From: Alteromonas australica
GTDB taxonomy: Bacteria > Pseudomonadota > Gammaproteobacteria > Enterobacterales > Alteromonadaceae
Reading direction: 5' to 3'
Length of the DNA stretch: 64,000 nt
Assembly (NCBI RefSeq): GCF_000730385.1
Contig: NZ_CP008849.1
Coordinates: 2,170,001-2,234,000, forward strand
Translations under genes and position numbers: made by a program
The notes under the pieces: model-generated
What the model was told of the DNA's origin: nothing
The model's input: the letters and a program-made list of their open reading frames with translations, nothing else
The model's database searches: none
Shown here: in pieces, positions 1 through 64,000 of the stretch
How the letters are laid out: every line of letters begins with the position of its first letter
Numbering within the stretch: the stretch's first letter is position 1

Positions 1-21
1 TTAGTAAAAAGTGAGCTTAAA

Positions 22-77
22 ATTAGGCCACTTAATGTAATACCCATTTAACGGTAATACGTATCACATGGCCTAAT
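22..77. promoter_or_regulatory. Inverted repeat upstream of the first lipoprotein gene
   Basis: ATTAGGCCA at 22-30 is repeated as its exact reverse complement TGGCCTAAT at 69-77, 38 bases apart. The right arm ends 21 bases before the lipoprotein start. It could be an operator or a long-looped hairpin in the 5' leader. The window edge hides what lies further upstream, so the assignment is tentative. Confidence 0.3.
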
Positions 78-98
78 GTAGACTGTTCAAGGATGCCC

Positions 99-944
99 AT
101 GAAAAAATTTGTATGTTTACTGGTTTTCATAACAAGCTTAACCGCATGCTCATCTAAAATTGCTTATAACAATGTAGATTGGTGGATATATTGGTATCTC
201 GATGATTACGTTGAGTTAACAGATGAACAAAAAACAGTGTTTGATGAATATCTAAACACGTGGCGTCAATGGCACAAAAACACGGAGTTATCGAAATACA
301 AAGCCCAGCTTGAAGAAATTAAACAAGACGTACTCACTAACCGTCTAACTTCCGAACGCATTCTTGCCCATTTATTGCACGCCCGTGCGCACTGGACCCG
401 CGCTAGGGACAAGGTTAGCCCAGATGTGGCTGCTATTGCGAAAACGTTAAGTGATGAGCAGGTTATTACATTATTTGCTCAAATCGAAAAAGAAAACCGC
501 GAAGAGATTGAAAAGCGCCAAGACTATTTGTCGCTGTCAGAAAAAGAAAAAAAGCAAAAGCGTAAAGCGCAACTATTAGAGAGTGTGGAAGAGCAAATTG
601 GCCGCCTTACTGATACCCAAGAACAAATTATTGCCACCTATAGCGAACAATATCTATCAACCAGAGATGAATGGATTAACTACCGCGAAACGATGACTAA
701 TGCGGCAAGGCGCATTATCGCCACACGACATATCAATAAAGATTTCGAGCAACAGCTCATCACTCTTATTCAAAACCCAGATACCTACCGCAGCCCAATG
801 TACATCAACGCTAGAGCACATAATACTGAGGTTATGGCGGCAATGGTCAGTGAATTGGCCACCACATTAAGTGACAAGCAAAAGCGCGTGTTTATTGGCA
901 ATATTGAAGACGTTATTGAGGATATCGAAGGCTTTATGGAATAG
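99..944 (+). CDS. DUF6279-type lipoprotein
   Basis: Predicted lipoprotein of 281 residues. The signal peptide is followed by a lipobox (LTAC, residues about 14-17), so Cys17 should be lipidated; the next residues are Ser-Ser, with no Asp at +2, which suggests the outer membrane. The mature part is almost all charged, helical sequence rich in Glu, Lys and Gln (about 130-170), after an aromatic stretch (WWIYWYLDDY) near the N-terminus. This pattern matches my memory of the DUF6279 lipoproteins of marine gammaproteobacteria; the function is unknown. An upstream in-frame ATG at 93 overlaps the Shine-Dalgarno AAGGA (89-93), so ATG 99 is preferred. The gene is alone on its strand and converges on the cohesin-like gene. 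Confidence 0.75.
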   Translation: MKKFVCLLVFITSLTACSSKIAYNNVDWWIYWYLDDYVELTDEQKTVFDEYLNTWRQWHKNTELSKYKAQLEEIKQDVLTNRLTSERILAHLLHARAHWTRARDKVSPDVAAIAKTLSDEQVITLFAQIEKENREEIEKRQDYLSLSEKEKKQKRKAQLLESVEEQIGRLTDTQEQIIATYSEQYLSTRDEWINYRETMTNAARRIIATRHINKDFEQQLITLIQNPDTYRSPMYINARAHNTEVMAAMVSELATTLSDKQKRVFIGNIEDVIEDIEGFME

Positions 945-984
945 CTGTTGGTGTATACTGAATACGTACAAAACGTAACAAGAA

Positions 985-1037
985 ACGCCCCTTATTCCAG
1001 AGCAAAACCGTGAGGTTTGCCAAGGCCTAAGGGGCGT
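985..1037. terminator. Long hairpin between convergent genes
   Basis: A perfect 10-bp stem (ACGCCCCTTA at 985-994, TAAGGGGCGT at 1028-1037) encloses a second imperfect hairpin (GCAAAACC/GGTTTGC). It lies between the stop codons of the lipoprotein gene and the minus-strand cohesin-like gene. On the minus strand the stem is followed by a T-rich stretch (TTTCTTGTT), so it most likely ends the minus-strand operon. The large structured loop is unusual for a simple terminator. Confidence 0.5.
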
Positions 1038-1062
1038 GATTAATGTAAACAGCTTAGTGACT

Positions 1063-1587
1063 TTATTTCACCCTGCGGCGCACGACGAATGCTGCCCCCA
1101 TTAAGATAAGAACAACCATAGCAGGCTCAGAGACTTCTGCCACCGTCAACGTGGCAGACGTAGACGATGTTGGGACTATTATATTACCACTCCCATCAGA
1201 CAATAGCAGACCGCTGGTGTCGAAACTAAACACGCCGCTCTGCAGTGCATTCAATGAAAGAGTGAAAATGTTAACGGTGCCGGTTAACGCGCCTGTGAAT
1301 GATAGCCCAAGGCTGCTTAAGCTCGTGCCATTATCTGAGTTTGACGTAAACCCAGCCACATCAAATTGACTGGAAGCGTTGTTGATATCGAAGGAAAAGG
1401 CATTTGCATCATAAGGCAACGAAAGTTGGTAACCTTGAAAATCATCAGTAAAGTCAAATATACCACTGAACGAAAGTACCACCTCATCGCCCACATTTAT
1501 TGTGGTTTCGTTCACAGAAACTGAAATTTGAGCTGAATGAGCATTTACGGTCCATAGTAGGGCCAGTATAGCGAATAGTGTTTTCAT
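1063..1587 (-). CDS. Cohesin-like domain protein with PEP-CTERM-type tail
   Basis: Small exported protein (174 aa). Residues 1-19 form a signal peptide ending in AHSA. The body (about 20-150) is beta-rich, with the layout of a cohesin domain: an opening beta strand, a VGDEVVLSFSG-like segment, then YQLSLPYDANAFSF, close to the cohesin pattern of a strand followed by a YDP-like loop. The C-terminus has SEPA, a hydrophobic helix and RRRVK, a variant of the PEP-CTERM signal cut by exosortases. It starts 25 bases after the stop of the dockerin-bearing nuclease, on the same strand, so the two are very likely co-transcribed. I infer that it anchors the nuclease. The cohesin call rests on fold-like pattern only; another Ig-like beta-sandwich remains possible. 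Confidence 0.6.
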   Translation of the reverse strand: MKTLFAILALLWTVNAHSAQISVSVNETTINVGDEVVLSFSGIFDFTDDFQGYQLSLPYDANAFSFDINNASSQFDVAGFTSNSDNGTSLSSLGLSFTGALTGTVNIFTLSLNALQSGVFSFDTSGLLLSDGSGNIIVPTSSTSATLTVAEVSEPAMVVLILMGAAFVVRRRVK

Positions 1588-1612
1588 CTTTTTTACTCCA
1601 TTTAAAAGCTAG

Positions 1613-4600
1613 TTAATTTGTTGCGCAGCCCATATTTGTGCACATGTTTCGCAGCATCATGACGTCAAAGATATTAATGAGCCCGTCATTATTTAAATCA
1701 AAACTGTCATCCATGTTTTGGTTGGTCGCGATGGCCATAGATAAACGTTGTAAATCAATCATGTCGATATCACCGTCGCTATCCCAATCGCCGGCCATTG
1801 TTTCGCTAGGCATAGTGAAGGTCGCGATCACGGGGTCGTGATCAGAGGCACGATATAGCAGAGAATTTGTGAATAGATCGCCATTGTCTTCAGTGTTGTA
1901 GTCTAAAACGGCGGGCTCATCAGCATTAATGTGCCACTCAGTGGCATCAAACAGCCATTCAGAGGCAAGGGCATTGGTCATTAAATAGTCCAACGTGCCA
2001 AGTTGACCATCAAAGGTGTAGCTATAGGCCAATTCACCAATCACAGTTGCAGCGGCATCTGAATAACCATAATCATTTAACACGGTAATAGGGTCTTCTT
2101 TCGCGTAGCTATTTAAGTCACCCAGCAAGATGACCGGGGTGTCTGGATATTCAGCTTCTAACCACGTGGCCACGGCGGTTGCCGCCCGTGTACGGGTTTT
2201 GTTACAGTTACCTTGACCTGTCTCATAGTCATCATCCCCGGTGCCGCAGGACGAACCTTTCGACTTAAAATGGTTAACATTGACCACAAACGTTTCGCCC
2301 GAGGCCAGGTGAATAAATTGCTGAGCTAGAGAAGGGCGGTTTTTTGTATCGACGAACAGCACACCCTCATCATCGCTTGGGCTATTACTTGAGTACAATA
2401 CTCTGGGCGCTTGATTCACACTTACTGTTGCAGGTTTATATAAAATTCCCACAACGATTTCGTCTGTACCAACGGCACCATTATTATTGGCCACAGAAGA
2501 CGCATCAATGTAGGCATAGGTACCTTCACCCATAGCGCTATTTAGTGCATCAACAAGTTGAGCAATTGCGCTGTCGCTACCAAACCCATCATTTTCTATT
2601 TCCATCAAACCTAATATATCGGCGTTGATGACAACGAGTGCGCTGACAATCTTGTCTAATTGACGGGCGTATTCGTCAGCCGTGGTGGCGCCACGAGCAG
2701 TAGGAAAATCGCCGCCATTACCGTCACCATTAAACAAATTAAGTACATTGAACCCTGCAATGGTCAAATCCTTCGCGGAAATGGCGGGAGCAGCTTCACG
2801 AGGATTTGTGTTTACTGTCGTTGGCGACTTAGTTTGATAAACACGATACCAATTAAAGGCATAGCCCAATACCCCTTCGATGTTACTCACTTGCATACCA
2901 CTTCGCGCGCTATTGTCAGCAGTGAAGCCATCGTCAGGTACATAATAGGCACTAACCGCATCGCCTGAACCTGTGTCGTCAATAAGCATTTGTGATAATG
3001 CGTTTGCGCTTGCTAACGCGAATGCTTCATCACTGCCTGGCAACGCTATCTGTGTAGGCTGATATAACCGAGAAGGTGCCACCCCAAGTTCGCCAAATTC
3101 ACCATAATTGTAATTTTGAGTCACGTACAAGGTTTGCGAATTGCTAATTAACATGCCTTCTAAGGCTTCAAACGCCAATGCATTTTCCACAGGGAGCCAC
3201 ATTGATGTCGCAAGCGTGGTGTTACTTCCACACGCTAAATTAGCTTCAATATCGGAGAGTTGAGTTTGCTCATAATACTCCTCAGCGGTACCGAGTAACC
3301 TCACGATTTGCCCAGTACTTACGCTGACATCAGGGGCATAGACGGCAATACCTTCAGAAGTGAGTGGATTGCTGTCTTGGTTAGACGGTTCTTCTTGAAC
3401 AAAGAAACTACCGCCGTCGAGTACCGCAGTTACAGCAGCTTCTATAACCACGCGTTGTCCATTTAGTGGTGTGACAAAACTGTCGCCTTGAACGTCACTT
3501 ATCAAGGTGGCGCTATCGCCACAAAGGCCGATAACGAGGTCGTCTTGGTTGTCATCGCTACCATCGTCAATGTCGCTACACTGTGCATCATCTTCCTGTG
3601 TGAATAGTTGCCCAGCATTTATCGACCCCATACTTGCGTCAGCTGGGCCGGCAAAGGTAAATGAACAACGTTGATTGCCTTCACCCACACGCTGCAATGA
3701 CTGTGTTGATAATGCAGTTCCCGTTTCACTCACCAAAATGTCAGTACTGGTTAAGCCAGACGCTGGGCCATTGGTGGCAGTCATAACCCCTTCGTAGCTT
3801 AGAAACTCAACAACATCGCCGTCAACAACAAGCGCTAAACCGTCTGGTGCACCATTTTGAATACCTGAAACAAGCATGGCTGCAGTACCATACCCATTTC
3901 CTTCATCTGGGAGAGTGCCTGTAAAGGTCACTGTTTTGTAGCTAGTGCCGCCATTGCCGTTATACAAAACCAGCGAGACAGTGCTTAAATCGGCGCCCGC
4001 TGGCCCCGCTATTTCAACAAACTCGTTCTCATCGCCACCGTCGTTGTCGTAATGAAACTCGTTAATAAACATGCCTTCTGCAATGATGCCCGGTGCGTCG
4101 TTTCCATCGTCGTCACTGCCACTATCACCGTCATCAGTATCACTAGAAGTGCCAAATACTTGGGTGAGGTTTACGGCACCCGCCGTTGCACTGGCAGGGG
4201 CATTCCAAGTGAAGTCACTGTATTGCCTTCCTTCACCACCAAGTTGTAAAGACAGGCCAACTTCCGTTGAGGTGGTCTCACTTACGCCAATATCAATACT
4301 GGTTAAGCCATTTGCAGCGCCGCTCGTGGCGGTTAATTCACCTTCATAGCTTAAAAATTGGATCACAGTGCCATCAGGGCCGACCAATGCAATGCCATCT
4401 GGACTGCCATTTTGAATACCCGACTTTTCAAAGGCAAGAACGCCAAAGCCGCTATCGTTGAGATTAGGAATAACACCAGAGAGCGACTCGGTCGCGTAAT
4501 CGCTTCCGCCATTACCGTTATAGAAAACTAACGTGTAACCAGATAAATCAGTATTGGCAGACCCAGCTATTTCAACCAACTCGTTAATGTCTCCACCGTC

Positions 4601-5200
4601 GTTATCGTAATGAATTTCATTTATAAACGGAGTAACGGTAAAGTTGAATGTTTGCCCTTGATTAGCCGCGCCCGGTGTTTGGTTATTCGCGTGCCATGTA
4701 AAATCGTCGTATTCGCTACCTTCTCCAGTCAGTTGCAAAGACATACCTATTTCCGTACTTGCGGTTTCTTCAATACCAATGTCTACGCTCGTTATACCGT
4801 CTGCTGCACCACCTACAGCGGTAAAACTGCCTTCGTAGCTCAAAAACTGGATCAGTTGACCGTTGCTATCAACTAGCGCTAATCCGTCGGGTGCTCCATT
4901 TTGAATACCGTTGGTAGGCAGGTTGATAACGTAACTTCCCATTCCATCACCAAGGGATGCTACGGTGCCCGACAGGGTCTCTGTCAGGTAAGCGGCACCA
5001 TTATTTCCGTTGTAAAGTACCACTGAATAGTCGGTTAAATCAGTGCCTTCTGGTGCAACTATTTCGATAAATTCGTCAACATCACCACCGTCGTTGTCGT
5101 AGTGAAACTCATTGATAAACACCGAAGTCGCGAAAGCTGAACTTGAGATAAGGGCACTGGCAATGGCGCCGGCTACCTTTGCTGAAGCGAGAGGTTTCAT
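1613..5200 (-). CDS. ExeM/NucH-type extracellular nuclease with dockerin
   Basis: Secreted 1195-residue nuclease. Order: signal peptide (1-25); three lamin-tail domains (about 28-184, 192-350, 378-534), each opening with a near-identical FINEFHYDNDGGD segment; an OB-fold region like YhcR (about 560-690); an exonuclease/endonuclease/phosphatase domain in the C-terminal third (FNVLNLFN, LMEIEND, NHFKSK, LLGDLNS, SDHDPV), which carries the metal-binding and catalytic Glu, Asn, Asp and His; and a C-terminal type I dockerin with two calcium loops (DSDGDIDMIDL and DLNNDGLINIFDV). Asp/Ser-rich linkers separate the domains. Related enzymes degrade extracellular DNA for phosphate and biofilm turnover. 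The dockerin is not usual for this family and the next gene encodes a cohesin-like protein. The ATG at 5200 opens a clear signal peptide. Confidence 0.88.
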   Translation of the reverse strand: MKPLASAKVAGAIASALISSSAFATSVFINEFHYDNDGGDVDEFIEIVAPEGTDLTDYSVVLYNGNNGAAYLTETLSGTVASLGDGMGSYVINLPTNGIQNGAPDGLALVDSNGQLIQFLSYEGSFTAVGGAADGITSVDIGIEETASTEIGMSLQLTGEGSEYDDFTWHANNQTPGAANQGQTFNFTVTPFINEIHYDNDGGDINELVEIAGSANTDLSGYTLVFYNGNGGSDYATESLSGVIPNLNDSGFGVLAFEKSGIQNGSPDGIALVGPDGTVIQFLSYEGELTATSGAANGLTSIDIGVSETTSTEVGLSLQLGGEGRQYSDFTWNAPASATAGAVNLTQVFGTSSDTDDGDSGSDDDGNDAPGIIAEGMFINEFHYDNDGGDENEFVEIAGPAGADLSTVSLVLYNGNGGTSYKTVTFTGTLPDEGNGYGTAAMLVSGIQNGAPDGLALVVDGDVVEFLSYEGVMTATNGPASGLTSTDILVSETGTALSTQSLQRVGEGNQRCSFTFAGPADASMGSINAGQLFTQEDDAQCSDIDDGSDDNQDDLVIGLCGDSATLISDVQGDSFVTPLNGQRVVIEAAVTAVLDGGSFFVQEEPSNQDSNPLTSEGIAVYAPDVSVSTGQIVRLLGTAEEYYEQTQLSDIEANLACGSNTTLATSMWLPVENALAFEALEGMLISNSQTLYVTQNYNYGEFGELGVAPSRLYQPTQIALPGSDEAFALASANALSQMLIDDTGSGDAVSAYYVPDDGFTADNSARSGMQVSNIEGVLGYAFNWYRVYQTKSPTTVNTNPREAAPAISAKDLTIAGFNVLNLFNGDGNGGDFPTARGATTADEYARQLDKIVSALVVINADILGLMEIENDGFGSDSAIAQLVDALNSAMGEGTYAYIDASSVANNNGAVGTDEIVVGILYKPATVSVNQAPRVLYSSNSPSDDEGVLFVDTKNRPSLAQQFIHLASGETFVVNVNHFKSKGSSCGTGDDDYETGQGNCNKTRTRAATAVATWLEAEYPDTPVILLGDLNSYAKEDPITVLNDYGYSDAAATVIGELAYSYTFDGQLGTLDYLMTNALASEWLFDATEWHINADEPAVLDYNTEDNGDLFTNSLLYRASDHDPVIATFTMPSETMAGDWDSDGDIDMIDLQRLSMAIATNQNMDDSFDLNNDGLINIFDVMMLRNMCTNMGCATN
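3599..5119 (-). repeat. Three tandem lamin-tail domain units
   Basis: Three coding repeats of about 155 codons occupy 4649-5119, 4151-4627 and 3599-4069. Each begins FINE(F/I)HYDNDGGD and contains VLYNGNGG-like, GIQNGAPDG-like and FLSYEG segments. The repeats are similar at DNA level in those segments, so internal recombination could change copy number. Confidence 0.8.
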
Positions 5201-5587
5201 TATTGTTCCTTTGTTCCATCGGAAGCATAAAGCTGCAGTTATGCTGAATAAAAAAGAAACAAAACATTACCTGTACCGAATGACAGTTTGGTTACATGGA
5301 CAAAGCACCTCAGCTTTAACGTAACACGTTGAATAATAGTGAGTTAATGTAATTTTGGCTAATTTATTCTTATATTGGTGTAAAAAAATTAGACGGTCGA
5401 TAGGAGGCGAATATGAGGAGAATAGGGCGTGGGGTGACTTGCCATTAGTGATGATAGGGTACTTGCCTTACAAAAATGATGAATCTAATTATGTAAGGAA
5501 AACTGACAGATGTCACAAAAATATCATGAAAAATTCAACAACGAATACCCATCGACATCACTGACATTGGCACGAGCGGTGAACAGG
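5201..5587. other. Intergenic region upstream of the nuclease operon
   Basis: 387 bases between the nuclease start and the stop of a small lipoprotein gene. It should hold the nuclease promoter. The only structure I see is CCTTACA (5466-5472) with its reverse complement TGTAAGG (5492-5498) around a 19-base loop. A 69-codon frame at 5355-5564 has no recognisable features and was not accepted as a gene. Confidence 0.4.
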
Positions 5588-5881
5588 CTATTTTTTACTT
5601 GACGTTTCCTTGTCATTTTTTCCAATGGCAACGTTTGACCCCTTACAAATAGTGTCGTAATCGTCACGATAAAATCGAAAATCTTCACACTCTGCTTGAT
5701 AACGCTTTCTGGCTGTTATGGCTTGTTGAGGGTATCGGTTATCATCCATTGTTCTGGCGAGGGTTTCACAAACGTGTAATTGTCGGTTAACTTCTACAAT
5801 ATCTTCGCAAGGCTGCGTTTGACTACAACCGCTAAGTAAAAAGACAGAAACTGTAGCATGTAGTGATATACCTGTTTTCAT
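5588..5881 (-). CDS. Small lipoprotein, unknown function
   Basis: Predicted lipoprotein of 97 residues. A short signal peptide ends in the lipobox LLSGC. The mature protein is about 75 residues with four further cysteines (QPCEDI, VCETL, ECEDF, ICKG), enough for two disulfides in the periplasm. A GTG at 5890 is possible, but ATG 5881 is preferred because AGGGTG lies six bases upstream. It begins five bases after the stop of the receiver-TPR gene and so is almost certainly co-transcribed with it. I do not recognise a family. Confidence 0.6.
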   Translation of the reverse strand: MKTGISLHATVSVFLLSGCSQTQPCEDIVEVNRQLHVCETLARTMDDNRYPQQAITARKRYQAECEDFRFYRDDYDTICKGSNVAIGKNDKETSSKK

Positions 5882-5886
5882 TATGT

Positions 5887-7524
5887 TCACCCTATAATCT
5901 GGTCTAGTTCCTGCCTTAGTGTCTGATACTTTTCAGCATGTTGTTGCTTTAAAGGCATATCATCTATTAATTTGAAAAGCTTTCTGCACTCTAACATCAT
6001 TTCGCGAGAAGGCTTGTCGGATTTTAAAAGTAATTGTAGTAAGCATTGCAGTAGGTTTAGGGTGACCCCGGTATTCACCGGCGCAAACCCTTGAGCAAGG
6101 GCAAACGCTGCTTTTGCTTGCTCGTATTTACCTTGTTGATAGTACTTTATGCCTTCGCGATTAAACTGTTGATAATTAGCAAAGTTTTGTTTTGAGTTGT
6201 GTTGCTCTTTAGAAAGTAAAAAACGGCTATTAGGGTCAAGATTGCCTTCACTGTTTTTTAATACTTCCTGCAGTTTTAACGCATCTTCAAATTCACCTAA
6301 GTCATACATAACTTTAATGCTATCAGGAATGAAAGCGATAGGCGGAGTTTGGTACTTCTCTTCAATTGCCCATTGCGATCGCACTAAGTGTTTCTTGGCA
6401 TCTAACATCTTGCCGTCAATCGCGTTCACCCGAGCATTCATGATTCGGCCAAAAATTTCCACATCAAAATCTTCATCTAGGCGATGGAGGTATTCATCAA
6501 ACTTGCCACGTTGTAGCGCTAACAATGCTTCTTGTTGGTACTTATTTCGAGTTCGCTTATCATCGGTATATTCTGCAACATCCAATAAACTTCTAATGTA
6601 ACCGCACCAATGAAGACAGTCGTAATGTACCGTTCGCTTGGACAAATCCCAAATGGCGAAACTCGATTCAGCAGCTAATAGGTAATCGTCGTGATTACGA
6701 GCAATTTCACACGCGTGAAAATGGCGAGGTAGTGAAAAAGGAGATAGCTTAATCGCTTGCCGTATGGCGCTTATAGCTAATTCACCTTGCTGCTTGGCAT
6801 CACTGGCCTGTGCCAAAATGTCTTGTGCTTCCGCACTGAAGCGATTTCGCTTTAGAACCTGTTCAGCCATGTCCATCGCTTTATCGTATTGCTGCAAGTG
6901 AACATAGGTTTTCCCCAACGCTACCTGCACCCACATAATGGGCTTGCCATCTAAGTAGGGCGTGAGTACATCAAGTGCCTTGTCTGGCTGTTCAAGTTGC
7001 CAGTACAGTTCAACTAAGAGTTGTTCGCAACTGCCTCTGTAAGGAGAGGGGCTGGCGAGTAAGTCTTCGCATATATCTACCGCCGTATTTAAATTATCAT
7101 TGGCAATTTCACGGTAAACATCACCTAAATATTGGCGCTTAGACCACGCCCTAGAAATACGGGATTTTAACTGAACCTGAGAAAAAGGCTTAATAAGGTA
7201 ATCATCTGGACGGCGTTCTATAGACCCCAGTACTACAGGCCTCGCACTATCAGCACTAATTAAAATGAACACCGTTGTAGGCTTGATTAACCGTCTTACC
7301 CTTAACTCTTCTACAAACTCAAAGCCGTTTTTCCGGTCACTACCTAAGTGTAGATCTGACACTACCACATCAAATTTTTGCTTACGGCAAATTGAAATGG
7401 CCTTTTCAGCAGAAGACTTGGTCACGATATCCGTGGCACCCATAGAATGCATTAAACCGCGAAGGAGCAATAAAAAGGGGCGCTGATCCTCAACAATAAG
7501 CACTTGCTTATTAGCAAAGTTCAT
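5887..7524 (-). CDS. Response regulator with TPR output region
   Basis: Cytoplasmic protein of 545 residues. Residues 1-125 are a receiver domain: acidic pair in VEDQ (11-14), phospho-acceptor Asp in VVSDLHLG (near 57), and a conserved Lys in LIKPF (near 113). The remainder is helical with tetratricopeptide-like repeats, including KALDVLTPYL, KAYVHLQQYDKAMDMA-like and YYQQGKYEQAKAAFALAQ units. There is no DNA-binding or enzyme domain, so output is probably by protein-protein contact. No histidine kinase is adjacent; the nearest is the soluble kinase at 20294-20995. The small lipoprotein gene follows directly. Family-level function is not established. Confidence 0.85.
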   Translation of the reverse strand: MNFANKQVLIVEDQRPFLLLLRGLMHSMGATDIVTKSSAEKAISICRKQKFDVVVSDLHLGSDRKNGFEFVEELRVRRLIKPTTVFILISADSARPVVLGSIERRPDDYLIKPFSQVQLKSRISRAWSKRQYLGDVYREIANDNLNTAVDICEDLLASPSPYRGSCEQLLVELYWQLEQPDKALDVLTPYLDGKPIMWVQVALGKTYVHLQQYDKAMDMAEQVLKRNRFSAEAQDILAQASDAKQQGELAISAIRQAIKLSPFSLPRHFHACEIARNHDDYLLAAESSFAIWDLSKRTVHYDCLHWCGYIRSLLDVAEYTDDKRTRNKYQQEALLALQRGKFDEYLHRLDEDFDVEIFGRIMNARVNAIDGKMLDAKKHLVRSQWAIEEKYQTPPIAFIPDSIKVMYDLGEFEDALKLQEVLKNSEGNLDPNSRFLLSKEQHNSKQNFANYQQFNREGIKYYQQGKYEQAKAAFALAQGFAPVNTGVTLNLLQCLLQLLLKSDKPSREMMLECRKLFKLIDDMPLKQQHAEKYQTLRQELDQIIG

Positions 7525-7660
7525 TTCGTGTCCGAGTAAATAAGTACAATACGCATAACTACATGATTAATTAAAATAACCATTAGAGCAAGAATAAGCT
7601 TAAGAAAAACATTATCTTGCCGACAACGTACGTATGTAATCAAATGATTAACGGCGATTT

Positions 7661-8158
7661 GTGAATCACTCTATAGACCAAGCCACTGTTTCCATCGATC
7701 CCAGTAGTGGGTTTGAACTTAACGGGAAATTGTCAAACGCAACCAAAAATGCGCGATTGTTTTCGCTGTATTTGGCGATGCAACAGACAGCACTGGCAGA
7801 TACTATTGGCATTGAGAGCCCCACTGCGTCTACGCCTGACGTTGAAACACAACTTCGCTCGCTAAATTTTTACCGCCACCCGGCCTTGTCAGCAGACGAT
7901 TTGCATTGGGAAACCTTGAATCGCGTGAACCAGGCATTTAGTCAACACCAGTTTGCAGACGCACGGCTACACCTGGCCATGCACCCCATGCCACTGGCAC
8001 AGGTTGATAATGCGCAGAAAATAAGCGACGACATTGTTAATAACTGTCCCTTAGGGGCGCAAAAGCGACTTTCCAAGCAATACAGTTCGACCCTGTACGA
8101 AGACAACACACTTATGGAAGAGGTTATTCTCAACGCCAAACAGGCTGTTGCTGCTTAA
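7661..8158 (+). CDS. Conserved hypothetical protein
   Basis: A 165-residue soluble protein that appears to start at GTG 7661. There is no signal peptide or membrane segment. It contains [32 protein letters not shown] and a C-terminal acidic-to-helical stretch. It may belong to the small gammaproteobacterial family called VC2046/SO_2500 in annotations, but I am unsure. The reading frame is clean and uses codons like its neighbours, and the next gene begins about 85 bases after its stop. Confidence 0.55.
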
Positions 8159-8243
8159 ACTGGCAATCGTCCTGGCCATTTGTTACACTCCGCGCCGCAT
8201 TTTTTGCACTGGTTTTACGTTCCAACTAGCAAAGGTGAACACC

Positions 8244-9239
8244 ATGTCTAAATATATTGTTTGCGCGATGTATAAATTCGTTGCGCTTGAAAATTACGAA
8301 GCTATGCGCCAGCCTCTTTTAGAGGCTATGGAATCTAACGGAATTAAAGGTACTTTGTTACTTGCCGAAGAAGGCATTAATGGTACTGTGTCCGGCAGTA
8401 GAGAAGGCATTGATGCCTTACTTGACTACCTCAACAATGATGCTCGCATCAACGCTATTTCTACCAAAGAGTCGTTACATGACGAACAACCGTTTTATCG
8501 CACCAAGGTAAAACTGAAAAAAGAAATCGTCACAATGGGTGTTGAAGGTATAGACCCCCGAAGAACGGTAGGCACCTACGTTAAGCCAAAAGATTGGAAT
8601 GCGTTAATAAGCGACCCAGACGTTACCGTTATTGATACGCGCAACAACTACGAAATCGAAATTGGCACATTTAAAAATGCCATCGACCCGAAAACGGAAA
8701 CGTTCAGAGAGTTTCCTGAGTACGTGGAAAAAGCCCTAGACCCTGAGAAAAACAAAAAAGTCGCCATGTTTTGTACTGGAGGTATACGCTGTGAAAAATC
8801 CACCGCTTACCTTAAAGAACAAGGTTTTGAAGAGGTCTATCATTTAGAAGGCGGCATCCTCCAGTACTTAGAAGATGTGCCAAAAGAAGAGTCACTTTGG
8901 GAAGGGGATTGTTTCGTGTTTGATAATCGCGTTGCGGTTAACCACGATCTGGAAAAAAGTCATTATGAACAGTGTTATGCATGCCGCTTACCGATTACTG
9001 CTGAAGATAAGCAAAGTGATAAGTATGAAGCGGGTGTTAGTTGTCCACACTGCTATGGCACCCACACCGAAGACCAGCTTGCGCGGTTCAGAGAGCGCGA
9101 AAAGCAGGTGCAACTGGCGAAGCAACGTCAGCAAGAACACGTTGGCACCGAAGCACGCTTGACCATGGAACAGAAGCGCCAAGAAAAAGCGCAGCAACAA
9201 CGCGAACGCGCGTTAAAAGCGAAAGAAAATCAAGCGTAG
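8244..9239 (+). CDS. trhO: tRNA uridine(34) hydroxylase TrhO
   Basis: Rhodanese-family protein (YceA) that hydroxylates U34 of certain tRNAs, the first step toward 5-(carboxy)methoxyuridine; the activity is known from the E. coli and Bacillus proteins. The N-terminal ferredoxin-like domain (1-100) contains [13 protein letters not shown]. The rhodanese domain (about 115-225) has the active loop [10 protein letters not shown] with the catalytic Cys. A C-terminal Cys pair region ([14 protein letters not shown]) resembles a zinc site. The tail (from about 285) is Gln/Lys/Arg-rich. Length is 331 residues, against about 350 in E. coli. The frame is open upstream, but AAAGGTG at 8231 and family length support ATG 8244. 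Confidence 0.92.
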
Positions 9240-9299
9240 ACACTGAAAGAGAAGGGCGTTACACTCTCCCTTAAATGTTGTAGCTAAAAGGGAAAGCGA

Positions 9300-9542
9300 G
9301 TGGACGCCCAACTTTCAGACGAAAAAATTGAAGAGATAAAAAAAGATTTTAGCTTTTTTGATCGCGATGGTAACGGCCAAATAGACTTAACTGAGTTTAT
9401 TGAATTACTGACGGTCATTTCACCAAAAACAAAAGCGAGCCATGTAGAAGAAGGCTTCAAACTTATTGATGAAAACAACGATGGTTTTATCGATTTTGAA
9501 GAGTTCTTAGAGTGGTGGCAAGAATGTTGGTGGGAATACTAA
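9300..9542 (+). CDS. EF-hand calcium-binding protein
   Basis: An 80-residue acidic protein with two canonical EF-hands: DRDGNGQIDLTEF (about 21-33) and DENNDGFIDFEEF (about 57-69), each with the Asp/Asn positions and the final Glu of the 12-residue loop. The layout is calmodulin-like with half the length. There is no signal peptide, so it is probably cytoplasmic. The start is GTG 9300 with AAAGGGA just upstream. The C-terminus is Trp-rich (WWQECWWEY). A terminator follows, so it is probably a separate unit or the end of the trhO transcript. The target protein is unknown. Confidence 0.8.
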   Translation: MDAQLSDEKIEEIKKDFSFFDRDGNGQIDLTEFIELLTVISPKTKASHVEEGFKLIDENNDGFIDFEEFLEWWQECWWEY

Positions 9543-9570
9543 GTTCCCATTCGCCATCGTAAAGATTTAA

Positions 9571-9597
9571 AAAGCGAGCTATTAGCTCGTTTTTTTA
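9571..9597 (+). terminator. Intrinsic terminator after EF-hand gene
   Basis: Stem CGAGCT/AGCTCG (9575-9580 and 9584-9589) with a three-base loop, followed by seven T residues. It lies about 30 bases after the EF-hand stop codon. Confidence 0.8.
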
Positions 9598-9644
9598 TGC
9601 CAGTTATTCAGCAAAAATTACACCGTTACATAAAGGTTTATATC

Positions 9645-10394
9645 ATGAGCGAGCAAACAGAAAAGAGGCTAAATAAATACATCAGTGACACTGGGTTATG
9701 TTCGCGACGAGAAGCCGATAAGTTAATTGAACAAAAGCGGGTAACAGTCAATAACAAGCCACCAGAATTAGGCACTAAAATTGGGCCTAAAGACGAGGTG
9801 AGGGTAGATGGCAAACTTGTTAAGGCAGTCGCAAAAGATAAATCAGACAGGGTATACATCGTTTACAATAAGCCCATCGGTATTACCTGCACCACAGAGC
9901 GCCATGTAAAAGGCAATATTATTGATGCTATTAATCACAAACAGCGCATATTTCCGGTTGGACGATTAGACAAACCTTCTGAGGGTCTAATTATACTGAC
10001 CAGCGACGGCGATATCGTCAATAAAATTTTACGCGCCGAAAATGCCCACGACAAAGAGTATGAAGTGACCGTTAATCAGCCAATTAGCCAACGTTTCATC
10101 CAGCGCATGTCGCGAGGCGTGCCCATTTTAGGTACAGTCACCAAACCCTGTGTGGTTAAAGCCAGAGGCAAGTTTTCTTTCACTATTATCCTCACACAAG
10201 GGCTTAACCGTCAGATTCGTCGTATGTGCGAATTTTTAGGGTATGAAGTGACTAAGCTAAAACGTACACGGATAATGCACTTAGAGCTCAATAACTTAAA
10301 ACCAGGGCAATGGCGGAATTTAACGGATCGGGAATTAAGCACCCTTAATAATGCGGTGAAAATGTCCTCTAAAATCGCAGCAGCGACCAAGTAG
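9645..10394 (+). CDS. rluF: 23S rRNA pseudouridine synthase RluF
   Basis: RsuA-family pseudouridine synthase; E. coli RluF modifies U2604 of 23S rRNA. An S4 RNA-binding domain (about 5-60) contains RLNKYISDTGLCSRREADKLI. The catalytic domain has the motif GRLDKPSEGLIILTSDG, in which the Asp of RLD is the nucleophile, and the C-terminal QIRRMCEFLGYEV stretch typical of RluF. Length is 249 residues from ATG 9645, which has AAAGG nine bases upstream; a longer reading from 9597 would begin inside the preceding terminator. The RluF rather than RluB/RluE choice rests on sequence pattern recall. Confidence 0.88.
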   Translation: MSEQTEKRLNKYISDTGLCSRREADKLIEQKRVTVNNKPPELGTKIGPKDEVRVDGKLVKAVAKDKSDRVYIVYNKPIGITCTTERHVKGNIIDAINHKQRIFPVGRLDKPSEGLIILTSDGDIVNKILRAENAHDKEYEVTVNQPISQRFIQRMSRGVPILGTVTKPCVVKARGKFSFTIILTQGLNRQIRRMCEFLGYEVTKLKRTRIMHLELNNLKPGQWRNLTDRELSTLNNAVKMSSKIAAATK

Positions 10395-10612
10395 AGCCAA
10401 TGATTTAGGCCAGTCCTTTCGTTTTTCTTATTGTTTTTTCAAACGGTTTTTTATACTTTAAGATACTGTCAGCAAATAAATTTTTTCTACTCAGTGTGTA
10501 CGCAGACTTGAATATTTCGCCTATACTCATGGTTGCTTCCTACCGGTATGAATTCGTCATTTGCACGATGATAGGGGTAGATTGATGAAAACGTCAACAG
10601 GAATGGCCTCGC

Positions 10613-12967
10613 TTGAAAGAACCCGTAATCCCAGAAAATGACAAAGCCCGCGTAAAAACGTTGCAATGTCTTAATATCCTTGATACCCAACACGAAGAAC
10701 GATTTGACCGAATCGCACGTTTAGCTGCTCAGTTGTTTCAGTGTGAATTTGCGTCAATTTCTTTTATTGACGAAAAACGTCAGTGGTTCAAATCTCTCGT
10801 TAACCTTTCACTCGAGCAAACAACGCGAGAAACTGCATTTTGTGCGCATACGATAAACCATGCGTCAACATTAATTGTGCCCGATACCCATCTATCAGAA
10901 ACGTTTAAAGGTAACCCTTTTGTTATCAATGCCCCCCACATACGCTTTTATGCTGGTACGCCCATTGTGGTTAATGGACATAGAATTGGTGCGCTTTGCG
11001 TCTTTGACTCCAAACCTAGAACATTTAGTCCACAAGAAGAAGGCCAATTAAATGACTTATGCCGTCTCGTTGAAAGTGAATTAAATCGCGAAGAATTAAC
11101 CTGGTTAACCGCACAGCTCTCTGAAAAACAAACCGCGTTAGAAGAAAATCAGAAACTTACCCGCGTGCGTAGCGTCATTTTAGAAAAAGTAGTGAATTGC
11201 GAATCTCTACCCAGTGTACTTAAGCATATAGTGGAGTCTATTGAAGAAGAGTATCTCAACCAATACTGCAGTGTACTCTTACTAGAAGATAATAGGCTTC
11301 GCATGGGGGCGGCGCCTTCTTTGCCAGCATTCTATAACGATATCATCGACGGGGTTGAAATTGGTGTAGGTCAGGGCTCTTGTGGTACCGCCGCTTTTAC
11401 CAATGCCCGCACAGTTGTAGAAGATATTAATGTGCACCCTTATTGGACAGCATGGAAAGCGCATGCTCAGCAAGCCAAATTAGGCGCCTGTTGGTCTGAG
11501 CCTATCCGGGGTGCTGATGGCGCCGTTTTAGGCACTTTCGCCATTTATCATGAACATGCTGCAACACCATCAAAAGACGAACTCATCCGAATAGAAGAAT
11601 TCGCCCACCTCGCCAGTATCGCCATTGAGCGTGAACGCGCAAACCAAATCATTTGGCGGCAAGCCAATTATGACGTGTTGACAAATTTGCCGAACAGAAA
11701 GCTCATGGAAGAGCAGTTAAAACAGGCAATAAGCATTGCATCACGTAAACAAAGTAAAGTGGCAGTGTTGTTACTCGATCTCGATAATTTCAAAGATATT
11801 AATGACACACTAGGCCACAGCGTAGGCGACCTTTTATTAATTGAAGGGGCGAAACGAATAGAGTCTTGTGTGAGTAGCAAAGATACCGTCTCCCGATTAG
11901 GTGGCGACGAATTTGTGCTCATCATTAACGACGTCACCAACTTCATTGAACTGGAGAAAGTGGCTCAGAATATATTACAAGCGATGTCGCTTCCCTTTGA
12001 GTTGCAAGAACATAAAGTGCATTCTTCGGCAAGTATTGGGGTAACGGTTTTCCCGGATGATGCAAGAGACATTGTTAACTTGCTAAAGAATGCAGACCAG
12101 GCCATGTATAGCGCTAAGGCTGCCCGGAAAAATAGCTACCACTATTATACGAAGGCGTTAAGAGACCAAGCGTTAAAGCGAATGGGGTTACTGTCCGACT
12201 TAAGAACTGCCATAGATGAAGGGCAGCTGTTCATTGAATATCAACCCATTGTCGATATTCAAACCAAATCGATTGTAAAAGCAGAAGCGCTAATTCGTTG
12301 GCATCATCCGTCTAGGGGGCGTATAGCCCCCGATGAATTTATTGGCATTGCTGAAGAGTTTGGGCTTATTAGTGAAATCAGCAATTGGGTATTTGCCCAG
12401 GTATGTACAAAAGTAAAACGGTGGCGCCGACATTTTGGTCAATTCCTACAGATAAGCGTAAATACGTCGCCTAAACAATATGCCGACTCAGACACCTGTA
12501 TTACTCACTGGCTGCAATACTTGCTCGATACCAACACGCCCGCCAATGCTATTGTGCTTGAGATAACTGAAAACCTATTGATGGAAGGAGACGATAGAAT
12601 ATCCGAAAAGCTATTTCAATTTAGACAAGCGGGTATCGATATTGCCCTTGATGATTTCGGTACGGGCTATTCTTCCATTTCCTACCTTAAAAAGTACCCA
12701 ACTGACTTAATTAAAATAGATCGCAGCTTTGTCAACTCCATGACAGAAGTGAGTAATGATAAGGTGCTCTGTGAAGCCATCATTGTGATGGCGAAAAAGT
12801 TGGGAATTAGCGTGGTGGCTGAGGGGATAGAAACCAAAGAGCAACACTATATATTGAGCCAGATGGGATGCGATTTTGGTCAAGGTTATTTGTATTCAAG
12901 ACCGGTAGATGCAGAGTCGTTTGAGGGGCTGCTGATTGCACAACACAGGCAAACCGCTACCCCCTAA
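10613..12967 (+). CDS. GAF-GAF-GGDEF-EAL cyclic-di-GMP enzyme
   Basis: Soluble c-di-GMP turnover protein of 784 residues. GAF domains lie at about 20-155 and 185-340, followed by a GGDEF domain (intact RLGGDEF at 428-434) and an EAL domain. The EAL part keeps KAEALIRWHHP, NTSPKQ, EITEN and DDFGTGYSS, so both synthesis and hydrolysis could be active. The allosteric I-site before GGDEF is absent (the RxxD position reads SSKD). There are no membrane segments; the sensed ligand is unknown. The start is TTG: the frame upstream closes at 10586, and AGGA (10599-10602) is well placed. It is a single gene, convergent with the helicase. Confidence 0.92.
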   Translation: MKEPVIPENDKARVKTLQCLNILDTQHEERFDRIARLAAQLFQCEFASISFIDEKRQWFKSLVNLSLEQTTRETAFCAHTINHASTLIVPDTHLSETFKGNPFVINAPHIRFYAGTPIVVNGHRIGALCVFDSKPRTFSPQEEGQLNDLCRLVESELNREELTWLTAQLSEKQTALEENQKLTRVRSVILEKVVNCESLPSVLKHIVESIEEEYLNQYCSVLLLEDNRLRMGAAPSLPAFYNDIIDGVEIGVGQGSCGTAAFTNARTVVEDINVHPYWTAWKAHAQQAKLGACWSEPIRGADGAVLGTFAIYHEHAATPSKDELIRIEEFAHLASIAIERERANQIIWRQANYDVLTNLPNRKLMEEQLKQAISIASRKQSKVAVLLLDLDNFKDINDTLGHSVGDLLLIEGAKRIESCVSSKDTVSRLGGDEFVLIINDVTNFIELEKVAQNILQAMSLPFELQEHKVHSSASIGVTVFPDDARDIVNLLKNADQAMYSAKAARKNSYHYYTKALRDQALKRMGLLSDLRTAIDEGQLFIEYQPIVDIQTKSIVKAEALIRWHHPSRGRIAPDEFIGIAEEFGLISEISNWVFAQVCTKVKRWRRHFGQFLQISVNTSPKQYADSDTCITHWLQYLLDTNTPANAIVLEITENLLMEGDDRISEKLFQFRQAGIDIALDDFGTGYSSISYLKKYPTDLIKIDRSFVNSMTEVSNDKVLCEAIIVMAKKLGISVVAEGIETKEQHYILSQMGCDFGQGYLYSRPVDAESFEGLLIAQHRQTATP

Positions 12968-12992
12968 CGTAAATTCCAGCCGTTATAACTGA

Positions 12993-14327
12993 TTATTCGT
13001 CATCATTATCGTCGGATTCAATGGCTCTAGGTCTTCGCTTGATAGGTGCCATACCAATGTCTTTACCTTCCATAGTATCAACACGTTTCTTAATTTTTTG
13101 ATGTGTTGATTGACCGTCGCTACTGCGGTTATTTTTCGACTTTTTAGCCTTGTCGGCAGACGGTTTATTTACTTTAAAGCCAGAAAAACGTGCTGGTAAT
13201 TCACTGTGGTTGTCACAAGCTAATGCATACTGTAGGTGCGATTTAAGCGCTTCAAAACTTTTCCAATCTCTTGGGCCGACCAGTGAAAAGGCTTCACCTT
13301 TTTGGCCTGCGCGACCTGTACGACCAATACGGTGGATATATTCATCAGCATTTTTGGGCAAGTCAAAATTCACAACCAAGCCAACTTTTGACAAGTCTAA
13401 GCCACGAGACGCTAAGTCTGTTGTGACTAAAATTGAATATTGGCCGCGGGTAAACTCACTCATAATTGCCGCGCGTTTGTTCTGCGGTAAATCGCCCCGC
13501 AATGAAATGGCTTCAAGATTATCTTGGTTGAGCAACGCCGTTAACCTGTCGGTATCTTCTCGGGTGGCAGTAAAAACAATAGCTTGATTGAAAGTTCGAT
13601 GGCTTAGTTCATGGCGCAATAAGTTATCTTTGTGCTCAATATTATCAGCGAAGAAACAGGCTTGTTCAATATCACCATGCTCAGCCGTTGCATCACCCAC
13701 ACTGACGCGTACGGCAGAGCGTGTGAGTTTAGTCGTCATGTGGTTCAATTCAACGTTATCTAGGGTGGCAGAAAACATCATGGTTTGACGTTTTCTGTGG
13801 TTAGCAAACCCATTTATCATTGATAATTGTGGTGCAAAACCTAAGTCAAGCATACGGTCAGCTTCATCAAAAATAAGTAACTCTAAGCCGTTAAGAAACA
13901 TGCTTTTGTCACTTAAATGGTCAGCAATCCTGCCAGCCGTACCTACAATAACATGGGGGTTGCGTCTAAGCGCTTTTACTTGATCGTTATAATTTTCACC
14001 ACCAACGATGAGTGAACAACTAAGGTTAAGACCTGAACACAGTGTTTTTGCTTCAATAAATACTTGTTTGGCCAGTTCACGGGTTGGCGCGAGAATGAGG
14101 GCGCGAGGATCTTGTCGACTCAGTGCTTTTTGCGACATCAACCGGTTTATTGCTGGCACTAAAAACGCAAAGGTTTTTCCCGACCCCGTCTTCGATGAAG
14201 CAATAATATCCTTGCCCTGAAGCGCAGGTAGAATGGTTTTCTCCTGTATTTCAGTTAACTCAGCAATATTCTTATTTTCAAGCTTGGCAATAATTTTGTG
14301 ATGAACAGGTAAGTCGGTAACTAGCAA
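12993..14327 (-). CDS. DEAD-box ATP-dependent RNA helicase
   Basis: Superfamily 2 RNA helicase of 444 residues. The motifs are complete: Q-motif region (LTEIQEKTI), Walker A ASSKTGSGKT, PTRELAKQ, TAGR, DEAD in LLIFDEADRMLD, SAT, and HRIGRTGRAG. The C-terminal extension (from about 375) is Lys/Ser/Asn-rich and ends in an acidic run (ESDDNDDE). The overall type is close to SrmB/RhlE helicases that act in ribosome assembly or RNA decay; I cannot choose between them. The start is TTG 14327, seven bases after AGG in ATGAGGCCC; the frame upstream closes within 12 bases and no ATG is available. Confidence 0.9.
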   Translation of the reverse strand: MLVTDLPVHHKIIAKLENKNIAELTEIQEKTILPALQGKDIIASSKTGSGKTFAFLVPAINRLMSQKALSRQDPRALILAPTRELAKQVFIEAKTLCSGLNLSCSLIVGGENYNDQVKALRRNPHVIVGTAGRIADHLSDKSMFLNGLELLIFDEADRMLDLGFAPQLSMINGFANHRKRQTMMFSATLDNVELNHMTTKLTRSAVRVSVGDATAEHGDIEQACFFADNIEHKDNLLRHELSHRTFNQAIVFTATREDTDRLTALLNQDNLEAISLRGDLPQNKRAAIMSEFTRGQYSILVTTDLASRGLDLSKVGLVVNFDLPKNADEYIHRIGRTGRAGQKGEAFSLVGPRDWKSFEALKSHLQYALACDNHSELPARFSGFKVNKPSADKAKKSKNNRSSDGQSTHQKIKKRVDTMEGKDIGMAPIKRRPRAIESDDNDDE

Positions 14328-14380
14328 GGTAGGGCCTCATAAACAATCGTAAGGCCTATTATCTCTTAAAGCGGTATATT

Positions 14381-14409
14381 ATGAAAGCACGGCGAGTGCG
14401 TGCTTTCAT
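14381..14409 (-). terminator. Hairpin downstream of scoB
   Basis: Perfect 11-bp stem ATGAAAGCACG (14381-14391) with CGTGCTTTCAT (14399-14409), loop of seven bases, eight bases beyond the scoB stop. The following stretch on the minus strand is AT-rich but lacks a clean T run, so it may be a weak terminator or a 3'-end stabiliser. Confidence 0.5.
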
Positions 14410-14416
14410 TAAATGG

Positions 14417-15073
14417 TTAAACGACCATGACGTTAACGTCGTCAGGCACCACCAATTTACCCTGTGTTTTCTGTTGAATCTCATCAACCGTCACACCAGG
14501 TGCAGTTTCTTTTAACACAAAGGCACCCTCTGCCACTTCCAGCACCGCCAAATCGGTAATAATGCGAGTAATGCAATTTACACCGGTAAGGGGGAGAGTG
14601 CATTCGGAAAGTAGCTTTGAATTGCCATGTTTATCAGTATGAGTCATGGTGACAATGATATTTTTTGCCCCCGCGACTAAGTCCATAGCCCCTCCCATGC
14701 CTTTAACTAGCTTGCCAGGGATCATCCATGAAGCTATGTTTCCATTCACATCCACCTCGAATGCTCCTAATACGGTAAAGTCAACGTGTCCGCCTCTAAT
14801 CATGGCGAAACTTTCAGCTGAATTGAAAATAGACGCGCCGGTAATGGCGGTAACCGTTTCTTTCCCCGCATTTATCATGTCTGCGTCGACTTCATCTTCT
14901 TTTGGGTAACGTCCCATGCCAAGCAACCCGTTTTCCGATTGCAGCATGACATTAATATCATCAGGAACAAAGTTCGCTGCAAGAGTAGGGATGCCAATCC
15001 CTAAATTGACATAGTCACCATCCTTGAATTCTTGTGCCACGCGCATTGCTATTTGATCTCTCGTTAACGCCAT
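14417..15073 (-). CDS. scoB: 3-oxoacid CoA-transferase subunit B
   Basis: Beta subunit (218 aa) of succinyl-CoA:3-ketoacid CoA-transferase, which moves CoA from succinyl-CoA to acetoacetate for ketone-body use. It has the family I CoA-transferase signature [11 protein letters not shown], in which the Glu of SENG forms the glutamyl-CoA intermediate, and the glycine-rich [12 protein letters not shown] near the N-terminus. Its ATG overlaps the scoA stop by one base (TAATG), so the subunits are translationally coupled. A butyrate/acetoacetate CoA-transferase (AtoA type) is the nearest alternative. Confidence 0.9.
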
Positions 15074-15780
15074 TAGTTATTCTCCTTCGCAACAACCCGT
15101 CGCTCTATACGCTTTTCAAATTCACCTTTAATAACGCGGTTCACATAGATGCCTGGTGTATGAATTTCACTGGGTGACAGTTCGCCGGGTTCTACAATTT
15201 CTTCAGCTTCCACCACGGTAATGCTACCGGCCGTGGCAGCCATAGGGTTAAAGTTTTGAGCGGTATGTCGATACACGCAATTGCCAAACCTGTCTGCTTT
15301 CCATGCTTTTACAATGGCAAAATCACCAGTAATGGCTTCTTCAAGGATATAGGGTTTGCCGTTGAATTCTTTTACTTCTTTACCTTCACCCACGGGGGTT
15401 CCGTACCCGGTAGCGGTATAAAACGCCGGGATCCCCGCTCCGCCTGCGCGCATTTTTTCGGCCAAAGTGCCCTGCGGCGTCAACTCAACCTCTAATTCAC
15501 CGTTGAGCAGCTGCTTTTCAAAGAGGGCGTTTTCACCCACGTACGACGACACCATTTTCCTAATCTGCTTGTCCTCTAAGAGCACACCAAGACCAAACCC
15601 ATCAACCCCACAATTATTTGAAACAACAGTAAGCTGATTGACACCACTTGCCTTTATTTGAGCAATTAACCCCTCTGGAATACCACATAAACCAAAGCCG
15701 CCCGCAATAACGGTCATCCCGCTTTCTAGCCCTGACATTGCTGCCGAATAATCTGAAACCACTTTGTCGAAACCCGACAT
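15073..15780 (-). CDS. scoA: 3-oxoacid CoA-transferase subunit A
   Basis: Alpha subunit (235 aa) partnering the following scoB product. The family pattern is visible in the CoA-binding Gly-rich segment [13 protein letters not shown] (about 28-40), in [13 protein letters not shown], and in [16 protein letters not shown]. It is first in the scoAB operon and is divergent from a LysR regulator with 102 bases between them, the classical layout for a LysR-controlled catabolic operon. Confidence 0.9.
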
Positions 15781-15814
15781 TGAATATTCCCCACCTGTTT
15801 ACGTTAATAAAAAG

Positions 15815-15865
15815 TATCATCAATGTTATTAAGTATGTAAAATTGAATTTAATGTCTCATTGATA
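15815..15865. promoter_or_regulatory. Candidate LysR operator region of scoAB
   Basis: In the 102-base divergent space, ATCAATG (15819-15825) is matched by CATTGAT (15858-15864), 32 bases apart. The rest is very AT-rich, as expected for overlapping divergent promoters. Inference from position; the exact LysR box is not proven. Confidence 0.35.
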
Positions 15866-15882
15866 ACTTATATTTATTAATC

Positions 15883-16779
15883 ATGAACGTTTCATATCGC
15901 CAGTTAAAAGCGTTTATCCACGTGGCGCAATCCGCTACGTTTGCAGACGCGGCCACCAAGCTTCATATCACTCAGCCTGCGTTGTCGTCATCTATCCAAA
16001 AACTGGAAGGCCAGTTAGGTGGGCGACTATTCACGCGCAGCACACGACGGGTGGAATTAACCAAAGAAGGCGAAGCGCTCCTTCCTAATGCCATAAGAAT
16101 CATGCGGGACTGGGAGGAAACCTTCTCTGACATTCAAAACCTCTTTGCCATGGCAAAAGGACAGTTAACGCTTGCCGCCATGCCGTCTTTTGCTGAGAGT
16201 CACTTGCCTCTGTTATTAGCGCAATACCACGCCATTGCGCCGAATATTAATCTACGCATTTTGGATGTGGTTATGGAGCAAGTGATTCGAGAAGTCTCTC
16301 AAGGCCGCGCTGAACTGGGGTTTACTTTTGAACCGGTGAGAACCGAAGGGCTTAAATTTAGTCCATTGTTCGACGATGAGTTTTTGTTAGTGCTAAGTGC
16401 CAATCACCCATTAAATACAGCAAAGCAGATATCTTGGCACCAATGTCTCGATTATCCCTTCGTCATGATGAATAGAGGCTCGGCGGTAAGACATTGGACC
16501 GAACAACATCTTGCTCTTTTTGGCGAACCAACTATTGTGGCTGAAACAGGTCAATTGGCCACGTTGGGTAATTTGATTAAACAGGAATTGGGCATCGCCG
16601 TCATGCCTAATTTATGTAAAAACCATATGGAGAATATTGGGTTGCGAACTATAAAGCTAAGTACGCAACCCTTGGTAAAATCGGTAGGTATGATTGCAAA
16701 ATCTCACGGCGATTTGTCGGTAGCCGCGCAACGCCTTTGGACCCAAGTGGCAATGCATTACGGTGAAAACGCAGAGTAA
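15883..16779 (+). CDS. LysR-family transcriptional regulator
   Basis: A 298-residue LTTR. The N-terminal winged helix (1-60) carries LKAFIHVAQSATFADAATKL and ITQPALSSSIQKLE; the rest is the two-lobed periplasmic-binding-protein-like effector domain (about 90-290). It is divergent from scoAB, so control of acetoacetate/CoA-transferase use is the obvious inference. The ATG at 15883 gives the normal LTTR N-terminus. The effector is unknown. Confidence 0.9.
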   Translation: MNVSYRQLKAFIHVAQSATFADAATKLHITQPALSSSIQKLEGQLGGRLFTRSTRRVELTKEGEALLPNAIRIMRDWEETFSDIQNLFAMAKGQLTLAAMPSFAESHLPLLLAQYHAIAPNINLRILDVVMEQVIREVSQGRAELGFTFEPVRTEGLKFSPLFDDEFLLVLSANHPLNTAKQISWHQCLDYPFVMMNRGSAVRHWTEQHLALFGEPTIVAETGQLATLGNLIKQELGIAVMPNLCKNHMENIGLRTIKLSTQPLVKSVGMIAKSHGDLSVAAQRLWTQVAMHYGENAE

Positions 16780-16802
16780 GGGTAAGGGCTGGGCGATGGC
16801 GT

Positions 16803-17846
16803 TTACGGTTTTCTCCATCTCGCTTTGAGCCCGCGCGTATCAATGTGAATAAACGGGCCGCGATGAGGTTTTGGCCCGTAAATGCCCAAGCCGCCAATCA
16901 GCCCCTTATATTCACTGCGTTTATTAAGTTCGGCAATCACACTGGCCATAACATCAGCATCACCTATGTTAACAGCACCATCATTGTTTAAGTCATCCAT
17001 ACGATAATTGCCATCATTATCAACGAAAATATCTGCTGCATCACCATAGACGTGGCGACTGAACTTTACATTGCCAATCGCTCGATTGTACTGAGGCGTA
17101 CGATACCCACTCATAATAACCATGTTCTGAACCGGAATATCGTTCATGTTCATTTCACGCCTAAGCATTTCAAGCTTCAGCAATAAAGGCGCTCGAAGAT
17201 ACACGAATTTTGGATAACCAGAACGCTGCTTGCTGGTAAATTCTTTCAACTTAAAATGCGGTGACAATCGTTTTTCCTGATTTGCCTTCGTGACCTCAAT
17301 AAAACCATTAGGCTCTACGTACATGTTTTTGTCTGTGACTTCACTTTCATCAGGGTAGGGACCAATATGGTAATACTTCAAGCGGCCGCCTTGTACTTCT
17401 TCGGCGGGGATCATGACAAACACATTCAATGTCATGCTGACATCGCCGTCTTGGCTTTTAATGGTTAACTGCTGCTCACCGGGTTCATCTGCCGCTCTCC
17501 AATGCCAAGTGAGATCTTCAGACTTTTGAACTTTCGCACCATTTTCGTAAAGTTCATAGCGTTTGTCGGGCTGAGGATAAATAATCTCTAATTCTGTCAC
17601 TTCCTCAGGAAGTACAAACAACGAAAACACATTGTAAGGTACAACAACGTTATTAATTTTAAGGCTAAATTCCGCATCTACGAGGGCGTCTTGGTTATCA
17701 ATAATTACGGGCTCATGAGGTGGCACCTTTTGCAGCGCGGCCTTAGTTTGCATATTGTGTGCTTGGCAAGCACTCATCATGGTCACGCTAGATAACACCC
17801 ATAATGTTACCAGCGTGATTGTTTTCATAGTCACCTTTGTCAGCAT
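16803..17846 (-). CDS. M15-family (MepK/YcbK-like) murein peptidase
   Basis: Periplasmic zinc peptidase of 347 residues. The N-terminus is a signal or lipoprotein-like segment (SSVTMMSACQA). Residues about 35-165 form a beta-rich region; the C-terminal part is a peptidase M15_3 domain with zinc ligands in SRHVYGDAADI (His and Asp) and FIHIDTRG (His). Inside this domain is an insertion with DLNNDGAVNIGDADVM, a dockerin/EF-type calcium loop. It lies 17 bases after an L,D-transpeptidase gene, the same pairing as E. coli ycbB-ycbK, where MepK cleaves 3-3 cross-links. ATG 17846 follows GGAG by six bases; ATG 17828 is an alternative. Confidence 0.8.
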   Translation of the reverse strand: MLTKVTMKTITLVTLWVLSSVTMMSACQAHNMQTKAALQKVPPHEPVIIDNQDALVDAEFSLKINNVVVPYNVFSLFVLPEEVTELEIIYPQPDKRYELYENGAKVQKSEDLTWHWRAADEPGEQQLTIKSQDGDVSMTLNVFVMIPAEEVQGGRLKYYHIGPYPDESEVTDKNMYVEPNGFIEVTKANQEKRLSPHFKLKEFTSKQRSGYPKFVYLRAPLLLKLEMLRREMNMNDIPVQNMVIMSGYRTPQYNRAIGNVKFSRHVYGDAADIFVDNDGNYRMDDLNNDGAVNIGDADVMASVIAELNKRSEYKGLIGGLGIYGPKPHRGPFIHIDTRGLKARWRKP

Positions 17847-17863
17847 CAAAAACTCCTGCCTTT

Positions 17864-19237
17864 TTATAAAGAAGCTAATTGAGATAACGATTGCGTGTCT
17901 CGCGCATCACGTCGATAAATATCATTTCTGAAATTAATTCTGCCATTTTCATCTGCCCAAGCGGTCCAATACACTAAATGAATGGGTAGGGGTTCCCTAA
18001 GATGAAATGTTTTTGATTCACGTAGATCTCTGGCCGATATTACGTTGTCCATTAAACTCTCTACGCCTTGTTCTTCTGCAATTAGCTTTGCTAAAGAAAA
18101 TGGGTCTTCTAGACGAATACAACCGTGAGACGCTGCACGTACAGGTTCGTTAAACCACTGTTGATAAGGCGTATCGTGCACATACACCGCATGTGGGTTA
18201 GGGAACAGGTATTTCACTTTTCCCAATGGATTTTTATCGTGAGGTAGTTTCACCAGGAAATGGTCAAATTGATAGGGCTTTACGCTGGCCCAAGCAATGG
18301 TACTAGGGTCAACCAATTCATCGTCGATGAAGCTATTTTTACGAATGACGATGTTATTTTTTTCAAGGTAATCAGGATCTTCAGCCACTTTTGGTGCAAT
18401 TTCTCGCGTAGCGATAGAAAGCGGGATTCGCCACTCTGGATTAACCACAAATTTTTCAATTTCATCGCTAAACGAAGGCGTGGCCCAACTTGGCTTACCA
18501 ACAACCACATCTTTTTTCGCCTTAACCTGACCATCGTTGATATAACGCAAACGAAATTCTGGAATATTCACGAGCACATACGCATCTTCATCGTTTGCCT
18601 CAAACGCGGTTAGACGCGCAATGTTTAATGCCAGTTGTTGCTTTTTTTGTTCTGCGGTTATATTCAATGCGGCAAGCGTATTTTTGCCCACTACGCCATC
18701 AACATCTAGTCCGTGGCGTTGTTGAAAGTCTTTCACTGCGTCTTCAATTAATTCATCAAAAGTACAGTGGCGAAGGCTAGGTGATAGAACGGAACGGTCA
18801 TCGCATAAAGTGTGAAGCGCAGGATACTCCTTAGCAAGGCGAGTGATAAGTAACGACACCGCTTGTGAGGTGTCACCTTTACGCAGTGCGCCTTCTGCCA
18901 ATAGTTCACCGGCGTCTAATGACTTCCAACCACCTTGCTCTATTATCGTTTCATAATAGGCTTGCGCCTCTTGCATACGTGCTACACGACTATCTAATGA
19001 AGAAAATTGCTCAGTTGGTTCAGTGTTTTGATGCCATGGTGTGGTTACTGGTGCTGCAACGCCTACAAGCGGCGCCCATAATGCCGCAAGTGCAATAAAG
19101 GACTTGCCCAATGATCGTTTAACCAACACCCTAGCGCGTCGCGTAGACACCGATTTGTGCTTTGGCGTTGAGGTTACATTTTTGTCGCTTTGCTTTGAAA
19201 AAGGTTTAATAGCCAATTTACGCTGCTTGATATCCAT
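17864..19237 (-). CDS. L,D-transpeptidase (YcbB/LdtD type)
   Basis: Periplasmic enzyme (457 aa) that forms 3-3 peptidoglycan cross-links. An unusually long basic N-terminus (about 45 residues) precedes a hydrophobic signal/anchor segment (about 46-64). A peptidoglycan-binding repeat (FQQRHGLDVDGVVGKNTLAALN) lies around 160-185. The YkuD domain carries VHDTPYQQWF and SHGCIRLEDP, with the catalytic Cys and nearby His. It is shorter than E. coli LdtD (615 aa). The next gene on the same strand is a MepK-like endopeptidase, so making and cutting of the same bond type are encoded together. Confidence 0.9.
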   Translation of the reverse strand: MDIKQRKLAIKPFSKQSDKNVTSTPKHKSVSTRRARVLVKRSLGKSFIALAALWAPLVGVAAPVTTPWHQNTEPTEQFSSLDSRVARMQEAQAYYETIIEQGGWKSLDAGELLAEGALRKGDTSQAVSLLITRLAKEYPALHTLCDDRSVLSPSLRHCTFDELIEDAVKDFQQRHGLDVDGVVGKNTLAALNITAEQKKQQLALNIARLTAFEANDEDAYVLVNIPEFRLRYINDGQVKAKKDVVVGKPSWATPSFSDEIEKFVVNPEWRIPLSIATREIAPKVAEDPDYLEKNNIVIRKNSFIDDELVDPSTIAWASVKPYQFDHFLVKLPHDKNPLGKVKYLFPNPHAVYVHDTPYQQWFNEPVRAASHGCIRLEDPFSLAKLIAEEQGVESLMDNVISARDLRESKTFHLREPLPIHLVYWTAWADENGRINFRNDIYRRDARDTQSLSQLASL

Positions 19238-19361
19238 TTAACTGTTCCCTTGATTAACTGATCCTTCGAAAATCTGTTCAATCTGGAACTCGCAAAACCA
19301 ATGCCAATAGACCAGCAGCCGCTAAGCTTCTGATTGCAAAAGAGTATATTTAATAGCCAAT

Positions 19362-19389
19362 AAAAAAGGCCTAACGTCGTTAGGCCTTT
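19362..19389 (-). terminator. Intrinsic terminator for the membrane/coiled-coil gene
   Basis: AAAGGCCTAACG (19365-19376) pairs with CGTTAGGCCTTT (19378-19389). On the minus strand the stem runs into six T residues. It lies about 75 bases after the stop of the gene at 19463-20215. Confidence 0.8.
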
Positions 19390-19462
19390 ATGTGTAGGAT
19401 TGAGGAATAGGTGGTAAATATTTTATGGGAAAAGAGGAGAGACGAAGAGGTAACTTTTACAA

Positions 19463-20215
19463 TTACCACTTCTTCTTTGGTGCAAATAATTCGTCTAGCT
19501 CGTCGCGCTCTTCTTCTTGACGTTTCGCACGATCTTGCGCATTCACACTTTTCAGGTTGCTTTGAATTTCGTTTAACCATTCCGTTAGGTTGGCTAACCG
19601 AGAATGGGCGTATTCATCTTTTTGATTCTGATTTTCTAGCGCAGCTTTGGCTTTTTCATAATATTGGCGTGCTGAACCTAGCATATTCGTTTGGTGTGCA
19701 GCCCGACCTCGTTTAATCAGTGTTTCTACATTCACTTTAATCTGTAGACGCTCTAACTGCTTTTCTTCATCAATAAACGTTTTAGAATCCACTTTGCCTT
19801 TACTATGTTCCGAGCGAAGGAGAATACGTAGTTTCTTGACCGCCTGAATATACTGGATAATTAATTTGTCATTATCAGGCAAAACGAAATCGCTCGTCGC
19901 GGCGCCATCACTGCCACTGCTTGTGCGTTGTTCAGCGTCATTAATCCGTTGTTTAATCTCAGGGGTACTATTGTGCTCATTAATCACTTTAAGCGCATTT
20001 AGCACGCGATTATGCAAGACTTCCATCAAACGAGGTGAGGTAGGAATATTCACACAGGCCATAATGACATTCTCTGTCTCATCGATAATTGCTTTTTGTT
20101 TGGACACCTCAGCACGGCGTTCTGATTCAATTTTTGCGCGATGCTGTTGTACCGCATTAATAAATATGGCCGCAATTAAAAGTACAACAATCAGAATTAT
20201 TATTATCACGTACAT
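19463..20215 (-). CDS. Membrane-anchored coiled-coil protein, unknown
   Basis: A 250-residue protein. One N-terminal transmembrane helix (residues 3-20, IIIILIVVLLIAAIFI) is followed by a long charged helical region with likely coiled coils, a Ser/Gly linker near 97-105, then a TPR-like helical segment (RGRAAHQTNMLGSARQYYEKAKAALE) and an acidic/basic tail (RDELDELFAPKKKW). Topology suggests an inner-membrane anchor with a cytoplasmic body. It follows the histidine kinase gene by 78 bases on the same strand, so the two are probably one operon. I recognise no named family. Confidence 0.65.
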   Translation of the reverse strand: MYVIIIILIVVLLIAAIFINAVQQHRAKIESERRAEVSKQKAIIDETENVIMACVNIPTSPRLMEVLHNRVLNALKVINEHNSTPEIKQRINDAEQRTSSGSDGAATSDFVLPDNDKLIIQYIQAVKKLRILLRSEHSKGKVDSKTFIDEEKQLERLQIKVNVETLIKRGRAAHQTNMLGSARQYYEKAKAALENQNQKDEYAHSRLANLTEWLNEIQSNLKSVNAQDRAKRQEEERDELDELFAPKKKW

Positions 20216-20293
20216 TCGTGTAGTTCCATTTAAGTCATTATGTATTGCTATCGTTCGATAGTTATAACGTGTTTTCTATTCTATCGGCTAATG

Positions 20294-20995
20294 TTACGGT
20301 ATTTTTACCTCAAAAACACTTCCACCTAGATCACCGCCGTTGGAAAGCGATATTTCACCACTATTTTCACCCTGTGAATGCGCGGCTGCAATTAAACGCG
20401 CAAAGAATAATCCTAAGCCCGTACGCCCTTGACTAAGTTGAAACTCAGACAAAGATTCGTGACTCTTTTCAAGCATGGATGGGGGATAACCCGCACCGTC
20501 ATCTTCTACTTTAATGTTGAGGTGTGCGTTTTGCACTGAAGCCGAAATGATAATCTTCGAAGTTCCGTAACGAAGGGCATTGACTAATACATCGTTAATT
20601 AGCAAATAAATAAGTTCACTGTCTAAATACCAGCTTAGTTCGGAATCCACCTGAATGGTAATGCCAATTTTCTTTTGCTCTACGTACAGGCGGTTAGACC
20701 CCACCACATCATCTATTAGATCGGCGATGAAGCACTCATCCACAGTAATGGGTAAGCTTTCTAACTCTGAACGATATAACGACAATATTTGAACTAAGTT
20801 AGTATTTAACCGTGAGGCTTCGTAATGCACATTAGCGACTTGCTCTCGCGCTTCAACATTGTCAGAAGGCAATTCTCCCGCCAGGTTTTCAATGGACTGA
20901 ATAAGTAAAAACAAAGAGTTTTTCATATCATGAACAGCAGCCGCTAATACGGATGAAAAGTCTATGGGAGAGGATAGCTGCTTATTATCAGTCAT
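20294..20995 (-). CDS. Soluble sensor histidine kinase
   Basis: A 233-residue kinase without a membrane segment or recognisable input domain. The phospho-acceptor helix contains AAAVHDMKNSLFLL with its His near residue 17; the ATPase domain has the N-box (INDVLVNALRYG), G1 (VEDDGAGYPP) and G2 (GRTGLGLFFARLI). It is nearly a bare dimerisation-plus-ATPase core, so its signal must come from a partner. No response regulator is adjacent; the receiver-TPR protein at 5887-7524 is the only stand-alone receiver in this window. The downstream membrane coiled-coil gene may supply the signal. Confidence 0.85.
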   Translation of the reverse strand: MTDNKQLSSPIDFSSVLAAAVHDMKNSLFLLIQSIENLAGELPSDNVEAREQVANVHYEASRLNTNLVQILSLYRSELESLPITVDECFIADLIDDVVGSNRLYVEQKKIGITIQVDSELSWYLDSELIYLLINDVLVNALRYGTSKIIISASVQNAHLNIKVEDDGAGYPPSMLEKSHESLSEFQLSQGRTGLGLFFARLIAAAHSQGENSGEISLSNGGDLGGSVFEVKIP

Positions 20996-21221
20996 TTTTT
21001 TAACCTTATATTTTCTTCAACATAGTGACGCTACGCCACACTACATGCCGCTTATCGGCCAGAAAATAAAATACTCGGTAAGTTACAAGTGGTTAGTATC
21101 ACTTATTTCGCTGTAAAATGCCTACCTTTTTCGCAGTCAAAACTGCTTTTTGTAATAGTGTATAGCAATAAATAGTAGTTTTGGTTATAAGGATAGCGTT
21201 ATAGTAGTAGTACAACAATGA

Positions 21222-22211
<990 letters not shown>

Positions 22212-22224
22212 GGCGAACGCTGTC

Positions 22225-22274
22225 ACCAGTGCATTTAATATTACACACCAAGGTGTTCCATTAAATGTACTGGT
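22225..22274. repeat. Long nested inverted repeat between cysB and sdaA
   Basis: A 15-bp arm ACCAGTGCATTTAAT (22225-22239) pairs with ATTAAATGTACTGGT (22260-22274) with one G-U pair. Inside it, ACACC and GGTGT form a second stem around AA. It lies between two convergent genes. There is no T run on either side, so it is not a textbook terminator; it may still stop or protect both transcripts. Confidence 0.6.
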
Positions 22275-22289
22275 CGATATAGACGCCCG

Positions 22290-23663
22290 TTAACACTCAA
22301 TAATGTTGACTGCTAAACCGCCTCGTGCGGTTTCTTTGTATTTGGTTTTCATGTCGTTGCCCGTGTCACGCATGGTTTTAATTACCTTATCTAACGACAC
22401 TTTGTGTTCACCGCTGCCTCTTAAGGCGAGTCTAGACGCATTTATTGCTTTAATTGCGCCCATCGCGTTACGCTCTATACAAGGCACTTGAACCAAGCCT
22501 CCCACGGGATCACAGGTCAGTCCAAGGTTATGCTCCATGCCTATTTCTGCGGCATTCTCAACCGCCGACACCGTGCCCCCCATAATTTCAGCGAGCGCGC
22601 CAGCAGCCATAGAACAGGCCACACCAACTTCACCCTGACAGCCCACTTCAGCACCAGAAATTGATGCATTTTCCTTGTATAAAATGCCTATTGCACCCGC
22701 CGTGAGTAAAAACCGACTTGCCAGTTCTTCATCAACAGGGCGAATAAATTTATCAACGTATTGCAACACAGCCGGCAAGATACCCGCAGCGCCATTAGTA
22801 GGTGCTGTGACCACTCGGCCACCCGCCGCATTTTCTTCATTTACCGCTAGGGCAAATAAATTTACCCAATCCATGGTTTGCATAGGATCGCTAGTGTGTT
22901 CCGTTTGCAAACGTCGATAAAGCGCAGGGGCTCTGCGCACGACTTTAAGTCCACCCGGTAATATGCCTTCCGTTTCGATACCACGTTGAATACAGGCTTT
23001 CATGGTTAGCCATATATGGTGCAGTTTTTGTTTTACTTCATGACGAGGTCGAAACGTAGTTTCATTGGCCAGCATCAGCGCGCTAATACTCAATCCATTG
23101 TTTTTACATTGAACGAGCAAGTCTGCCGCGCTTTTAAAGGGGAAGGGCACCTTTGACTGTGTCTCTGCCGCCAACGTCTTGGTTTCATCAAAGTCTTCAT
23201 CTTTAATGATAAAACCGCCGCCAATACTGTAGTAAGTTTGTTCTGCCACTATCTGTTCGCCACAATAGGCATATAGCGTTAATGCGTTTGCATGCTTTGG
23301 TAATGTTTTACGACGATGAAATACAATGGCATTTTTATTGGGGAACGATATAGCATGCGATCCATTTAGCGCTAAGCGCTGTGTGGTATGTACCTCTTCT
23401 AATAGAGGGTCTATTTTATCGACATCAATAAGGTCGGGAAGTTCGCCGCATAAACCTAGAATAACCGCTTTGCCGGTTCCATGGCCCACGCCGGTTTGCC
23501 CAAGGGAACCGAACAATTCCACGGTAACTTTATCAATGGCGTTAAATTGGGCTTCATCATTAGATAATGTTTTCACGAAATCAGCAGCGGCGCGCATGGG
23601 TCCAACAGTGTGTGAACTCGAAGGCCCTATACCTATACTGAACATATCAAAAACACTAATCAT
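22290..23663 (-). CDS. sdaA: L-serine ammonia-lyase (iron-sulfur)
   Basis: Single-chain L-serine dehydratase (457 aa; E. coli SdaA is 454) converting serine to pyruvate and ammonia. It opens with [21 protein letters not shown], the beta-domain signature. The alpha domain carries the iron-sulfur cysteines in [15 protein letters not shown] and [16 protein letters not shown] 23663 (after GAGG) matches the family N-terminus; a frame extends 14 codons further upstream. It could equally be named sdaB. It may supply pyruvate from serine, and the aminotransferase at 44128 also handles small amino acids. Confidence 0.93.
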
Positions 23664-23735
23664 TATAACAAACCTCAACGATGACTTAGACTTAAGATCA
23701 TGCATGTATAGTAAGGATAGTACAATACAGAAAAG

Positions 23736-23751
23736 CTAATCAGATGATTAG
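23736..23751. promoter_or_regulatory. Short inverted repeat upstream of sdaA
   Basis: CTAATC-AGAT-GATTAG, a perfect 6-bp dyad, lies about 75 bases upstream of the sdaA start and just after the NudL stop. It may be an operator in the sdaA promoter; support is positional only. Confidence 0.25.
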
Positions 23752-23778
23752 AAATGCTAATGAGGTGTAAAGAAATAT

Positions 23779-24351
23779 TTAAGGGTGGATATGATGTGAC
23801 AAGTTCCGCAGTATGGCCGCGGTAACACCCCAAATCATTTTATCTTGCCAAGGTATAAAATAAATAGGAAAAGGGCGTTTGTCGCGATGAGTGGTATGAA
23901 CCAGATGATTGCGCCTGTCTAATAAGTGGGCGAGGGGAACTTCAAAAGCACTTTCTACTTCATTGGCATCTAACTGTGGTTGAAAGTTCGGGTCGACAAA
24001 ACCAATGACAGGGGCAACTTTATATCTGCTCACCGTTCTGTAGGAAGGCAATAAACCTATGACTTCCACATTTTGTCGCGGTAACCCTATCTCTTCATTC
24101 GCTTCCCTCATTGCCGCTTCGACTACAGTTTCGTCGCTCTCTTCAACTGCGCCGCCAGGAAAACTAATTTGTCCAGGATGATGTCGTAAATGATGCGCGC
24201 GTTCGGTTAGCAAAACATGCAATTTATCGCCGTAATCTAACAACGGAATAAGCACCGCCGCCGGACGAGCTTCAGCTTTAAGTGGGTAATCCGGCTCTCT
24301 TCGCGTTAACCGTAAATGATGAAATTGGTGTAAAAATTCAGTCCTTGTCAC
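23779..24351 (-). CDS. nudL: Nudix CoA pyrophosphatase NudL
   Basis: Hydrolase (190 aa) of the YeaB/NudL group that cleaves CoA and acyl-CoA to phosphopantetheine products. It has the complete Nudix box from GGAVEESDET to REANEEIGL (about 65-90), preceded by the CoA-specific pattern LLTERAHHLRHHPGQISFPGG. The start GTG 24351 lies inside the end of pabB (14-base overlap) with GGGAG five bases upstream; a TTG at 24363 is less likely. The overlap implies translational coupling with pabB, a pairing (pabB-yeaB) also seen in E. coli. Confidence 0.9.
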   Translation of the reverse strand: MTRTEFLHQFHHLRLTRREPDYPLKAEARPAAVLIPLLDYGDKLHVLLTERAHHLRHHPGQISFPGGAVEESDETVVEAAMREANEEIGLPRQNVEVIGLLPSYRTVSRYKVAPVIGFVDPNFQPQLDANEVESAFEVPLAHLLDRRNHLVHTTHRDKRPFPIYFIPWQDKMIWGVTAAILRNLSHHIHP

Positions 24352-25768
24352 TATTGCTCCCAAACTGTGACGATAACACAGGGAGGATTTTTGAAACCTT
24401 ATCTAATGTTTCCTGAAACTCATCCTCGGGCACAGAATCAAGAACTATCCCGCCGCCTGCCCAACAGTGTATTTGTTCTTTTTCGGCAAGTAAGGTTCGA
24501 ATACAAATGCTTGAATCGAGATCCTCTCTAAATCCCATATAGAACATACTGCCACAATATATGTTTCTGCGGTGTATTTCTAGCTCATCAATGACTTCCA
24601 TCGCGCGAATTTTCGGCGCTCCAGTAATAGAACCACCCGGAAACGCCGAGGCAAGTAACTTAAGAGGACTAACGTTATCATGGAGTACCCCTGTTACCGT
24701 GCTTACCAAATGATGCACGGCTTCATAGCTTTCTAGGGCAAAAAGCGAGGGCACAGTGACACTATGCGGTACGCAGTGCTTGGAAATATCATTGCGCAGT
24801 AAATCCACAATCATTAAATTTTCCGCCCGATCTTTTTCCGCCGTTAACAATGAGGACGCGCTTGCAGCATCTTCTTCTTTATCGGCAAAGCGTGGGCGCG
24901 TACCCTTTATGGGTTTGGTTTCAACGATTTTATTGACGACCTTTAAAAATCGTTCCGGGGAAATACTGGCGATACTGCTATTAGCAAGTTTCATATATGC
25001 CGAGAAAGGCGCTTGATTTGCCACCCTTAATGCCTCGTACGCTTGCCAAACAGAGCCGCTAAAGCCAGCCGTAAAACGCTGCGCAAAATTGACTTGATAG
25101 CAATCGCCGGCTTTTAAATAGTCATGTATCTTTTCGATGCACCTAATATAGGTTTCTTTGGATAAATTCGATTGCCAATCACTGGTAAGACGAAACCCTT
25201 GGTTATCGGCTTTCGGTACGCTATCGAAGGTTCGCAGATTCGGGATTGTGGTGCCATCTGCGCTACAGTAATACATTTTACCTGTTAGGTTGTCTTCAAT
25301 TAATGAGTATAAATAAAGCCCAGCGGCGAAATCTTCTGTCTGGTAGTGGCTTTCAGCGTATGAAGGTAAAGCTTCGTAATAGCGTCCTGTGTCGTAACCA
25401 GCCATTCCAGCAACACCAATCATAAACGGCAACACGTTTGCAATATCAGGCGCTGATGGCGCTATCGATAGGTGTTTAACCATACTATGAAGGAAGTGCT
25501 CGGCTGCCTCAAAAGGCGGGGAGTCTATTTCTTCTTTCTTGTTTGTTAATAGGCAATGCGTGCGCGTTTGCCCTTGATATGCTGTTACCGTGCGAACAGG
25601 TTGCCACAGCATAATACTGAATCGACCATCGCTTTTTGTTGAATCACAATTATCGAACAAGATAGCCCAAGGATCGTTTGCATGTGGCGCAAATATATCC
25701 ACTAAGCGTCTATTATGGGTGTCGTTGTATTCAGTTATGGTTATTGACGAGAGAGGTAACACGGACAT
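24338..25768 (-). CDS. pabB: Aminodeoxychorismate synthase component I
   Basis: Makes 4-amino-4-deoxychorismate from chorismate for folate synthesis, with PabA supplying ammonia (not in this window). It has 476 residues with the anthranilate-synthase-I-like fold: DCYQVNFAQRF, PERFLKV, ETKPIKGTRPR, and GGSITGAPKIRAMEVIDELE with chorismate and magnesium ligands. The PIKGT lysine is the residue that distinguishes PabB from TrpE. The gene is followed in overlap by nudL. Confidence 0.92.
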   Translation of the reverse strand: MSVLPLSSITITEYNDTHNRRLVDIFAPHANDPWAILFDNCDSTKSDGRFSIMLWQPVRTVTAYQGQTRTHCLLTNKKEEIDSPPFEAAEHFLHSMVKHLSIAPSAPDIANVLPFMIGVAGMAGYDTGRYYEALPSYAESHYQTEDFAAGLYLYSLIEDNLTGKMYYCSADGTTIPNLRTFDSVPKADNQGFRLTSDWQSNLSKETYIRCIEKIHDYLKAGDCYQVNFAQRFTAGFSGSVWQAYEALRVANQAPFSAYMKLANSSIASISPERFLKVVNKIVETKPIKGTRPRFADKEEDAASASSLLTAEKDRAENLMIVDLLRNDISKHCVPHSVTVPSLFALESYEAVHHLVSTVTGVLHDNVSPLKLLASAFPGGSITGAPKIRAMEVIDELEIHRRNIYCGSMFYMGFREDLDSSICIRTLLAEKEQIHCWAGGGIVLDSVPEDEFQETLDKVSKILPVLSSQFGSNSDKD

Positions 25769-25949
25769 GAAAATCTAAACTCTGCGCTAGGTAATGATAA
25801 TAATAGTTAGAATACCCACCAAGGGTGTTGCTAATGCGCCCGAATCATCGCCAACTAAGGCTGTTTTCGTGGTGCGATTGTTTTAGATGCGCTAGTATAC
25901 GCTTTTTTACCAAGCCAAGACCACGAAAGCTCAATAAAAAGAGGATGCC

Positions 25950-27479
25950 ATGACCGTTATCCGTCAACAAGACTTCATAGATAGCATTGAAGATTCCCTG
26001 CAATTTATATCCTACTATCATCCGCTCGATTACGTAAAAGCAGTAGAAGAAGCTTATAACAGAGAGCAAAGCCAAGCTGCAAAAGATGCCATGGCGCAAA
26101 TTCTCATAAACTCCAGAATGTCTGCTGAAGGTAAACGCCCGCTCTGTCAAGATACGGGTATTGTGACCTGCTTTGTTAAAATAGGCATGGGTGTAACCTG
26201 GGACAAAACCGACATGACGGTACAGGAGATGGTTGATGAAGGTACACGTCGTGCCTACCTGAACCCTGATAACCCATTACGCGCATCCATTGTTGCCGAT
26301 CCTGCTGGCGCAAGAAAGAACACGAAAGATAACACGCCTTCTGTGGTGCATATTGATATGGTACCAGGGGAAAAAATTGAAGTCATGATCGCTGCGAAAG
26401 GTGGCGGTTCTGAAAACAAATCAAAAATGGTAATGCTAAACCCCAGTGATGATATTGCTGATTGGGTGGTTAAAACCTTACCGACTATGGGCGCTGGCTG
26501 GTGTCCACCGGGCATGCTAGGCATCGGCATTGGCGGTACTGCAGAGAAAGCCGCAGTACTTGCAAAAGAAAGCCTTATGGATCCGGTTGATATTCAAGAA
26601 CTCATAGAGCGTGGCCCAGAAACCACCGATGAAAAGCTTCGTCTTGAAATTTTCGACCGTGTTAACCGTTTAGGTATTGGCGCACAAGGCTTAGGTGGGT
26701 TAACTACCGTGGTAGATGTTAAGATTAAATCACTGCCTACCCATGCTGCGTCTAAGCCAGTGGCAATGATCCCTAACTGTGCCGCCACCCGTCACGCTCA
26801 CTTCTATCTTGATGGCTCAGGCCCTGCGGAACTTACGCCGCCAAAATTAGAAGATTGGCCAGAGGTCACATGGGAAGTGAGCGAAAACACCCGCCGCGTT
26901 AATCTTGATGATGTCACGAAAGAAGATATACAAGACTGGAAAGTCGGTGAAACCGTGCTTCTGTCAGGCAAGATGCTTACCGGTCGAGATGCTGCACACA
27001 AGAGAATCCAAACCATGATGGAAAATGGCGAAGGCTTACCCGAAGGTGTGGATTTAACCAATAGGTTCATCTACTACGTAGGACCCGTCGATGCAGTTGG
27101 CGACGAAGTCGTCGGCCCAGCAGGCCCGACTACGGCAACGCGCATGGATAAATTCACCGACCTTATGCTAGAAAAAACCGGCCTTATCGGCATGATTGGG
27201 AAGGCTGAACGTGGCCCAGCAACAGTAGATTCTATTGCCAAGCACCAAGCCGTTTATCTGATGGCGGTAGGTGGCGCAGCTTATCTTGTATCTAAAGCTA
27301 TTAAGAAATCTCGTGTGGTCGCGTTTGAAGATTTAGGTATGGAGGCTATCTATGAGTTTGAGGTAGAAGATATGCCTGTTACCGTAGCCGTAGACAGTAC
27401 CGGGGCAAACGCCCACAAAAATGGTCCAGCCATTTGGAAAGCGAAAATAGAAGATTTAGATAGCACATTGTCGAAATAG
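25950..27479 (+). CDS. fumA: Class I fumarate hydratase
   Basis: Oxygen-sensitive [4Fe-4S] fumarase (509 aa) interconverting fumarate and malate in the TCA cycle. Cluster cysteines are visible in LCQDTG (near 68), GWCPPG and IPNCAATRH. The N-terminal alpha domain and the C-terminal beta domain (GPTTATRMDKF onward) are fused, as in FumA/FumB. It stands alone between its promoter region and a strong terminator. Whether to name it fumA or fumB cannot be settled from sequence. Confidence 0.93.
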   Translation: MTVIRQQDFIDSIEDSLQFISYYHPLDYVKAVEEAYNREQSQAAKDAMAQILINSRMSAEGKRPLCQDTGIVTCFVKIGMGVTWDKTDMTVQEMVDEGTRRAYLNPDNPLRASIVADPAGARKNTKDNTPSVVHIDMVPGEKIEVMIAAKGGGSENKSKMVMLNPSDDIADWVVKTLPTMGAGWCPPGMLGIGIGGTAEKAAVLAKESLMDPVDIQELIERGPETTDEKLRLEIFDRVNRLGIGAQGLGGLTTVVDVKIKSLPTHAASKPVAMIPNCAATRHAHFYLDGSGPAELTPPKLEDWPEVTWEVSENTRRVNLDDVTKEDIQDWKVGETVLLSGKMLTGRDAAHKRIQTMMENGEGLPEGVDLTNRFIYYVGPVDAVGDEVVGPAGPTTATRMDKFTDLMLEKTGLIGMIGKAERGPATVDSIAKHQAVYLMAVGGAAYLVSKAIKKSRVVAFEDLGMEAIYEFEVEDMPVTVAVDSTGANAHKNGPAIWKAKIEDLDSTLSK

Positions 27480-27500
27480 GCTAGAATCTCGCTTTTTTTT

Positions 27501-27529
27501 AAAAACAGGTGCCATTGGCGCCTGTTTTT
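27501..27529 (+). terminator. Intrinsic terminator after fumarase gene
   Basis: AAAACAGGTGCC pairs with GGCGCCTGTTTT (one G-U) around ATT, followed by T residues, 22 bases after the fumarase stop. Confidence 0.85.
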
Positions 27530-27568
27530 GTTTATAGTGCTGTATAAAATAACAGTGCTCGTATTCAT

Positions 27569-28957
27569 ATGACTTTTGACGTTTCTAACCCCGTTTATCT
27601 TCTTTTCCCATTATTTCTTGTTCTCATCATAATGATCTGGGCGTTTTCAAAGCAGCGTTTAAAAACAATACAACAGCAGCTTGACGCCGCTAATGCATTG
27701 ATTGAACAACACCAACACCATCAGACAACGCTTCAGAAAGAACTTGGCTCCCTCAGTGAAAAAGCGCGTCATTACGATATCGTGTTAGAAGAGAAGCGCG
27801 AGCTTTCTAATGCGTATAACAACTTACAGTCAAACTTTATGAAAGTTCAGTCGCAAAATGAAGCGCAAAAAGCGCGATTAGATGCTCTTATGCAAAGCCA
27901 TGAAGAAAAATTGGCGCTAATGAGCAGTGCTGAACAACGTTTACAGTCGCAATTTGAAAATTTGGCTAATCGCATTTTCGACGAAAAAAATGCCCGCTAC
28001 CATCAGCAAAGTAAGCAAGATATTGAAGCACTACTTGCCCCATTTAAAACCCAATTAGATAGCTTTAAACAACAAGTTACCGAGCAACACATCCGAGAAG
28101 GTCAAGAAAGGGCTTCCTTAAAAACCGAAATTCTTGGGCTAAAAGAACTGAATCAAAAAATCACTCAAGAAGCAGCTGCACTCACTAACGCGTTAAAAGG
28201 GGATAACAAAACCCAAGGAAATTGGGGGGAAGTGATCCTAGAACGAATTCTAAAAGAGTCAGGGTTACGTGAAGGTCATGAATTTGAAACTCAAGTAGCA
28301 GCGCAAAGCGAACAGGGGCGTCGATTACAGCCTGACGTCGTGGTTCATTTACCCAATGATAAAGACGTTATCATTGATGCGAAAGTGAGCTTAGCCAGCT
28401 ATGAGCGTTATTTTAATGAAAGCGATGAAAACGTGAGAAAGCAACATTTGCTTGGCCACGTAAACTCGATTAAAGGTCACATTAAGGGGTTAGGGGCAAA
28501 AGATTATCAAGCGATTTCAAGTTTAAGAACACTGGACTATGTCTTGCTTTTTATCCCCATTGAGTCGGCATTTTTACTGGCAATTGAAGAAGAGCCTAGT
28601 CTAGTGTCTTTGGCATTAGATAATAATATTATGCTGGTTAGCCCAACAAATTTACTGGTTGCGCTAAGAACCATCAATAATATATGGCAGTACGAATACC
28701 AAAATCAAAATGCTCAGCATATTGCGGAACAAGCCGCCAAACTTTACGATAAATTCGTGGGCTTTGTAACCGATATGGAAAGAGTGGGGAAATCGCTAGA
28801 TACAGCACAAAGCCATTACGACCTTGCCGTTAATAAACTCTCTCAAGGGCGGGGAAACCTACTGCGCCAAATTGAAAAATTCAGAGAAATGGGCGTTCAG
28901 CCTAGCAAAAAACTGTCGAATACTGGCTTAAAAATTCAGGAAAACGATGAAGAATAA
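27569..28957 (+). CDS. rmuC: DNA recombination protein RmuC
   Basis: A 462-residue protein. One N-terminal transmembrane helix (about 8-26) is followed by a long coiled coil (about 28-190) and a PD-(D/E)XK-like nuclease fold in the C-terminal half. Family motifs are GDNKTQGNWGEVILERIL and DVVVHLPNDKDVIIDAKVSL, in which D and DAK are the predicted catalytic acid and DxK residues. RmuC limits inversion at short inverted repeats in E. coli. The 3' end overlaps the convergent diguanylate cyclase gene by 22 bases. Confidence 0.92.
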   Translation: MTFDVSNPVYLLFPLFLVLIIMIWAFSKQRLKTIQQQLDAANALIEQHQHHQTTLQKELGSLSEKARHYDIVLEEKRELSNAYNNLQSNFMKVQSQNEAQKARLDALMQSHEEKLALMSSAEQRLQSQFENLANRIFDEKNARYHQQSKQDIEALLAPFKTQLDSFKQQVTEQHIREGQERASLKTEILGLKELNQKITQEAAALTNALKGDNKTQGNWGEVILERILKESGLREGHEFETQVAAQSEQGRRLQPDVVVHLPNDKDVIIDAKVSLASYERYFNESDENVRKQHLLGHVNSIKGHIKGLGAKDYQAISSLRTLDYVLLFIPIESAFLLAIEEEPSLVSLALDNNIMLVSPTNLLVALRTINNIWQYEYQNQNAQHIAEQAAKLYDKFVGFVTDMERVGKSLDTAQSHYDLAVNKLSQGRGNLLRQIEKFREMGVQPSKKLSNTGLKIQENDEE

Positions 28958-30207
28958 GCCACTATCTGGTTTCTTCCACTTCGCTTAGCTTGATATAAAG
29001 CATCATCGGCATGGGACAGCAGTTGATCAATACTTTTGGTGTGGGTTGCCGTCTCACAGCCAATACTTAACGTTATCGGATTCGCGCCCTCGCGCCATAC
29101 CGCTTTTGAAAAGTGATCACATATTGCTTCTGCTCGACGCAGGGCTGTGTCGTGGGTGGTATTGGTGAGTATAACGATAAACTCTTCCCCGCCAAAACGC
29201 GCACAATAGTCAGTTTCACGGACTAATTCAGACAAAGTTTGCGCTACAAATGTGAGGGCGTAATCACCAGCCTCATGTCCGAACTCATCGTTAATCTGTT
29301 TGAAATGATCAATATCTATCATTAACACACTGAAGTTGTTGTCTTTATGGACATCACTTTGGTTGTGCTGTAGGACACCTTTGGTTAGACGTAAATGGCG
29401 TTCCCGCTTAGTCGCCGAATGGTTATCACTGGAAAGTTTTAACCAGAGTGACACAAGCGTTTTGGAAATGGCGCGCCGATTTAGTAAACCCGTGAGTTGA
29501 TCGTGTTCGGCTAAAAACTTCATTTTAAGCACTAACCGCATTACCGCAGCCGCCATGGCGGTAACATTGATTAGCAAAACTAAACCTATTCCGAACCACA
29601 GGGCTATATCCATGTTGAGCGATAAAGGCCATATACTTTCTGCAGTACTGAATATTAAAGATGAATAAGAGACGCCAGCAATGGCTAACACACCAATGAA
29701 TAGCCCATCGGGTATACTTAACATTAACGCCGATAATGTATTAAATTCGCGCTTTAGCGCCGCATACTTAATAACAGTGCCGTTAAAGAAAATGGCCGCC
29801 GTCATGTAACATATTATGGCGAGGGATAAAGGCATCGCCATGGCGTTCATGAAAGGCAGTGCCGATGAAATACACACCAATGCAATGACCAAAGTTAAGC
29901 CAACCAACGACAAATGGCGTTTAAAAAGTATGCGGACACCACTTTGGTAAAGCAGTGCAAAGAGGAACAAACTTAAATGACTTAATAAACCACTGTGACT
30001 GAAAGCACCAATGGATGTGTTTTGATAGGCTATGATATAAAGAAACAGCGTCGCGTTTGCAATAGCAAAACGTTTACTAGCGTATCGGTACAAACGGAGA
30101 GGTTGCACCATTAGTAGCCAGGTACAGGTGGCCACAGCAGACAATAAGGCAATGACGTTGAGTAAACTCACACTGGGTGAAGACAACACGTGTGTAATTG
30201 CAGTCAT
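28936..30207 (-). CDS. Membrane diguanylate cyclase
   Basis: A 423-residue inner-membrane c-di-GMP synthase. Residues about 10-225 contain six or seven hydrophobic helices forming an unrecognised sensor region. A C-terminal GGDEF domain (about 235-420) has HDQLTGLLNRRA, the metal site DIDHFKQIND and an active GGEEF. An I-site RETD lies five residues before GGEEF, so product inhibition is expected, unlike the GGDEF-EAL protein at 10613. A poorly conserved insertion (HSATKRERHLRLTKG region) splits the early GGDEF domain. It is monocistronic, convergent and overlapping with rmuC. Confidence 0.9.
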   Translation of the reverse strand: MTAITHVLSSPSVSLLNVIALLSAVATCTWLLMVQPLRLYRYASKRFAIANATLFLYIIAYQNTSIGAFSHSGLLSHLSLFLFALLYQSGVRILFKRHLSLVGLTLVIALVCISSALPFMNAMAMPLSLAIICYMTAAIFFNGTVIKYAALKREFNTLSALMLSIPDGLFIGVLAIAGVSYSSLIFSTAESIWPLSLNMDIALWFGIGLVLLINVTAMAAAVMRLVLKMKFLAEHDQLTGLLNRRAISKTLVSLWLKLSSDNHSATKRERHLRLTKGVLQHNQSDVHKDNNFSVLMIDIDHFKQINDEFGHEAGDYALTFVAQTLSELVRETDYCARFGGEEFIVILTNTTHDTALRRAEAICDHFSKAVWREGANPITLSIGCETATHTKSIDQLLSHADDALYQAKRSGRNQIVAYSSSFS

Positions 30208-30338
30208 ATTGGTTAAAAATCACTCCCTTGATACGTTTATTCCCGTTATTACAACAGGCTACCTTTTTTGTTAAACGAATTAATATTACATGTGATTAAC
30301 AAAATGTCTATGCTGATAGCCCAAAAGAAGGTGTAAAG

Positions 30339-31076
30339 ATGTGTGGTAGATTAAACGTCACTGACTGCGAAGGCGTACGGGCCTTAATGGAAGGGCTTCA
30401 AATTCGTTTATGGCCTGAAACCGGCCCCATCTTTTCTAGGATTATCACTGCCGCGAACACGGTATCTATTGTGTTCGAAAACGCTCATGGGCAGCGAGAA
30501 ATGCATAATGCGTTGTGGTGGCTTTTGCTGGAACCACGGATAAGCAACGGCACTGTGGTAGATTTTAAACCTTCGAAGTACACGTCATTTAATACACGTT
30601 ACGATAAACTTAACGTGAAACGAAGCGCTGGCTATCAATCATTTCGAAGCATGCGTTGCGTTATTCCTGCCGCAGGCTTTGGCGAAACCGAGGGGAAGGG
30701 AAGTCAGGCCAGGTATACGGACTTCACGGTTTTTGCACAAGACAAGCCTCCCCATGCAATGGCCATGGGCGGGTTATACCGAATTTGGCAATATAAAGGG
30801 CAAGATAATACAAACCATTACAAAGTAAGCTGCTCAGTAGTAACCTTACCTGCACACCCAAAAATGGAAAAATACCACAGTAAATCCAGCCCCTTAGTGT
30901 TATCACATAACGATGGCAGTATTGATACTTGGCTAGATAGTGGTTTAACAGATACCCGTGCATTAGCGTGGTTACTTAAACCTAAGCTACGACACTCACT
31001 TGTGGCTCACCCCATTGTAAGGCCCACGCAACCCGAGTCAGTGGGGGAAGATACCTTATTAATGGCTGATAACTAG
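30339..31076 (+). CDS. SRAP (YedK/HMCES-like) domain protein
   Basis: A 245-residue SRAP protein. Family members bind abasic sites in single-stranded DNA through Cys2, making a thiazolidine cross-link. The start MCGRLNVT places Cys2 correctly; FNTRYDKL stands where the usual FNAR(S/A)E is found, and the catalytic Glu and His appear in AAGFGETEGK and EKYHSKSSPLVL. The usual GFYEW motif reads GFGET, so this is a divergent branch. It is a single gene with a shared terminator downstream. Confidence 0.85.
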   Translation: MCGRLNVTDCEGVRALMEGLQIRLWPETGPIFSRIITAANTVSIVFENAHGQREMHNALWWLLLEPRISNGTVVDFKPSKYTSFNTRYDKLNVKRSAGYQSFRSMRCVIPAAGFGETEGKGSQARYTDFTVFAQDKPPHAMAMGGLYRIWQYKGQDNTNHYKVSCSVVTLPAHPKMEKYHSKSSPLVLSHNDGSIDTWLDSGLTDTRALAWLLKPKLRHSLVAHPIVRPTQPESVGEDTLLMADN

Positions 31077-31121
31077 CAGCAAGGCAAAAAGGTTAGGGTG
31101 AACCACACCACTAGCAGTAAT

Positions 31122-31155
31122 AAAAAAGGCCGCGTCATTCATAAGCGGCCTTTTT
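31122..31155. terminator. Bidirectional terminator
   Basis: AAAAAGGCCGC pairs with GCGGCCTTTTT around a 10-11 base loop between the convergent SRAP gene and the subtilase gene. T runs flank it on both strands, so it can serve both genes. Confidence 0.85.
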
Positions 31156-31174
31156 AATGGTGCACTAGCGGCGT

Positions 31175-34100
31175 CTAATGATAGCGCCGCGTATGGCGTC
31201 TTCGAATAAACAATAGAGGAACAAGAAGCACCGATAACCAACTTATCGCGCCGCCACTCTTTTCTTCTACACGTATAGTGACCGTTTCCGATGTCGTGTC
31301 TATGCCGTCAGTTGCCGACACCTGTAACGACACCGATGTTGCGGTATCATAACTCGGTGCAGTGCCAGTTAAACTGGTTCTTTCAACACCATCAATAGAC
31401 ACAACAACATCATCACCATCGGCATCACTCGCCGTTACACTTACCGAGTAACTTTCGTTTTCTTTCACGCTTGAAGGGGCACTGATGGTAACCACAGGCG
31501 CATCCTGAATACCCGCTACAGCTATATTAACCGTAGCTTCCCCTATCACTTGCCCATCAAGGGGGTCGTCACCGCTCGTTGACGTTTCGGTGCTCACCGT
31601 ATATTTGAAGCTATCTTCACCAAAAAAGTCAGCCGTGGGAGTATAGGTTATGGTGCCGTCACCGTTGGTGGTTGCTACTCCATTTTCAGGCGCGACTGAA
31701 ATGGTGACAGAATCTATATCAAGCGCATCTTTATCAATGGTGATGGGCGTAAAGGTTCGATAATCACCTGATAAGGACGCCATTGTAAATGTATTGACGA
31801 TAGTGTCGTCTGCTTCATTAGCGATGACATTTGCAGTAATGCTAGCATCTTCATTCACGCTGAAACTATCATCCATGTAATCGGCAACAGGTAACACTGT
31901 CCCTTCGAACGAAATGGACACCTCATCGCCTTCACTGTATGCAAGTACATATTCGCTACCTTCTGTCGGCAAGCTCCCCTGAGAACCGTCCTCGGAATAA
32001 TAGGCTAGGGTTGCGCCTACAGTACCGAAGCTGTTTTCAGCCCCCACTACAACTGGGTCTACTGGCGTATCCATTGCACCGTAAACAAAGTGGAAGCTTT
32101 CATTAGAATAGTCATACCAAATTTGGAAGTTAAAACTGGTCCCTGGTTGGTCCCAAAGCTGCGCATTTGCCCACTCCACAACCAGGTAGCTACCGCCGCC
32201 AAGGATGGCCACGTACATGTCACCCGTACCATCGTCGTTCGCGTCAGTGCCGTCTAAATCTAAATCTGTCCAATAGGGCGCGAGAATATTGTTTGGATCG
32301 TCAGAGCCTGGCAATTGCTCCGCAAAGGGAGAAGACATATCTCCAGACTCAGCTCCCATGGCCATAAAACCATTTGAGGATAGTTGAATGGTTGTGTAAC
32401 CCTCACCTAAATAACGTATTTCAGGCACCCCACTAAATACAATTGACGTATCATCACACAGTGAAGTACAGGACACGGGGGTGACCCCTAACGATGCCAA
32501 AGGAAGATAATCGCCTCCTGTTACCGCTGCTATTCCAGTATCCTCATTGAAGTTGATACTGGCGATATCTAACGAACCTTCCCAGGTGAGCACATTGGTT
32601 TGCGCATCAAAGGTCACCGTGTCTTGTGAGCCGTTTTTCATGGCCGTTATCGAGTCCGTGTTAACAGACAGCTTTTCGTCTATTTGCCCTGTAATACTGG
32701 TTACGCCAGTGACACCTTTATTATTTGCATAAATTGTAGTGGTGACATTATCTCCCGCTTCTACCGTGCTAACACTTACTTCGCTGTTCAGCAAAGAAGG
32801 TTCATCTGTACTCACAGAATAGATCGCCATTGGAATATAGTAATCCGTGGTAGCGTCATCACCGTCAGACCAATTTGCACCACCCAATAACCATTCACTG
32901 GAAGCAGCATTTGCCACATCAAGGGTTAATATCACTTCCTCAGACGACCCTGGTGCAAGCGTGGTCAAAGCAGGAGTGAGATACCCATCCGTACCATCAT
33001 CGCTAAACAACAGGCTACCACTAAGCGTCACGGCGCTGTCAGTCGTATTCGTCAGGGTGATTGACAAGTCACAGGTAAGAAAGCATTCGGCCGACACCAA
33101 ACTCAGTTCGCTGAAGGTGACTTCTACTGTGCTAGCCCGAGATAAATCGAGCCGTCCCGCCCCCATGTCGAAGTTGTCAGCTTGTGTAAGACCATCTTCT
33201 TTCAGTACGTCGCGAATAGAGGAAGTGACCAAGGCACTTTTTATTTGCTGTGCACTCCATTCAGGATGCATTTGTTTTAGCAATGCGGCGGCACCAGCAA
33301 CATGGGGAGACGCCATGGAGGTACCGTTTTTAAACGAAAAGTTTTCACCAATATGATCCGGGGCATCTGGCGACTCACCGGAAAAAATACGCACACCAGG
33401 AGCCGCAATGTTTGGTTTCAAGAAACTCGGGTCGCCGTTAGGCCCGCGAGAACTAAAGTCACCCATAATATCCGCTAAACTATCGGAATAGGACGCAACC
33501 ACCTCGTTGCCGATAGTCACAATAACATCCTCATCGGTGGCGCCAGCTAATTCAGCGAGCGCTAATCCCTGTGTGGCGGGCAGCATGAGTGAGGGAACTG
33601 TTTGCTCTGTACTTAGCCCGCCCATAATAATGGGCGCTTCACCGCGGCCCTCTTCGTTAAACACCAAAACCGCCAGTGCGCCCGCGGCCTCAGCGTTGGC
33701 AATTTTATCGACAAAGCCACACGTGCCTCGGCTAATTAAAGCAATGGCATTTTCAAAGGTAGAGTCATCTGCGTAAGCCGAACACCCTTCAATGTTAGCT
33801 TCATCAATTTCCCCCGCGTATATCACAGGTGCCGTTAAGGGGCTGGTAAATGTAATGGCAGCATTACCAACAGAATAGAGGGCTGGGATAGCGCCGATAC
33901 TGGTATCGCCGTCAACCGTGACTTCGTTTGCAAACAAACGGTTGGTTGAGGTGGCAGCAACTGTTAAGACATCTTTTGAACACCCGGGACAACCTATTGT
34001 GGTGGCTTCGGGGCCTTCATTGCCGGCGGAAAATACCGTCACTACGCCTGCTTCGTCCATAGCAGCAAATATATCTTCATAAACGGAACCCACTGGGCTT

Positions 34101-35170
34101 GCGCCACCATCTCCGCCCCAGGAGTTATTGATGATGTCAGCGCCATCTTCTAGTGCTGCCTCAAGCATTTCCAATAACATGGAGGTCATGCCGCTTGAGG
34201 AGGTAGGGTCGTCAGGCGTCGCATACAAACCTTTATACACCATTAGGTAGGCGGCAGGTGCCACTCCTGATATTTCTGCGGTCGCTCCATCTCGTGATGC
34301 GGTAACGCCCGCATTGCCCACCGCCGTTCCCGCTACGTGGGTACCATGGCCATTATAACCAAGAGGGGAAAGATACTCGCCATCAACAATGTCAAAACCG
34401 TCTGGTATCGACGCATAACGTGCCACAATAAGCTTATTGTTACAGAAATCTGGCGTGTCTGAGCAATAGTCATCAGAGGGCAGGGTGGATGCGTCCGGTG
34501 CGTCAAAATCATCACCGCTAAAAAGCGCGTTTTCAGGCCGTATTCCACTGTCTATAATGGCGACGCGAATGCCTTTCCCTGCGTTTTCTGCGCCCCCCAA
34601 CTGAGTCCATGTATCAATTGCGCCAATTAAATCCAAACTTGCGTCCATCTGTGCGCGGTGCATCACATCGGGGTAAATCGCCTTTACCTCTGGCAAACTC
34701 GCTAGGTTGTCTAACGCGTGTTTACTCACAATGCCAGACACACCATTAAAGGAAGCGGTAAAGGATTTATCGGCTTCAAAGGTAGGGTCAAAGTTGTGTA
34801 TATCCTCAACCAGGCTTCGCTGCTTGTTCTTAAGTATTTTTTTGTAGCTTATGGCCGCGTTTGATGAGAAATCTACCTTTGCGCCTTGTTGGGCAGACGC
34901 GCTTCGTACGCTGGGGTTAACCCCACTAAACTGAGCTAAAGGTGAATCATGCAACTGCACAATAACTCTAACTTGATGGTCATTAACCTTAACGGCATTC
35001 GCAAGAATATTTTTTTTGTCGAAAGACGCTTCAATTGGATTGTTTTGCTCTAGCGTATGGCTTGCCATGATGTTCGATTTCACATCCTGAGCGGACAACA
35101 TCGATGGCGTTGCAAATAGGGTAGAGGCAATGATGGTACTCAAGAGTTTCTTTTTCATACTAAGTCTCAT
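31175..35170 (-). CDS. Large secreted subtilase with GlyGly-CTERM
   Basis: Exported S8 serine protease of 1331 residues. Order: signal peptide (to about 28, SMLSAQ); inhibitor I9-type propeptide (about 50-165); catalytic domain with Asp in AIIDSGIR (about 207), His in GHGTHVAGT (about 275) and Ser in NGTSMASPHVAGAAALL (about 618); a PA-like insert (VIYAGEIDEANIEGCSAY to VLVFNEEGRG); beta-rich domains from about 670; a cadherin/Big-type repeat near 1120-1230 (SVNEDASITANV, YTPTADFFGEDSF); an Ig-like repeat; and a C-terminal SGGAISWL-hydrophobic-RRRHTRR tail. The tail is a GlyGly-CTERM signal, normally cut by rhombosortase. It probably degrades proteins at the cell surface or outside. Confidence 0.92.
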   Translation of the reverse strand: MRLSMKKKLLSTIIASTLFATPSMLSAQDVKSNIMASHTLEQNNPIEASFDKKNILANAVKVNDHQVRVIVQLHDSPLAQFSGVNPSVRSASAQQGAKVDFSSNAAISYKKILKNKQRSLVEDIHNFDPTFEADKSFTASFNGVSGIVSKHALDNLASLPEVKAIYPDVMHRAQMDASLDLIGAIDTWTQLGGAENAGKGIRVAIIDSGIRPENALFSGDDFDAPDASTLPSDDYCSDTPDFCNNKLIVARYASIPDGFDIVDGEYLSPLGYNGHGTHVAGTAVGNAGVTASRDGATAEISGVAPAAYLMVYKGLYATPDDPTSSSGMTSMLLEMLEAALEDGADIINNSWGGDGGASPVGSVYEDIFAAMDEAGVVTVFSAGNEGPEATTIGCPGCSKDVLTVAATSTNRLFANEVTVDGDTSIGAIPALYSVGNAAITFTSPLTAPVIYAGEIDEANIEGCSAYADDSTFENAIALISRGTCGFVDKIANAEAAGALAVLVFNEEGRGEAPIIMGGLSTEQTVPSLMLPATQGLALAELAGATDEDVIVTIGNEVVASYSDSLADIMGDFSSRGPNGDPSFLKPNIAAPGVRIFSGESPDAPDHIGENFSFKNGTSMASPHVAGAAALLKQMHPEWSAQQIKSALVTSSIRDVLKEDGLTQADNFDMGAGRLDLSRASTVEVTFSELSLVSAECFLTCDLSITLTNTTDSAVTLSGSLLFSDDGTDGYLTPALTTLAPGSSEEVILTLDVANAASSEWLLGGANWSDGDDATTDYYIPMAIYSVSTDEPSLLNSEVSVSTVEAGDNVTTTIYANNKGVTGVTSITGQIDEKLSVNTDSITAMKNGSQDTVTFDAQTNVLTWEGSLDIASINFNEDTGIAAVTGGDYLPLASLGVTPVSCTSLCDDTSIVFSGVPEIRYLGEGYTTIQLSSNGFMAMGAESGDMSSPFAEQLPGSDDPNNILAPYWTDLDLDGTDANDDGTGDMYVAILGGGSYLVVEWANAQLWDQPGTSFNFQIWYDYSNESFHFVYGAMDTPVDPVVVGAENSFGTVGATLAYYSEDGSQGSLPTEGSEYVLAYSEGDEVSISFEGTVLPVADYMDDSFSVNEDASITANVIANEADDTIVNTFTMASLSGDYRTFTPITIDKDALDIDSVTISVAPENGVATTNGDGTITYTPTADFFGEDSFKYTVSTETSTSGDDPLDGQVIGEATVNIAVAGIQDAPVVTISAPSSVKENESYSVSVTASDADGDDVVVSIDGVERTSLTGTAPSYDTATSVSLQVSATDGIDTTSETVTIRVEEKSGGAISWLSVLLVPLLFIRRRHTRRYH

Positions 35171-35570
35171 AATGATTGTTCCCTGGAGCCCCGTTTTTTA
35201 TTATTAAAATAACCCATTTACCTGCCAGCGCTTCAATAAAAAAGCAAGGGAATATAAACAGAGTTTCGTTCGAGGATTAATGCATTTCTAACACAGTTGA
35301 TGACCGTTTGTAATGAACAAAGGCGTATTAAATTTAATACATCTATCCAAATACAAAAACGCCAGGTCACCAAATTTCACGCAAATATCGCAATTCATTA
35401 ACATTAAATTAAAACATTAGGATGCTAATCATGTTTAGCTCCTAAAAAGAGTATAGATGTTCCTTTTAAAACTACTTTTCGTGGAGAAATAGCAAGAAAG
35501 TGCCAGCGTGAGTCTACTAGCATATTCATTCTAAATTCGTGGAAGCTTCCCACTGTTTCTGGAGAAAATA
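35171..35570. other. Divergent intergenic region, subtilase and bkd operon
   Basis: 400 bases of AT-rich DNA between divergent starts. It contains a perfect 16-bp palindrome (listed separately) and a small dyad ATTAG-GATG-CTAAT near 35417-35430. It should hold both promoters. I see no open frame worth calling and no terminator. Confidence 0.5.
35325..35340. promoter_or_regulatory. Perfect 16-bp palindrome
   Basis: GTATTAAATTTAATAC is self-complementary over all 16 bases. It lies 155 bases upstream of the subtilase start and 231 bases upstream of the bkd E1alpha start. It is a candidate operator for a dimeric regulator of one or both genes. Confidence 0.4.
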
Positions 35571-36758
35571 ATGAAAGACAGAAACCACCTAGCACAAGTA
35601 ACAACTGTTGCCGATGTGAATATTATAGATAACGGTATTATTGACATCCCAATGCTGCAAATTCTCGACGAAAACGGTAAAGCAACGCCGGAGGCAACCT
35701 TACCCGACATTAGTCAAGCGCAAGCGTTAAAGATTCACGAGACCATGGCCTACACGCGGGTGCTTGATGAACGAATGGTGGCGGCTCAACGCCAAGGGCG
35801 TATTAGCTTTTACCTTGCAAGTACCGGCGAGGAAGCCGCAACGGTAGCAAGCGCAGCGGCACTAAGTACCGAAGACCTCATCATGTCACAATATCGTGAG
35901 CAAGGGGCATTGGCTTATCGAGGATACACCACTGATCAATTCATGAATCAGATGTTCAGCAATAAAGACGACCCTAATAAAGGCCGCCAAATGCCGATTC
36001 ATTATGGTGATAAAGCGCTAAATTTCATGACGATCTCATCTCCCCTTGGCACCCAAATACCGCAAGCTTCCGGCTATGCGTATGGTCAAAAAATGGCAGG
36101 GAAAGACGCAATTACCATATGCTATTTCGGAGAAGGTGCCGCGTCAGAAGGAGATTTCCACGCTGGGCTTAATATGGCAGCGGTACTTAGCTGTCCTGTC
36201 ATCTTTTTTTGCAGAAATAATGGCTACGCTATCTCCACACCAGCAGAGGAACAATTTGCAGGTGATGGCATAGCGTCTCGCGGGTTAGGTTACGGAATAA
36301 AAACCATTCGGGTAGACGGCAACGACGTATTAGCGGTTTACGCGGCAACGAAACGGGCGAGGGAAATCGCTCTTGCAGAACAATGCCCTGTACTTATTGA
36401 AGCGATGACCTACAGGTTAGCCGCCCATTCTACCTCCGATGATCCTAGCGGTTACCGCTCAAAAGAAGAGGAAGAAAAATGGCGCACAAAAGACCCTATT
36501 ACTCGGTTTGCCAACTGGTTAACCCACAAAGGCTGGTTTAACGAACAAGACAATGAAAAACGCCTTACCGCAATGCGCCAAGAGGTTTTAGCGTCAATGA
36601 AGCGGTGCGAAACCACCGAAATTTGTCCTATCGATGACATTGTGAGTGATGTCTATGATTCAGTGCCTTGGCACCTTGATGAACAACTTCAAGACCTTAA
36701 ACAACACATTAAAAAATACCCACACATGTACCCTAAAACGTCAGGGAGAATGAAATAA
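35571..36758 (+). CDS. bkdA1: Branched-chain 2-oxoacid dehydrogenase E1 alpha
   Basis: Alpha subunit (395 aa) of the thiamine-diphosphate-dependent E1 that decarboxylates the keto acids of Val, Leu and Ile. The ThDP/Mg motif runs from [16 protein letters not shown] to CRNN (about 190-218). The phosphorylation-loop region [12 protein letters not shown] and the C-terminal YPHMYP are typical. Its stop overlaps the start of the E1 beta gene by one base. First gene of a three-gene bkd operon. Confidence 0.93.
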
Positions 36759-37735
36759 TGGCACAAATGAATTTACTACAAGCCATCAATAATGCCCTCA
36801 TTACTGCCATGACAGACGACGATAAAGTCATGGTTTTTGGTGAAGATGTGGGTCACTTTGGGGGCGTGTTTCGCGCTACCAGTCACCTTCAGGAAAAATT
36901 TGGAAAGGGACGCTGCTTCAATACCCCCCTAACCGAACAGGGTATTATAGGTTTTGCCAATGGTTTAGCAGCCCAAGGGTCTGTGCCTGTCGCTGAAATT
37001 CAATTTGGTGACTATATCTTCCCCGCATTCGACCAAATTGTGAACGAAACCGCTAAGTGGCGTTATCGTTCTGGAGGACAATTTGATGTAGGCACTCTGA
37101 CTATTCGTACCCCCTATGGCGGCGGTATTGCTGGCGGGCACTACCATAGCCAATCGCCAGAAGCGTTTTTCGCCCACTGCCCGGGCCTAAAGATAGTGGT
37201 GCCTAGAAACCCGTATCAAGCCAAAGGGCTGTTACTGGCGTCTATTAGAGACAAGAATCCTGTGTTGTTTTTAGAGCCTAAAAAGCTCTATCGTGCGTCA
37301 ATCAGTGACGTGCCAGAGGAAGATTATCAGTTACCCTTGGGTAAAGCAGATATTGTTCAAGAAGGTTCAGATATCACATTGTTAGGCTGGGGCGCACAAA
37401 TTGAAGAGCTTCAAAAGGCGGCAGCAACGGCACTAGATGATGGCGTTTCCTGTGAAATTATCGACTTGCGCAGTATTTTACCCTGGGATGCCCACACAGT
37501 AGCTGCATCTGTCATGAAAACAGGGCGTTTACTTATTAATCACGAAGCGCCGCTCACGGGCGGCTTTGCCAGTGAAATAGCGGCAACAATTCAAGAGAAG
37601 TGTTTTTTATATCTGGAAGCGCCGATTGCTCGGGTGTGTGGCTTAGATACGCCTTATCCACTGGCGCACGAAAAAGAGTATATGCCAGACGCGACTAAAA
37701 TCTACGAAGCCATTAAGCGCACACTTCACTACTAA
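36758..37735 (+). CDS. bkdA2: Branched-chain 2-oxoacid dehydrogenase E1 beta
   Basis: Beta subunit (325 aa) of E1, which completes the ThDP site with the alpha subunit. Recognisable features are [16 protein letters not shown], the cofactor-contact region [12 protein letters not shown], and the transketolase C-terminal domain from about 190 ([29 protein letters not shown]). Translationally coupled to the alpha gene and 10 bases upstream of E2. Confidence 0.93.
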
Positions 37736-37745
37736 GGGGCCCAGC

Positions 37746-39401
37746 ATGACTATTGACTTTATATTGCCTGACATTGGTGAAGGCATTGTTGAATGTGAGC
37801 TTTTGGAATGGTTAGTGTCCGAAGGCGACGTCATTGAAGAAGACCAGCCTGTTGCTGAGGTCATGACAGACAAAGCCACGGTTCAAATTCCGGCAATGCA
37901 TAGCGGCACAGTCACCAAGCTTTACTATAAGGAGGGCGATATTGCAGCCGTGCACGCGCCATTATTTGCCATGGAGACGACAGGGGGGCTATCCACTGAA
38001 CCGACCTCCACAGCAGATGCCACTCAAGAAGACGCAGTCCCACCACACCAAGATGATTCTCCTACTCAAGAAAATCTTGGTGATCAAGAAGCCGTTCATG
38101 AAGATTTCATTTTACCTGATATTGGTGAAGGTATCGTTGAATGTGAAATCGTAAAATGGAATGTAAAAGAAGGCGATCTCATTGCGGAAGACCAAAGCGT
38201 AGTTGAAGTCATGACCGACAAAGCGGTGGTTGAAATCCCAGCCAAGCATTCTGGCGTAGTGGGCACGCTGTATTATGCCCAAGGAGACATCGCTAAAGTC
38301 CATAGCCCGTTGTTTTCGCTCATCAGAAAACCCGAAACAGGCGAATTAAAAGGGCAGGAAAGCGCGGGCAGTGAATATTGCGAACCGTTAGCGGCAAACC
38401 AAAATATGTGTCACGGAAAGAGTGAAAACAACAGCAGAGACAACGCGCCCGTAAAAGACGATAAGTGGCCATCAGGTGACTTTGAGCCTCCCGTGGTTAT
38501 TCCCGGTAAAGTCTTAGCTAGCCCTGCTGTTAGACGAATTGCCCGAGAACAAAGCCTTGACCTAGGTGACATAAAGGGGACAGGAAAAAAAGGAAGAATT
38601 TTAAAACAGGACGTACTGGCGCAATTAACAAAAGGAGCGAAGGACTCGCACACACCAACCCTAAAGGAGATGCCTAACCAGCCACAAGAAAACGACCGTG
38701 TGAAAACAGTAAAAGTACGCGGTGTTCAGGCTGCCATGGCTAAACAGATGGTGGCCTCAGTTTCCACCATCCCGCACTTTACCGTAAGTGACGAACTGGT
38801 TATGGACAACCTAATCGCGCTTCGTCAACGCTTAAAGCCAGTATTTGAGGAAAAAGGTGTGAAACTCAGTTTGATGCCATTCTTTATTAAAGCCCTGTCG
38901 TTGGCCTTAAGCGAATTCGAAATTATCAACAGCCAGCTTAATGATGATGCCACTGAGCTACGCTATTTTTACGATCATAATATTGGTTTTGCTGTAGATA
39001 CGAAAATAGGCTTGCTCGTCCCCAATATTAAACAGGTTCAGCAATTGTCTATTTTTGATATAGCGACACAAATGCAAGAAATTATAGATGAAGCAAGGAA
39101 AGGGCAGATAGCTAGCCATCACTTAAAAGGCGGCACGATTAGCATATCTAATATCGGCGCAATAGGGGGCATAACCGCAACGCCTGTCATTAATAAGCCA
39201 GAGGCCGCTATTGTTGCATTAGGCAAAACACAGTCGCTTCCGCGGTTTACTCCCAAAGGTGAGGTGGTAGCGCAGCAAATCATGATGATTAATTGGTCAG
39301 GAGATCATCGCATTATTGACGGCGCAACCATGGTTAAATTTAACAACCTTTGGATGAGCTACCTACAAGCACCAGAAAAAATGCTAATGCATTTGCGCTA
39401 G
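37746..39401 (+). CDS. bkdB: Branched-chain 2-oxoacid dehydrogenase E2, two lipoyl domains
   Basis: Dihydrolipoyl acyltransferase core (551 aa). Two lipoyl domains (about 2-78 and 117-195) each carry the lipoylated Lys in VMTDKA. A 60-residue hydrophilic linker leads to an E3-binding domain (about 255-292, SPAVRRIAREQSLDLGDIKG). The catalytic domain (about 315-551) has the active His and Asp in GDHRIIDGATM. The two lipoyl units have near-identical DNA segments. No lpd (E3) gene follows, so E3 must be shared with other complexes. An rlmJ gene begins after 108 bases. Confidence 0.93.
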   Translation: MTIDFILPDIGEGIVECELLEWLVSEGDVIEEDQPVAEVMTDKATVQIPAMHSGTVTKLYYKEGDIAAVHAPLFAMETTGGLSTEPTSTADATQEDAVPPHQDDSPTQENLGDQEAVHEDFILPDIGEGIVECEIVKWNVKEGDLIAEDQSVVEVMTDKAVVEIPAKHSGVVGTLYYAQGDIAKVHSPLFSLIRKPETGELKGQESAGSEYCEPLAANQNMCHGKSENNSRDNAPVKDDKWPSGDFEPPVVIPGKVLASPAVRRIAREQSLDLGDIKGTGKKGRILKQDVLAQLTKGAKDSHTPTLKEMPNQPQENDRVKTVKVRGVQAAMAKQMVASVSTIPHFTVSDELVMDNLIALRQRLKPVFEEKGVKLSLMPFFIKALSLALSEFEIINSQLNDDATELRYFYDHNIGFAVDTKIGLLVPNIKQVQQLSIFDIATQMQEIIDEARKGQIASHHLKGGTISISNIGAIGGITATPVINKPEAAIVALGKTQSLPRFTPKGEVVAQQIMMINWSGDHRIIDGATMVKFNNLWMSYLQAPEKMLMHLR

Positions 39402-39509
39402 GGCTACAGAATGCCTGACGCTGTACTTGTCACTGCTAAGCGTCAGGCGTTACTATTGCATGCTAAATTAGCTTATTCGTGGAATTTTCCACTGAGAACA
39501 CGGTAAATT

Positions 39510-40376
39510 GTGCTTAGTTATCAACATGCATTTCATGCCGGCAATCACGCCGATGTTATAAAACACCTGTGCTGGATAGGTGTCATTAATCATTTAAAGA
39601 AAAAAAATAAACCCTTCACCCTGTTTGATACCCATAGTGGGGCCGGTGAGTATCAACTTGATCACGCCATGTCTGCTAAAAATAAAGAGTACGAATCAGG
39701 GGTAAGTAAAGTGGCTCAGCTTTCTCCTCAGTCCTCTTTACTTAACCACTACCACACGTTGATTCAAACGTATTTCGACAAAGGGATGTACCCTGGTTCG
39801 CCTATGTTAAGTGCTAACCTTGTGCGCGAAATGGACAATGTGCATTTGATGGAACTGCACCCCGCAGAATTTGAGAAGTTAAATCACGTGATATTTTCTC
39901 AACAACATGCCGCTAAAGTGGGGGGAAGTTGCCACGTGCATCAGCGGGATGGCTTTGAAGGCATTAAAGCGCTCACACCTCCCCAGCCTAATCGTGGTGC
40001 TGTACTTATTGACCCACCTTACGAGCGTATCCAGGAATACACTGATGTATCAGTCACCGTTAAATCGGTATTACAGCGCTGGCAACAAGGGCAAATTGTC
40101 ATTTGGTATCCGCTATTGTCTGCCAGGGCAGACAAAAAATCCCAGGCGTGCAGTGCGATGATAGCGAGCTTAGTGGAACTTGGTATTCCTTGTTTTCAGG
40201 CCGAACTCACGGTAATTGAAAACACAGAAGAAGCGGGCATGTATGGCTCAGGCGTATTGGTGCTAAATCCACCTTGGCAGCTCGACGTTCAGTTAAATGA
40301 TGCACTCCAAGAGGTCGCTCCCCATCTAGGAGACAATACAGCGTTCCATCTTACCTGGCTGGTTAACGATAATTAG
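39510..40376 (+). CDS. rlmJ: 23S rRNA (adenine2030-N6)-methyltransferase RlmJ
   Basis: SAM-dependent methyltransferase (288 aa) that methylates A2030 of 23S rRNA in E. coli. Diagnostic features are LSYQHAFHAGNHADVIKHL at the N-terminus, the SAM-binding FDTHSGAGEY (about 39-48) and the DPPYE catalytic motif (about 168). Translation starts at GTG 39510, which gives the conserved N-terminus. The kinase gene begins two bases after its stop, so they share a transcript. Confidence 0.93.
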   Translation: MLSYQHAFHAGNHADVIKHLCWIGVINHLKKKNKPFTLFDTHSGAGEYQLDHAMSAKNKEYESGVSKVAQLSPQSSLLNHYHTLIQTYFDKGMYPGSPMLSANLVREMDNVHLMELHPAEFEKLNHVIFSQQHAAKVGGSCHVHQRDGFEGIKALTPPQPNRGAVLIDPPYERIQEYTDVSVTVKSVLQRWQQGQIVIWYPLLSARADKKSQACSAMIASLVELGIPCFQAELTVIENTEEAGMYGSGVLVLNPPWQLDVQLNDALQEVAPHLGDNTAFHLTWLVNDN

Positions 40377-40378
40377 GT

Positions 40379-42232
40379 ATGCCAAATCCAAGTGACATCA
40401 AGCATTTTTACATTCCCGAAGAGCAATCCATTTATTTGCTTTCTCATGCGGATGCTAAAAAATTAAAAGACTGGGTGGCCTTGTGTATTGCACAGTTAGA
40501 AAACCTTGGCTATCGCTCGTTGTCACTTCTAGGTAAAGGTGCCTTTGGCTTTGCTTTTTCCGGTGTCACCTCGTCCGGGGAGGCGCTTGTGTTTAAGTTT
40601 TCGCGAATTAATCTGCCGCAGCATGTGCAAGATAGACTGGAAGAAGAAGCTTTTATGCTGTCCCAAGTTGTGCACCCTTTCGTGCCAGACTTCAGAGCTT
40701 TCCAGCAAATAAAAAAGCAATCTATCTTAGTCATGCAGCGAGCAATTGGAGAAGACCTCGAAAAAGTAAGTTTAAAGCAAGGGCCTCTGCCCCCGCGAAT
40801 CATCGTAAAAATTGCTGTGCAGGTGGGGGAGTTGCTGTTAACACTGAGAAGCAACACTCAGCACGGAAAAGAGAAGCCTATTGTTCATGGCGATATTAAA
40901 CCTTCCAACCTAGTTTGGGACGCTCACCATGAGACTATAAGCTTAATCGATTGGGGGTCGTCTGTTTTTGCGCAGGTAGACGCCAATGGGCAATTTATCG
41001 GTAGTAATGTCATGGATCTCATGTCCAGCGAGTTGCAGCAAACTAACGCAAGGTTAGGCGATGTTTACTTTATTGGCGAAGAGCAATTAAACGGCGCATT
41101 GTCCTCGCCGCGCTTTGATGAACAAGGCTTAGCAAGTACTCTTTACGCTTTAGCGTCAGGGCAATCTTGCCGTTATGGTGCCAGTGTTATTCGCCCGATA
41201 TCACTGGGTTTACCTAAAATGTTGGCAGATATACTCACCTTCATGCTATCTGAGGATCCTCTTAAGCGACGCCAAGGCGGCGACTACTTTCTAAAGCACC
41301 TTCATGTACTCAAAAATATGGTGTTTACCGAAGACAAACCAACACGCTACCAGGCCAGCATTCCTACGTGGATAACAGAAACATCCAATGAAATAGAGAC
41401 TGTGGTATACAGTTCAAGAAAGTCATACCTTCGTCAACAAGCTGACCTTCACGAAGATACTTTACGCTACATCAATGATGCGCAGTTCGATCGCTACTAT
41501 AAAAACTACCTGCAAGGTATGGGAGATACAGAAAAAGCGTTTATTTCTGCCATTGGCAGATTAGGTCGTTACCCTGTGGTAGGCGGCATGGCCATTCGAT
41601 GGGAACCCAATGGCGTTTATATTGATTCCAGCTTAAATTTGTACGACAGAACACTTAAGCCAGCGTTTGAGATGGCGGTGAACAATGTCATTGCGTTGGC
41701 TCGCGCTATTCATAAAGTTGGGGTGTTCAAATGTTGTATGTTTAACGCTAAAAATACCCTACATATAGAGCGCGAACATGTTAATCATGATTTTATTCCC
41801 AATGAAGACTGCCGTATACCCTTTGAAATATCTCAAGTGTCTGTTGCCAAAGATCAAAGTAGGCACCATTCTTACTTTGAAGACGGTGACGACCCCGACG
41901 AACTTTTAAAATTGCCCAACAGCATAATTTCTTTAATAAAATCCCTGAATAATATCCATCATACTGGGTGTATTATTTTTGAAGCACTACCACATCATTT
42001 GAAAGTGCATAGCTACTACACACTACTGGATCACAGTAAAACACATCAATTTGAACAGTTGCTTCATGCACTGGTACAAGAAATCCCGACCATAAAAGGG
42101 TTAGGCATTTCCGGCTTTATGAAGTTACCCTATAAAGATACACGCTTTTTTGAGCACAGCCCGTGTCTACCGGAAAAGTACTACCCAAGAAACCCAAGAG
42201 CAGAACAAAGAGAGAAAAATCAGCATGTCTGA
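40379..42232 (+). CDS. Eukaryotic-like protein kinase with unknown C-terminal half
   Basis: A 617-residue cytoplasmic protein. The N-terminal half (about 40-300) is a Ser/Thr kinase-like domain with the glycine loop LGKGAFGFAFSG (51-62), an ATP-binding Lys in LVFKFSR, the catalytic loop HGDIKPSNLVWD with Asp, and DWGSS in place of DFG. The residues needed for catalysis are present. The C-terminal 300 residues match nothing I recognise; they are partly basic and carry IYIDSSLNLYDRTLKPAFEMA. There are no PASTA repeats and no membrane helix. It is two bases after rlmJ and overlaps tesB by eight bases, an unusual place for a kinase. Confidence 0.8.
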   Translation: MPNPSDIKHFYIPEEQSIYLLSHADAKKLKDWVALCIAQLENLGYRSLSLLGKGAFGFAFSGVTSSGEALVFKFSRINLPQHVQDRLEEEAFMLSQVVHPFVPDFRAFQQIKKQSILVMQRAIGEDLEKVSLKQGPLPPRIIVKIAVQVGELLLTLRSNTQHGKEKPIVHGDIKPSNLVWDAHHETISLIDWGSSVFAQVDANGQFIGSNVMDLMSSELQQTNARLGDVYFIGEEQLNGALSSPRFDEQGLASTLYALASGQSCRYGASVIRPISLGLPKMLADILTFMLSEDPLKRRQGGDYFLKHLHVLKNMVFTEDKPTRYQASIPTWITETSNEIETVVYSSRKSYLRQQADLHEDTLRYINDAQFDRYYKNYLQGMGDTEKAFISAIGRLGRYPVVGGMAIRWEPNGVYIDSSLNLYDRTLKPAFEMAVNNVIALARAIHKVGVFKCCMFNAKNTLHIEREHVNHDFIPNEDCRIPFEISQVSVAKDQSRHHSYFEDGDDPDELLKLPNSIISLIKSLNNIHHTGCIIFEALPHHLKVHSYYTLLDHSKTHQFEQLLHALVQEIPTIKGLGISGFMKLPYKDTRFFEHSPCLPEKYYPRNPRAEQREKNQHV

Positions 42233-43085
42233 CGTTAAACTATCTTCACTTTTTGAGTTAGAAACCGTGGAGCAAAACCTTTATCGCGGCGAAAGTTGGG
42301 ATTTAGGCTTTCGCGCATTATTTGGTGGGCAAGTCCTTGGTCAAGCCCTTGCGGCCGCATATGAAACCGTAGATAAAGACAGGGTGGCGCATTCATTTCA
42401 TACCTATTTTTTGCTTCCTGGAGATGCTAAAAAACCCGTGGTTTATGATGTTGAAGTGGTTCGTGACGGTCGTAGCTTTTCAGCTCGTCGTGTAAAAGCC
42501 ATTCAAGACGGTAAAAGTATTTTTTATATGACAGCGTCTTTCCAAGTGCCGCAAGACGGTATGCATCATCAAGCACCAGAAATGCCAGATGTCCCTCCTC
42601 CCGAGGCAGTTCAATCGGACATTGAATTTTATGAAGCCAATTTCAATAAAATAGCGCGGCCCATGCGCGAAGCATTAAGTTATCATCGACCGGTAGATAT
42701 ACGTACAATTGATGCAGCAAACTCATATCAAGCGGCTAAACGCCCGCCAACGCGCTATATCTGGATGCGAGCTAGAGATACCTTATCGGGCGCTCTGTCG
42801 ATTCACCAAGCGGCGCTTGCTTATGCATCAGACTATCATTTTTTAAGCACCTCTTTACAGCCTCACGGTATTGCGGTTACCGATAAATCATTAAGAATTG
42901 CGACGATAGATCATGCTATGTGGTTCCATCGTCCAGTTAATTTCAATGAGTGGCTGTTATATGCAATGGAAAGCCCATTTAGTGGCGGCTCTCGTGGCAT
43001 AGTAAGGGGACAAATTTTCAATCAAGCTGGCGAACTTGTCGCATCAACAACCCAAGAAGGCTTAATGCGAAATGTGGATGTGTAA
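42225..43085 (+). CDS. tesB: Acyl-CoA thioesterase II
   Basis: Double hot-dog thioesterase (286 aa, the E. coli TesB length) hydrolysing medium- and long-chain acyl-CoA. Characteristic segments are LYRGESWDLGFRALFGGQVLGQAL near the N-terminus, HSFHTYFLLPGD, and HAMWFHRPVNFNEWLLY toward the end. ATG 42225 overlaps the kinase stop by eight bases and gives the family N-terminus; a frame open from 42150 lies inside the kinase gene and is not used. Confidence 0.94.
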   Translation: MSDVKLSSLFELETVEQNLYRGESWDLGFRALFGGQVLGQALAAAYETVDKDRVAHSFHTYFLLPGDAKKPVVYDVEVVRDGRSFSARRVKAIQDGKSIFYMTASFQVPQDGMHHQAPEMPDVPPPEAVQSDIEFYEANFNKIARPMREALSYHRPVDIRTIDAANSYQAAKRPPTRYIWMRARDTLSGALSIHQAALAYASDYHFLSTSLQPHGIAVTDKSLRIATIDHAMWFHRPVNFNEWLLYAMESPFSGGSRGIVRGQIFNQAGELVASTTQEGLMRNVDV

Positions 43086-43122
43086 TCTAGCGGAAAACAC
43101 GCTTGCAACAAGGGAAATCTAA

Positions 43123-43650
43123 ATGCGCTATCAATTAAATGACCGAAGCCCTCAATGTGCAGATGACTGCTTTATTGCGCCAGGCGCACAGGTTATTGGT
43201 GATGTGGAACTGCATGAAAAAAGCAGTGTTTGGTTTAACGCTGTAATACGTGGAGATATGGATAAAATCTGTATAGGTGAAGCGTCGAACATTCAAGATG
43301 GCAGTGTTCTGCACACCGACCAAGGTATACCATTACACATTGGCAAAGGGGTAACGGTAGGACATAAAGCAATGTTGCATGGGTGCACAGTAGGGGACTA
43401 TTCCCTTATTGGCATCAACGCGGTTGTGCTAAACGGCGCAAAAATAGGCAAATATTGCGTCATTGGTGCGAATGCGTTGATCACTGAGAAAATGGACATC
43501 CCCGATTACAGTTTAGTGGTTGGGGCTCCGGCAAAGGTCATTAAGCAACTAGACGCGAGTGCAGAAAAGCAATTACAAGGCTCTGCACAACATTATGTTG
43601 AAAACGCGGTTAACTACCGACAAAATCTTAAACTGATCTCTGAAACATAA
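43123..43650 (+). CDS. Gamma carbonic anhydrase-like protein
   Basis: A 175-residue left-handed beta-helix protein of the YrdA/CaiE group. Hexapeptide turns are visible throughout ([56 protein letters not shown]). The three zinc-ligand His positions appear in LHTDQG and VGHKAMLHG. Activity as a true carbonic anhydrase is not certain for this branch. It follows tesB by 37 bases and is probably the last gene of the rlmJ-kinase-tesB transcript. Confidence 0.88.
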
Positions 43651-43697
43651 AACTGACGGGCGCGTGTTTCCACTCTCTTATTTTTACAGTCGCCCAT

Positions 43698-43803
43698 AAA
43701 AAATGCCCAGAACTGACGTTCCGGGCCTAGGGGAATGGCTCATTACTGAGCCGTGCGCTAACTGTTGCAAGGGAGAAGCACTCGCTAAATCTCTCAAGCG
43801 GAC
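43698..43803 (-). ncRNA. Candidate small RNA, about 105 nt, unrecognised
   Basis: Read on the minus strand, a consensus TATAAT (43813-43808) is followed, five to seven bases later, by a compact structured segment. The 5' part can pair GAGAGA with TCTCCC inside a CGCT/AGCG closing stem; a perfect hairpin GGCTC-AGTAAT-GAGCC occupies 43752-43737; and the 3' end is GCCCGGAAC-GTCA-GTTCTGGGC (one mismatch) at 43726-43705 followed by A and six T residues, an intrinsic terminator. No gene lies downstream on that strand, so it is not a leader. It does not match Spot 42, 6S, 4.5S, tmRNA or CsrB as I remember them. Exact ends are estimated. Confidence 0.65.
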
Positions 43804-43807
43804 TGTC

Positions 43808-43837
43808 ATTATAGTTCACATTTGTTCAATTTATAAA
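43808..43837 (-). promoter_or_regulatory. Promoter of the candidate small RNA
   Basis: Perfect -10 hexamer TATAAT (43813-43808) with a weak -35 TTTATA (43837-43832) at 18-base spacing on the minus strand. A second TTGAAC lies too close (10 bases) to act as -35 for this box. Confidence 0.55.
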
Positions 43838-44127
43838 CAAATTATTTGTGAAATTTATCTTACAGACTGAATTTTATTTAAAGGTAGTCAAAAAAGCTCA
43901 GAATTTCAAAAAGTTCCTACTGGTCGGACTTTATACTTAAAAATGCCCACCAATGATCACTGAGTTGTTCAATATTTACCCACCCGTTATTCACAACCCA
44001 TCCACCGCTACCTATGAATACAAATCCTTTCCCCCATTCATTTCATTTATGTTGAACACAGACGGTTGTACCCACGCGCTATCACTGTAAGAATGCCACC
44101 AAACAACATTGATAATTCGAGGCCTAC
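43814..44127. other. Intergenic DNA upstream of the aminotransferase gene
   Basis: The rest of the 477-base gap. It is AT-rich and should hold the promoter of the aminotransferase gene at 44128, divergent from the small RNA. I see no convincing open frame, terminator or riboswitch core in it. Confidence 0.4.
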
Positions 44128-45249
44128 ATGAAGCAACTGTCTACTTTTCTTCCCCCTGAACGCACGTTAATGGGCCCAGGACCATCAGATGTCTCACCGC
44201 GCATTCTTAATGCAATGGCACGCCCTACGCTAGGTCATTTAGACCCGTTATTCATTGAGCTAATGGATGAAACAAAATCATTGCTGCAATACGCATTTCA
44301 AACAGAAAATGCGTTAACCATGCCTATTTCCGCCCCTGGCTCTGCAGGCATGGAAGCGTGCTTCGTTAATTTGGTTGAACCCGGCGACAAAGTGTTGGTT
44401 TGCGTTAACGGCGTGTTTGGTAACCGCATGGTTGAAAATGTAGAGCGATGTGGTGGTGAAGCCATTGTAATCAATAATCAGTGGGGCACACAAACGGATC
44501 TCAATACGGTTGAAGACCTATTAGCTAAACACCCTGATATCAAAGTATTAGCGTTTGTTCATGCTGAAACTTCTACCGGCGTAAGAAATGACGCCAAAGC
44601 ATTATGTGAATTGGCCAACAAATACCAGTGTTTAACCATTGTAGACGCAGTAACGTCGTTAGGCGGTATTGAGTTGAAAGTGGACGATTGGGGCATTGAT
44701 GCCATCTATTCAGGCTCTCAAAAATGTTTGAGTTGTGTACCGGGTATTTCACCCGTGTCGTTTAGTGATCGCGCAGTCAACCTTATTCAAAACCGAAAAA
44801 CCAAAGTACAAAGTTGGTTTTTAGATATGAATTTAATTGTAGGGTATTGGGGAAGTGGTGCGAAGCGAGCCTATCACCATACGGCCCCCGTAAATAGCAT
44901 GTACGCCATGTACGAATCCTTATTGATGCTAAGAGAAGAAGGGCTTGAAAATGCATGGCAACGTCATCAACGAGGCCATGAAGCGCTAGCGCAAGGACTG
45001 GAAGCATTAAATCTCACCTTAGCAGTAGATAAAAACTACCGCTTACCACAATTAAACGTAGTAGAAATTCCATCGGGCGTAAATGACGCCGATGTGCGTC
45101 AACGCTTGTTGAACGAATTCAATTTGGAAATAGGCGCTGGACTGGGCGAATTTGCCGGGAAAGTATGGCGAATAGGGCTGATGGGCTATGCCTGCAAACC
45201 CCGCAATATTGACCACTGCCTTGCCGCGCTAAAACAGGTTTTAAAATAA
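44128..45249 (+). CDS. Alanine/serine-glyoxylate aminotransferase family protein
   Basis: Class V, fold-type I PLP aminotransferase (373 aa). It opens with the family signature [14 protein letters not shown] and LGHLDPLF. The PLP phosphate region [13 protein letters not shown], the Asp contacting the pyridine nitrogen ([11 protein letters not shown]) and the Schiff-base Lys in YSGSQKCLS are intact. The likely reaction is transfer from Ala or Ser to glyoxylate, giving glycine. PucG-type ureidoglycine aminotransferases share these motifs, so the substrate is open. Monocistronic with a terminator. Confidence 0.87.
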
Positions 45250-45323
45250 CGGCGTATTCACCTGCGTTAACCATGCAGACCCGTGTAGCTTCAACGAGTC
45301 GCAAAATACTGAATTCGTCTTCT

Positions 45324-45360
45324 AAAAGCCTTACTTTAATGTAAGGCTTTTTGTTTTTTG
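45324..45360 (+). terminator. Intrinsic terminator after the aminotransferase gene
   Basis: AAAAGCCTTAC (45324-45334) pairs with GTAAGGCTTTT (45341-45351) around a six-base loop, followed by a long T-rich run. Confidence 0.9.
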
Positions 45361-45588
45361 CGACTAGGCATTATCAACGTTATCTATAGACCATTCACCT
45401 TTCATTCAGCAACCGTAGCGTAGTGTGTCATAACCCAAACGCGACGCCTTAAATTTTTGGTATAGATTAACGCTAATAATGGCTATGCTTGAATGATATC
45501 AAGGGCTGCGTATTTCAATACAGCCGGAATGTACAACGTTAACGTCAGCGATAACCGTCGTTGTATAGGCAAAGCAAAAGGAATAACC
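45361..45588. other. Leader region of the SIMPL gene
   Basis: Together with the preceding terminator this forms a 339-base gap. It should contain the promoter of the SIMPL-proQ-prc run; TATAGAT near 45461 is a possible -10 box. The SIMPL frame is open from 45493, but that stretch lacks a signal peptide and is treated as untranslated leader. Confidence 0.35.
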
Positions 45589-46290
45589 ATGATCAAAAAA
45601 ATTCTTACACACACTGTTTTTGCTATTACTACGCTCTTATTTGTAGGCGCTCTCCATGCCCAAACACAAGAGCAAACACCGCAAATTCACGTACAAGGTT
45701 CAGGCGCGGTTAGCGTCACACCCAATGCTTATCGAGTCACGTTTATTATTGAAGCGCAAGGGAATACAGTAAGTAAGCTTAACGGAATGGCCAACAGTGA
45801 AATTAACAACGTGGTTAACTTTTTGCTTTCGATGGACATTCAAGAGCAAAACATTCAATCAATGCAGGTTCGGTTAAACCCTAGATACGTCAATGGGCCA
45901 AATGGTCGCATTCAGGATGGATTTACCTTAACCAGAGAAATTGTGGTGACCGATTCAAACATAGATCATTACGATCAAGTATTAGATGGCGTGCTAAAAC
46001 GTGGGGTAGATCGGATTCAACAGTTCAATTTTATATCCCAAGGGCAAAATAACGCTTATGATGTTGCTCTTGTTGCTGCGGTTAAGGATGCAAAGGCGCG
46101 GGCGACCCTTTTAGCCAAAGAATTAGGGGTAGAAATAGGGGAAGTAGTTGCAATCTCTGAATCTGGTGGCAATATGCCCGTTCCAGTTATGCGTGCAGAT
46201 GCCTTTCTCAGTGAAAAAGTCACCTCTTTACCTGGTCAGGAAACGGTAGAAGCGCGAGTAAATGTTAGTTTTCGTATTATTCAAAATTAG
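45589..46290 (+). CDS. SIMPL (DUF541) periplasmic protein
   Basis: A 233-residue exported protein. The signal peptide (residues 1-23, ending in LHAQ) is followed by a SIMPL domain: QIHVQGSGAVSVTPNAYRVTFIIEAQGNT at its start and ARATLLAKELGVEIGEVVAISESGG near its end. E. coli YggE of this family is linked to oxidative stress tolerance. ATG 45589 follows AAAAGGA and begins the signal peptide. The next gene, a methionine sulfoxide reductase, is nine bases downstream, which fits an oxidative-damage theme. Confidence 0.85.
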   Translation: MIKKILTHTVFAITTLLFVGALHAQTQEQTPQIHVQGSGAVSVTPNAYRVTFIIEAQGNTVSKLNGMANSEINNVVNFLLSMDIQEQNIQSMQVRLNPRYVNGPNGRIQDGFTLTREIVVTDSNIDHYDQVLDGVLKRGVDRIQQFNFISQGQNNAYDVALVAAVKDAKARATLLAKELGVEIGEVVAISESGGNMPVPVMRADAFLSEKVTSLPGQETVEARVNVSFRIIQN

Positions 46291-46299
46291 GGTTACTCC

Positions 46300-46761
46300 T
46301 TGAAAGAAGAACACTATACCCAGTTAGTAAGCCAGGCGAAAAGCCTGGTTTCTGGTGAGCACGATTTAATTGCCAACATGGCAAATGTGAGCGCGCTGCT
46401 ATTCAACCAGCTTGAAGACGTCAATTGGGCTGGTTTTTATTTCCACAAAGAATCTCAGTTAGTACTAGGGCCGTTTCAAGGTCAACCCGCATGCATACGT
46501 ATACCAATAGGTAAGGGTGTATGTGGCACTGCTGCAGAAACCAGAACCATTCAACGTATTGACGATGTACACGCCTTCTCAGGCCATATCGCATGCGATG
46601 CCGCGTCTAATTCAGAAATTGTTATTCCCCTTATTGTGAACGACGAATTAATCGGTGTGCTAGATATTGATAGCCCCAAATTTGGTCGTTTTGACGCCGA
46701 TGATGAGGCGGGACTTAAACAAATCGCTGATATTCTAATTGAATCTCAACGTACATTATGA
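46300..46761 (+). CDS. msrC: Free methionine-(R)-sulfoxide reductase
   Basis: GAF-domain enzyme (153 aa, YebR/fRMsr) reducing free Met-R-sulfoxide with thioredoxin. The three family cysteines are present in QPACIRIP, GKGVCGTAAE and GHIACDAASNSEIV, the last being the catalytic one. It starts at TTG 46300 with AGGG seven bases upstream; no ATG gives the full domain. Its stop overlaps the start of the following small gene (ATGA). Upstream of proQ-prc as in E. coli. Confidence 0.9.
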   Translation: MKEEHYTQLVSQAKSLVSGEHDLIANMANVSALLFNQLEDVNWAGFYFHKESQLVLGPFQGQPACIRIPIGKGVCGTAAETRTIQRIDDVHAFSGHIACDAASNSEIVIPLIVNDELIGVLDIDSPKFGRFDADDEAGLKQIADILIESQRTL

Positions 46762-47048
46762 AATACAATGTAGATATTCACGTTGTTCTTTCTACGTTCG
46801 AAGATATGGACGACTTTCATGACGATCCAGATGAAGCATCTGAGCGTCTGAATTTCATTCTTCATGCTATGTATGACAGAGCCGACGAAGATATTGAGAC
46901 CGAGCGTCTCGAAAAACTGTTACACCACGTATGGGAATCTTGGCAACAAGATAGCCATTTATTAGAAATTGATGATGATGAATTGCTCGATTGGGTTGAC
47001 CACACGCTGGCAACTTGGGATGATGCGGGTAATGAAGAAATCTCTTAA
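46758..47048 (+). CDS. Small acidic protein between msrC and proQ
   Basis: A 96-residue strongly acidic cytoplasmic protein (DEASERLNFILHAMYDRADED; EIDDDELLDWVDHTLATWDDAGNEE), all helical by appearance. Its ATG overlaps the msrC stop by four bases and proQ follows after 17 bases, so it is co-translated with both. I know no named family. The E. coli yebR-proQ interval does not contain it as far as I recall. Confidence 0.7.
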   Translation: MKYNVDIHVVLSTFEDMDDFHDDPDEASERLNFILHAMYDRADEDIETERLEKLLHHVWESWQQDSHLLEIDDDELLDWVDHTLATWDDAGNEEIS

Positions 47049-47065
47049 ATAATTTAGAAAGTTTA

Positions 47066-47734
47066 ATGGAATCACCACAGAAGTTTACCAATAGTAAGGA
47101 AGTCATAGCTTTCCTTGCAGAAACCTTTCCGAAATGCTTCAGCGTAGAAGGTGAAGCTCGCCCTCTTAAGATTGGCATTTTTCAAGACTTAGCGGAACGA
47201 TTGAATGATGAAGAACGTGTTAGCAAAACGCTTCTACGCTCAACCCTTCGTCATTACACCAACAGTTGGCGCTACCTTTACAGCATTAAAGAGGGCGCAC
47301 ATCGTGTGGATCTTGATGGTGCTGAAGGCGACGCTATCGAGAAAGAGCATGCCGAACACGCCCAAAAACAACTAGAAGAAAGTAAGGCGAAAGCGGCAGA
47401 AAAGCGTAAAGCTAAACAGGCGCAGCAACCTAAAAACAAAGAAAGACGCCAATTTTCTCGTCCAAAAGGTGAAAAATCGGTCAGTTCAGGCCATGCTGAT
47501 AATAAGCAGGGAACTAAACCGAAAATTAACAGACCAAATAAAACACCACCCGCAAAACTGACTGATGAAGATTTGCAGCAGGGTACAAAAGTAACAGTTA
47601 AGCTAGGCAAAACACCTATGCCGGCTGTTATCACTGAAGTAGCCAAAGACGGGATCCATGTTCAGCTAGACACGGGCATGGTGGTAAAAGTAAATGCAGA
47701 TGCTTTACGTTTGGCGCGTTCCAAGAGGTCGTAA
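47066..47734 (+). CDS. proQ: RNA chaperone ProQ
   Basis: ProQ/FinO RNA-binding protein (222 aa) that stabilises small RNAs and mRNA 3' ends. The FinO domain (about 1-115) contains LAETFPKCF, RPLKIGIFQDLAERL and LRSTLRHYTNSWRYL. A Lys/Gln-rich linker (about 115-165) leads to a Tudor-like C-terminal domain (GTKVTVKLGKTPMPAVITEV). It lies three bases before prc. The candidate small RNA at 43.7 kb is a possible client, purely by inference. Confidence 0.94.
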   Translation: MESPQKFTNSKEVIAFLAETFPKCFSVEGEARPLKIGIFQDLAERLNDEERVSKTLLRSTLRHYTNSWRYLYSIKEGAHRVDLDGAEGDAIEKEHAEHAQKQLEESKAKAAEKRKAKQAQQPKNKERRQFSRPKGEKSVSSGHADNKQGTKPKINRPNKTPPAKLTDEDLQQGTKVTVKLGKTPMPAVITEVAKDGIHVQLDTGMVVKVNADALRLARSKRS

Positions 47735-47737
47735 TAT

Positions 47738-49780
47738 ATGAAAGATATCCTTCGAATTTCCATTGCCAGTGCGTTTCTTACCGTTGGGGTAGGCGCCGGC
47801 GCTGTCACAACCACGCCTGATGTTGAAGAGCTTCCCATACTCCAACAAGAAACTCAGCACAGTGTTGCAGCAAAGCGAGTGAGCGCCTTATTTACCCGCG
47901 CTCACTACAAGGAAATTTCGTTGGATGACGCTCTCTCTGCACGTATTTACCAAAAATTTGTTGATTCGCTAGATCACAATAAACAGGTTCTCATGTTGTC
48001 TGATGTGGTGGCGTTTGAAAAATACCGCACTGCATTCGATGATGCATTAAAGAAAGGTAACCTTTCTATTGCATACGACATGTATAACGTAAGTGCAAAA
48101 CGCAGAGTGGAGCGCTACGAATACGCGCTCTCCTTGTTAGACAAGGGGCCATTCGACTTTGAAAAAGCAGACGATAAGTTTTATTACGATCGTGAAGAAG
48201 CCGATTGGCCAGCAAATCAACAAGAGCTAGACGAAATCTGGCGTCAACGGGTTAAGTACGATGCACTTAACCTGATCCTCGCTGACAAAACCTGGGAAGA
48301 AGCCAAAGAGTTATTGCAAAAACGTTATAACCGCGCAATTAAACGCACAAAACAGGCGAAAAGCGAAGACGTTTTCCAAACTGCAATGAATGCCTTTGCC
48401 CGAACAGTAGAAGCGCACACCAGTTATTTATCGCCCCGCAATGCAGATCGCTTCCAAATGGAAATGAATTTGTCGTTTGAAGGGATTGGTGCCGTATTGC
48501 AAAGTGAAGATGACTATACCGTTATCAAAAGCATTGTACCTGGCGGCCCAGCCGACGAATCTGGTGCACTTAAACCTGAAGATAAAATTATTGGCGTTGC
48601 GCAAGAAGATGAAGAATTCGTCGATGTTGTAGGTTGGCGGTTAGATGAAGTGGTAGAACTCATTAAAGGGCCGAAAGGCAGTACAGTGCGTTTACAGGTT
48701 CAAAAAGGGGTTACCGACGGTAAAACCAACTCTGTGGTTAGCTTAACCCGAGACAAAATTAAACTTGAAGACCGTGCTGCGAGTTCTGAAGTGTATGTTC
48801 CAGACAGTGGTCCACACGCAGATGAACCGCTAGGGGTTATCACTATCCCAAGTTTTTACAACAACCTGCATGCTGACGTTGCTAAAGAAATCGAAAGCCT
48901 TAAAGCACAAAATGTGAAAGGTATGATTGTCGATTTGCGGGGTAACGGTGGTGGTTCACTGACTGAAGCCACTTTACTGACCGGTTTATTTATCGAAAAA
49001 GGACCTGTGGTTCAAATACGTTATGGCCAAAACAAAGTCAGCGTCAATAGAGACACAGACGGTATGGTGGCGTATGACGGCCCGCTAACCGTGCTGGTTG
49101 ACCGCTACAGTGCATCAGCATCAGAAATTTTTGCTGCCGCCATGCAAGACTACAACCGTGCCTTAATTATTGGCGAACAAACCTTTGGTAAAGGTACGGT
49201 ACAACAACACCGTGGCCTGGGTAAAATCTACGATTTGTATGATAATCCGCTAGGCAGTGTTCAATTCACGATTGCAAAATTTTACCGTATCGACGGTGGT
49301 AGCACACAGCATAAAGGCGTAGTACCAGACATTCTTTATCCGTCAGCAGTTGAGCCTGAAGAGTGGGGCGAGGCTAAGGCAGAAAATGCATTGCCATGGG
49401 ACAGCATTAAACGAGCGAATTATACTACCTTCGCTGATGGTCAAGCTGCATTAGACGTATTAACGGCGAAGCACAATAAACGTATTATGCAAGACCCTGA
49501 GTTTTCTTATATTTATGAAGACATTGAAGAATATAAAGAAAACAAAGATAAAAACTATATCTCGCTAGTAAAGTCTGAGCGAGAAGCCGATAAGAAAGAA
49601 GCTGAAGAAAAGTCGCTAGCGCGCGCTAATGAGCGTTTACAGCGCCTTGGTATGGAAACCGTGGCTTCGTTAGACGATTTGCCTGAAGACATGGATGAGC
49701 TTGATCCTTTCTTGGATGAAGCAGCAAATATCACCTTCGATATGATTCAAACAGGCAGATACGCAATAACAAGAAATTAA
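47738..49780 (+). CDS. prc: Tail-specific carboxy-terminal protease Prc
   Basis: Periplasmic S41 protease (680 aa; E. coli Tsp is 682). A signal peptide (about 1-24) is followed by an N-terminal helical domain, a PDZ domain (about 240-330, MNLSFEGIGAVLQ to KGPKGSTVRLQV) and the catalytic domain, with nucleophile Ser in YSASASEIFAAAMQD and Lys in GEQTFGKGTVQQH. The C-terminal DUF3340 region is charged. It degrades proteins with nonpolar C-termini and controls murein hydrolases in E. coli. Last gene of the unit, with a strong terminator. Confidence 0.95.
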   Translation: MKDILRISIASAFLTVGVGAGAVTTTPDVEELPILQQETQHSVAAKRVSALFTRAHYKEISLDDALSARIYQKFVDSLDHNKQVLMLSDVVAFEKYRTAFDDALKKGNLSIAYDMYNVSAKRRVERYEYALSLLDKGPFDFEKADDKFYYDREEADWPANQQELDEIWRQRVKYDALNLILADKTWEEAKELLQKRYNRAIKRTKQAKSEDVFQTAMNAFARTVEAHTSYLSPRNADRFQMEMNLSFEGIGAVLQSEDDYTVIKSIVPGGPADESGALKPEDKIIGVAQEDEEFVDVVGWRLDEVVELIKGPKGSTVRLQVQKGVTDGKTNSVVSLTRDKIKLEDRAASSEVYVPDSGPHADEPLGVITIPSFYNNLHADVAKEIESLKAQNVKGMIVDLRGNGGGSLTEATLLTGLFIEKGPVVQIRYGQNKVSVNRDTDGMVAYDGPLTVLVDRYSASASEIFAAAMQDYNRALIIGEQTFGKGTVQQHRGLGKIYDLYDNPLGSVQFTIAKFYRIDGGSTQHKGVVPDILYPSAVEPEEWGEAKAENALPWDSIKRANYTTFADGQAALDVLTAKHNKRIMQDPEFSYIYEDIEEYKENKDKNYISLVKSEREADKKEAEEKSLARANERLQRLGMETVASLDDLPEDMDELDPFLDEAANITFDMIQTGRYAITRN

Positions 49781-49792
49781 AGGTTGTCGATG

Positions 49793-49822
49793 AAGGGCTG
49801 GTCTATGGCCAGCCCTTTTTTT
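49793..49822 (+). terminator. Intrinsic terminator after prc
   Basis: AAGGGCTGG (49793-49801) pairs with CCAGCCCTT (49809-49817) around a seven-base loop; a run of seven T residues follows. Confidence 0.9.
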
Positions 49823-49863
49823 GTGTCTGACATCCGCATACAACAATAATAAAGGGAAACGAC

Positions 49864-51198
49864 ATGGCTATCAGAGGCGAATTCTCTTCGCGCATAGGGT
49901 TTGTGTTGGCCGCGGCAGGGTCAGCAGTGGGATTAGGCAATATTTGGGGGTTCCCGACGAAGGTGGCAAGCAATGGCGGTGCCGCTTTTGTATTAGTTTA
50001 CCTTTTACTCGCCTTCGTATTGGCCTATCCAGTATTAATGGCCGAACTCATCATAGGGCGAAGTTCTCGCGCTAATATGGTGGACGCGCTGGGTAAAATT
50101 TCCGGCAATTTCGTTGGCCGAGCCACAGGTTTGTGGGGGTGCGTAACTGTCTCCCTTATTCTCGCGTTTTATGCCATTGTGGGTGGTTGGATGCTAGTGT
50201 ATTTCGCCGACGCCGCCGTAAGCCTGTTCGGCTTAACCAGTGCAAGCGAGTGGCTGCTTACTGATTCAGTTACGCGTAACGTGATATTCTGTTTTCTTTT
50301 CATGGCATTAACGGCGTTTATCGTGGTGGGTGGTGTAAAAGCCGGAATTGAGAAGTGGTCTGTTCGTTTAATGCCCACATTGGTTCTGCTCATCATAGCA
50401 CTGATTGTTTACGTAAGTTTTCAGCCCGGCGCCATTGAAGGCTGGAGCGCTTATTTAGTGCCTGACTTTTCTCGAGTGCTCGATCCTGACTTACTTATCA
50501 ATGCCATGGGGCAAGCATTTTTCTCTATGTCGTTAGGTGTTGGTACCATGCTGGTCTACGGTTCCTACTTAAGCAAAAAAGAAAACCTTCCCTCAATCGG
50601 TGCATCTGTTGCGCTAGTGGACATTGGTGTTGCCGTTATCGCAGGTATGCTCATCATTCCAGCCATGTACGTGGCACTTAATAACGGTGTAGAGATCTTT
50701 ACGCCAGACGGCGCGCTTATCCAAGGCGACACACTCATTTTCAAGGTTTTGCCTGCATTATTTGATACTATTGGCGGTGTCGGCATTTTTGTTGCTTTTA
50801 CTTTCTTTGCGTTAATGGCCATTGCGGCAGTTACGTCTTCAATTTCGATGCTAGAAGTGCCTGTCGCTTACATGGTAGAAAGCAAAGGGTTAGTAAGAAA
50901 GAAAGCGGTTTTGCTCATGGCGTCAATTATCTTTGGGTTGAGCTGCATTATCATTGTCAATTTCTCAACCTTATTTGGATTTGTCATCGCACTAACAACA
51001 GAATACAGTCAGCCGCTACTCGGCCTTGTATTATGCATCTTTGCGGGTTGGATTTGGAAACGCGACGCCATTTTAGCGGAACTCAAAGAGGGTGATGAAA
51101 ACGCTGAACACAGTGTTTTTTGGAAAATTTGGCCTTGGTATGTTCGTTTTGTCTGCCCGGTCATCATTGCGCTCATGTTTTATCGCTCCGTAATGTAA
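49864..51198 (+). CDS. Sodium-dependent transporter, SNF/NSS family
   Basis: A LeuT-fold secondary transporter (444 aa) with about 11 hydrophobic helices. The family signature GSAVGLGNIWGFPTKV with NGGAAFVLVYLL forms the unwound TM1 region where sodium and substrate bind. It probably imports an amino acid or related amine with sodium; substrate unknown. The stop is 25 bases before an NhaC-type antiporter gene, so the sodium taken in may be expelled by its neighbour (inference). Confidence 0.9.
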   Translation: MAIRGEFSSRIGFVLAAAGSAVGLGNIWGFPTKVASNGGAAFVLVYLLLAFVLAYPVLMAELIIGRSSRANMVDALGKISGNFVGRATGLWGCVTVSLILAFYAIVGGWMLVYFADAAVSLFGLTSASEWLLTDSVTRNVIFCFLFMALTAFIVVGGVKAGIEKWSVRLMPTLVLLIIALIVYVSFQPGAIEGWSAYLVPDFSRVLDPDLLINAMGQAFFSMSLGVGTMLVYGSYLSKKENLPSIGASVALVDIGVAVIAGMLIIPAMYVALNNGVEIFTPDGALIQGDTLIFKVLPALFDTIGGVGIFVAFTFFALMAIAAVTSSISMLEVPVAYMVESKGLVRKKAVLLMASIIFGLSCIIIVNFSTLFGFVIALTTEYSQPLLGLVLCIFAGWIWKRDAILAELKEGDENAEHSVFWKIWPWYVRFVCPVIIALMFYRSVM

Positions 51199-51223
51199 AC
51201 AGTAGGTTTTTAAAAATATAACA

Positions 51224-52699
51224 ATGAAAAAAGAACTAAAAACACCATCATTACTTGATGCACTTATCCCCATAGTTTCCTTGGTTATCATGATGGGAAG
51301 TGCCGTTTTCCTATTTGAAGATGACTCCTCTTATGGTCCTAATCAAATCGCCTTGCTTTTGGCGATGGGCTTAGCCGCTATCATTGGTATGAAAAACGGC
51401 CATACTTGGAAAGCCATTGAAAAAGGCATCGTAGACGGTATATCCATGTCACTAGGGGCCTGTCTAATCTTGCTGGCAGTCGGCTCTTTGATTGGGACAT
51501 GGATGCTAGCGGGTACGGTGCCCACGCTTATCTATTTTGGCTTAGAACTCCTTAATCCTTCGTTCTTTTATGCTGCAACCTGCTTAATTTGCGCTGTAGT
51601 AGCAATGAGTATAGGCAGTTCATGGACAACCGCTGCAACGGTTGGTGTGGCACTCATGGGGGTTTCTGCAGGCATGGAAATGTCTACCGCGATTACTGCA
51701 GGTGCAGTGGTATCGGGCGCTTATTTCGGCGATAAAATATCACCGCTATCCGAAACCACTAACTTAGCGCCAGCAGTAGCAGGCACCGATTTGTTCGAGC
51801 ACATCCGTTATATGCTTTGGACCACCATACCCAGCTTTGTGATTGCTTTATTGTTGTTTGTATTCTTAGGGTTTAGCGAAGTAGGTGAAGCGAAAGCTGA
51901 ACGTATTGAGCAAATGCAATTACTCTTAGGTGAATCGTTTGACCTTAGTTGGTACATGCTCGTGCCCTTAGTGGTTCTGTTAACCTTAGCGGTGAAGAAA
52001 ATGCCAGCCTTTCCCGCGGTATTTATTGGTGCGTTGCTAGGTGGTGTTTGGGCGGTCGTTTTTCAATGGGATTTAGTTTCATCAATGGCAAGTGAAGGCG
52101 ACAGTGCTAGCATAGGTGCGCTAAAAGTCGTTTGGATTGCCTTGTTTGACGGCGTGAGCTTTTCTACCCCAGATGAAAACCTAAATAGTTTGCTTTCTCG
52201 CGGCGGCATGTCGTCCATGCTCAATACCATCTGGCTGATTATTTGTGCTATGTCATTTGGCGCAGTACTTGAACGAGTAGGGCTATTAAAACGTGCTGTT
52301 TCGGCCATTCTGCTCGGTGCAAAATCGGCCGGTGATATGGTTAGCAGAACCATACTAACTTGCTTTGCCACTAACTTAGTTACAGCAGATCAATATATTT
52401 CTATCGTCATGCCAGGACGTATGTATAAAGAAGAATTTAAAAAGCGCGGACTAGACCAACTTAACCTATCTCGCAGCTTAGAAGACGGTGGCACATTAAC
52501 CTCGCCACTTATTCCTTGGAATACCTGTGGCGCTTACATGCACAGTGTTCTACTGGTCAATCCATTTGATTATATTTTCTATGCATTCTTCAATGTTATT
52601 AATCCAATATTAGCCATCATTTATGCTTACCTTGGAATAAAGATACTTCGTTTAACACCACCGCAAGGTTCAACAGGTGCCAACGAAGCTAGTCAGTAA
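51224..52699 (+). CDS. nhaC: NhaC-family Na+/H+ antiporter
   Basis: A 491-residue membrane protein with about 12 hydrophobic helices. Family pattern: SIGSSWTTAATVGVALMGVS and GAVVSGAYFGDKISPLSETTNLAPAVAGTDLF, split by charged residues in otherwise hydrophobic sequence. Some NhaC relatives exchange organic acids or amino acids, so pure Na+/H+ exchange is not certain. Co-directional with the SNF transporter and 33 bases before pepN. Confidence 0.88.
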   Translation: MKKELKTPSLLDALIPIVSLVIMMGSAVFLFEDDSSYGPNQIALLLAMGLAAIIGMKNGHTWKAIEKGIVDGISMSLGACLILLAVGSLIGTWMLAGTVPTLIYFGLELLNPSFFYAATCLICAVVAMSIGSSWTTAATVGVALMGVSAGMEMSTAITAGAVVSGAYFGDKISPLSETTNLAPAVAGTDLFEHIRYMLWTTIPSFVIALLLFVFLGFSEVGEAKAERIEQMQLLLGESFDLSWYMLVPLVVLLTLAVKKMPAFPAVFIGALLGGVWAVVFQWDLVSSMASEGDSASIGALKVVWIALFDGVSFSTPDENLNSLLSRGGMSSMLNTIWLIICAMSFGAVLERVGLLKRAVSAILLGAKSAGDMVSRTILTCFATNLVTADQYISIVMPGRMYKEEFKKRGLDQLNLSRSLEDGGTLTSPLIPWNTCGAYMHSVLLVNPFDYIFYAFFNVINPILAIIYAYLGIKILRLTPPQGSTGANEASQ

Positions 52700-52732
52700 T
52701 GTTGTTGCGTAGAATTTCTGTTAGGAGAATCT

Positions 52733-55330
52733 ATGTCAGTACACGTAAAAAAGAGGGCGGATTATCAACCGCCCGCTTTCCTTATCTCAACGGTCAATTT
52801 AACCGTTAATCTTCATCCAACTGCCACCCGCGTCGTCAGCGTACTCACTATCAACAGGCAGGGTGACCACAACAAACCATTAGTATTAGATGGGGATAAA
52901 TTAACGCTCAAATCCCTACTGTTAAACAAAAATGACTTTTCAGATTTCACACTCAGTGACGAAGGTCTCACCATTAATACCGACGAGGATACGTTCGAAT
53001 TAGAAATTCACACAGAAATAGACCCTAAAAATAACAAAGCGCTTGAAGGCTTGTATTTGTCTGGTGGCGCCTATTGTACGCAGTGTGAAGCAGAAGGGTT
53101 TCGTCGTATTACCTATTTTATGGACCGACCAGATATTTTGGCCGTTTATACGGTTACTGTGGTGGGCGACACTGATTTACCCATGCTATTGTCTAACGGT
53201 AACCCCGTGGATAAAGGCCAAATTGACGACGGCAAACATTTTGTCACTTGGCACGATCCGCACCCTAAACCCAGTTACTTATTCGCGTTAGTCGCAGGGG
53301 ACTTTGATTTACTTTCCGATACGTACACCACCATGAGCGGTAAAGAGGTGGCACTCGAGTTGTATGTCGATAAAGGAAAAAAAGCCCAAGGCCATTTTGC
53401 CCTCGCTTCACTTAAGCGCGCGATGAAGTGGGATGAAGACGTATTTGGGTTGGAATATGACCTAGATATTTACATGATTGTGGCCGTGGACTTTTTCAAC
53501 ATGGGTGCAATGGAAAACAAAGGTTTAAATGTTTTCAACAGTAAATTTGTACTCGCTGAACAAGCGTCTGCCACCGACGATGACTTCTTCAATGTAGAAT
53601 CTGTAATAGCCCACGAGTATTTCCATAACTGGACAGGTAATCGCGTGACATGCAGAGACTGGTTTCAGTTAAGCTTGAAAGAAGGCTTAACTGTGTTTAG
53701 AGACCAGCAATTCAGTGCCGATATGACCTCGCCACTAAGCAATAGAATTAAGCATGTACGGGTAATGCGTGAACATCAGTTTGCAGAAGATGCCAGTGCC
53801 ATGAGTCATCCCATTCGCCCTGATGAAGTCATCGAAATGAATAATTTCTACACAGTGACGGTATATGACAAGGGCGCTGAAGTAATTCGTATGTTCCATA
53901 CCTTGCTAGGTCCAGAAGGCTTTAGGCGTGGCATGGACGAATACATTAAACGTCACGATGGTCAGGCCGTCACCTGCGATGATTTTGTGGCAGCTATGCA
54001 ATCTGCCACAGAGATAGATTTGAGTCATTTCGCACTGTGGTATAGTCAATCAGGTACGCCAGAAATCAGCTTAAGCCACCAATTCAATGCGCAAACAGGC
54101 AAGCACAACTTCACGCTTTCACAGACGACACCTGCCACTGCCGATCAAGCAACTAAGCAACCTCTTTATATTCCTGTTGCCATAGAAATTATTGATGAAG
54201 ACGGCAATCAGTATGTTGATGAACAAGGTCTCATTAACAATGGGCTTATCATTCTGGATACCCCTTCGCTCAGCTTTTCAGTAAGCGCAACCACAGAAAA
54301 ACTAACCCCTGTTTTGTTAGGTAATTTTTCTGCACCTGTGAAGGTAGATAATCCCCTTGAAACAGACGGTTTACTGACAATATTTACTCACGGTAAAGAC
54401 CCCTTTAACCGTTGGGATGCCATGCAAACCCTGTATAGTCGCTGTATCAGTGCATTGTATGATGACGTAACGGCACCTATAGAAGCCTCATTGTGGACAG
54501 ATCTGGAATCAGCGATAAAAAGCGAGCAGGGCAATTTAGAATTGCTAGGCGAGTGTTTAGTTATTCCCACCTTTGAAACGTTGTGTCAAACGAGAAAAGA
54601 CATTGATGTGGCGCGCCTCGTTGCCGCTAGAAACCAATTTTGTCTTCTCTTTGCACAGCAATTAAGTAAGGTGCTTAACCATATCTTTTTGCACATTGAT
54701 ACCGGGGACTACGCCTATAACCAAAGCGCGGTAATAGCACGACGTTGTAAAAATGTGATTTTGGCTCACTTAGCGAGATTACCTGAGTTTGAGCATGTCG
54801 TGGTTTCCCAATTTGATAACGCCGATAACATGACAGATTCTCTCGGCGCACTTAAAGCGGCGCAGTATACCCGTGTTTTCGAGACCTTGATGGCGCGCTT
54901 TGAAACCCAATGGTGTCATGACGCATTAGTGTTAGATAAATGGTTTGCGTTACATGCCACCCAACCAAAAGACGATATTTTAGCGACCATCACCATGCTA
55001 AGCGAACATCCGCAATTTAGTCTGGGTAATCCTAATCGTGTACGTTCTCTGGTGGGTAGTTTCGCTTTTTACAACAGTGAAAAGTTTCACGCGCTAGATG
55101 GAAGTGGCTATAAATTTGTGACTGATTACTTATTAAAGCTTGATGGGATTAACCCGCAAGTGGCAGCGCGAATTGTGACGCCTTTAACTCAATGGCAAGG
55201 GTTCAATGCAGATCATCAGCAATTGATGAAAGCACAATTAGCGCGATTACTGAATCATAAAGGCCTTAGCAAAGATCTTTTTGAAAAGGTAAGTAAAAGC
55301 CTCGCTTACGATGAACAACACAACCACTAA
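52733..55330 (+). CDS. pepN: Aminopeptidase N
   Basis: M1 zinc aminopeptidase (865 aa; E. coli PepN 870). The exopeptidase motif GAMENKG (about 261-267) and the zinc site HEYFHNWTGN with the third ligand Glu in LKEGLTVFRDQ are intact. Upstream is the typical ITYFMDRPDI; the C-terminal half is the helical M1 domain. ATG 52733 follows TAGGAG. It cleaves N-terminal residues from peptides in the cytoplasm. The 3' end overlaps the DUF2835 gene by 20 bases. Confidence 0.95.
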   Translation: MSVHVKKRADYQPPAFLISTVNLTVNLHPTATRVVSVLTINRQGDHNKPLVLDGDKLTLKSLLLNKNDFSDFTLSDEGLTINTDEDTFELEIHTEIDPKNNKALEGLYLSGGAYCTQCEAEGFRRITYFMDRPDILAVYTVTVVGDTDLPMLLSNGNPVDKGQIDDGKHFVTWHDPHPKPSYLFALVAGDFDLLSDTYTTMSGKEVALELYVDKGKKAQGHFALASLKRAMKWDEDVFGLEYDLDIYMIVAVDFFNMGAMENKGLNVFNSKFVLAEQASATDDDFFNVESVIAHEYFHNWTGNRVTCRDWFQLSLKEGLTVFRDQQFSADMTSPLSNRIKHVRVMREHQFAEDASAMSHPIRPDEVIEMNNFYTVTVYDKGAEVIRMFHTLLGPEGFRRGMDEYIKRHDGQAVTCDDFVAAMQSATEIDLSHFALWYSQSGTPEISLSHQFNAQTGKHNFTLSQTTPATADQATKQPLYIPVAIEIIDEDGNQYVDEQGLINNGLIILDTPSLSFSVSATTEKLTPVLLGNFSAPVKVDNPLETDGLLTIFTHGKDPFNRWDAMQTLYSRCISALYDDVTAPIEASLWTDLESAIKSEQGNLELLGECLVIPTFETLCQTRKDIDVARLVAARNQFCLLFAQQLSKVLNHIFLHIDTGDYAYNQSAVIARRCKNVILAHLARLPEFEHVVVSQFDNADNMTDSLGALKAAQYTRVFETLMARFETQWCHDALVLDKWFALHATQPKDDILATITMLSEHPQFSLGNPNRVRSLVGSFAFYNSEKFHALDGSGYKFVTDYLLKLDGINPQVAARIVTPLTQWQGFNADHQQLMKAQLARLLNHKGLSKDLFEKVSKSLAYDEQHNH

Positions 55331-55553
55331 TTCAACGTATTACTTTTTCTCAATCAATGTGCCTTACAGTCAATGTGAGGCACTTTATTCTCCTTCTGCG
55401 CCTAATGTAGTATTGGTCGCTGACAATGGTGTTAAAGTGCAAGTGCCAACCAGTCGACTTAGACAATTTATCACCTCACAAGGTGTAAAAGGGCGCTTTA
55501 GAATGACAGTGAACGCACAACTTAAAATTGTCGCTTTCGAACGCGTTCGGTAA
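55311..55553 (+). CDS. DUF2835 family protein
   Basis: An 80-residue protein with the DUF2835 pattern: YYFFSINVPYSQCEALYS, VLVADNGVKVQVPTSRLRQFI, and GVKGRFRMTVNAQLKIVAFERV. Predicted small beta-rich cytoplasmic domain; function unknown. It begins inside the last codons of pepN, which implies translational coupling. It is followed by a long terminator hairpin. Confidence 0.85.
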   Translation: MNNTTTNSTYYFFSINVPYSQCEALYSPSAPNVVLVADNGVKVQVPTSRLRQFITSQGVKGRFRMTVNAQLKIVAFERVR

Positions 55554-55639
55554 TTACCAAAACGCAAACAGCGTCACACACATCTTATACTTATTCTCAA
55601 TTTCATTCTTCCGAGAACTGCGTAATAGTAGTAAATGTT

Positions 55640-55680
55640 AAAAGCTGTTTATTTTTTAAACATGAAAATAAACAGCTTTT
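55640..55680 (+). terminator. Long hairpin terminator after pepN-DUF2835
   Basis: A perfect 16-bp stem AAAAGCTGTTTATTTT with AAAATAAACAGCTTTT around a nine-base loop, 87 bases after the DUF2835 stop. It ends in TTTT and AT-rich sequence. The arms are T-rich on both strands. Confidence 0.75.
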
Positions 55681-55763
55681 ATACTCTTACTGCAGCATTA
55701 ACTATTTGATACCACTAATGTTGTAAATTTTGTTAACTGGTAGGATTAGTTCTTGCGGTTCTG

Positions 55764-55786
55764 ACAAAATGATGTAATCATTTTGT
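55764..55786. promoter_or_regulatory. Perfect operator-like dyad upstream of DUF1302 gene
   Basis: ACAAAATGAT (55764-55773) and its exact reverse complement ATCATTTTGT (55777-55786) flank GTA, a 23-base dyad typical of TetR- or MarR-class operators. It lies 62 bases upstream of the DUF1302 start. A CTGACA (55761-55766) and a GTTAAT (55785-55790) at 18-base spacing could be the promoter it covers. No regulator gene is adjacent. Confidence 0.5.
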
Positions 55787-55848
55787 TAATCGATATGATT
55801 GATCACGTTGTCACGCAATCTCACGCGTAGACTTGGGAGTATAAAAAT

Positions 55849-57924
55849 ATGATAAACAGGCCTAGCGCTTTCAAAATGTCACCCGTTGCTGCTGGCGTAC
55901 TCACGCTATTAGGTGCAGTAAGTCTTCCCGCACACGCTGCAAACTGGCAGGTCGGTGACGCCACCATTTCACTGGATTCAACGTTTACACTCGCGACGAG
56001 TATACGCACAGAAAGTCGTGACTATAGTTTAATAGGTAATAGTAACCACGCGCAGTTTGATTGGTCTGGTTATCATGCAGCTTTTAATCCGCTTTATGCT
56101 AGCAGTGACGTATGGGCACTTGCCGATGGCGGATACTCTACGAATGGCGATTTAGGTAATTTATCCCACGATCCCGGTGATGCGTTCGCGACGCAAATTT
56201 CCGGTAGCCATGAACTTGATATTAATTTTGGCGACTACGGCTTCTTTGCCCGTGGTTTCTGGTTCTATGATTTTGAGCAAATGGATGGCGATCGTCCTTA
56301 CTCAAATCCCATTACTGGCGTGCAGCACGATTTATGTGAAGACCCTGCAGCCGAAGATTTACTCTGTACTGATGTTCGCCTTTATGATGCCTTCTTCTAT
56401 GGTGATTGGTGGATTGGCGATAAGCCCTTCACATTACGTGTAGGCCGCCAAGTTATCAGCTGGGGTGAAAGTACCTTCATTCAGCACGGTATTAATACCA
56501 CCAACCCTGTTGATGTTACTCGTGCTCGAGCGCCTGGTGCGGAACTTAAAGAAGTCTTTTTACCGGTAGGCATGGTTTACGCCTCACTAGGTATAACAAA
56601 CAACGTGAGCATTTCAGGTTATTACCAGTATGAATGGCAACGCAGTTGGCTACCTGTTTCAGGAAGTTACTTCGCCGGCAATGACTTTGCAGGCGAGGGC
56701 GGTCAAAGCCAAAATATTCAGTTAGGCTTTAGTGGTAACCCTGATATTGACCTAGATCACTTACTAGAAGTGCTCAATCAGTACGGTGCACTGCTTAATG
56801 CGGGTACTAGCGAAACCGATTTGTTAGGCGCTTACGCACTTTACGGCACAAAAGTGGCCATTCGAGGCTATTCTGATGAAGCCCATAACGACGCTGACGA
56901 CCAAGGCCAATATGGGTTACGTTTAACGTGGTTTGCTGAAAACTTAAACGAAACTGAGTTTAGTTTTTACCACATTAACTACCATAGCCAACGCCCTTTG
57001 ATTTCAGGTAAAACATCTGATTTCTCTGCCGCAGGTATTTTCACTGACTTAGCGTACTTAAAAGAAAATACCATCACAAAAGACAATATCACCGACTTAG
57101 GCGTGTTTACTCAATCAGAGTTTTACTATCCTGAAGATATTGGCCTGTATGGCATGAGCTTTAATACCAATATCGGCACAACCGCCTTTGCAGGTGAATT
57201 TGCTTATCGTGTGGATGAGCCTCTACAAATTGATGATGTTGAACTCCTTTATATGGGTATGCCTGAACAGTTAGCTAACTCAGATATTGACGCTTTACGT
57301 CGTGACGACTTAGCCGGCATATCACAGCTTAACAACATTGGCCGTACGGTAGGACCTGGCGAAACAGCCGAAGGTTATCTATTTTCAGATACTTGGCAAA
57401 TGCAATTTACAGCATCTCATGTGTTTGGCCCTAAATTTGGCACTGACAACTTCGTACTTTTAGGTGAAGTGGGTTACGTCAATATTGTTGATATGCCAGA
57501 CCCGGACGTTATTCGTTTGAACGCGCCAGGCACGTCACGTACCCCCTCGCTTGAGCCTACCGCCGATGGTAATACCCGTGACGGGCTACTCGTTGGCTTG
57601 TCAAATGGCCCAGAAACCAATCCATTTGCCACTGAAGATGCGTGGGGATACCGTTTACTTGCGGTGGCCGATTGGAACGACGTAATGGCAGGCATTAACC
57701 TGCGTGCAAGAGCAACGTTTTCTCATGATGTAGATGGAACCACACCGGATCCACTATACCTTTTCACCGAAGATGTTAAGTCAGCGGCAGTATCTTTGAC
57801 ATTTGACTACTTAAGCAAATGGTCAGCAACCGCTTCTTACAGTGCTTTCTGGGGCGGCATAGGTACAACGAATGCGCTTTCAGATAGAGACTTCATTTCG
57901 TTTAACATCAAGTACGCAATTTAA
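55849..57924 (+). CDS. DUF1302 outer-membrane beta-barrel protein
   Basis: A 691-residue exported protein. The signal peptide (residues 1-30) ends in LPAHA. The mature chain alternates polar and aromatic residues as barrel strands do, with frequent WYGDW, FFARGFWFYDF and FEFSFYHINYHS-like segments and no internal hydrophobic helix. DUF1302 signatures are LRVGRQVISWGESTFIQHGIN and DVTRARAPGAELKEVFLPVGM. Family members are thought to be outer-membrane channels. It is 12 bases before a DUF1329 gene and heads a four-gene run with a YCF48-like protein and an MMPL permease. Substrate unknown; hydrophobic molecules are the inference. Confidence 0.85.
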   Translation: MINRPSAFKMSPVAAGVLTLLGAVSLPAHAANWQVGDATISLDSTFTLATSIRTESRDYSLIGNSNHAQFDWSGYHAAFNPLYASSDVWALADGGYSTNGDLGNLSHDPGDAFATQISGSHELDINFGDYGFFARGFWFYDFEQMDGDRPYSNPITGVQHDLCEDPAAEDLLCTDVRLYDAFFYGDWWIGDKPFTLRVGRQVISWGESTFIQHGINTTNPVDVTRARAPGAELKEVFLPVGMVYASLGITNNVSISGYYQYEWQRSWLPVSGSYFAGNDFAGEGGQSQNIQLGFSGNPDIDLDHLLEVLNQYGALLNAGTSETDLLGAYALYGTKVAIRGYSDEAHNDADDQGQYGLRLTWFAENLNETEFSFYHINYHSQRPLISGKTSDFSAAGIFTDLAYLKENTITKDNITDLGVFTQSEFYYPEDIGLYGMSFNTNIGTTAFAGEFAYRVDEPLQIDDVELLYMGMPEQLANSDIDALRRDDLAGISQLNNIGRTVGPGETAEGYLFSDTWQMQFTASHVFGPKFGTDNFVLLGEVGYVNIVDMPDPDVIRLNAPGTSRTPSLEPTADGNTRDGLLVGLSNGPETNPFATEDAWGYRLLAVADWNDVMAGINLRARATFSHDVDGTTPDPLYLFTEDVKSAAVSLTFDYLSKWSATASYSAFWGGIGTTNALSDRDFISFNIKYAI

Positions 57925-57936
57925 AGAGTGGTATTT

Positions 57937-59304
57937 ATGATTAAGAAACTAGGAATTATCGCAGCGGCAATGTCGCTAGCACTCACCGGAACGCATGCGT
58001 TAGCGAAAATCACTGAGGCTGAAGCAAACAAGCTTGGCAACGAATTAACGCCATTGGGTGCAGAAAAGTCGGGCAATGCTGATGGCAGCATTCCCGCTTG
58101 GACTGGCGGTATTACCAAAGCACCTGATGGGTATTCAGTGGGCGACCATCACCCTGACCCTTATCCAGAAGATAAAGTGCTTTTTGAAATAACCGCACAA
58201 AATTACAAAGAGTATGCTGAGTACCTTTCTGAAGGCCAAATTAAGTTATTTGAAGCCTACCCAGAAACGTTCCGTATGCCGGTTTACCCAACCCGTCGTT
58301 CAGCCTCTAACCCGCAAGAAATTTATGAGGCCACTAAGGTAAATGCTACCCGCGCAGAATTGCTAGATGGTGGTAACGGTATTAAAGGCGCGGTACTCGG
58401 TATTCCATTCCCTATTCCAAAAAATGGGTTAGAAGCGATTTGGAATCATATTCTTCGCTATCGCGGTGAAGCCGTACAACGAAACGGCGGTCAAGCAGCA
58501 GTAACCACCTCGGGTGATTACAACGTTATCGGTTTCGATGAACAGCTTATGATTAAATACGCTGAAGAAGGGGCAACACCTGAGAAACTGACTGACGAAA
58601 ACGTATTATTCATGTTTAAACAGAAAGTGACTAAGCCTGCACGTTTGGCCGGTACGGCACTATTGGTACATGAAACGGTTGACCAAGTTAAAGAGCCTCG
58701 CAAAGCATGGACTTACAACACTGGTCAGCGCCGTGTTCGTCTAGCACCAAACATTGCTTATGACACGCCGGGAACCGCAGCAGATGGCCTTCGTACTACC
58801 GATGACTTCGATATGTTTAATGGTTCACCTAACCGTTATAACTGGAAGTTAGTTGGTAAAAAAGAGATGTATGTTGCCTATAACAACTACAAGTTACACT
58901 CTGAGAACGCAAGCTATGAAGACATCTTAACGCCAAACCACGTTAATCCTGATTTAACCCGTTGGGAAAAGCACCGCGTTTGGGTGGTTGAAGCAACGCT
59001 AAAAGAAGGCTTCCGTCACATTTATCAAAAACGCGTATTCTTCATTGATGAAGATAGCTGGCAAGTACAAGTGGCTGATATGTATGATAACCGTGGCGAA
59101 CTTTATCGTGTTGCTGTAGCTTATGGTGTTAACTACTATGAAGTACCAACACAGTGGTCTACCCTTGATGCGTATCACGATTTAAATTCTCGTCGTTACT
59201 TGGCTATTGGGTTAGATAACGAAGAGTCTATGTACGACTTTAGTGTACGCCCAAGAGACGTTGAATTTACGCCTCAGGCGTTACGACGAGAAGGTATGCG
59301 CTAA
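57937..59304 (+). CDS. DUF1329 periplasmic protein
   Basis: A 455-residue exported protein with a signal peptide (1-23, ending in HALA). DUF1329 features are seen in EANKLGNELTPLGAEKSGNADGSIPAWTGG-like N-terminal sequence, YRGEAVQRNGG, RKAWTYNTGQRRVRLAPNIAYD and EKHRVWVVEATLKEG. To my knowledge the family is related in fold to LolA-type lipid carriers, which would make it a periplasmic shuttle for a hydrophobic ligand. It almost always travels with DUF1302. An ATG nine bases downstream of the first possible start opens the signal peptide and is used here. Confidence 0.85.
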   Translation: MIKKLGIIAAAMSLALTGTHALAKITEAEANKLGNELTPLGAEKSGNADGSIPAWTGGITKAPDGYSVGDHHPDPYPEDKVLFEITAQNYKEYAEYLSEGQIKLFEAYPETFRMPVYPTRRSASNPQEIYEATKVNATRAELLDGGNGIKGAVLGIPFPIPKNGLEAIWNHILRYRGEAVQRNGGQAAVTTSGDYNVIGFDEQLMIKYAEEGATPEKLTDENVLFMFKQKVTKPARLAGTALLVHETVDQVKEPRKAWTYNTGQRRVRLAPNIAYDTPGTAADGLRTTDDFDMFNGSPNRYNWKLVGKKEMYVAYNNYKLHSENASYEDILTPNHVNPDLTRWEKHRVWVVEATLKEGFRHIYQKRVFFIDEDSWQVQVADMYDNRGELYRVAVAYGVNYYEVPTQWSTLDAYHDLNSRRYLAIGLDNEESMYDFSVRPRDVEFTPQALRREGMR

Positions 59305-59318
59305 TCACCTTTCACAAC

Positions 59319-59347
59319 AAACGGTTGGCACTGCCAACCGTTTTTGT
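59319..59347 (+). terminator. Internal terminator between DUF1329 and YCF48-like genes
   Basis: AAACGGTTGGC (59319-59329) pairs with GCCAACCGTTT (59333-59343) around ACT, then T residues. It splits the cluster, so the last two genes may be expressed at a lower level by read-through or from their own promoter. Confidence 0.85.
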
Positions 59348-59379
59348 TTTTGGACAATTAAAATTTAGGGGAATGGTTA

Positions 59380-60429
59380 ATGATAAAAAGAACCATTGCA
59401 GCCTGCATGACAGCAGCAATCGCAGTAAGCTATTCATCTAAGCTGCACGCGGAAGAAGCGTTTATCGCACCTTTGGTTGAACAGTCCGTACTGCTTGATG
59501 TGGACGCAGGTAATTTTGTGGTTATTGTCGGTGAAAGAGGTCACATCCTTATTTCTGAGGATGGTAAATCGTTCAAACAAGTTGAAGTGCCTAGTCAATC
59601 AACGCTTACCGCAACCACCATTGTGGGCGATAACATTTGGGCAGTAGGGCATGATGCCGTTATTTTACATTCACCGGATAAAGGTGAAACCTGGCAAGTT
59701 CAAAACTTTCAGCCAGAATTACAACGCCCATTTCTTGATGTATTATTCTTCACCGCCGAACATGGCATTGCTATAGGCGCTTACGGCCTTTTCTATCGTA
59801 CAACAGACGGTGGTGAAAACTGGGCAGCAGAGAGGCATGCCAGTTTATTAGACCCTTATGACCTTGAATACTTAGAAAGTGTTCGGGAAGAAAGCGAAGC
59901 ATTTTACCAGCAAGAACTAGAATCAATACTGCCTCACTTAAATAGAGTCACAGGCTCAGCGTCAACATTGTACTTGGCTGGCGAAGCTGGATTATTGGCT
60001 AGCAGTACAGACGAAGGTAAGACCTGGCAACGCTATACCGTGGATTACACCGGCTCATTTTTTGATATCAAACCGTTAGATGAGACCACAGTGCTTGCCG
60101 TTGGGCTAAGAGGAAATGTGTTTGTTTCAAGAGATAATCAGAATTGGGACTACATCAATACCTGCTCTACTAGCACTTTGAATTCTATTTACGTTGGTAA
60201 TGACAATCAGGTTTTCGCCCTTGGTAACAATGGTATTTTAGTGTCTGCAGAGCGTCCATTTGAAACCAGTTATCACGACCCATACGCAAGCCCTTCCAAT
60301 TGTGAACCCGCTAAGGGCGTTGCAACTCAACAAGTTGCAGATAAGGCAGCATTGCTTAATGCTGTGTCGTTTAAGGGCCAGACCATTGCTGTAACAGCCA
60401 ATGGTATTAAAACGCTAACGTTAGAGTAG
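59380..60429 (+). CDS. YCF48-like beta-propeller protein
   Basis: A 349-residue exported protein with a signal peptide (1-24, ending in LHAE). At least six repeat blades are visible, each with a G..G.I..S.D.G..W pattern: ERGHILISEDGKSF, HDAVILHSPDKGETW, AYGLFYRTTDGGENW, EAGLLASSTDEGKTW, RGNVFVSRDNQNW and NNGILVSAERPF. The plant and cyanobacterial Ycf48 protein assists photosystem II assembly; here it is more likely a periplasmic scaffold of the transport cluster. It is 14 bases before the RND/MMPL gene. Confidence 0.82.
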   Translation: MIKRTIAACMTAAIAVSYSSKLHAEEAFIAPLVEQSVLLDVDAGNFVVIVGERGHILISEDGKSFKQVEVPSQSTLTATTIVGDNIWAVGHDAVILHSPDKGETWQVQNFQPELQRPFLDVLFFTAEHGIAIGAYGLFYRTTDGGENWAAERHASLLDPYDLEYLESVREESEAFYQQELESILPHLNRVTGSASTLYLAGEAGLLASSTDEGKTWQRYTVDYTGSFFDIKPLDETTVLAVGLRGNVFVSRDNQNWDYINTCSTSTLNSIYVGNDNQVFALGNNGILVSAERPFETSYHDPYASPSNCEPAKGVATQQVADKAALLNAVSFKGQTIAVTANGIKTLTLE

Positions 60430-60443
60430 GGTAGCACTAGACA

Positions 60444-62762
60444 ATGACCCAATTTATAGAACATCTTGTTTTTGCAAATCGCAAACTATTGGTTGCTATC
60501 TTCGCACTTGCAACCCTTTTTCTCGGCTATCAAGCCTCACAAATGCGTTTAGACGCAGGTTTCGAAAAAAACATCCCACTGAATCATGAATACATGAAAA
60601 CCTATATTGAACACCGCAAAGACTTTGGCGGTGCAAACAATATTTTGGTTTCGGTGTGTGATAAAGACGGTGATATCTTTAACACGAACTTTTTCGACAC
60701 GTTAAAAAATGTGCACGATCAGCTGTTTTTTATAAACGGTGTGAATCGTTCCTTGGTGGTATCACTTTTTTCTCCTTCTACGCGATTTACCGAAATTGTA
60801 GAAGGGGGCTTTGCTGGCGGCCCCGTCATTCCAGCAGACTTTAATTCGCAAAGTGACGACGCCCTTGCATTGGTGGCCGCCAACATTGAAAAAGCCAACA
60901 TTGTTGGACGTCAAGTGGCCAGCGATTACAGTTGCGCCATGGTCACGGCACAACTATTAGACATCGACCCGCAAACAGGCGAACCTTTAGATACCCTTGC
61001 GTTAGCCGCTGAATTGGAAGAGCAGCTCCGTACCCAATACGAAAATGATCGCATTTCCATTCATATCATCGGCTTTGCGAAAATGATTGGTGATGTGGCT
61101 GACGGAGCGAAAGATGTATTACTGTTTTTCGCCATCGCTATCGCGATTACCGCTGTCATGGTGTACTTCTTCTCGCGCAGTTTAATGCTGACTTTACTGC
61201 CTTTACTTTGTTCGGTAATTGCCGTCATTTGGCAATTAGGGTTGTTAACCTCGTTAGGCTTTGGCATGGACCCCATGTCAATATTAGTGCCTTTCTTAGT
61301 CTTTGCCATTGGCGTCAGTCATGGCGTTCAAATGATTAACGCTGTTGAGAAACAGGCCGTTACCGGCATTGGCGCGAAGCGAGCCTCAATGGCAGCATTT
61401 AGAAACCTGCTTATTCCAGGGGGCATAGCTTTGCTTTCTGACACCGTAGGCTTCATGACATTATTGGTTATTGATATCGGCATTATTCGAGAACTCGCCA
61501 TTACCGCCAGTATGGGTGTGGCAGTGATTATCTTGACGAATTTGGTGCTGTTACCAGTGCTGATGAGTTTCTTAAAGCTTGATAAAATGTATGTAGACAA
61601 GTTTGCCGGTAAAGAAAATGCCAATGCTCGTTTTTGGGCAGTGATTGCGGCGTGCTCTCGTAAAAAACCAGCGGCAATTATTTTAATCATCACCGGCATC
61701 TTGTTTGTATTTGGGCATTTCCAGGCACAAAACATGAAAATAGGTGATTTACATGCCGGTGCGCCTGCGCTTCATGAAACATCGCGCTATAACCAAGACA
61801 CGTTCCTTATTACGGACAAATATGAAGTTACTGTTGATTACATTTCTATCTTGGTAGAAACCACGCCTGAAGCTTGTACGTCACACAGCGTGATGCGAGC
61901 CATGGATGATTTCCAATGGAAAATGGAGAATGTTAAAGGTGTGCAGTCTACGGTTTCACTCGCGTCTGTGGCGAAAATTGTCAACGCAGGGTACAACGAA
62001 GGCAATGTGAAATGGCAAGTATTACCACGTAATCAGCAAACACTGGTACAGGCTATTTCGCGAGTACCAACCTCATCGGGTTTACTGAATGGCGATTGCT
62101 CTGTCATGCCAATCATTCTCTTTATGGAAGATCACAAAGCCGAAACCATTTCTCGCGTGGTTGAAGCGGTGAAGGATTATCGCGATGAGTACCAAACCGA
62201 TGACATGTCATTTAGCTTAGCTTCGGGCCCTGTTGGCGTAATGGCGGCGACGAATGAAGCGGTTAAAGCAGCCCAAGATCCCATGATGCTTTACGTATTT
62301 GGTGCGGTTATTGCGCTTTGTTTAATAAGCTTCCGTTCTATACGAGCAACGCTTGTAGTGGTGATCCCACTCTATGTGGTGTCGGTTTTAGCGCAAGCCT
62401 TAATGACATATCTTCAAATTGGTCTCACCGTCTCTACGCTACCTGTTATCGCACTAGGAGTGGGTATAGGTGTGGACTATGGTATTTATATCCTTTCTAC
62501 GAAGAGTTTAATGCTGAAAAAAGGTGCCACCGTTCAGGAAGCTTACTTAGCGGCATTAAAAGAACGGGGAAGTGCGGTCCTCTTTACGGGGATTACACTA
62601 GCAATAGGCGTGAGCACGTGGGTATTCTCATCGCTTAAATTCCAAATGGACATGGGAATTTTGCTCACCTTTATGTTTGTTGTGAACATGTTAGGGGCCA
62701 TTATTGTGCTTCCAGCCTTAGCGCGTTTCCTCTGGTGGAATAAAAACGACCCTGACGCATAA
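60444..62762 (+). CDS. MMPL/RND superfamily permease
   Basis: A 772-residue inner-membrane protein with 12 predicted helices in two halves, each a helix, a large periplasmic loop, then five helices (about 225-375 and 600-765). Charged residues of the proton path type occur in the fourth helix of each half (GFGMDPMSILVPFLVFAIGVSHG; LGVGIGVDYGIYIL). It resembles the HpnN/MmpL branch that moves lipids rather than AcrB drug pumps: no adaptor protein gene is nearby. With the DUF1302, DUF1329 and YCF48-like genes it probably forms an envelope-spanning system. Confidence 0.88.
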   Translation: MTQFIEHLVFANRKLLVAIFALATLFLGYQASQMRLDAGFEKNIPLNHEYMKTYIEHRKDFGGANNILVSVCDKDGDIFNTNFFDTLKNVHDQLFFINGVNRSLVVSLFSPSTRFTEIVEGGFAGGPVIPADFNSQSDDALALVAANIEKANIVGRQVASDYSCAMVTAQLLDIDPQTGEPLDTLALAAELEEQLRTQYENDRISIHIIGFAKMIGDVADGAKDVLLFFAIAIAITAVMVYFFSRSLMLTLLPLLCSVIAVIWQLGLLTSLGFGMDPMSILVPFLVFAIGVSHGVQMINAVEKQAVTGIGAKRASMAAFRNLLIPGGIALLSDTVGFMTLLVIDIGIIRELAITASMGVAVIILTNLVLLPVLMSFLKLDKMYVDKFAGKENANARFWAVIAACSRKKPAAIILIITGILFVFGHFQAQNMKIGDLHAGAPALHETSRYNQDTFLITDKYEVTVDYISILVETTPEACTSHSVMRAMDDFQWKMENVKGVQSTVSLASVAKIVNAGYNEGNVKWQVLPRNQQTLVQAISRVPTSSGLLNGDCSVMPIILFMEDHKAETISRVVEAVKDYRDEYQTDDMSFSLASGPVGVMAATNEAVKAAQDPMMLYVFGAVIALCLISFRSIRATLVVVIPLYVVSVLAQALMTYLQIGLTVSTLPVIALGVGIGVDYGIYILSTKSLMLKKGATVQEAYLAALKERGSAVLFTGITLAIGVSTWVFSSLKFQMDMGILLTFMFVVNMLGAIIVLPALARFLWWNKNDPDA

Positions 62763-62784
62763 TTATTTTTGCGTAAGCATGCAA

Positions 62785-62811
62785 AAAAAAGGGCCGTTAG
62801 GCCCTTTTTTG
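62785..62811 (+). terminator. Intrinsic terminator after the RND gene
   Basis: AAAAAAGGGCC pairs with GGCCCTTTTTT around GTTA, 22 bases after the permease stop. Confidence 0.9.
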
Positions 62812-62934
62812 TAGGTGTTTTCTGCATAGTTATCTATGCTGTTAATATGACGTTAAAAAGGGCTTTAATTCACTGTTCGTTTTAGCGAAAATAGCTTTGT
62901 AACTCAGCACTTACGACATTTATAAGGTTTACTA

Positions 62935-64000
62935 ATGACAGTCAACTCACAGCGACACTCAGTACTGCTTGATAACGTTTATTCACTTATCGATAAAAAA
63001 GTGGATGCGCAGCAGAAGTCTCTTGTGCAGCAATTCGGCCGCCTGTTGTATAAAAACATTTCTAATGATGATTTAGAAAACCGCAACGACAGCGATTTGT
63101 ACGGTGCCACACTCAGCCTATGGAGTGGGTTGGCAAAATTTAAAAGCACGGCCCCCTACATTCGTGTGTTTAATCCTGAAATTGAAAAACACGGTTGGCA
63201 TTCAAGCCACACCATTGTTGAAATTATTGTCAATGATATGCCGTTTCTTGTGGATTCGGTAAGAATGTCTCTTAACCGGCTTAATATCACGGCCCATCTA
63301 TTTTTACACAGCCCTATTGCGATTAAGCGAAATGACAAAGCGCAAGTCTCTGCTTTTGCCGAGCCGGGTAAAACCCTTGAAGGTACACGCAAAGAAACGG
63401 TAATTTTTATTGAGGTTGACAGGCAAACAAGTAAGTCTGATATCGAGACCTTAACCAAAGAGCTGCATTCCGTGGTAGATGAAGTGTCGCTGGCCGTGGC
63501 TGACTGGCAAGATATGACAGGTAAGCTGCAGACGGTGATTAAAGACACGGCTAAATTTAACTGGCCGGTATCTGCTGCCCACAAAAAACAAACCAAAACC
63601 TTTTTAGAGTGGTTGAGCGATCACAACTTTACCATGATGGGCTATCGCTATTATGAGGTGAAAGCCATTGAGGGAGACCACAGATGGATCCCCGCTAACG
63701 ACACCAGTCTAGGGCTATTGAAAAACTCAATTAACGACCGTGAACGCTTGCTTTCCAAGTTACCTGCCTCTGCCAGAGAAGAAGCATTAAGCGACCACCC
63801 GCTTATTCTGACGAAAACCAACTCACGTTCACGTGTTCACCGTCCAGCCTACATGGACTACGTAGGCGTGAAAGTATTTAACAAAGACGGCAATGTCGTA
63901 GGCGAGCACCGCTTCTTAGGCTTGTACTCTGCGTCTTTCTACAACATGAGTGTAACGCAACTGCCTATTTTGAAAGAAAAGGTGCAAGAAATTTGTGCAC
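62935..64000 (+). CDS. gdhB: NAD-specific glutamate dehydrogenase (5' part)
   Basis: The first 355 codons of the large (about 1600 aa) catabolic NAD-GDH that converts glutamate to 2-oxoglutarate and ammonia. Family signatures of the N-terminal regulatory region are VNDMPFLVDSVRMSLNRL, LEWLSDHNFTMMGYRYYEV, and VGVKVFNKDGNVVGEHRFLGLYS. ATG 62935 has TAAGG upstream. The gene runs off the end of the window, so the catalytic domain is not visible. A strong terminator precedes it, so it has its own promoter in the 120 bases upstream. Confidence 0.92.
   Translation, partial: MTVNSQRHSVLLDNVYSLIDKKVDAQQKSLVQQFGRLLYKNISNDDLENRNDSDLYGATLSLWSGLAKFKSTAPYIRVFNPEIEKHGWHSSHTIVEIIVNDMPFLVDSVRMSLNRLNITAHLFLHSPIAIKRNDKAQVSAFAEPGKTLEGTRKETVIFIEVDRQTSKSDIETLTKELHSVVDEVSLAVADWQDMTGKLQTVIKDTAKFNWPVSAAHKKQTKTFLEWLSDHNFTMMGYRYYEVKAIEGDHRWIPANDTSLGLLKNSINDRERLLSKLPASAREEALSDHPLILTKTNSRSRVHRPAYMDYVGVKVFNKDGNVVGEHRFLGLYSASFYNMSVTQLPILKEKVQEICA

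Follow-up and report, generated by a model that had tools for sequence, protein, structure and literature searches.

The window analysed here, a 64,000-nucleotide stretch of the Alteromonas australica contig NZ_CP008849.1, carries near its start two neighbouring genes on the reverse strand, encoding a large extracellular nuclease and a small protein with a membrane tail (Table 1). The two open reading frames (ORFs) and the 25 bases between them lie just as the first-pass annotation had described. This gap contains a GGAG ribosome-binding-like site (1596-1599) and, as a pattern scan of it returned no promoter-like or terminator-like site, the two genes are likely to form one operon. The hairpin located 3' of the pair comes from a scan that found 4 terminator-like sites, compared with 4.5 in shuffled sequences.

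Table 1. Features of the nuclease-cohesin gene pair (positions are those of the window)
Feature	Position	Strand	Evidence
ExeM/NucH-family extracellular nuclease gene, 1195 aa	1613..5200	-	NF033681 and Pfam domains
ExeM/NucH nuclease core, residues 587-1129	1814..3442	-	NF033681, 570 bits (cut-off 300)
Type I dockerin, residues 1136-1185	1646..1795	-	PF00404, 26.7 bits (cut-off 22.9)
C-x4-C motif (Cys1187, Cys1192), directly after the dockerin	1625..1642	-	Alignments A2 and A4
Intergenic gap, 25 nt, stop to ATG	1588..1612	-	Sequence
174-aa protein: signal-peptide-like start (by eye), one cohesin domain, PEP-CTERM-type tail	1063..1587	-	Profile and fold
Cohesin domain as modelled, residues 18-152	1132..1536	-	AlphaFold2, pLDDT 82.3, pTM 0.75
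PEP-CTERM-type tail, residues 152-172 (VSEP, hydrophobic stretch, RRR)	1072..1134	-	PF07589, 12.5 bits, sub-threshold alone
Terminator-like hairpin, 3' of the gene pair	986..1004	-	Pattern scan only

The larger protein is, as judged from its family and domain matches, an ExeM/NucH-family nuclease with a genuine type I dockerin. Its domain order (Pfam) runs from a signal-peptide-like N-terminus through three LTD domains and an Exo_endo_phos core to a C-terminal Dockerin_1 domain. The two-loop dockerin that had been proposed for this end is borne out by a PF00404 score above the cut-off and by two complete 12-residue calcium-type loops, DWDSDGDIDMID and DLNNDGLINIFD. It is the sole PF00404 match in the 4.31-Mb genome, in which our own dockerin profile scores the nuclease at 89 bits and the next best protein at 18.5; compared with the PDB, this profile retrieves cellulosomal dockerins (best 2y3n_B, E 8.5e-8) mixed with calmodulin-type EF-hand proteins. 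The C-x4-C motif is invariant in both dockerin alignments, A2 (14 rows) and A4 (22 rows), and occurs in 95 of the 97 distinct dockerin ORFs of the pairs, a count biased upward because the search profiles were made from the families that they search, mainly from sequences with C-x4-C. A full-length match to the ExeM-GG model (NF033680) is not reached by the nuclease (296 of 1300 bits), whose C-terminus is the dockerin. Elsewhere in the window, an 80-aa EF-hand-like ORF (9300-9542, forward strand), recognized by eye from DRDGNGQIDLTEF and DENNDGFIDFEEF, has no visible link to the pair.

Taken as a single sequence, the 174-aa protein gives no cohesin match in Pfam, NCBIfam or PDB searches, and a search for related loci with it returned no matches. 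Its C-terminus possesses the elements of the PEP-CTERM-type tail recorded in the first-pass annotation, namely VSEP, a hydrophobic stretch and RRRVK, which score below the cut-offs when this sequence is considered alone (12.5 against 20.7 bits for the Pfam PEP-CTERM model and 14.7 against 16 bits for TIGR02595). Profile A1, an alignment of 28 family members, was compared with all PDB sequences and its top 20 rows are all cohesin or cellulosomal entries (best 3l8q, E 7.5e-15). Taken singly at E<=0.01, 11 of the 28 members match PF00963 (Cohesin) and 13 match PF07589 (PEP-CTERM), the window's own protein matching neither, and the tail proline is invariant across all 28. Residues 18-152, a stretch without the membrane tail and with almost none of the signal peptide, were modelled by AlphaFold2 together with 12 relatives, raising the pLDDT from the 31 obtained with the single small-protein sequence to 82.3. 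A Foldseek search of the PDB with this model lists cohesins or scaffoldins in all of its top 48 rows (best E 9.7e-8), and VIA-align superposes the model on 2vo8 with a Z of 15.2 and an rmsd of 2.3 over 129 residues. Unrelated Ig-like and adhesin domains reach a Z of up to 11.7, and a Z score by itself would not settle the fold. The predicted jelly-roll cohesin fold is well supported because profile and fold agree, so that the cohesin-like pattern first seen by a reader of the letters alone, for which a structure model had been advised as a check, with any other fold as the refuting outcome, has passed this check and is now recognizable as a cohesin domain. Genome-wide, the cohesin profile scores the small protein at 151.7 bits and the next protein at 22.1; three weaker matches, on inspection, are not cohesins.

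The recurrence of the gene pair in other genomes, which had likewise been put forward as a check, is strongly positive. With the small protein as query, matches were obtained in 31 of 295 related genomes, its own included, and an ORF with dockerin-type loops, identified by eye, lies upstream on the same strand in all 30 loci L003-L032 (L003 is the window). Across the 295 genomes PF00404 matches 112 and profile A1 matches 169, the weak end of the A1 matches also taking in other PEP-CTERM proteins. Among the 150 A1 matches listed, 89 lie 3' of a same-strand PF00404 dockerin at a median distance of 63 nt (largest 953), compared with a chance expectation of about 0.035 for such adjacency within 1500 nt, assuming 4.5-Mb genomes. 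Sixty of the other 61 were scanned with our own dockerin profiles, which were made from the families searched, and 19 plus 26 of these have an adjacent same-strand dockerin ORF beyond the PF00404 matches listed. Seven more loci show the reverse order, in which the dockerin ORF follows the cohesin gene (PF00404 match 3.3-3.5 kb away), and this cohesin-first order is also found in 4 of the 26 newly paired loci. With PF00404 and the additional profiles, and in both gene orders, a dockerin ORF is thus adjacent to 141 of the 150 A1 matches listed. The remainder comprise the G152 locus (L109/L015), which has a dockerin-like tail upstream by eye; L224, close to a contig end; L241 and L255, each encoding a cohesin-like protein with no dockerin found at the locus; L256-L259, whose matches are other PEP-CTERM proteins; and one match without a fetched locus. 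For 68 adjacent pairs, 64 of them distinct, the start of the following open frame falls between 74 nt ahead of the dockerin ORF's end and 156 nt beyond it, within a search range of -120 to 400; L139, L140, L143 and L165 duplicate L064, L070, L081 and L104, and distinct counts leave out such repeats.

The enzyme that bears the dockerin is variable. Of 81 distinct dockerin ORFs (L058-L217), 44 nucleases and 21 other proteins have a cohesin at the locus and 16 do not. Pfam analysis covered 8 of the 22 non-nuclease partners and identified two porphyranases, two M43 metallopeptidases, an M9 collagenase, an S8 subtilase, a BNR_4 and a CBM6 protein; PF00404 is listed for four of these eight and is above the cut-off for three, the remaining dockerins resting on our own profile. 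As the enzyme changes while the pair stays, it is the dockerin, and not the nuclease, to which the cohesin is tied. The correlation between cohesin distances and dockerin distances over 36 dereplicated nuclease pairs is 0.58, and its partial value given the nuclease core, 0.49, was reached by 0 of 999 permutations; a Mantel comparison of 48 pairs, repeats included, gives 0.71 and a partial value of 0.48. Physical linkage may contribute to this correlation and, as a measure of co-evolution, it is confounded by linkage.

The taxonomic range of the pair extends beyond the close relatives of the host. It is found in 12 of 80 loci from named genomes, belonging to Bowmanella, Alteromonas, three Paraglaciecola, Thalassomonas, two uncultured Colwellia, two Gammaproteobacteria metagenome-assembled genomes and two Acidobacteriota. 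In the last two loci (L150, from Candidatus Sulfopaludibacter, and L170) the dockerin is assigned by motif only, our own dockerin profile having no match in either. At E<=1e-9, A1 matches 16 of 369 genomes from the class. The 14 loci that lie outside the order comprise nine with a dockerin-like neighbour on the same strand (six well scored, three weak) and five with none.

Dockerins also occur without a cohesin. No listed cohesin-family member lies near 54 of the 150 dockerins listed, and in 11 of the 20 such loci that were examined a dockerin ORF with C-x4-C has no cohesin found next to it. Twenty-eight dockerin-bearing genomes have no cohesin among the matches listed. A divergent cohesin hidden elsewhere was sought in these genomes and in two controls with a wider profile, which added only two cohesin-like proteins, that of G115 (78 bits) and that of G110 (51 bits), both encoded next to a dockerin-type ORF; its matches at L291, L292, L294 and L298 are unrelated PEP-CTERM proteins and the others are mostly tail-only. 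Want of an exosortase is ruled out as the reason, as 26 of the 28 genomes possess one. The several relatives with a dockerin enzyme and no cohesin found count against obligate pairing: a dockerin can exist without its partner, whether through gene loss, another partner or another role. Some orphan dockerin proteins (L129, L130, L134, L135 and L136) share a short additional C-terminal extension past the C-x4-C motif, with endings that include LRSLFR, LRSLFN and FAGLFSR. The L255 protein mentioned above stands alone: its genome (G067) has four listed unpaired dockerins, for which this cohesin-like PEP-CTERM protein could possibly be a shared socket.

The A. australica genome encodes a single exosortase, XrtA (TIGR03109, 297 bits, cut-off 208), whose neighbours are the polysaccharide deacetylase that goes with it and an XrtA-system glycosyltransferase. 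Among the 295 genomes, 185 match the exosortase family PF09721, 182 of them above the cut-off. An exosortase match is seen in all 94 genomes that have a listed cohesin-family member, including G156, where it is weak (E 5.3e-5), and in 91 of 201 others, which may include members beyond the matches listed (Fisher 7e-25); within the taxonomic family the corresponding figures are 93 of 93 and 58 of 84 (3e-10). Four non-cohesin PEP-CTERM proteins and one match without a fetched locus were left out of this comparison. The p-values are only indicative because related species are not independent, and the co-occurrence is confounded by phylogeny.

These observations can be assembled into a mechanism in which the nuclease and small-protein genes would be co-transcribed as a docking module. 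The nuclease would be secreted with its C-terminal calcium-binding dockerin as a plug, and the small protein would provide a single cohesin socket whose PEP-CTERM tail would be a substrate of XrtA. The exosortase would place the cohesin into the cell envelope or exopolysaccharide, where it would hold the dockerin, a binding that is suggested by the pairing of the genes, such that the nuclease would stay near the cell instead of diffusing away. The anchor would thereby be given in trans, in place of the in-cis GlyGly-CTERM tail of classical ExeM. That the pair is a dedicated single-cohesin, exosortase-sorted docking module that retains exoenzymes near the cell is, in our assessment, probable, and the cohesin fold and the recurring gene pair lend overall support to the minimal display module that the first-pass annotation had envisaged. 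Its placement of this module outside cellulosomes also stands: with one cohesin, one dockerin and no multi-cohesin scaffoldin found in the whole genome, a cellulosome is ruled out. PEP-CTERM sorting may end in exopolysaccharide or in the envelope and need not lead to a classical surface anchor, so display on the surface itself stays an inference.

The question of where the complex ends up gives rise to the most serious alternative, in which the cohesin is a matrix or release partner: its tail would be cut by the exosortase and the complex exported to loose exopolysaccharide or the medium, organizing the enzyme within the biofilm matrix instead of holding it on the cell. The polysaccharide deacetylase and XrtA-system glycosyltransferase beside XrtA are in keeping with this, as is the description of the PEP-CTERM system as exopolysaccharide-associated in excerpts of PMC1569441, and we regard it as a substantial possibility, if one short of even. 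Nothing decisive opposes it; the available text on the homologous classical ExeM reports membrane retention, which would make retention a habit of the family (PMC6085458). In that text, classical ExeM carries a GlyGly-CTERM and remains in the inner-membrane fraction even with this anchor deleted, so a nuclease of the ExeM family may not need an anchor; VesB, another GlyGly-CTERM protein, is described in part of a second report as retained at the cell surface (PMC6219818). In the 80 loci from named genomes, 75 ExeM-like ORFs have C-termini that are, by eye, very different, so that end looks exchangeable.

The remaining alternatives concern what the cohesin binds and why. Tight spacing and the usual single dedicated partner per enzyme would also be expected if the cohesin, instead of anchoring the dockerin enzyme, served it as export chaperone or protector or acted as its inhibitor. 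The invariant tail proline of the 28 A1 members and the exosortase in 94 of 94 genomes point instead to sorting, and one partner type for unrelated catalytic domains renders an active-site inhibitor unlikely, making this role as a whole doubtful. The orphan dockerin enzymes of genomes that yielded no cohesin could indicate that the dockerin is only a calcium-stabilized terminal domain, with the cohesin-like protein binding something else and the adjacency inherited; against this, adjacency persists with different enzymes, in both gene orders and in distant families, and the partner distances correlate beyond the nuclease core, and we hold it to be improbable. A plain PEP-CTERM surface protein that owes its matches to signal peptide and tail only is a most improbable identity for the small protein: some profile matches are indeed tail-only, such as those at L256-L259, but the domain modelled in the absence of the membrane tail is a cohesin, which contradicts this reading, and the Pfam Cohesin matches of 11 of the 28 A1 members also speak against it.

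The closest solved structures to the modelled domain are from Clostridium perfringens (2jh2, 2w1n of GH84C and 2vo8 of GH33; Z 13.6-15.2), entries titled as glycoside hydrolases that share with the small protein a single, non-cellulosomal cohesin fold. In the C. perfringens glycosidases, the cohesin is a module within the enzyme, whereas in the present pair it forms a small PEP-CTERM-type protein of its own and the dockerin is on the enzyme. The latter arrangement, with the dockerin on the enzyme and the cohesin on the anchor, is that of the cellulosome (ScaB type II cohesins 3l8q and 1qzn), which differs in its multi-cohesin scaffoldins, none of which was found in this genome with its one cohesin and one dockerin, and in its S-layer or sortase anchors in place of an exosortase-type tail. 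As in the PEP-CTERM/exosortase (XrtA) system, the tail is tripartite and the genome has XrtA; however, A1 members match 15 NCBIfam families, none of them named as a cohesin, and XDP1 (exosortase-dependent surface protein) is matched at E<=0.01 by 17 of the 28 members (best 3.5e-6, the model's cut-off not being shown). Shewanella oneidensis ExeM belongs to the same nuclease family and, in the excerpts available, is kept near the cell; it carries a C-terminal GlyGly-CTERM of its own (GlyGly-CTERM/rhombosortase), whereas the C-terminus of the window's nuclease is a dockerin, which would depend on a second protein (PMC6085458, PMC6219818). Cohesins and dockerins beyond cellulosomes are described, in excerpts from four further sources, in ANME archaea, in their sulfate-reducing partners, where adjacent cohesin and dockerin domains are mentioned, and in Saccharophagus degradans, with two dockerin-like and six cohesin-like ORFs (PMC5244752, PMC9012536, PMC10553843, PMC2386152); those excerpts contain no PEP-CTERM single-cohesin partner or enzyme-cohesin operon of the present kind. 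In the open PubMed Central literature no paper was found that combines cohesin, dockerin and PEP-CTERM, and only an ANME review combines dockerin with exosortase. The parts are known, and their combination as a dedicated exosortase-linked enzyme-cohesin operon appears to be new in the literature that could be searched.

A 2017 review called the role of cohesins and dockerins outside the cellulosome unknown, in the portion seen (PMC5244752), and the model proposed here gives them a concrete, testable function. Its generalization, which we favour with somewhat less assurance than the module itself, is a widespread Gram-negative class of exoenzyme display in which each dockerin enzyme (DNase, protease, collagenase or porphyranase) lies beside its own exosortase-sorted single-cohesin anchor, the dockerin typically bearing C-x4-C in the window's family. 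Such a class would be a distributed, one-socket counterpart of the cellulosome that has spread across catalytic families and reached the Acidobacteriota. The occurrence of the pair beside many secreted enzymes in related bacteria suggests a common way to keep enzymes near the cell; it would explain how marine bacteria retain polymer-degrading enzymes close by and offers a possible cargo logic for exosortase/PEP-CTERM proteins. The 97 distinct natural cohesin-dockerin gene pairs are also a resource for tests of orthogonal binding.

Several loci depart from the simple layout. The dockerin is internal, 212-220 residues from the end, in three proteins encoded beside a cohesin gene (L075, an M43 peptidase, L061 and L073), and lies far from the C-terminus in the long proteins of L228, L242 and L245, also beside a cohesin gene. 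The cohesin homologue of L021 (G071) lacks the membrane tail and ends right after VPEP, at a locus with a transposase-like ORF. In Paraglaciecola polaris (L143, 2689-11821), two dockerin enzymes, an ExeM nuclease on the upstream side and an S8 subtilase on the downstream side, flank a single cohesin gene, a layout that suggests one socket could serve two enzymes.
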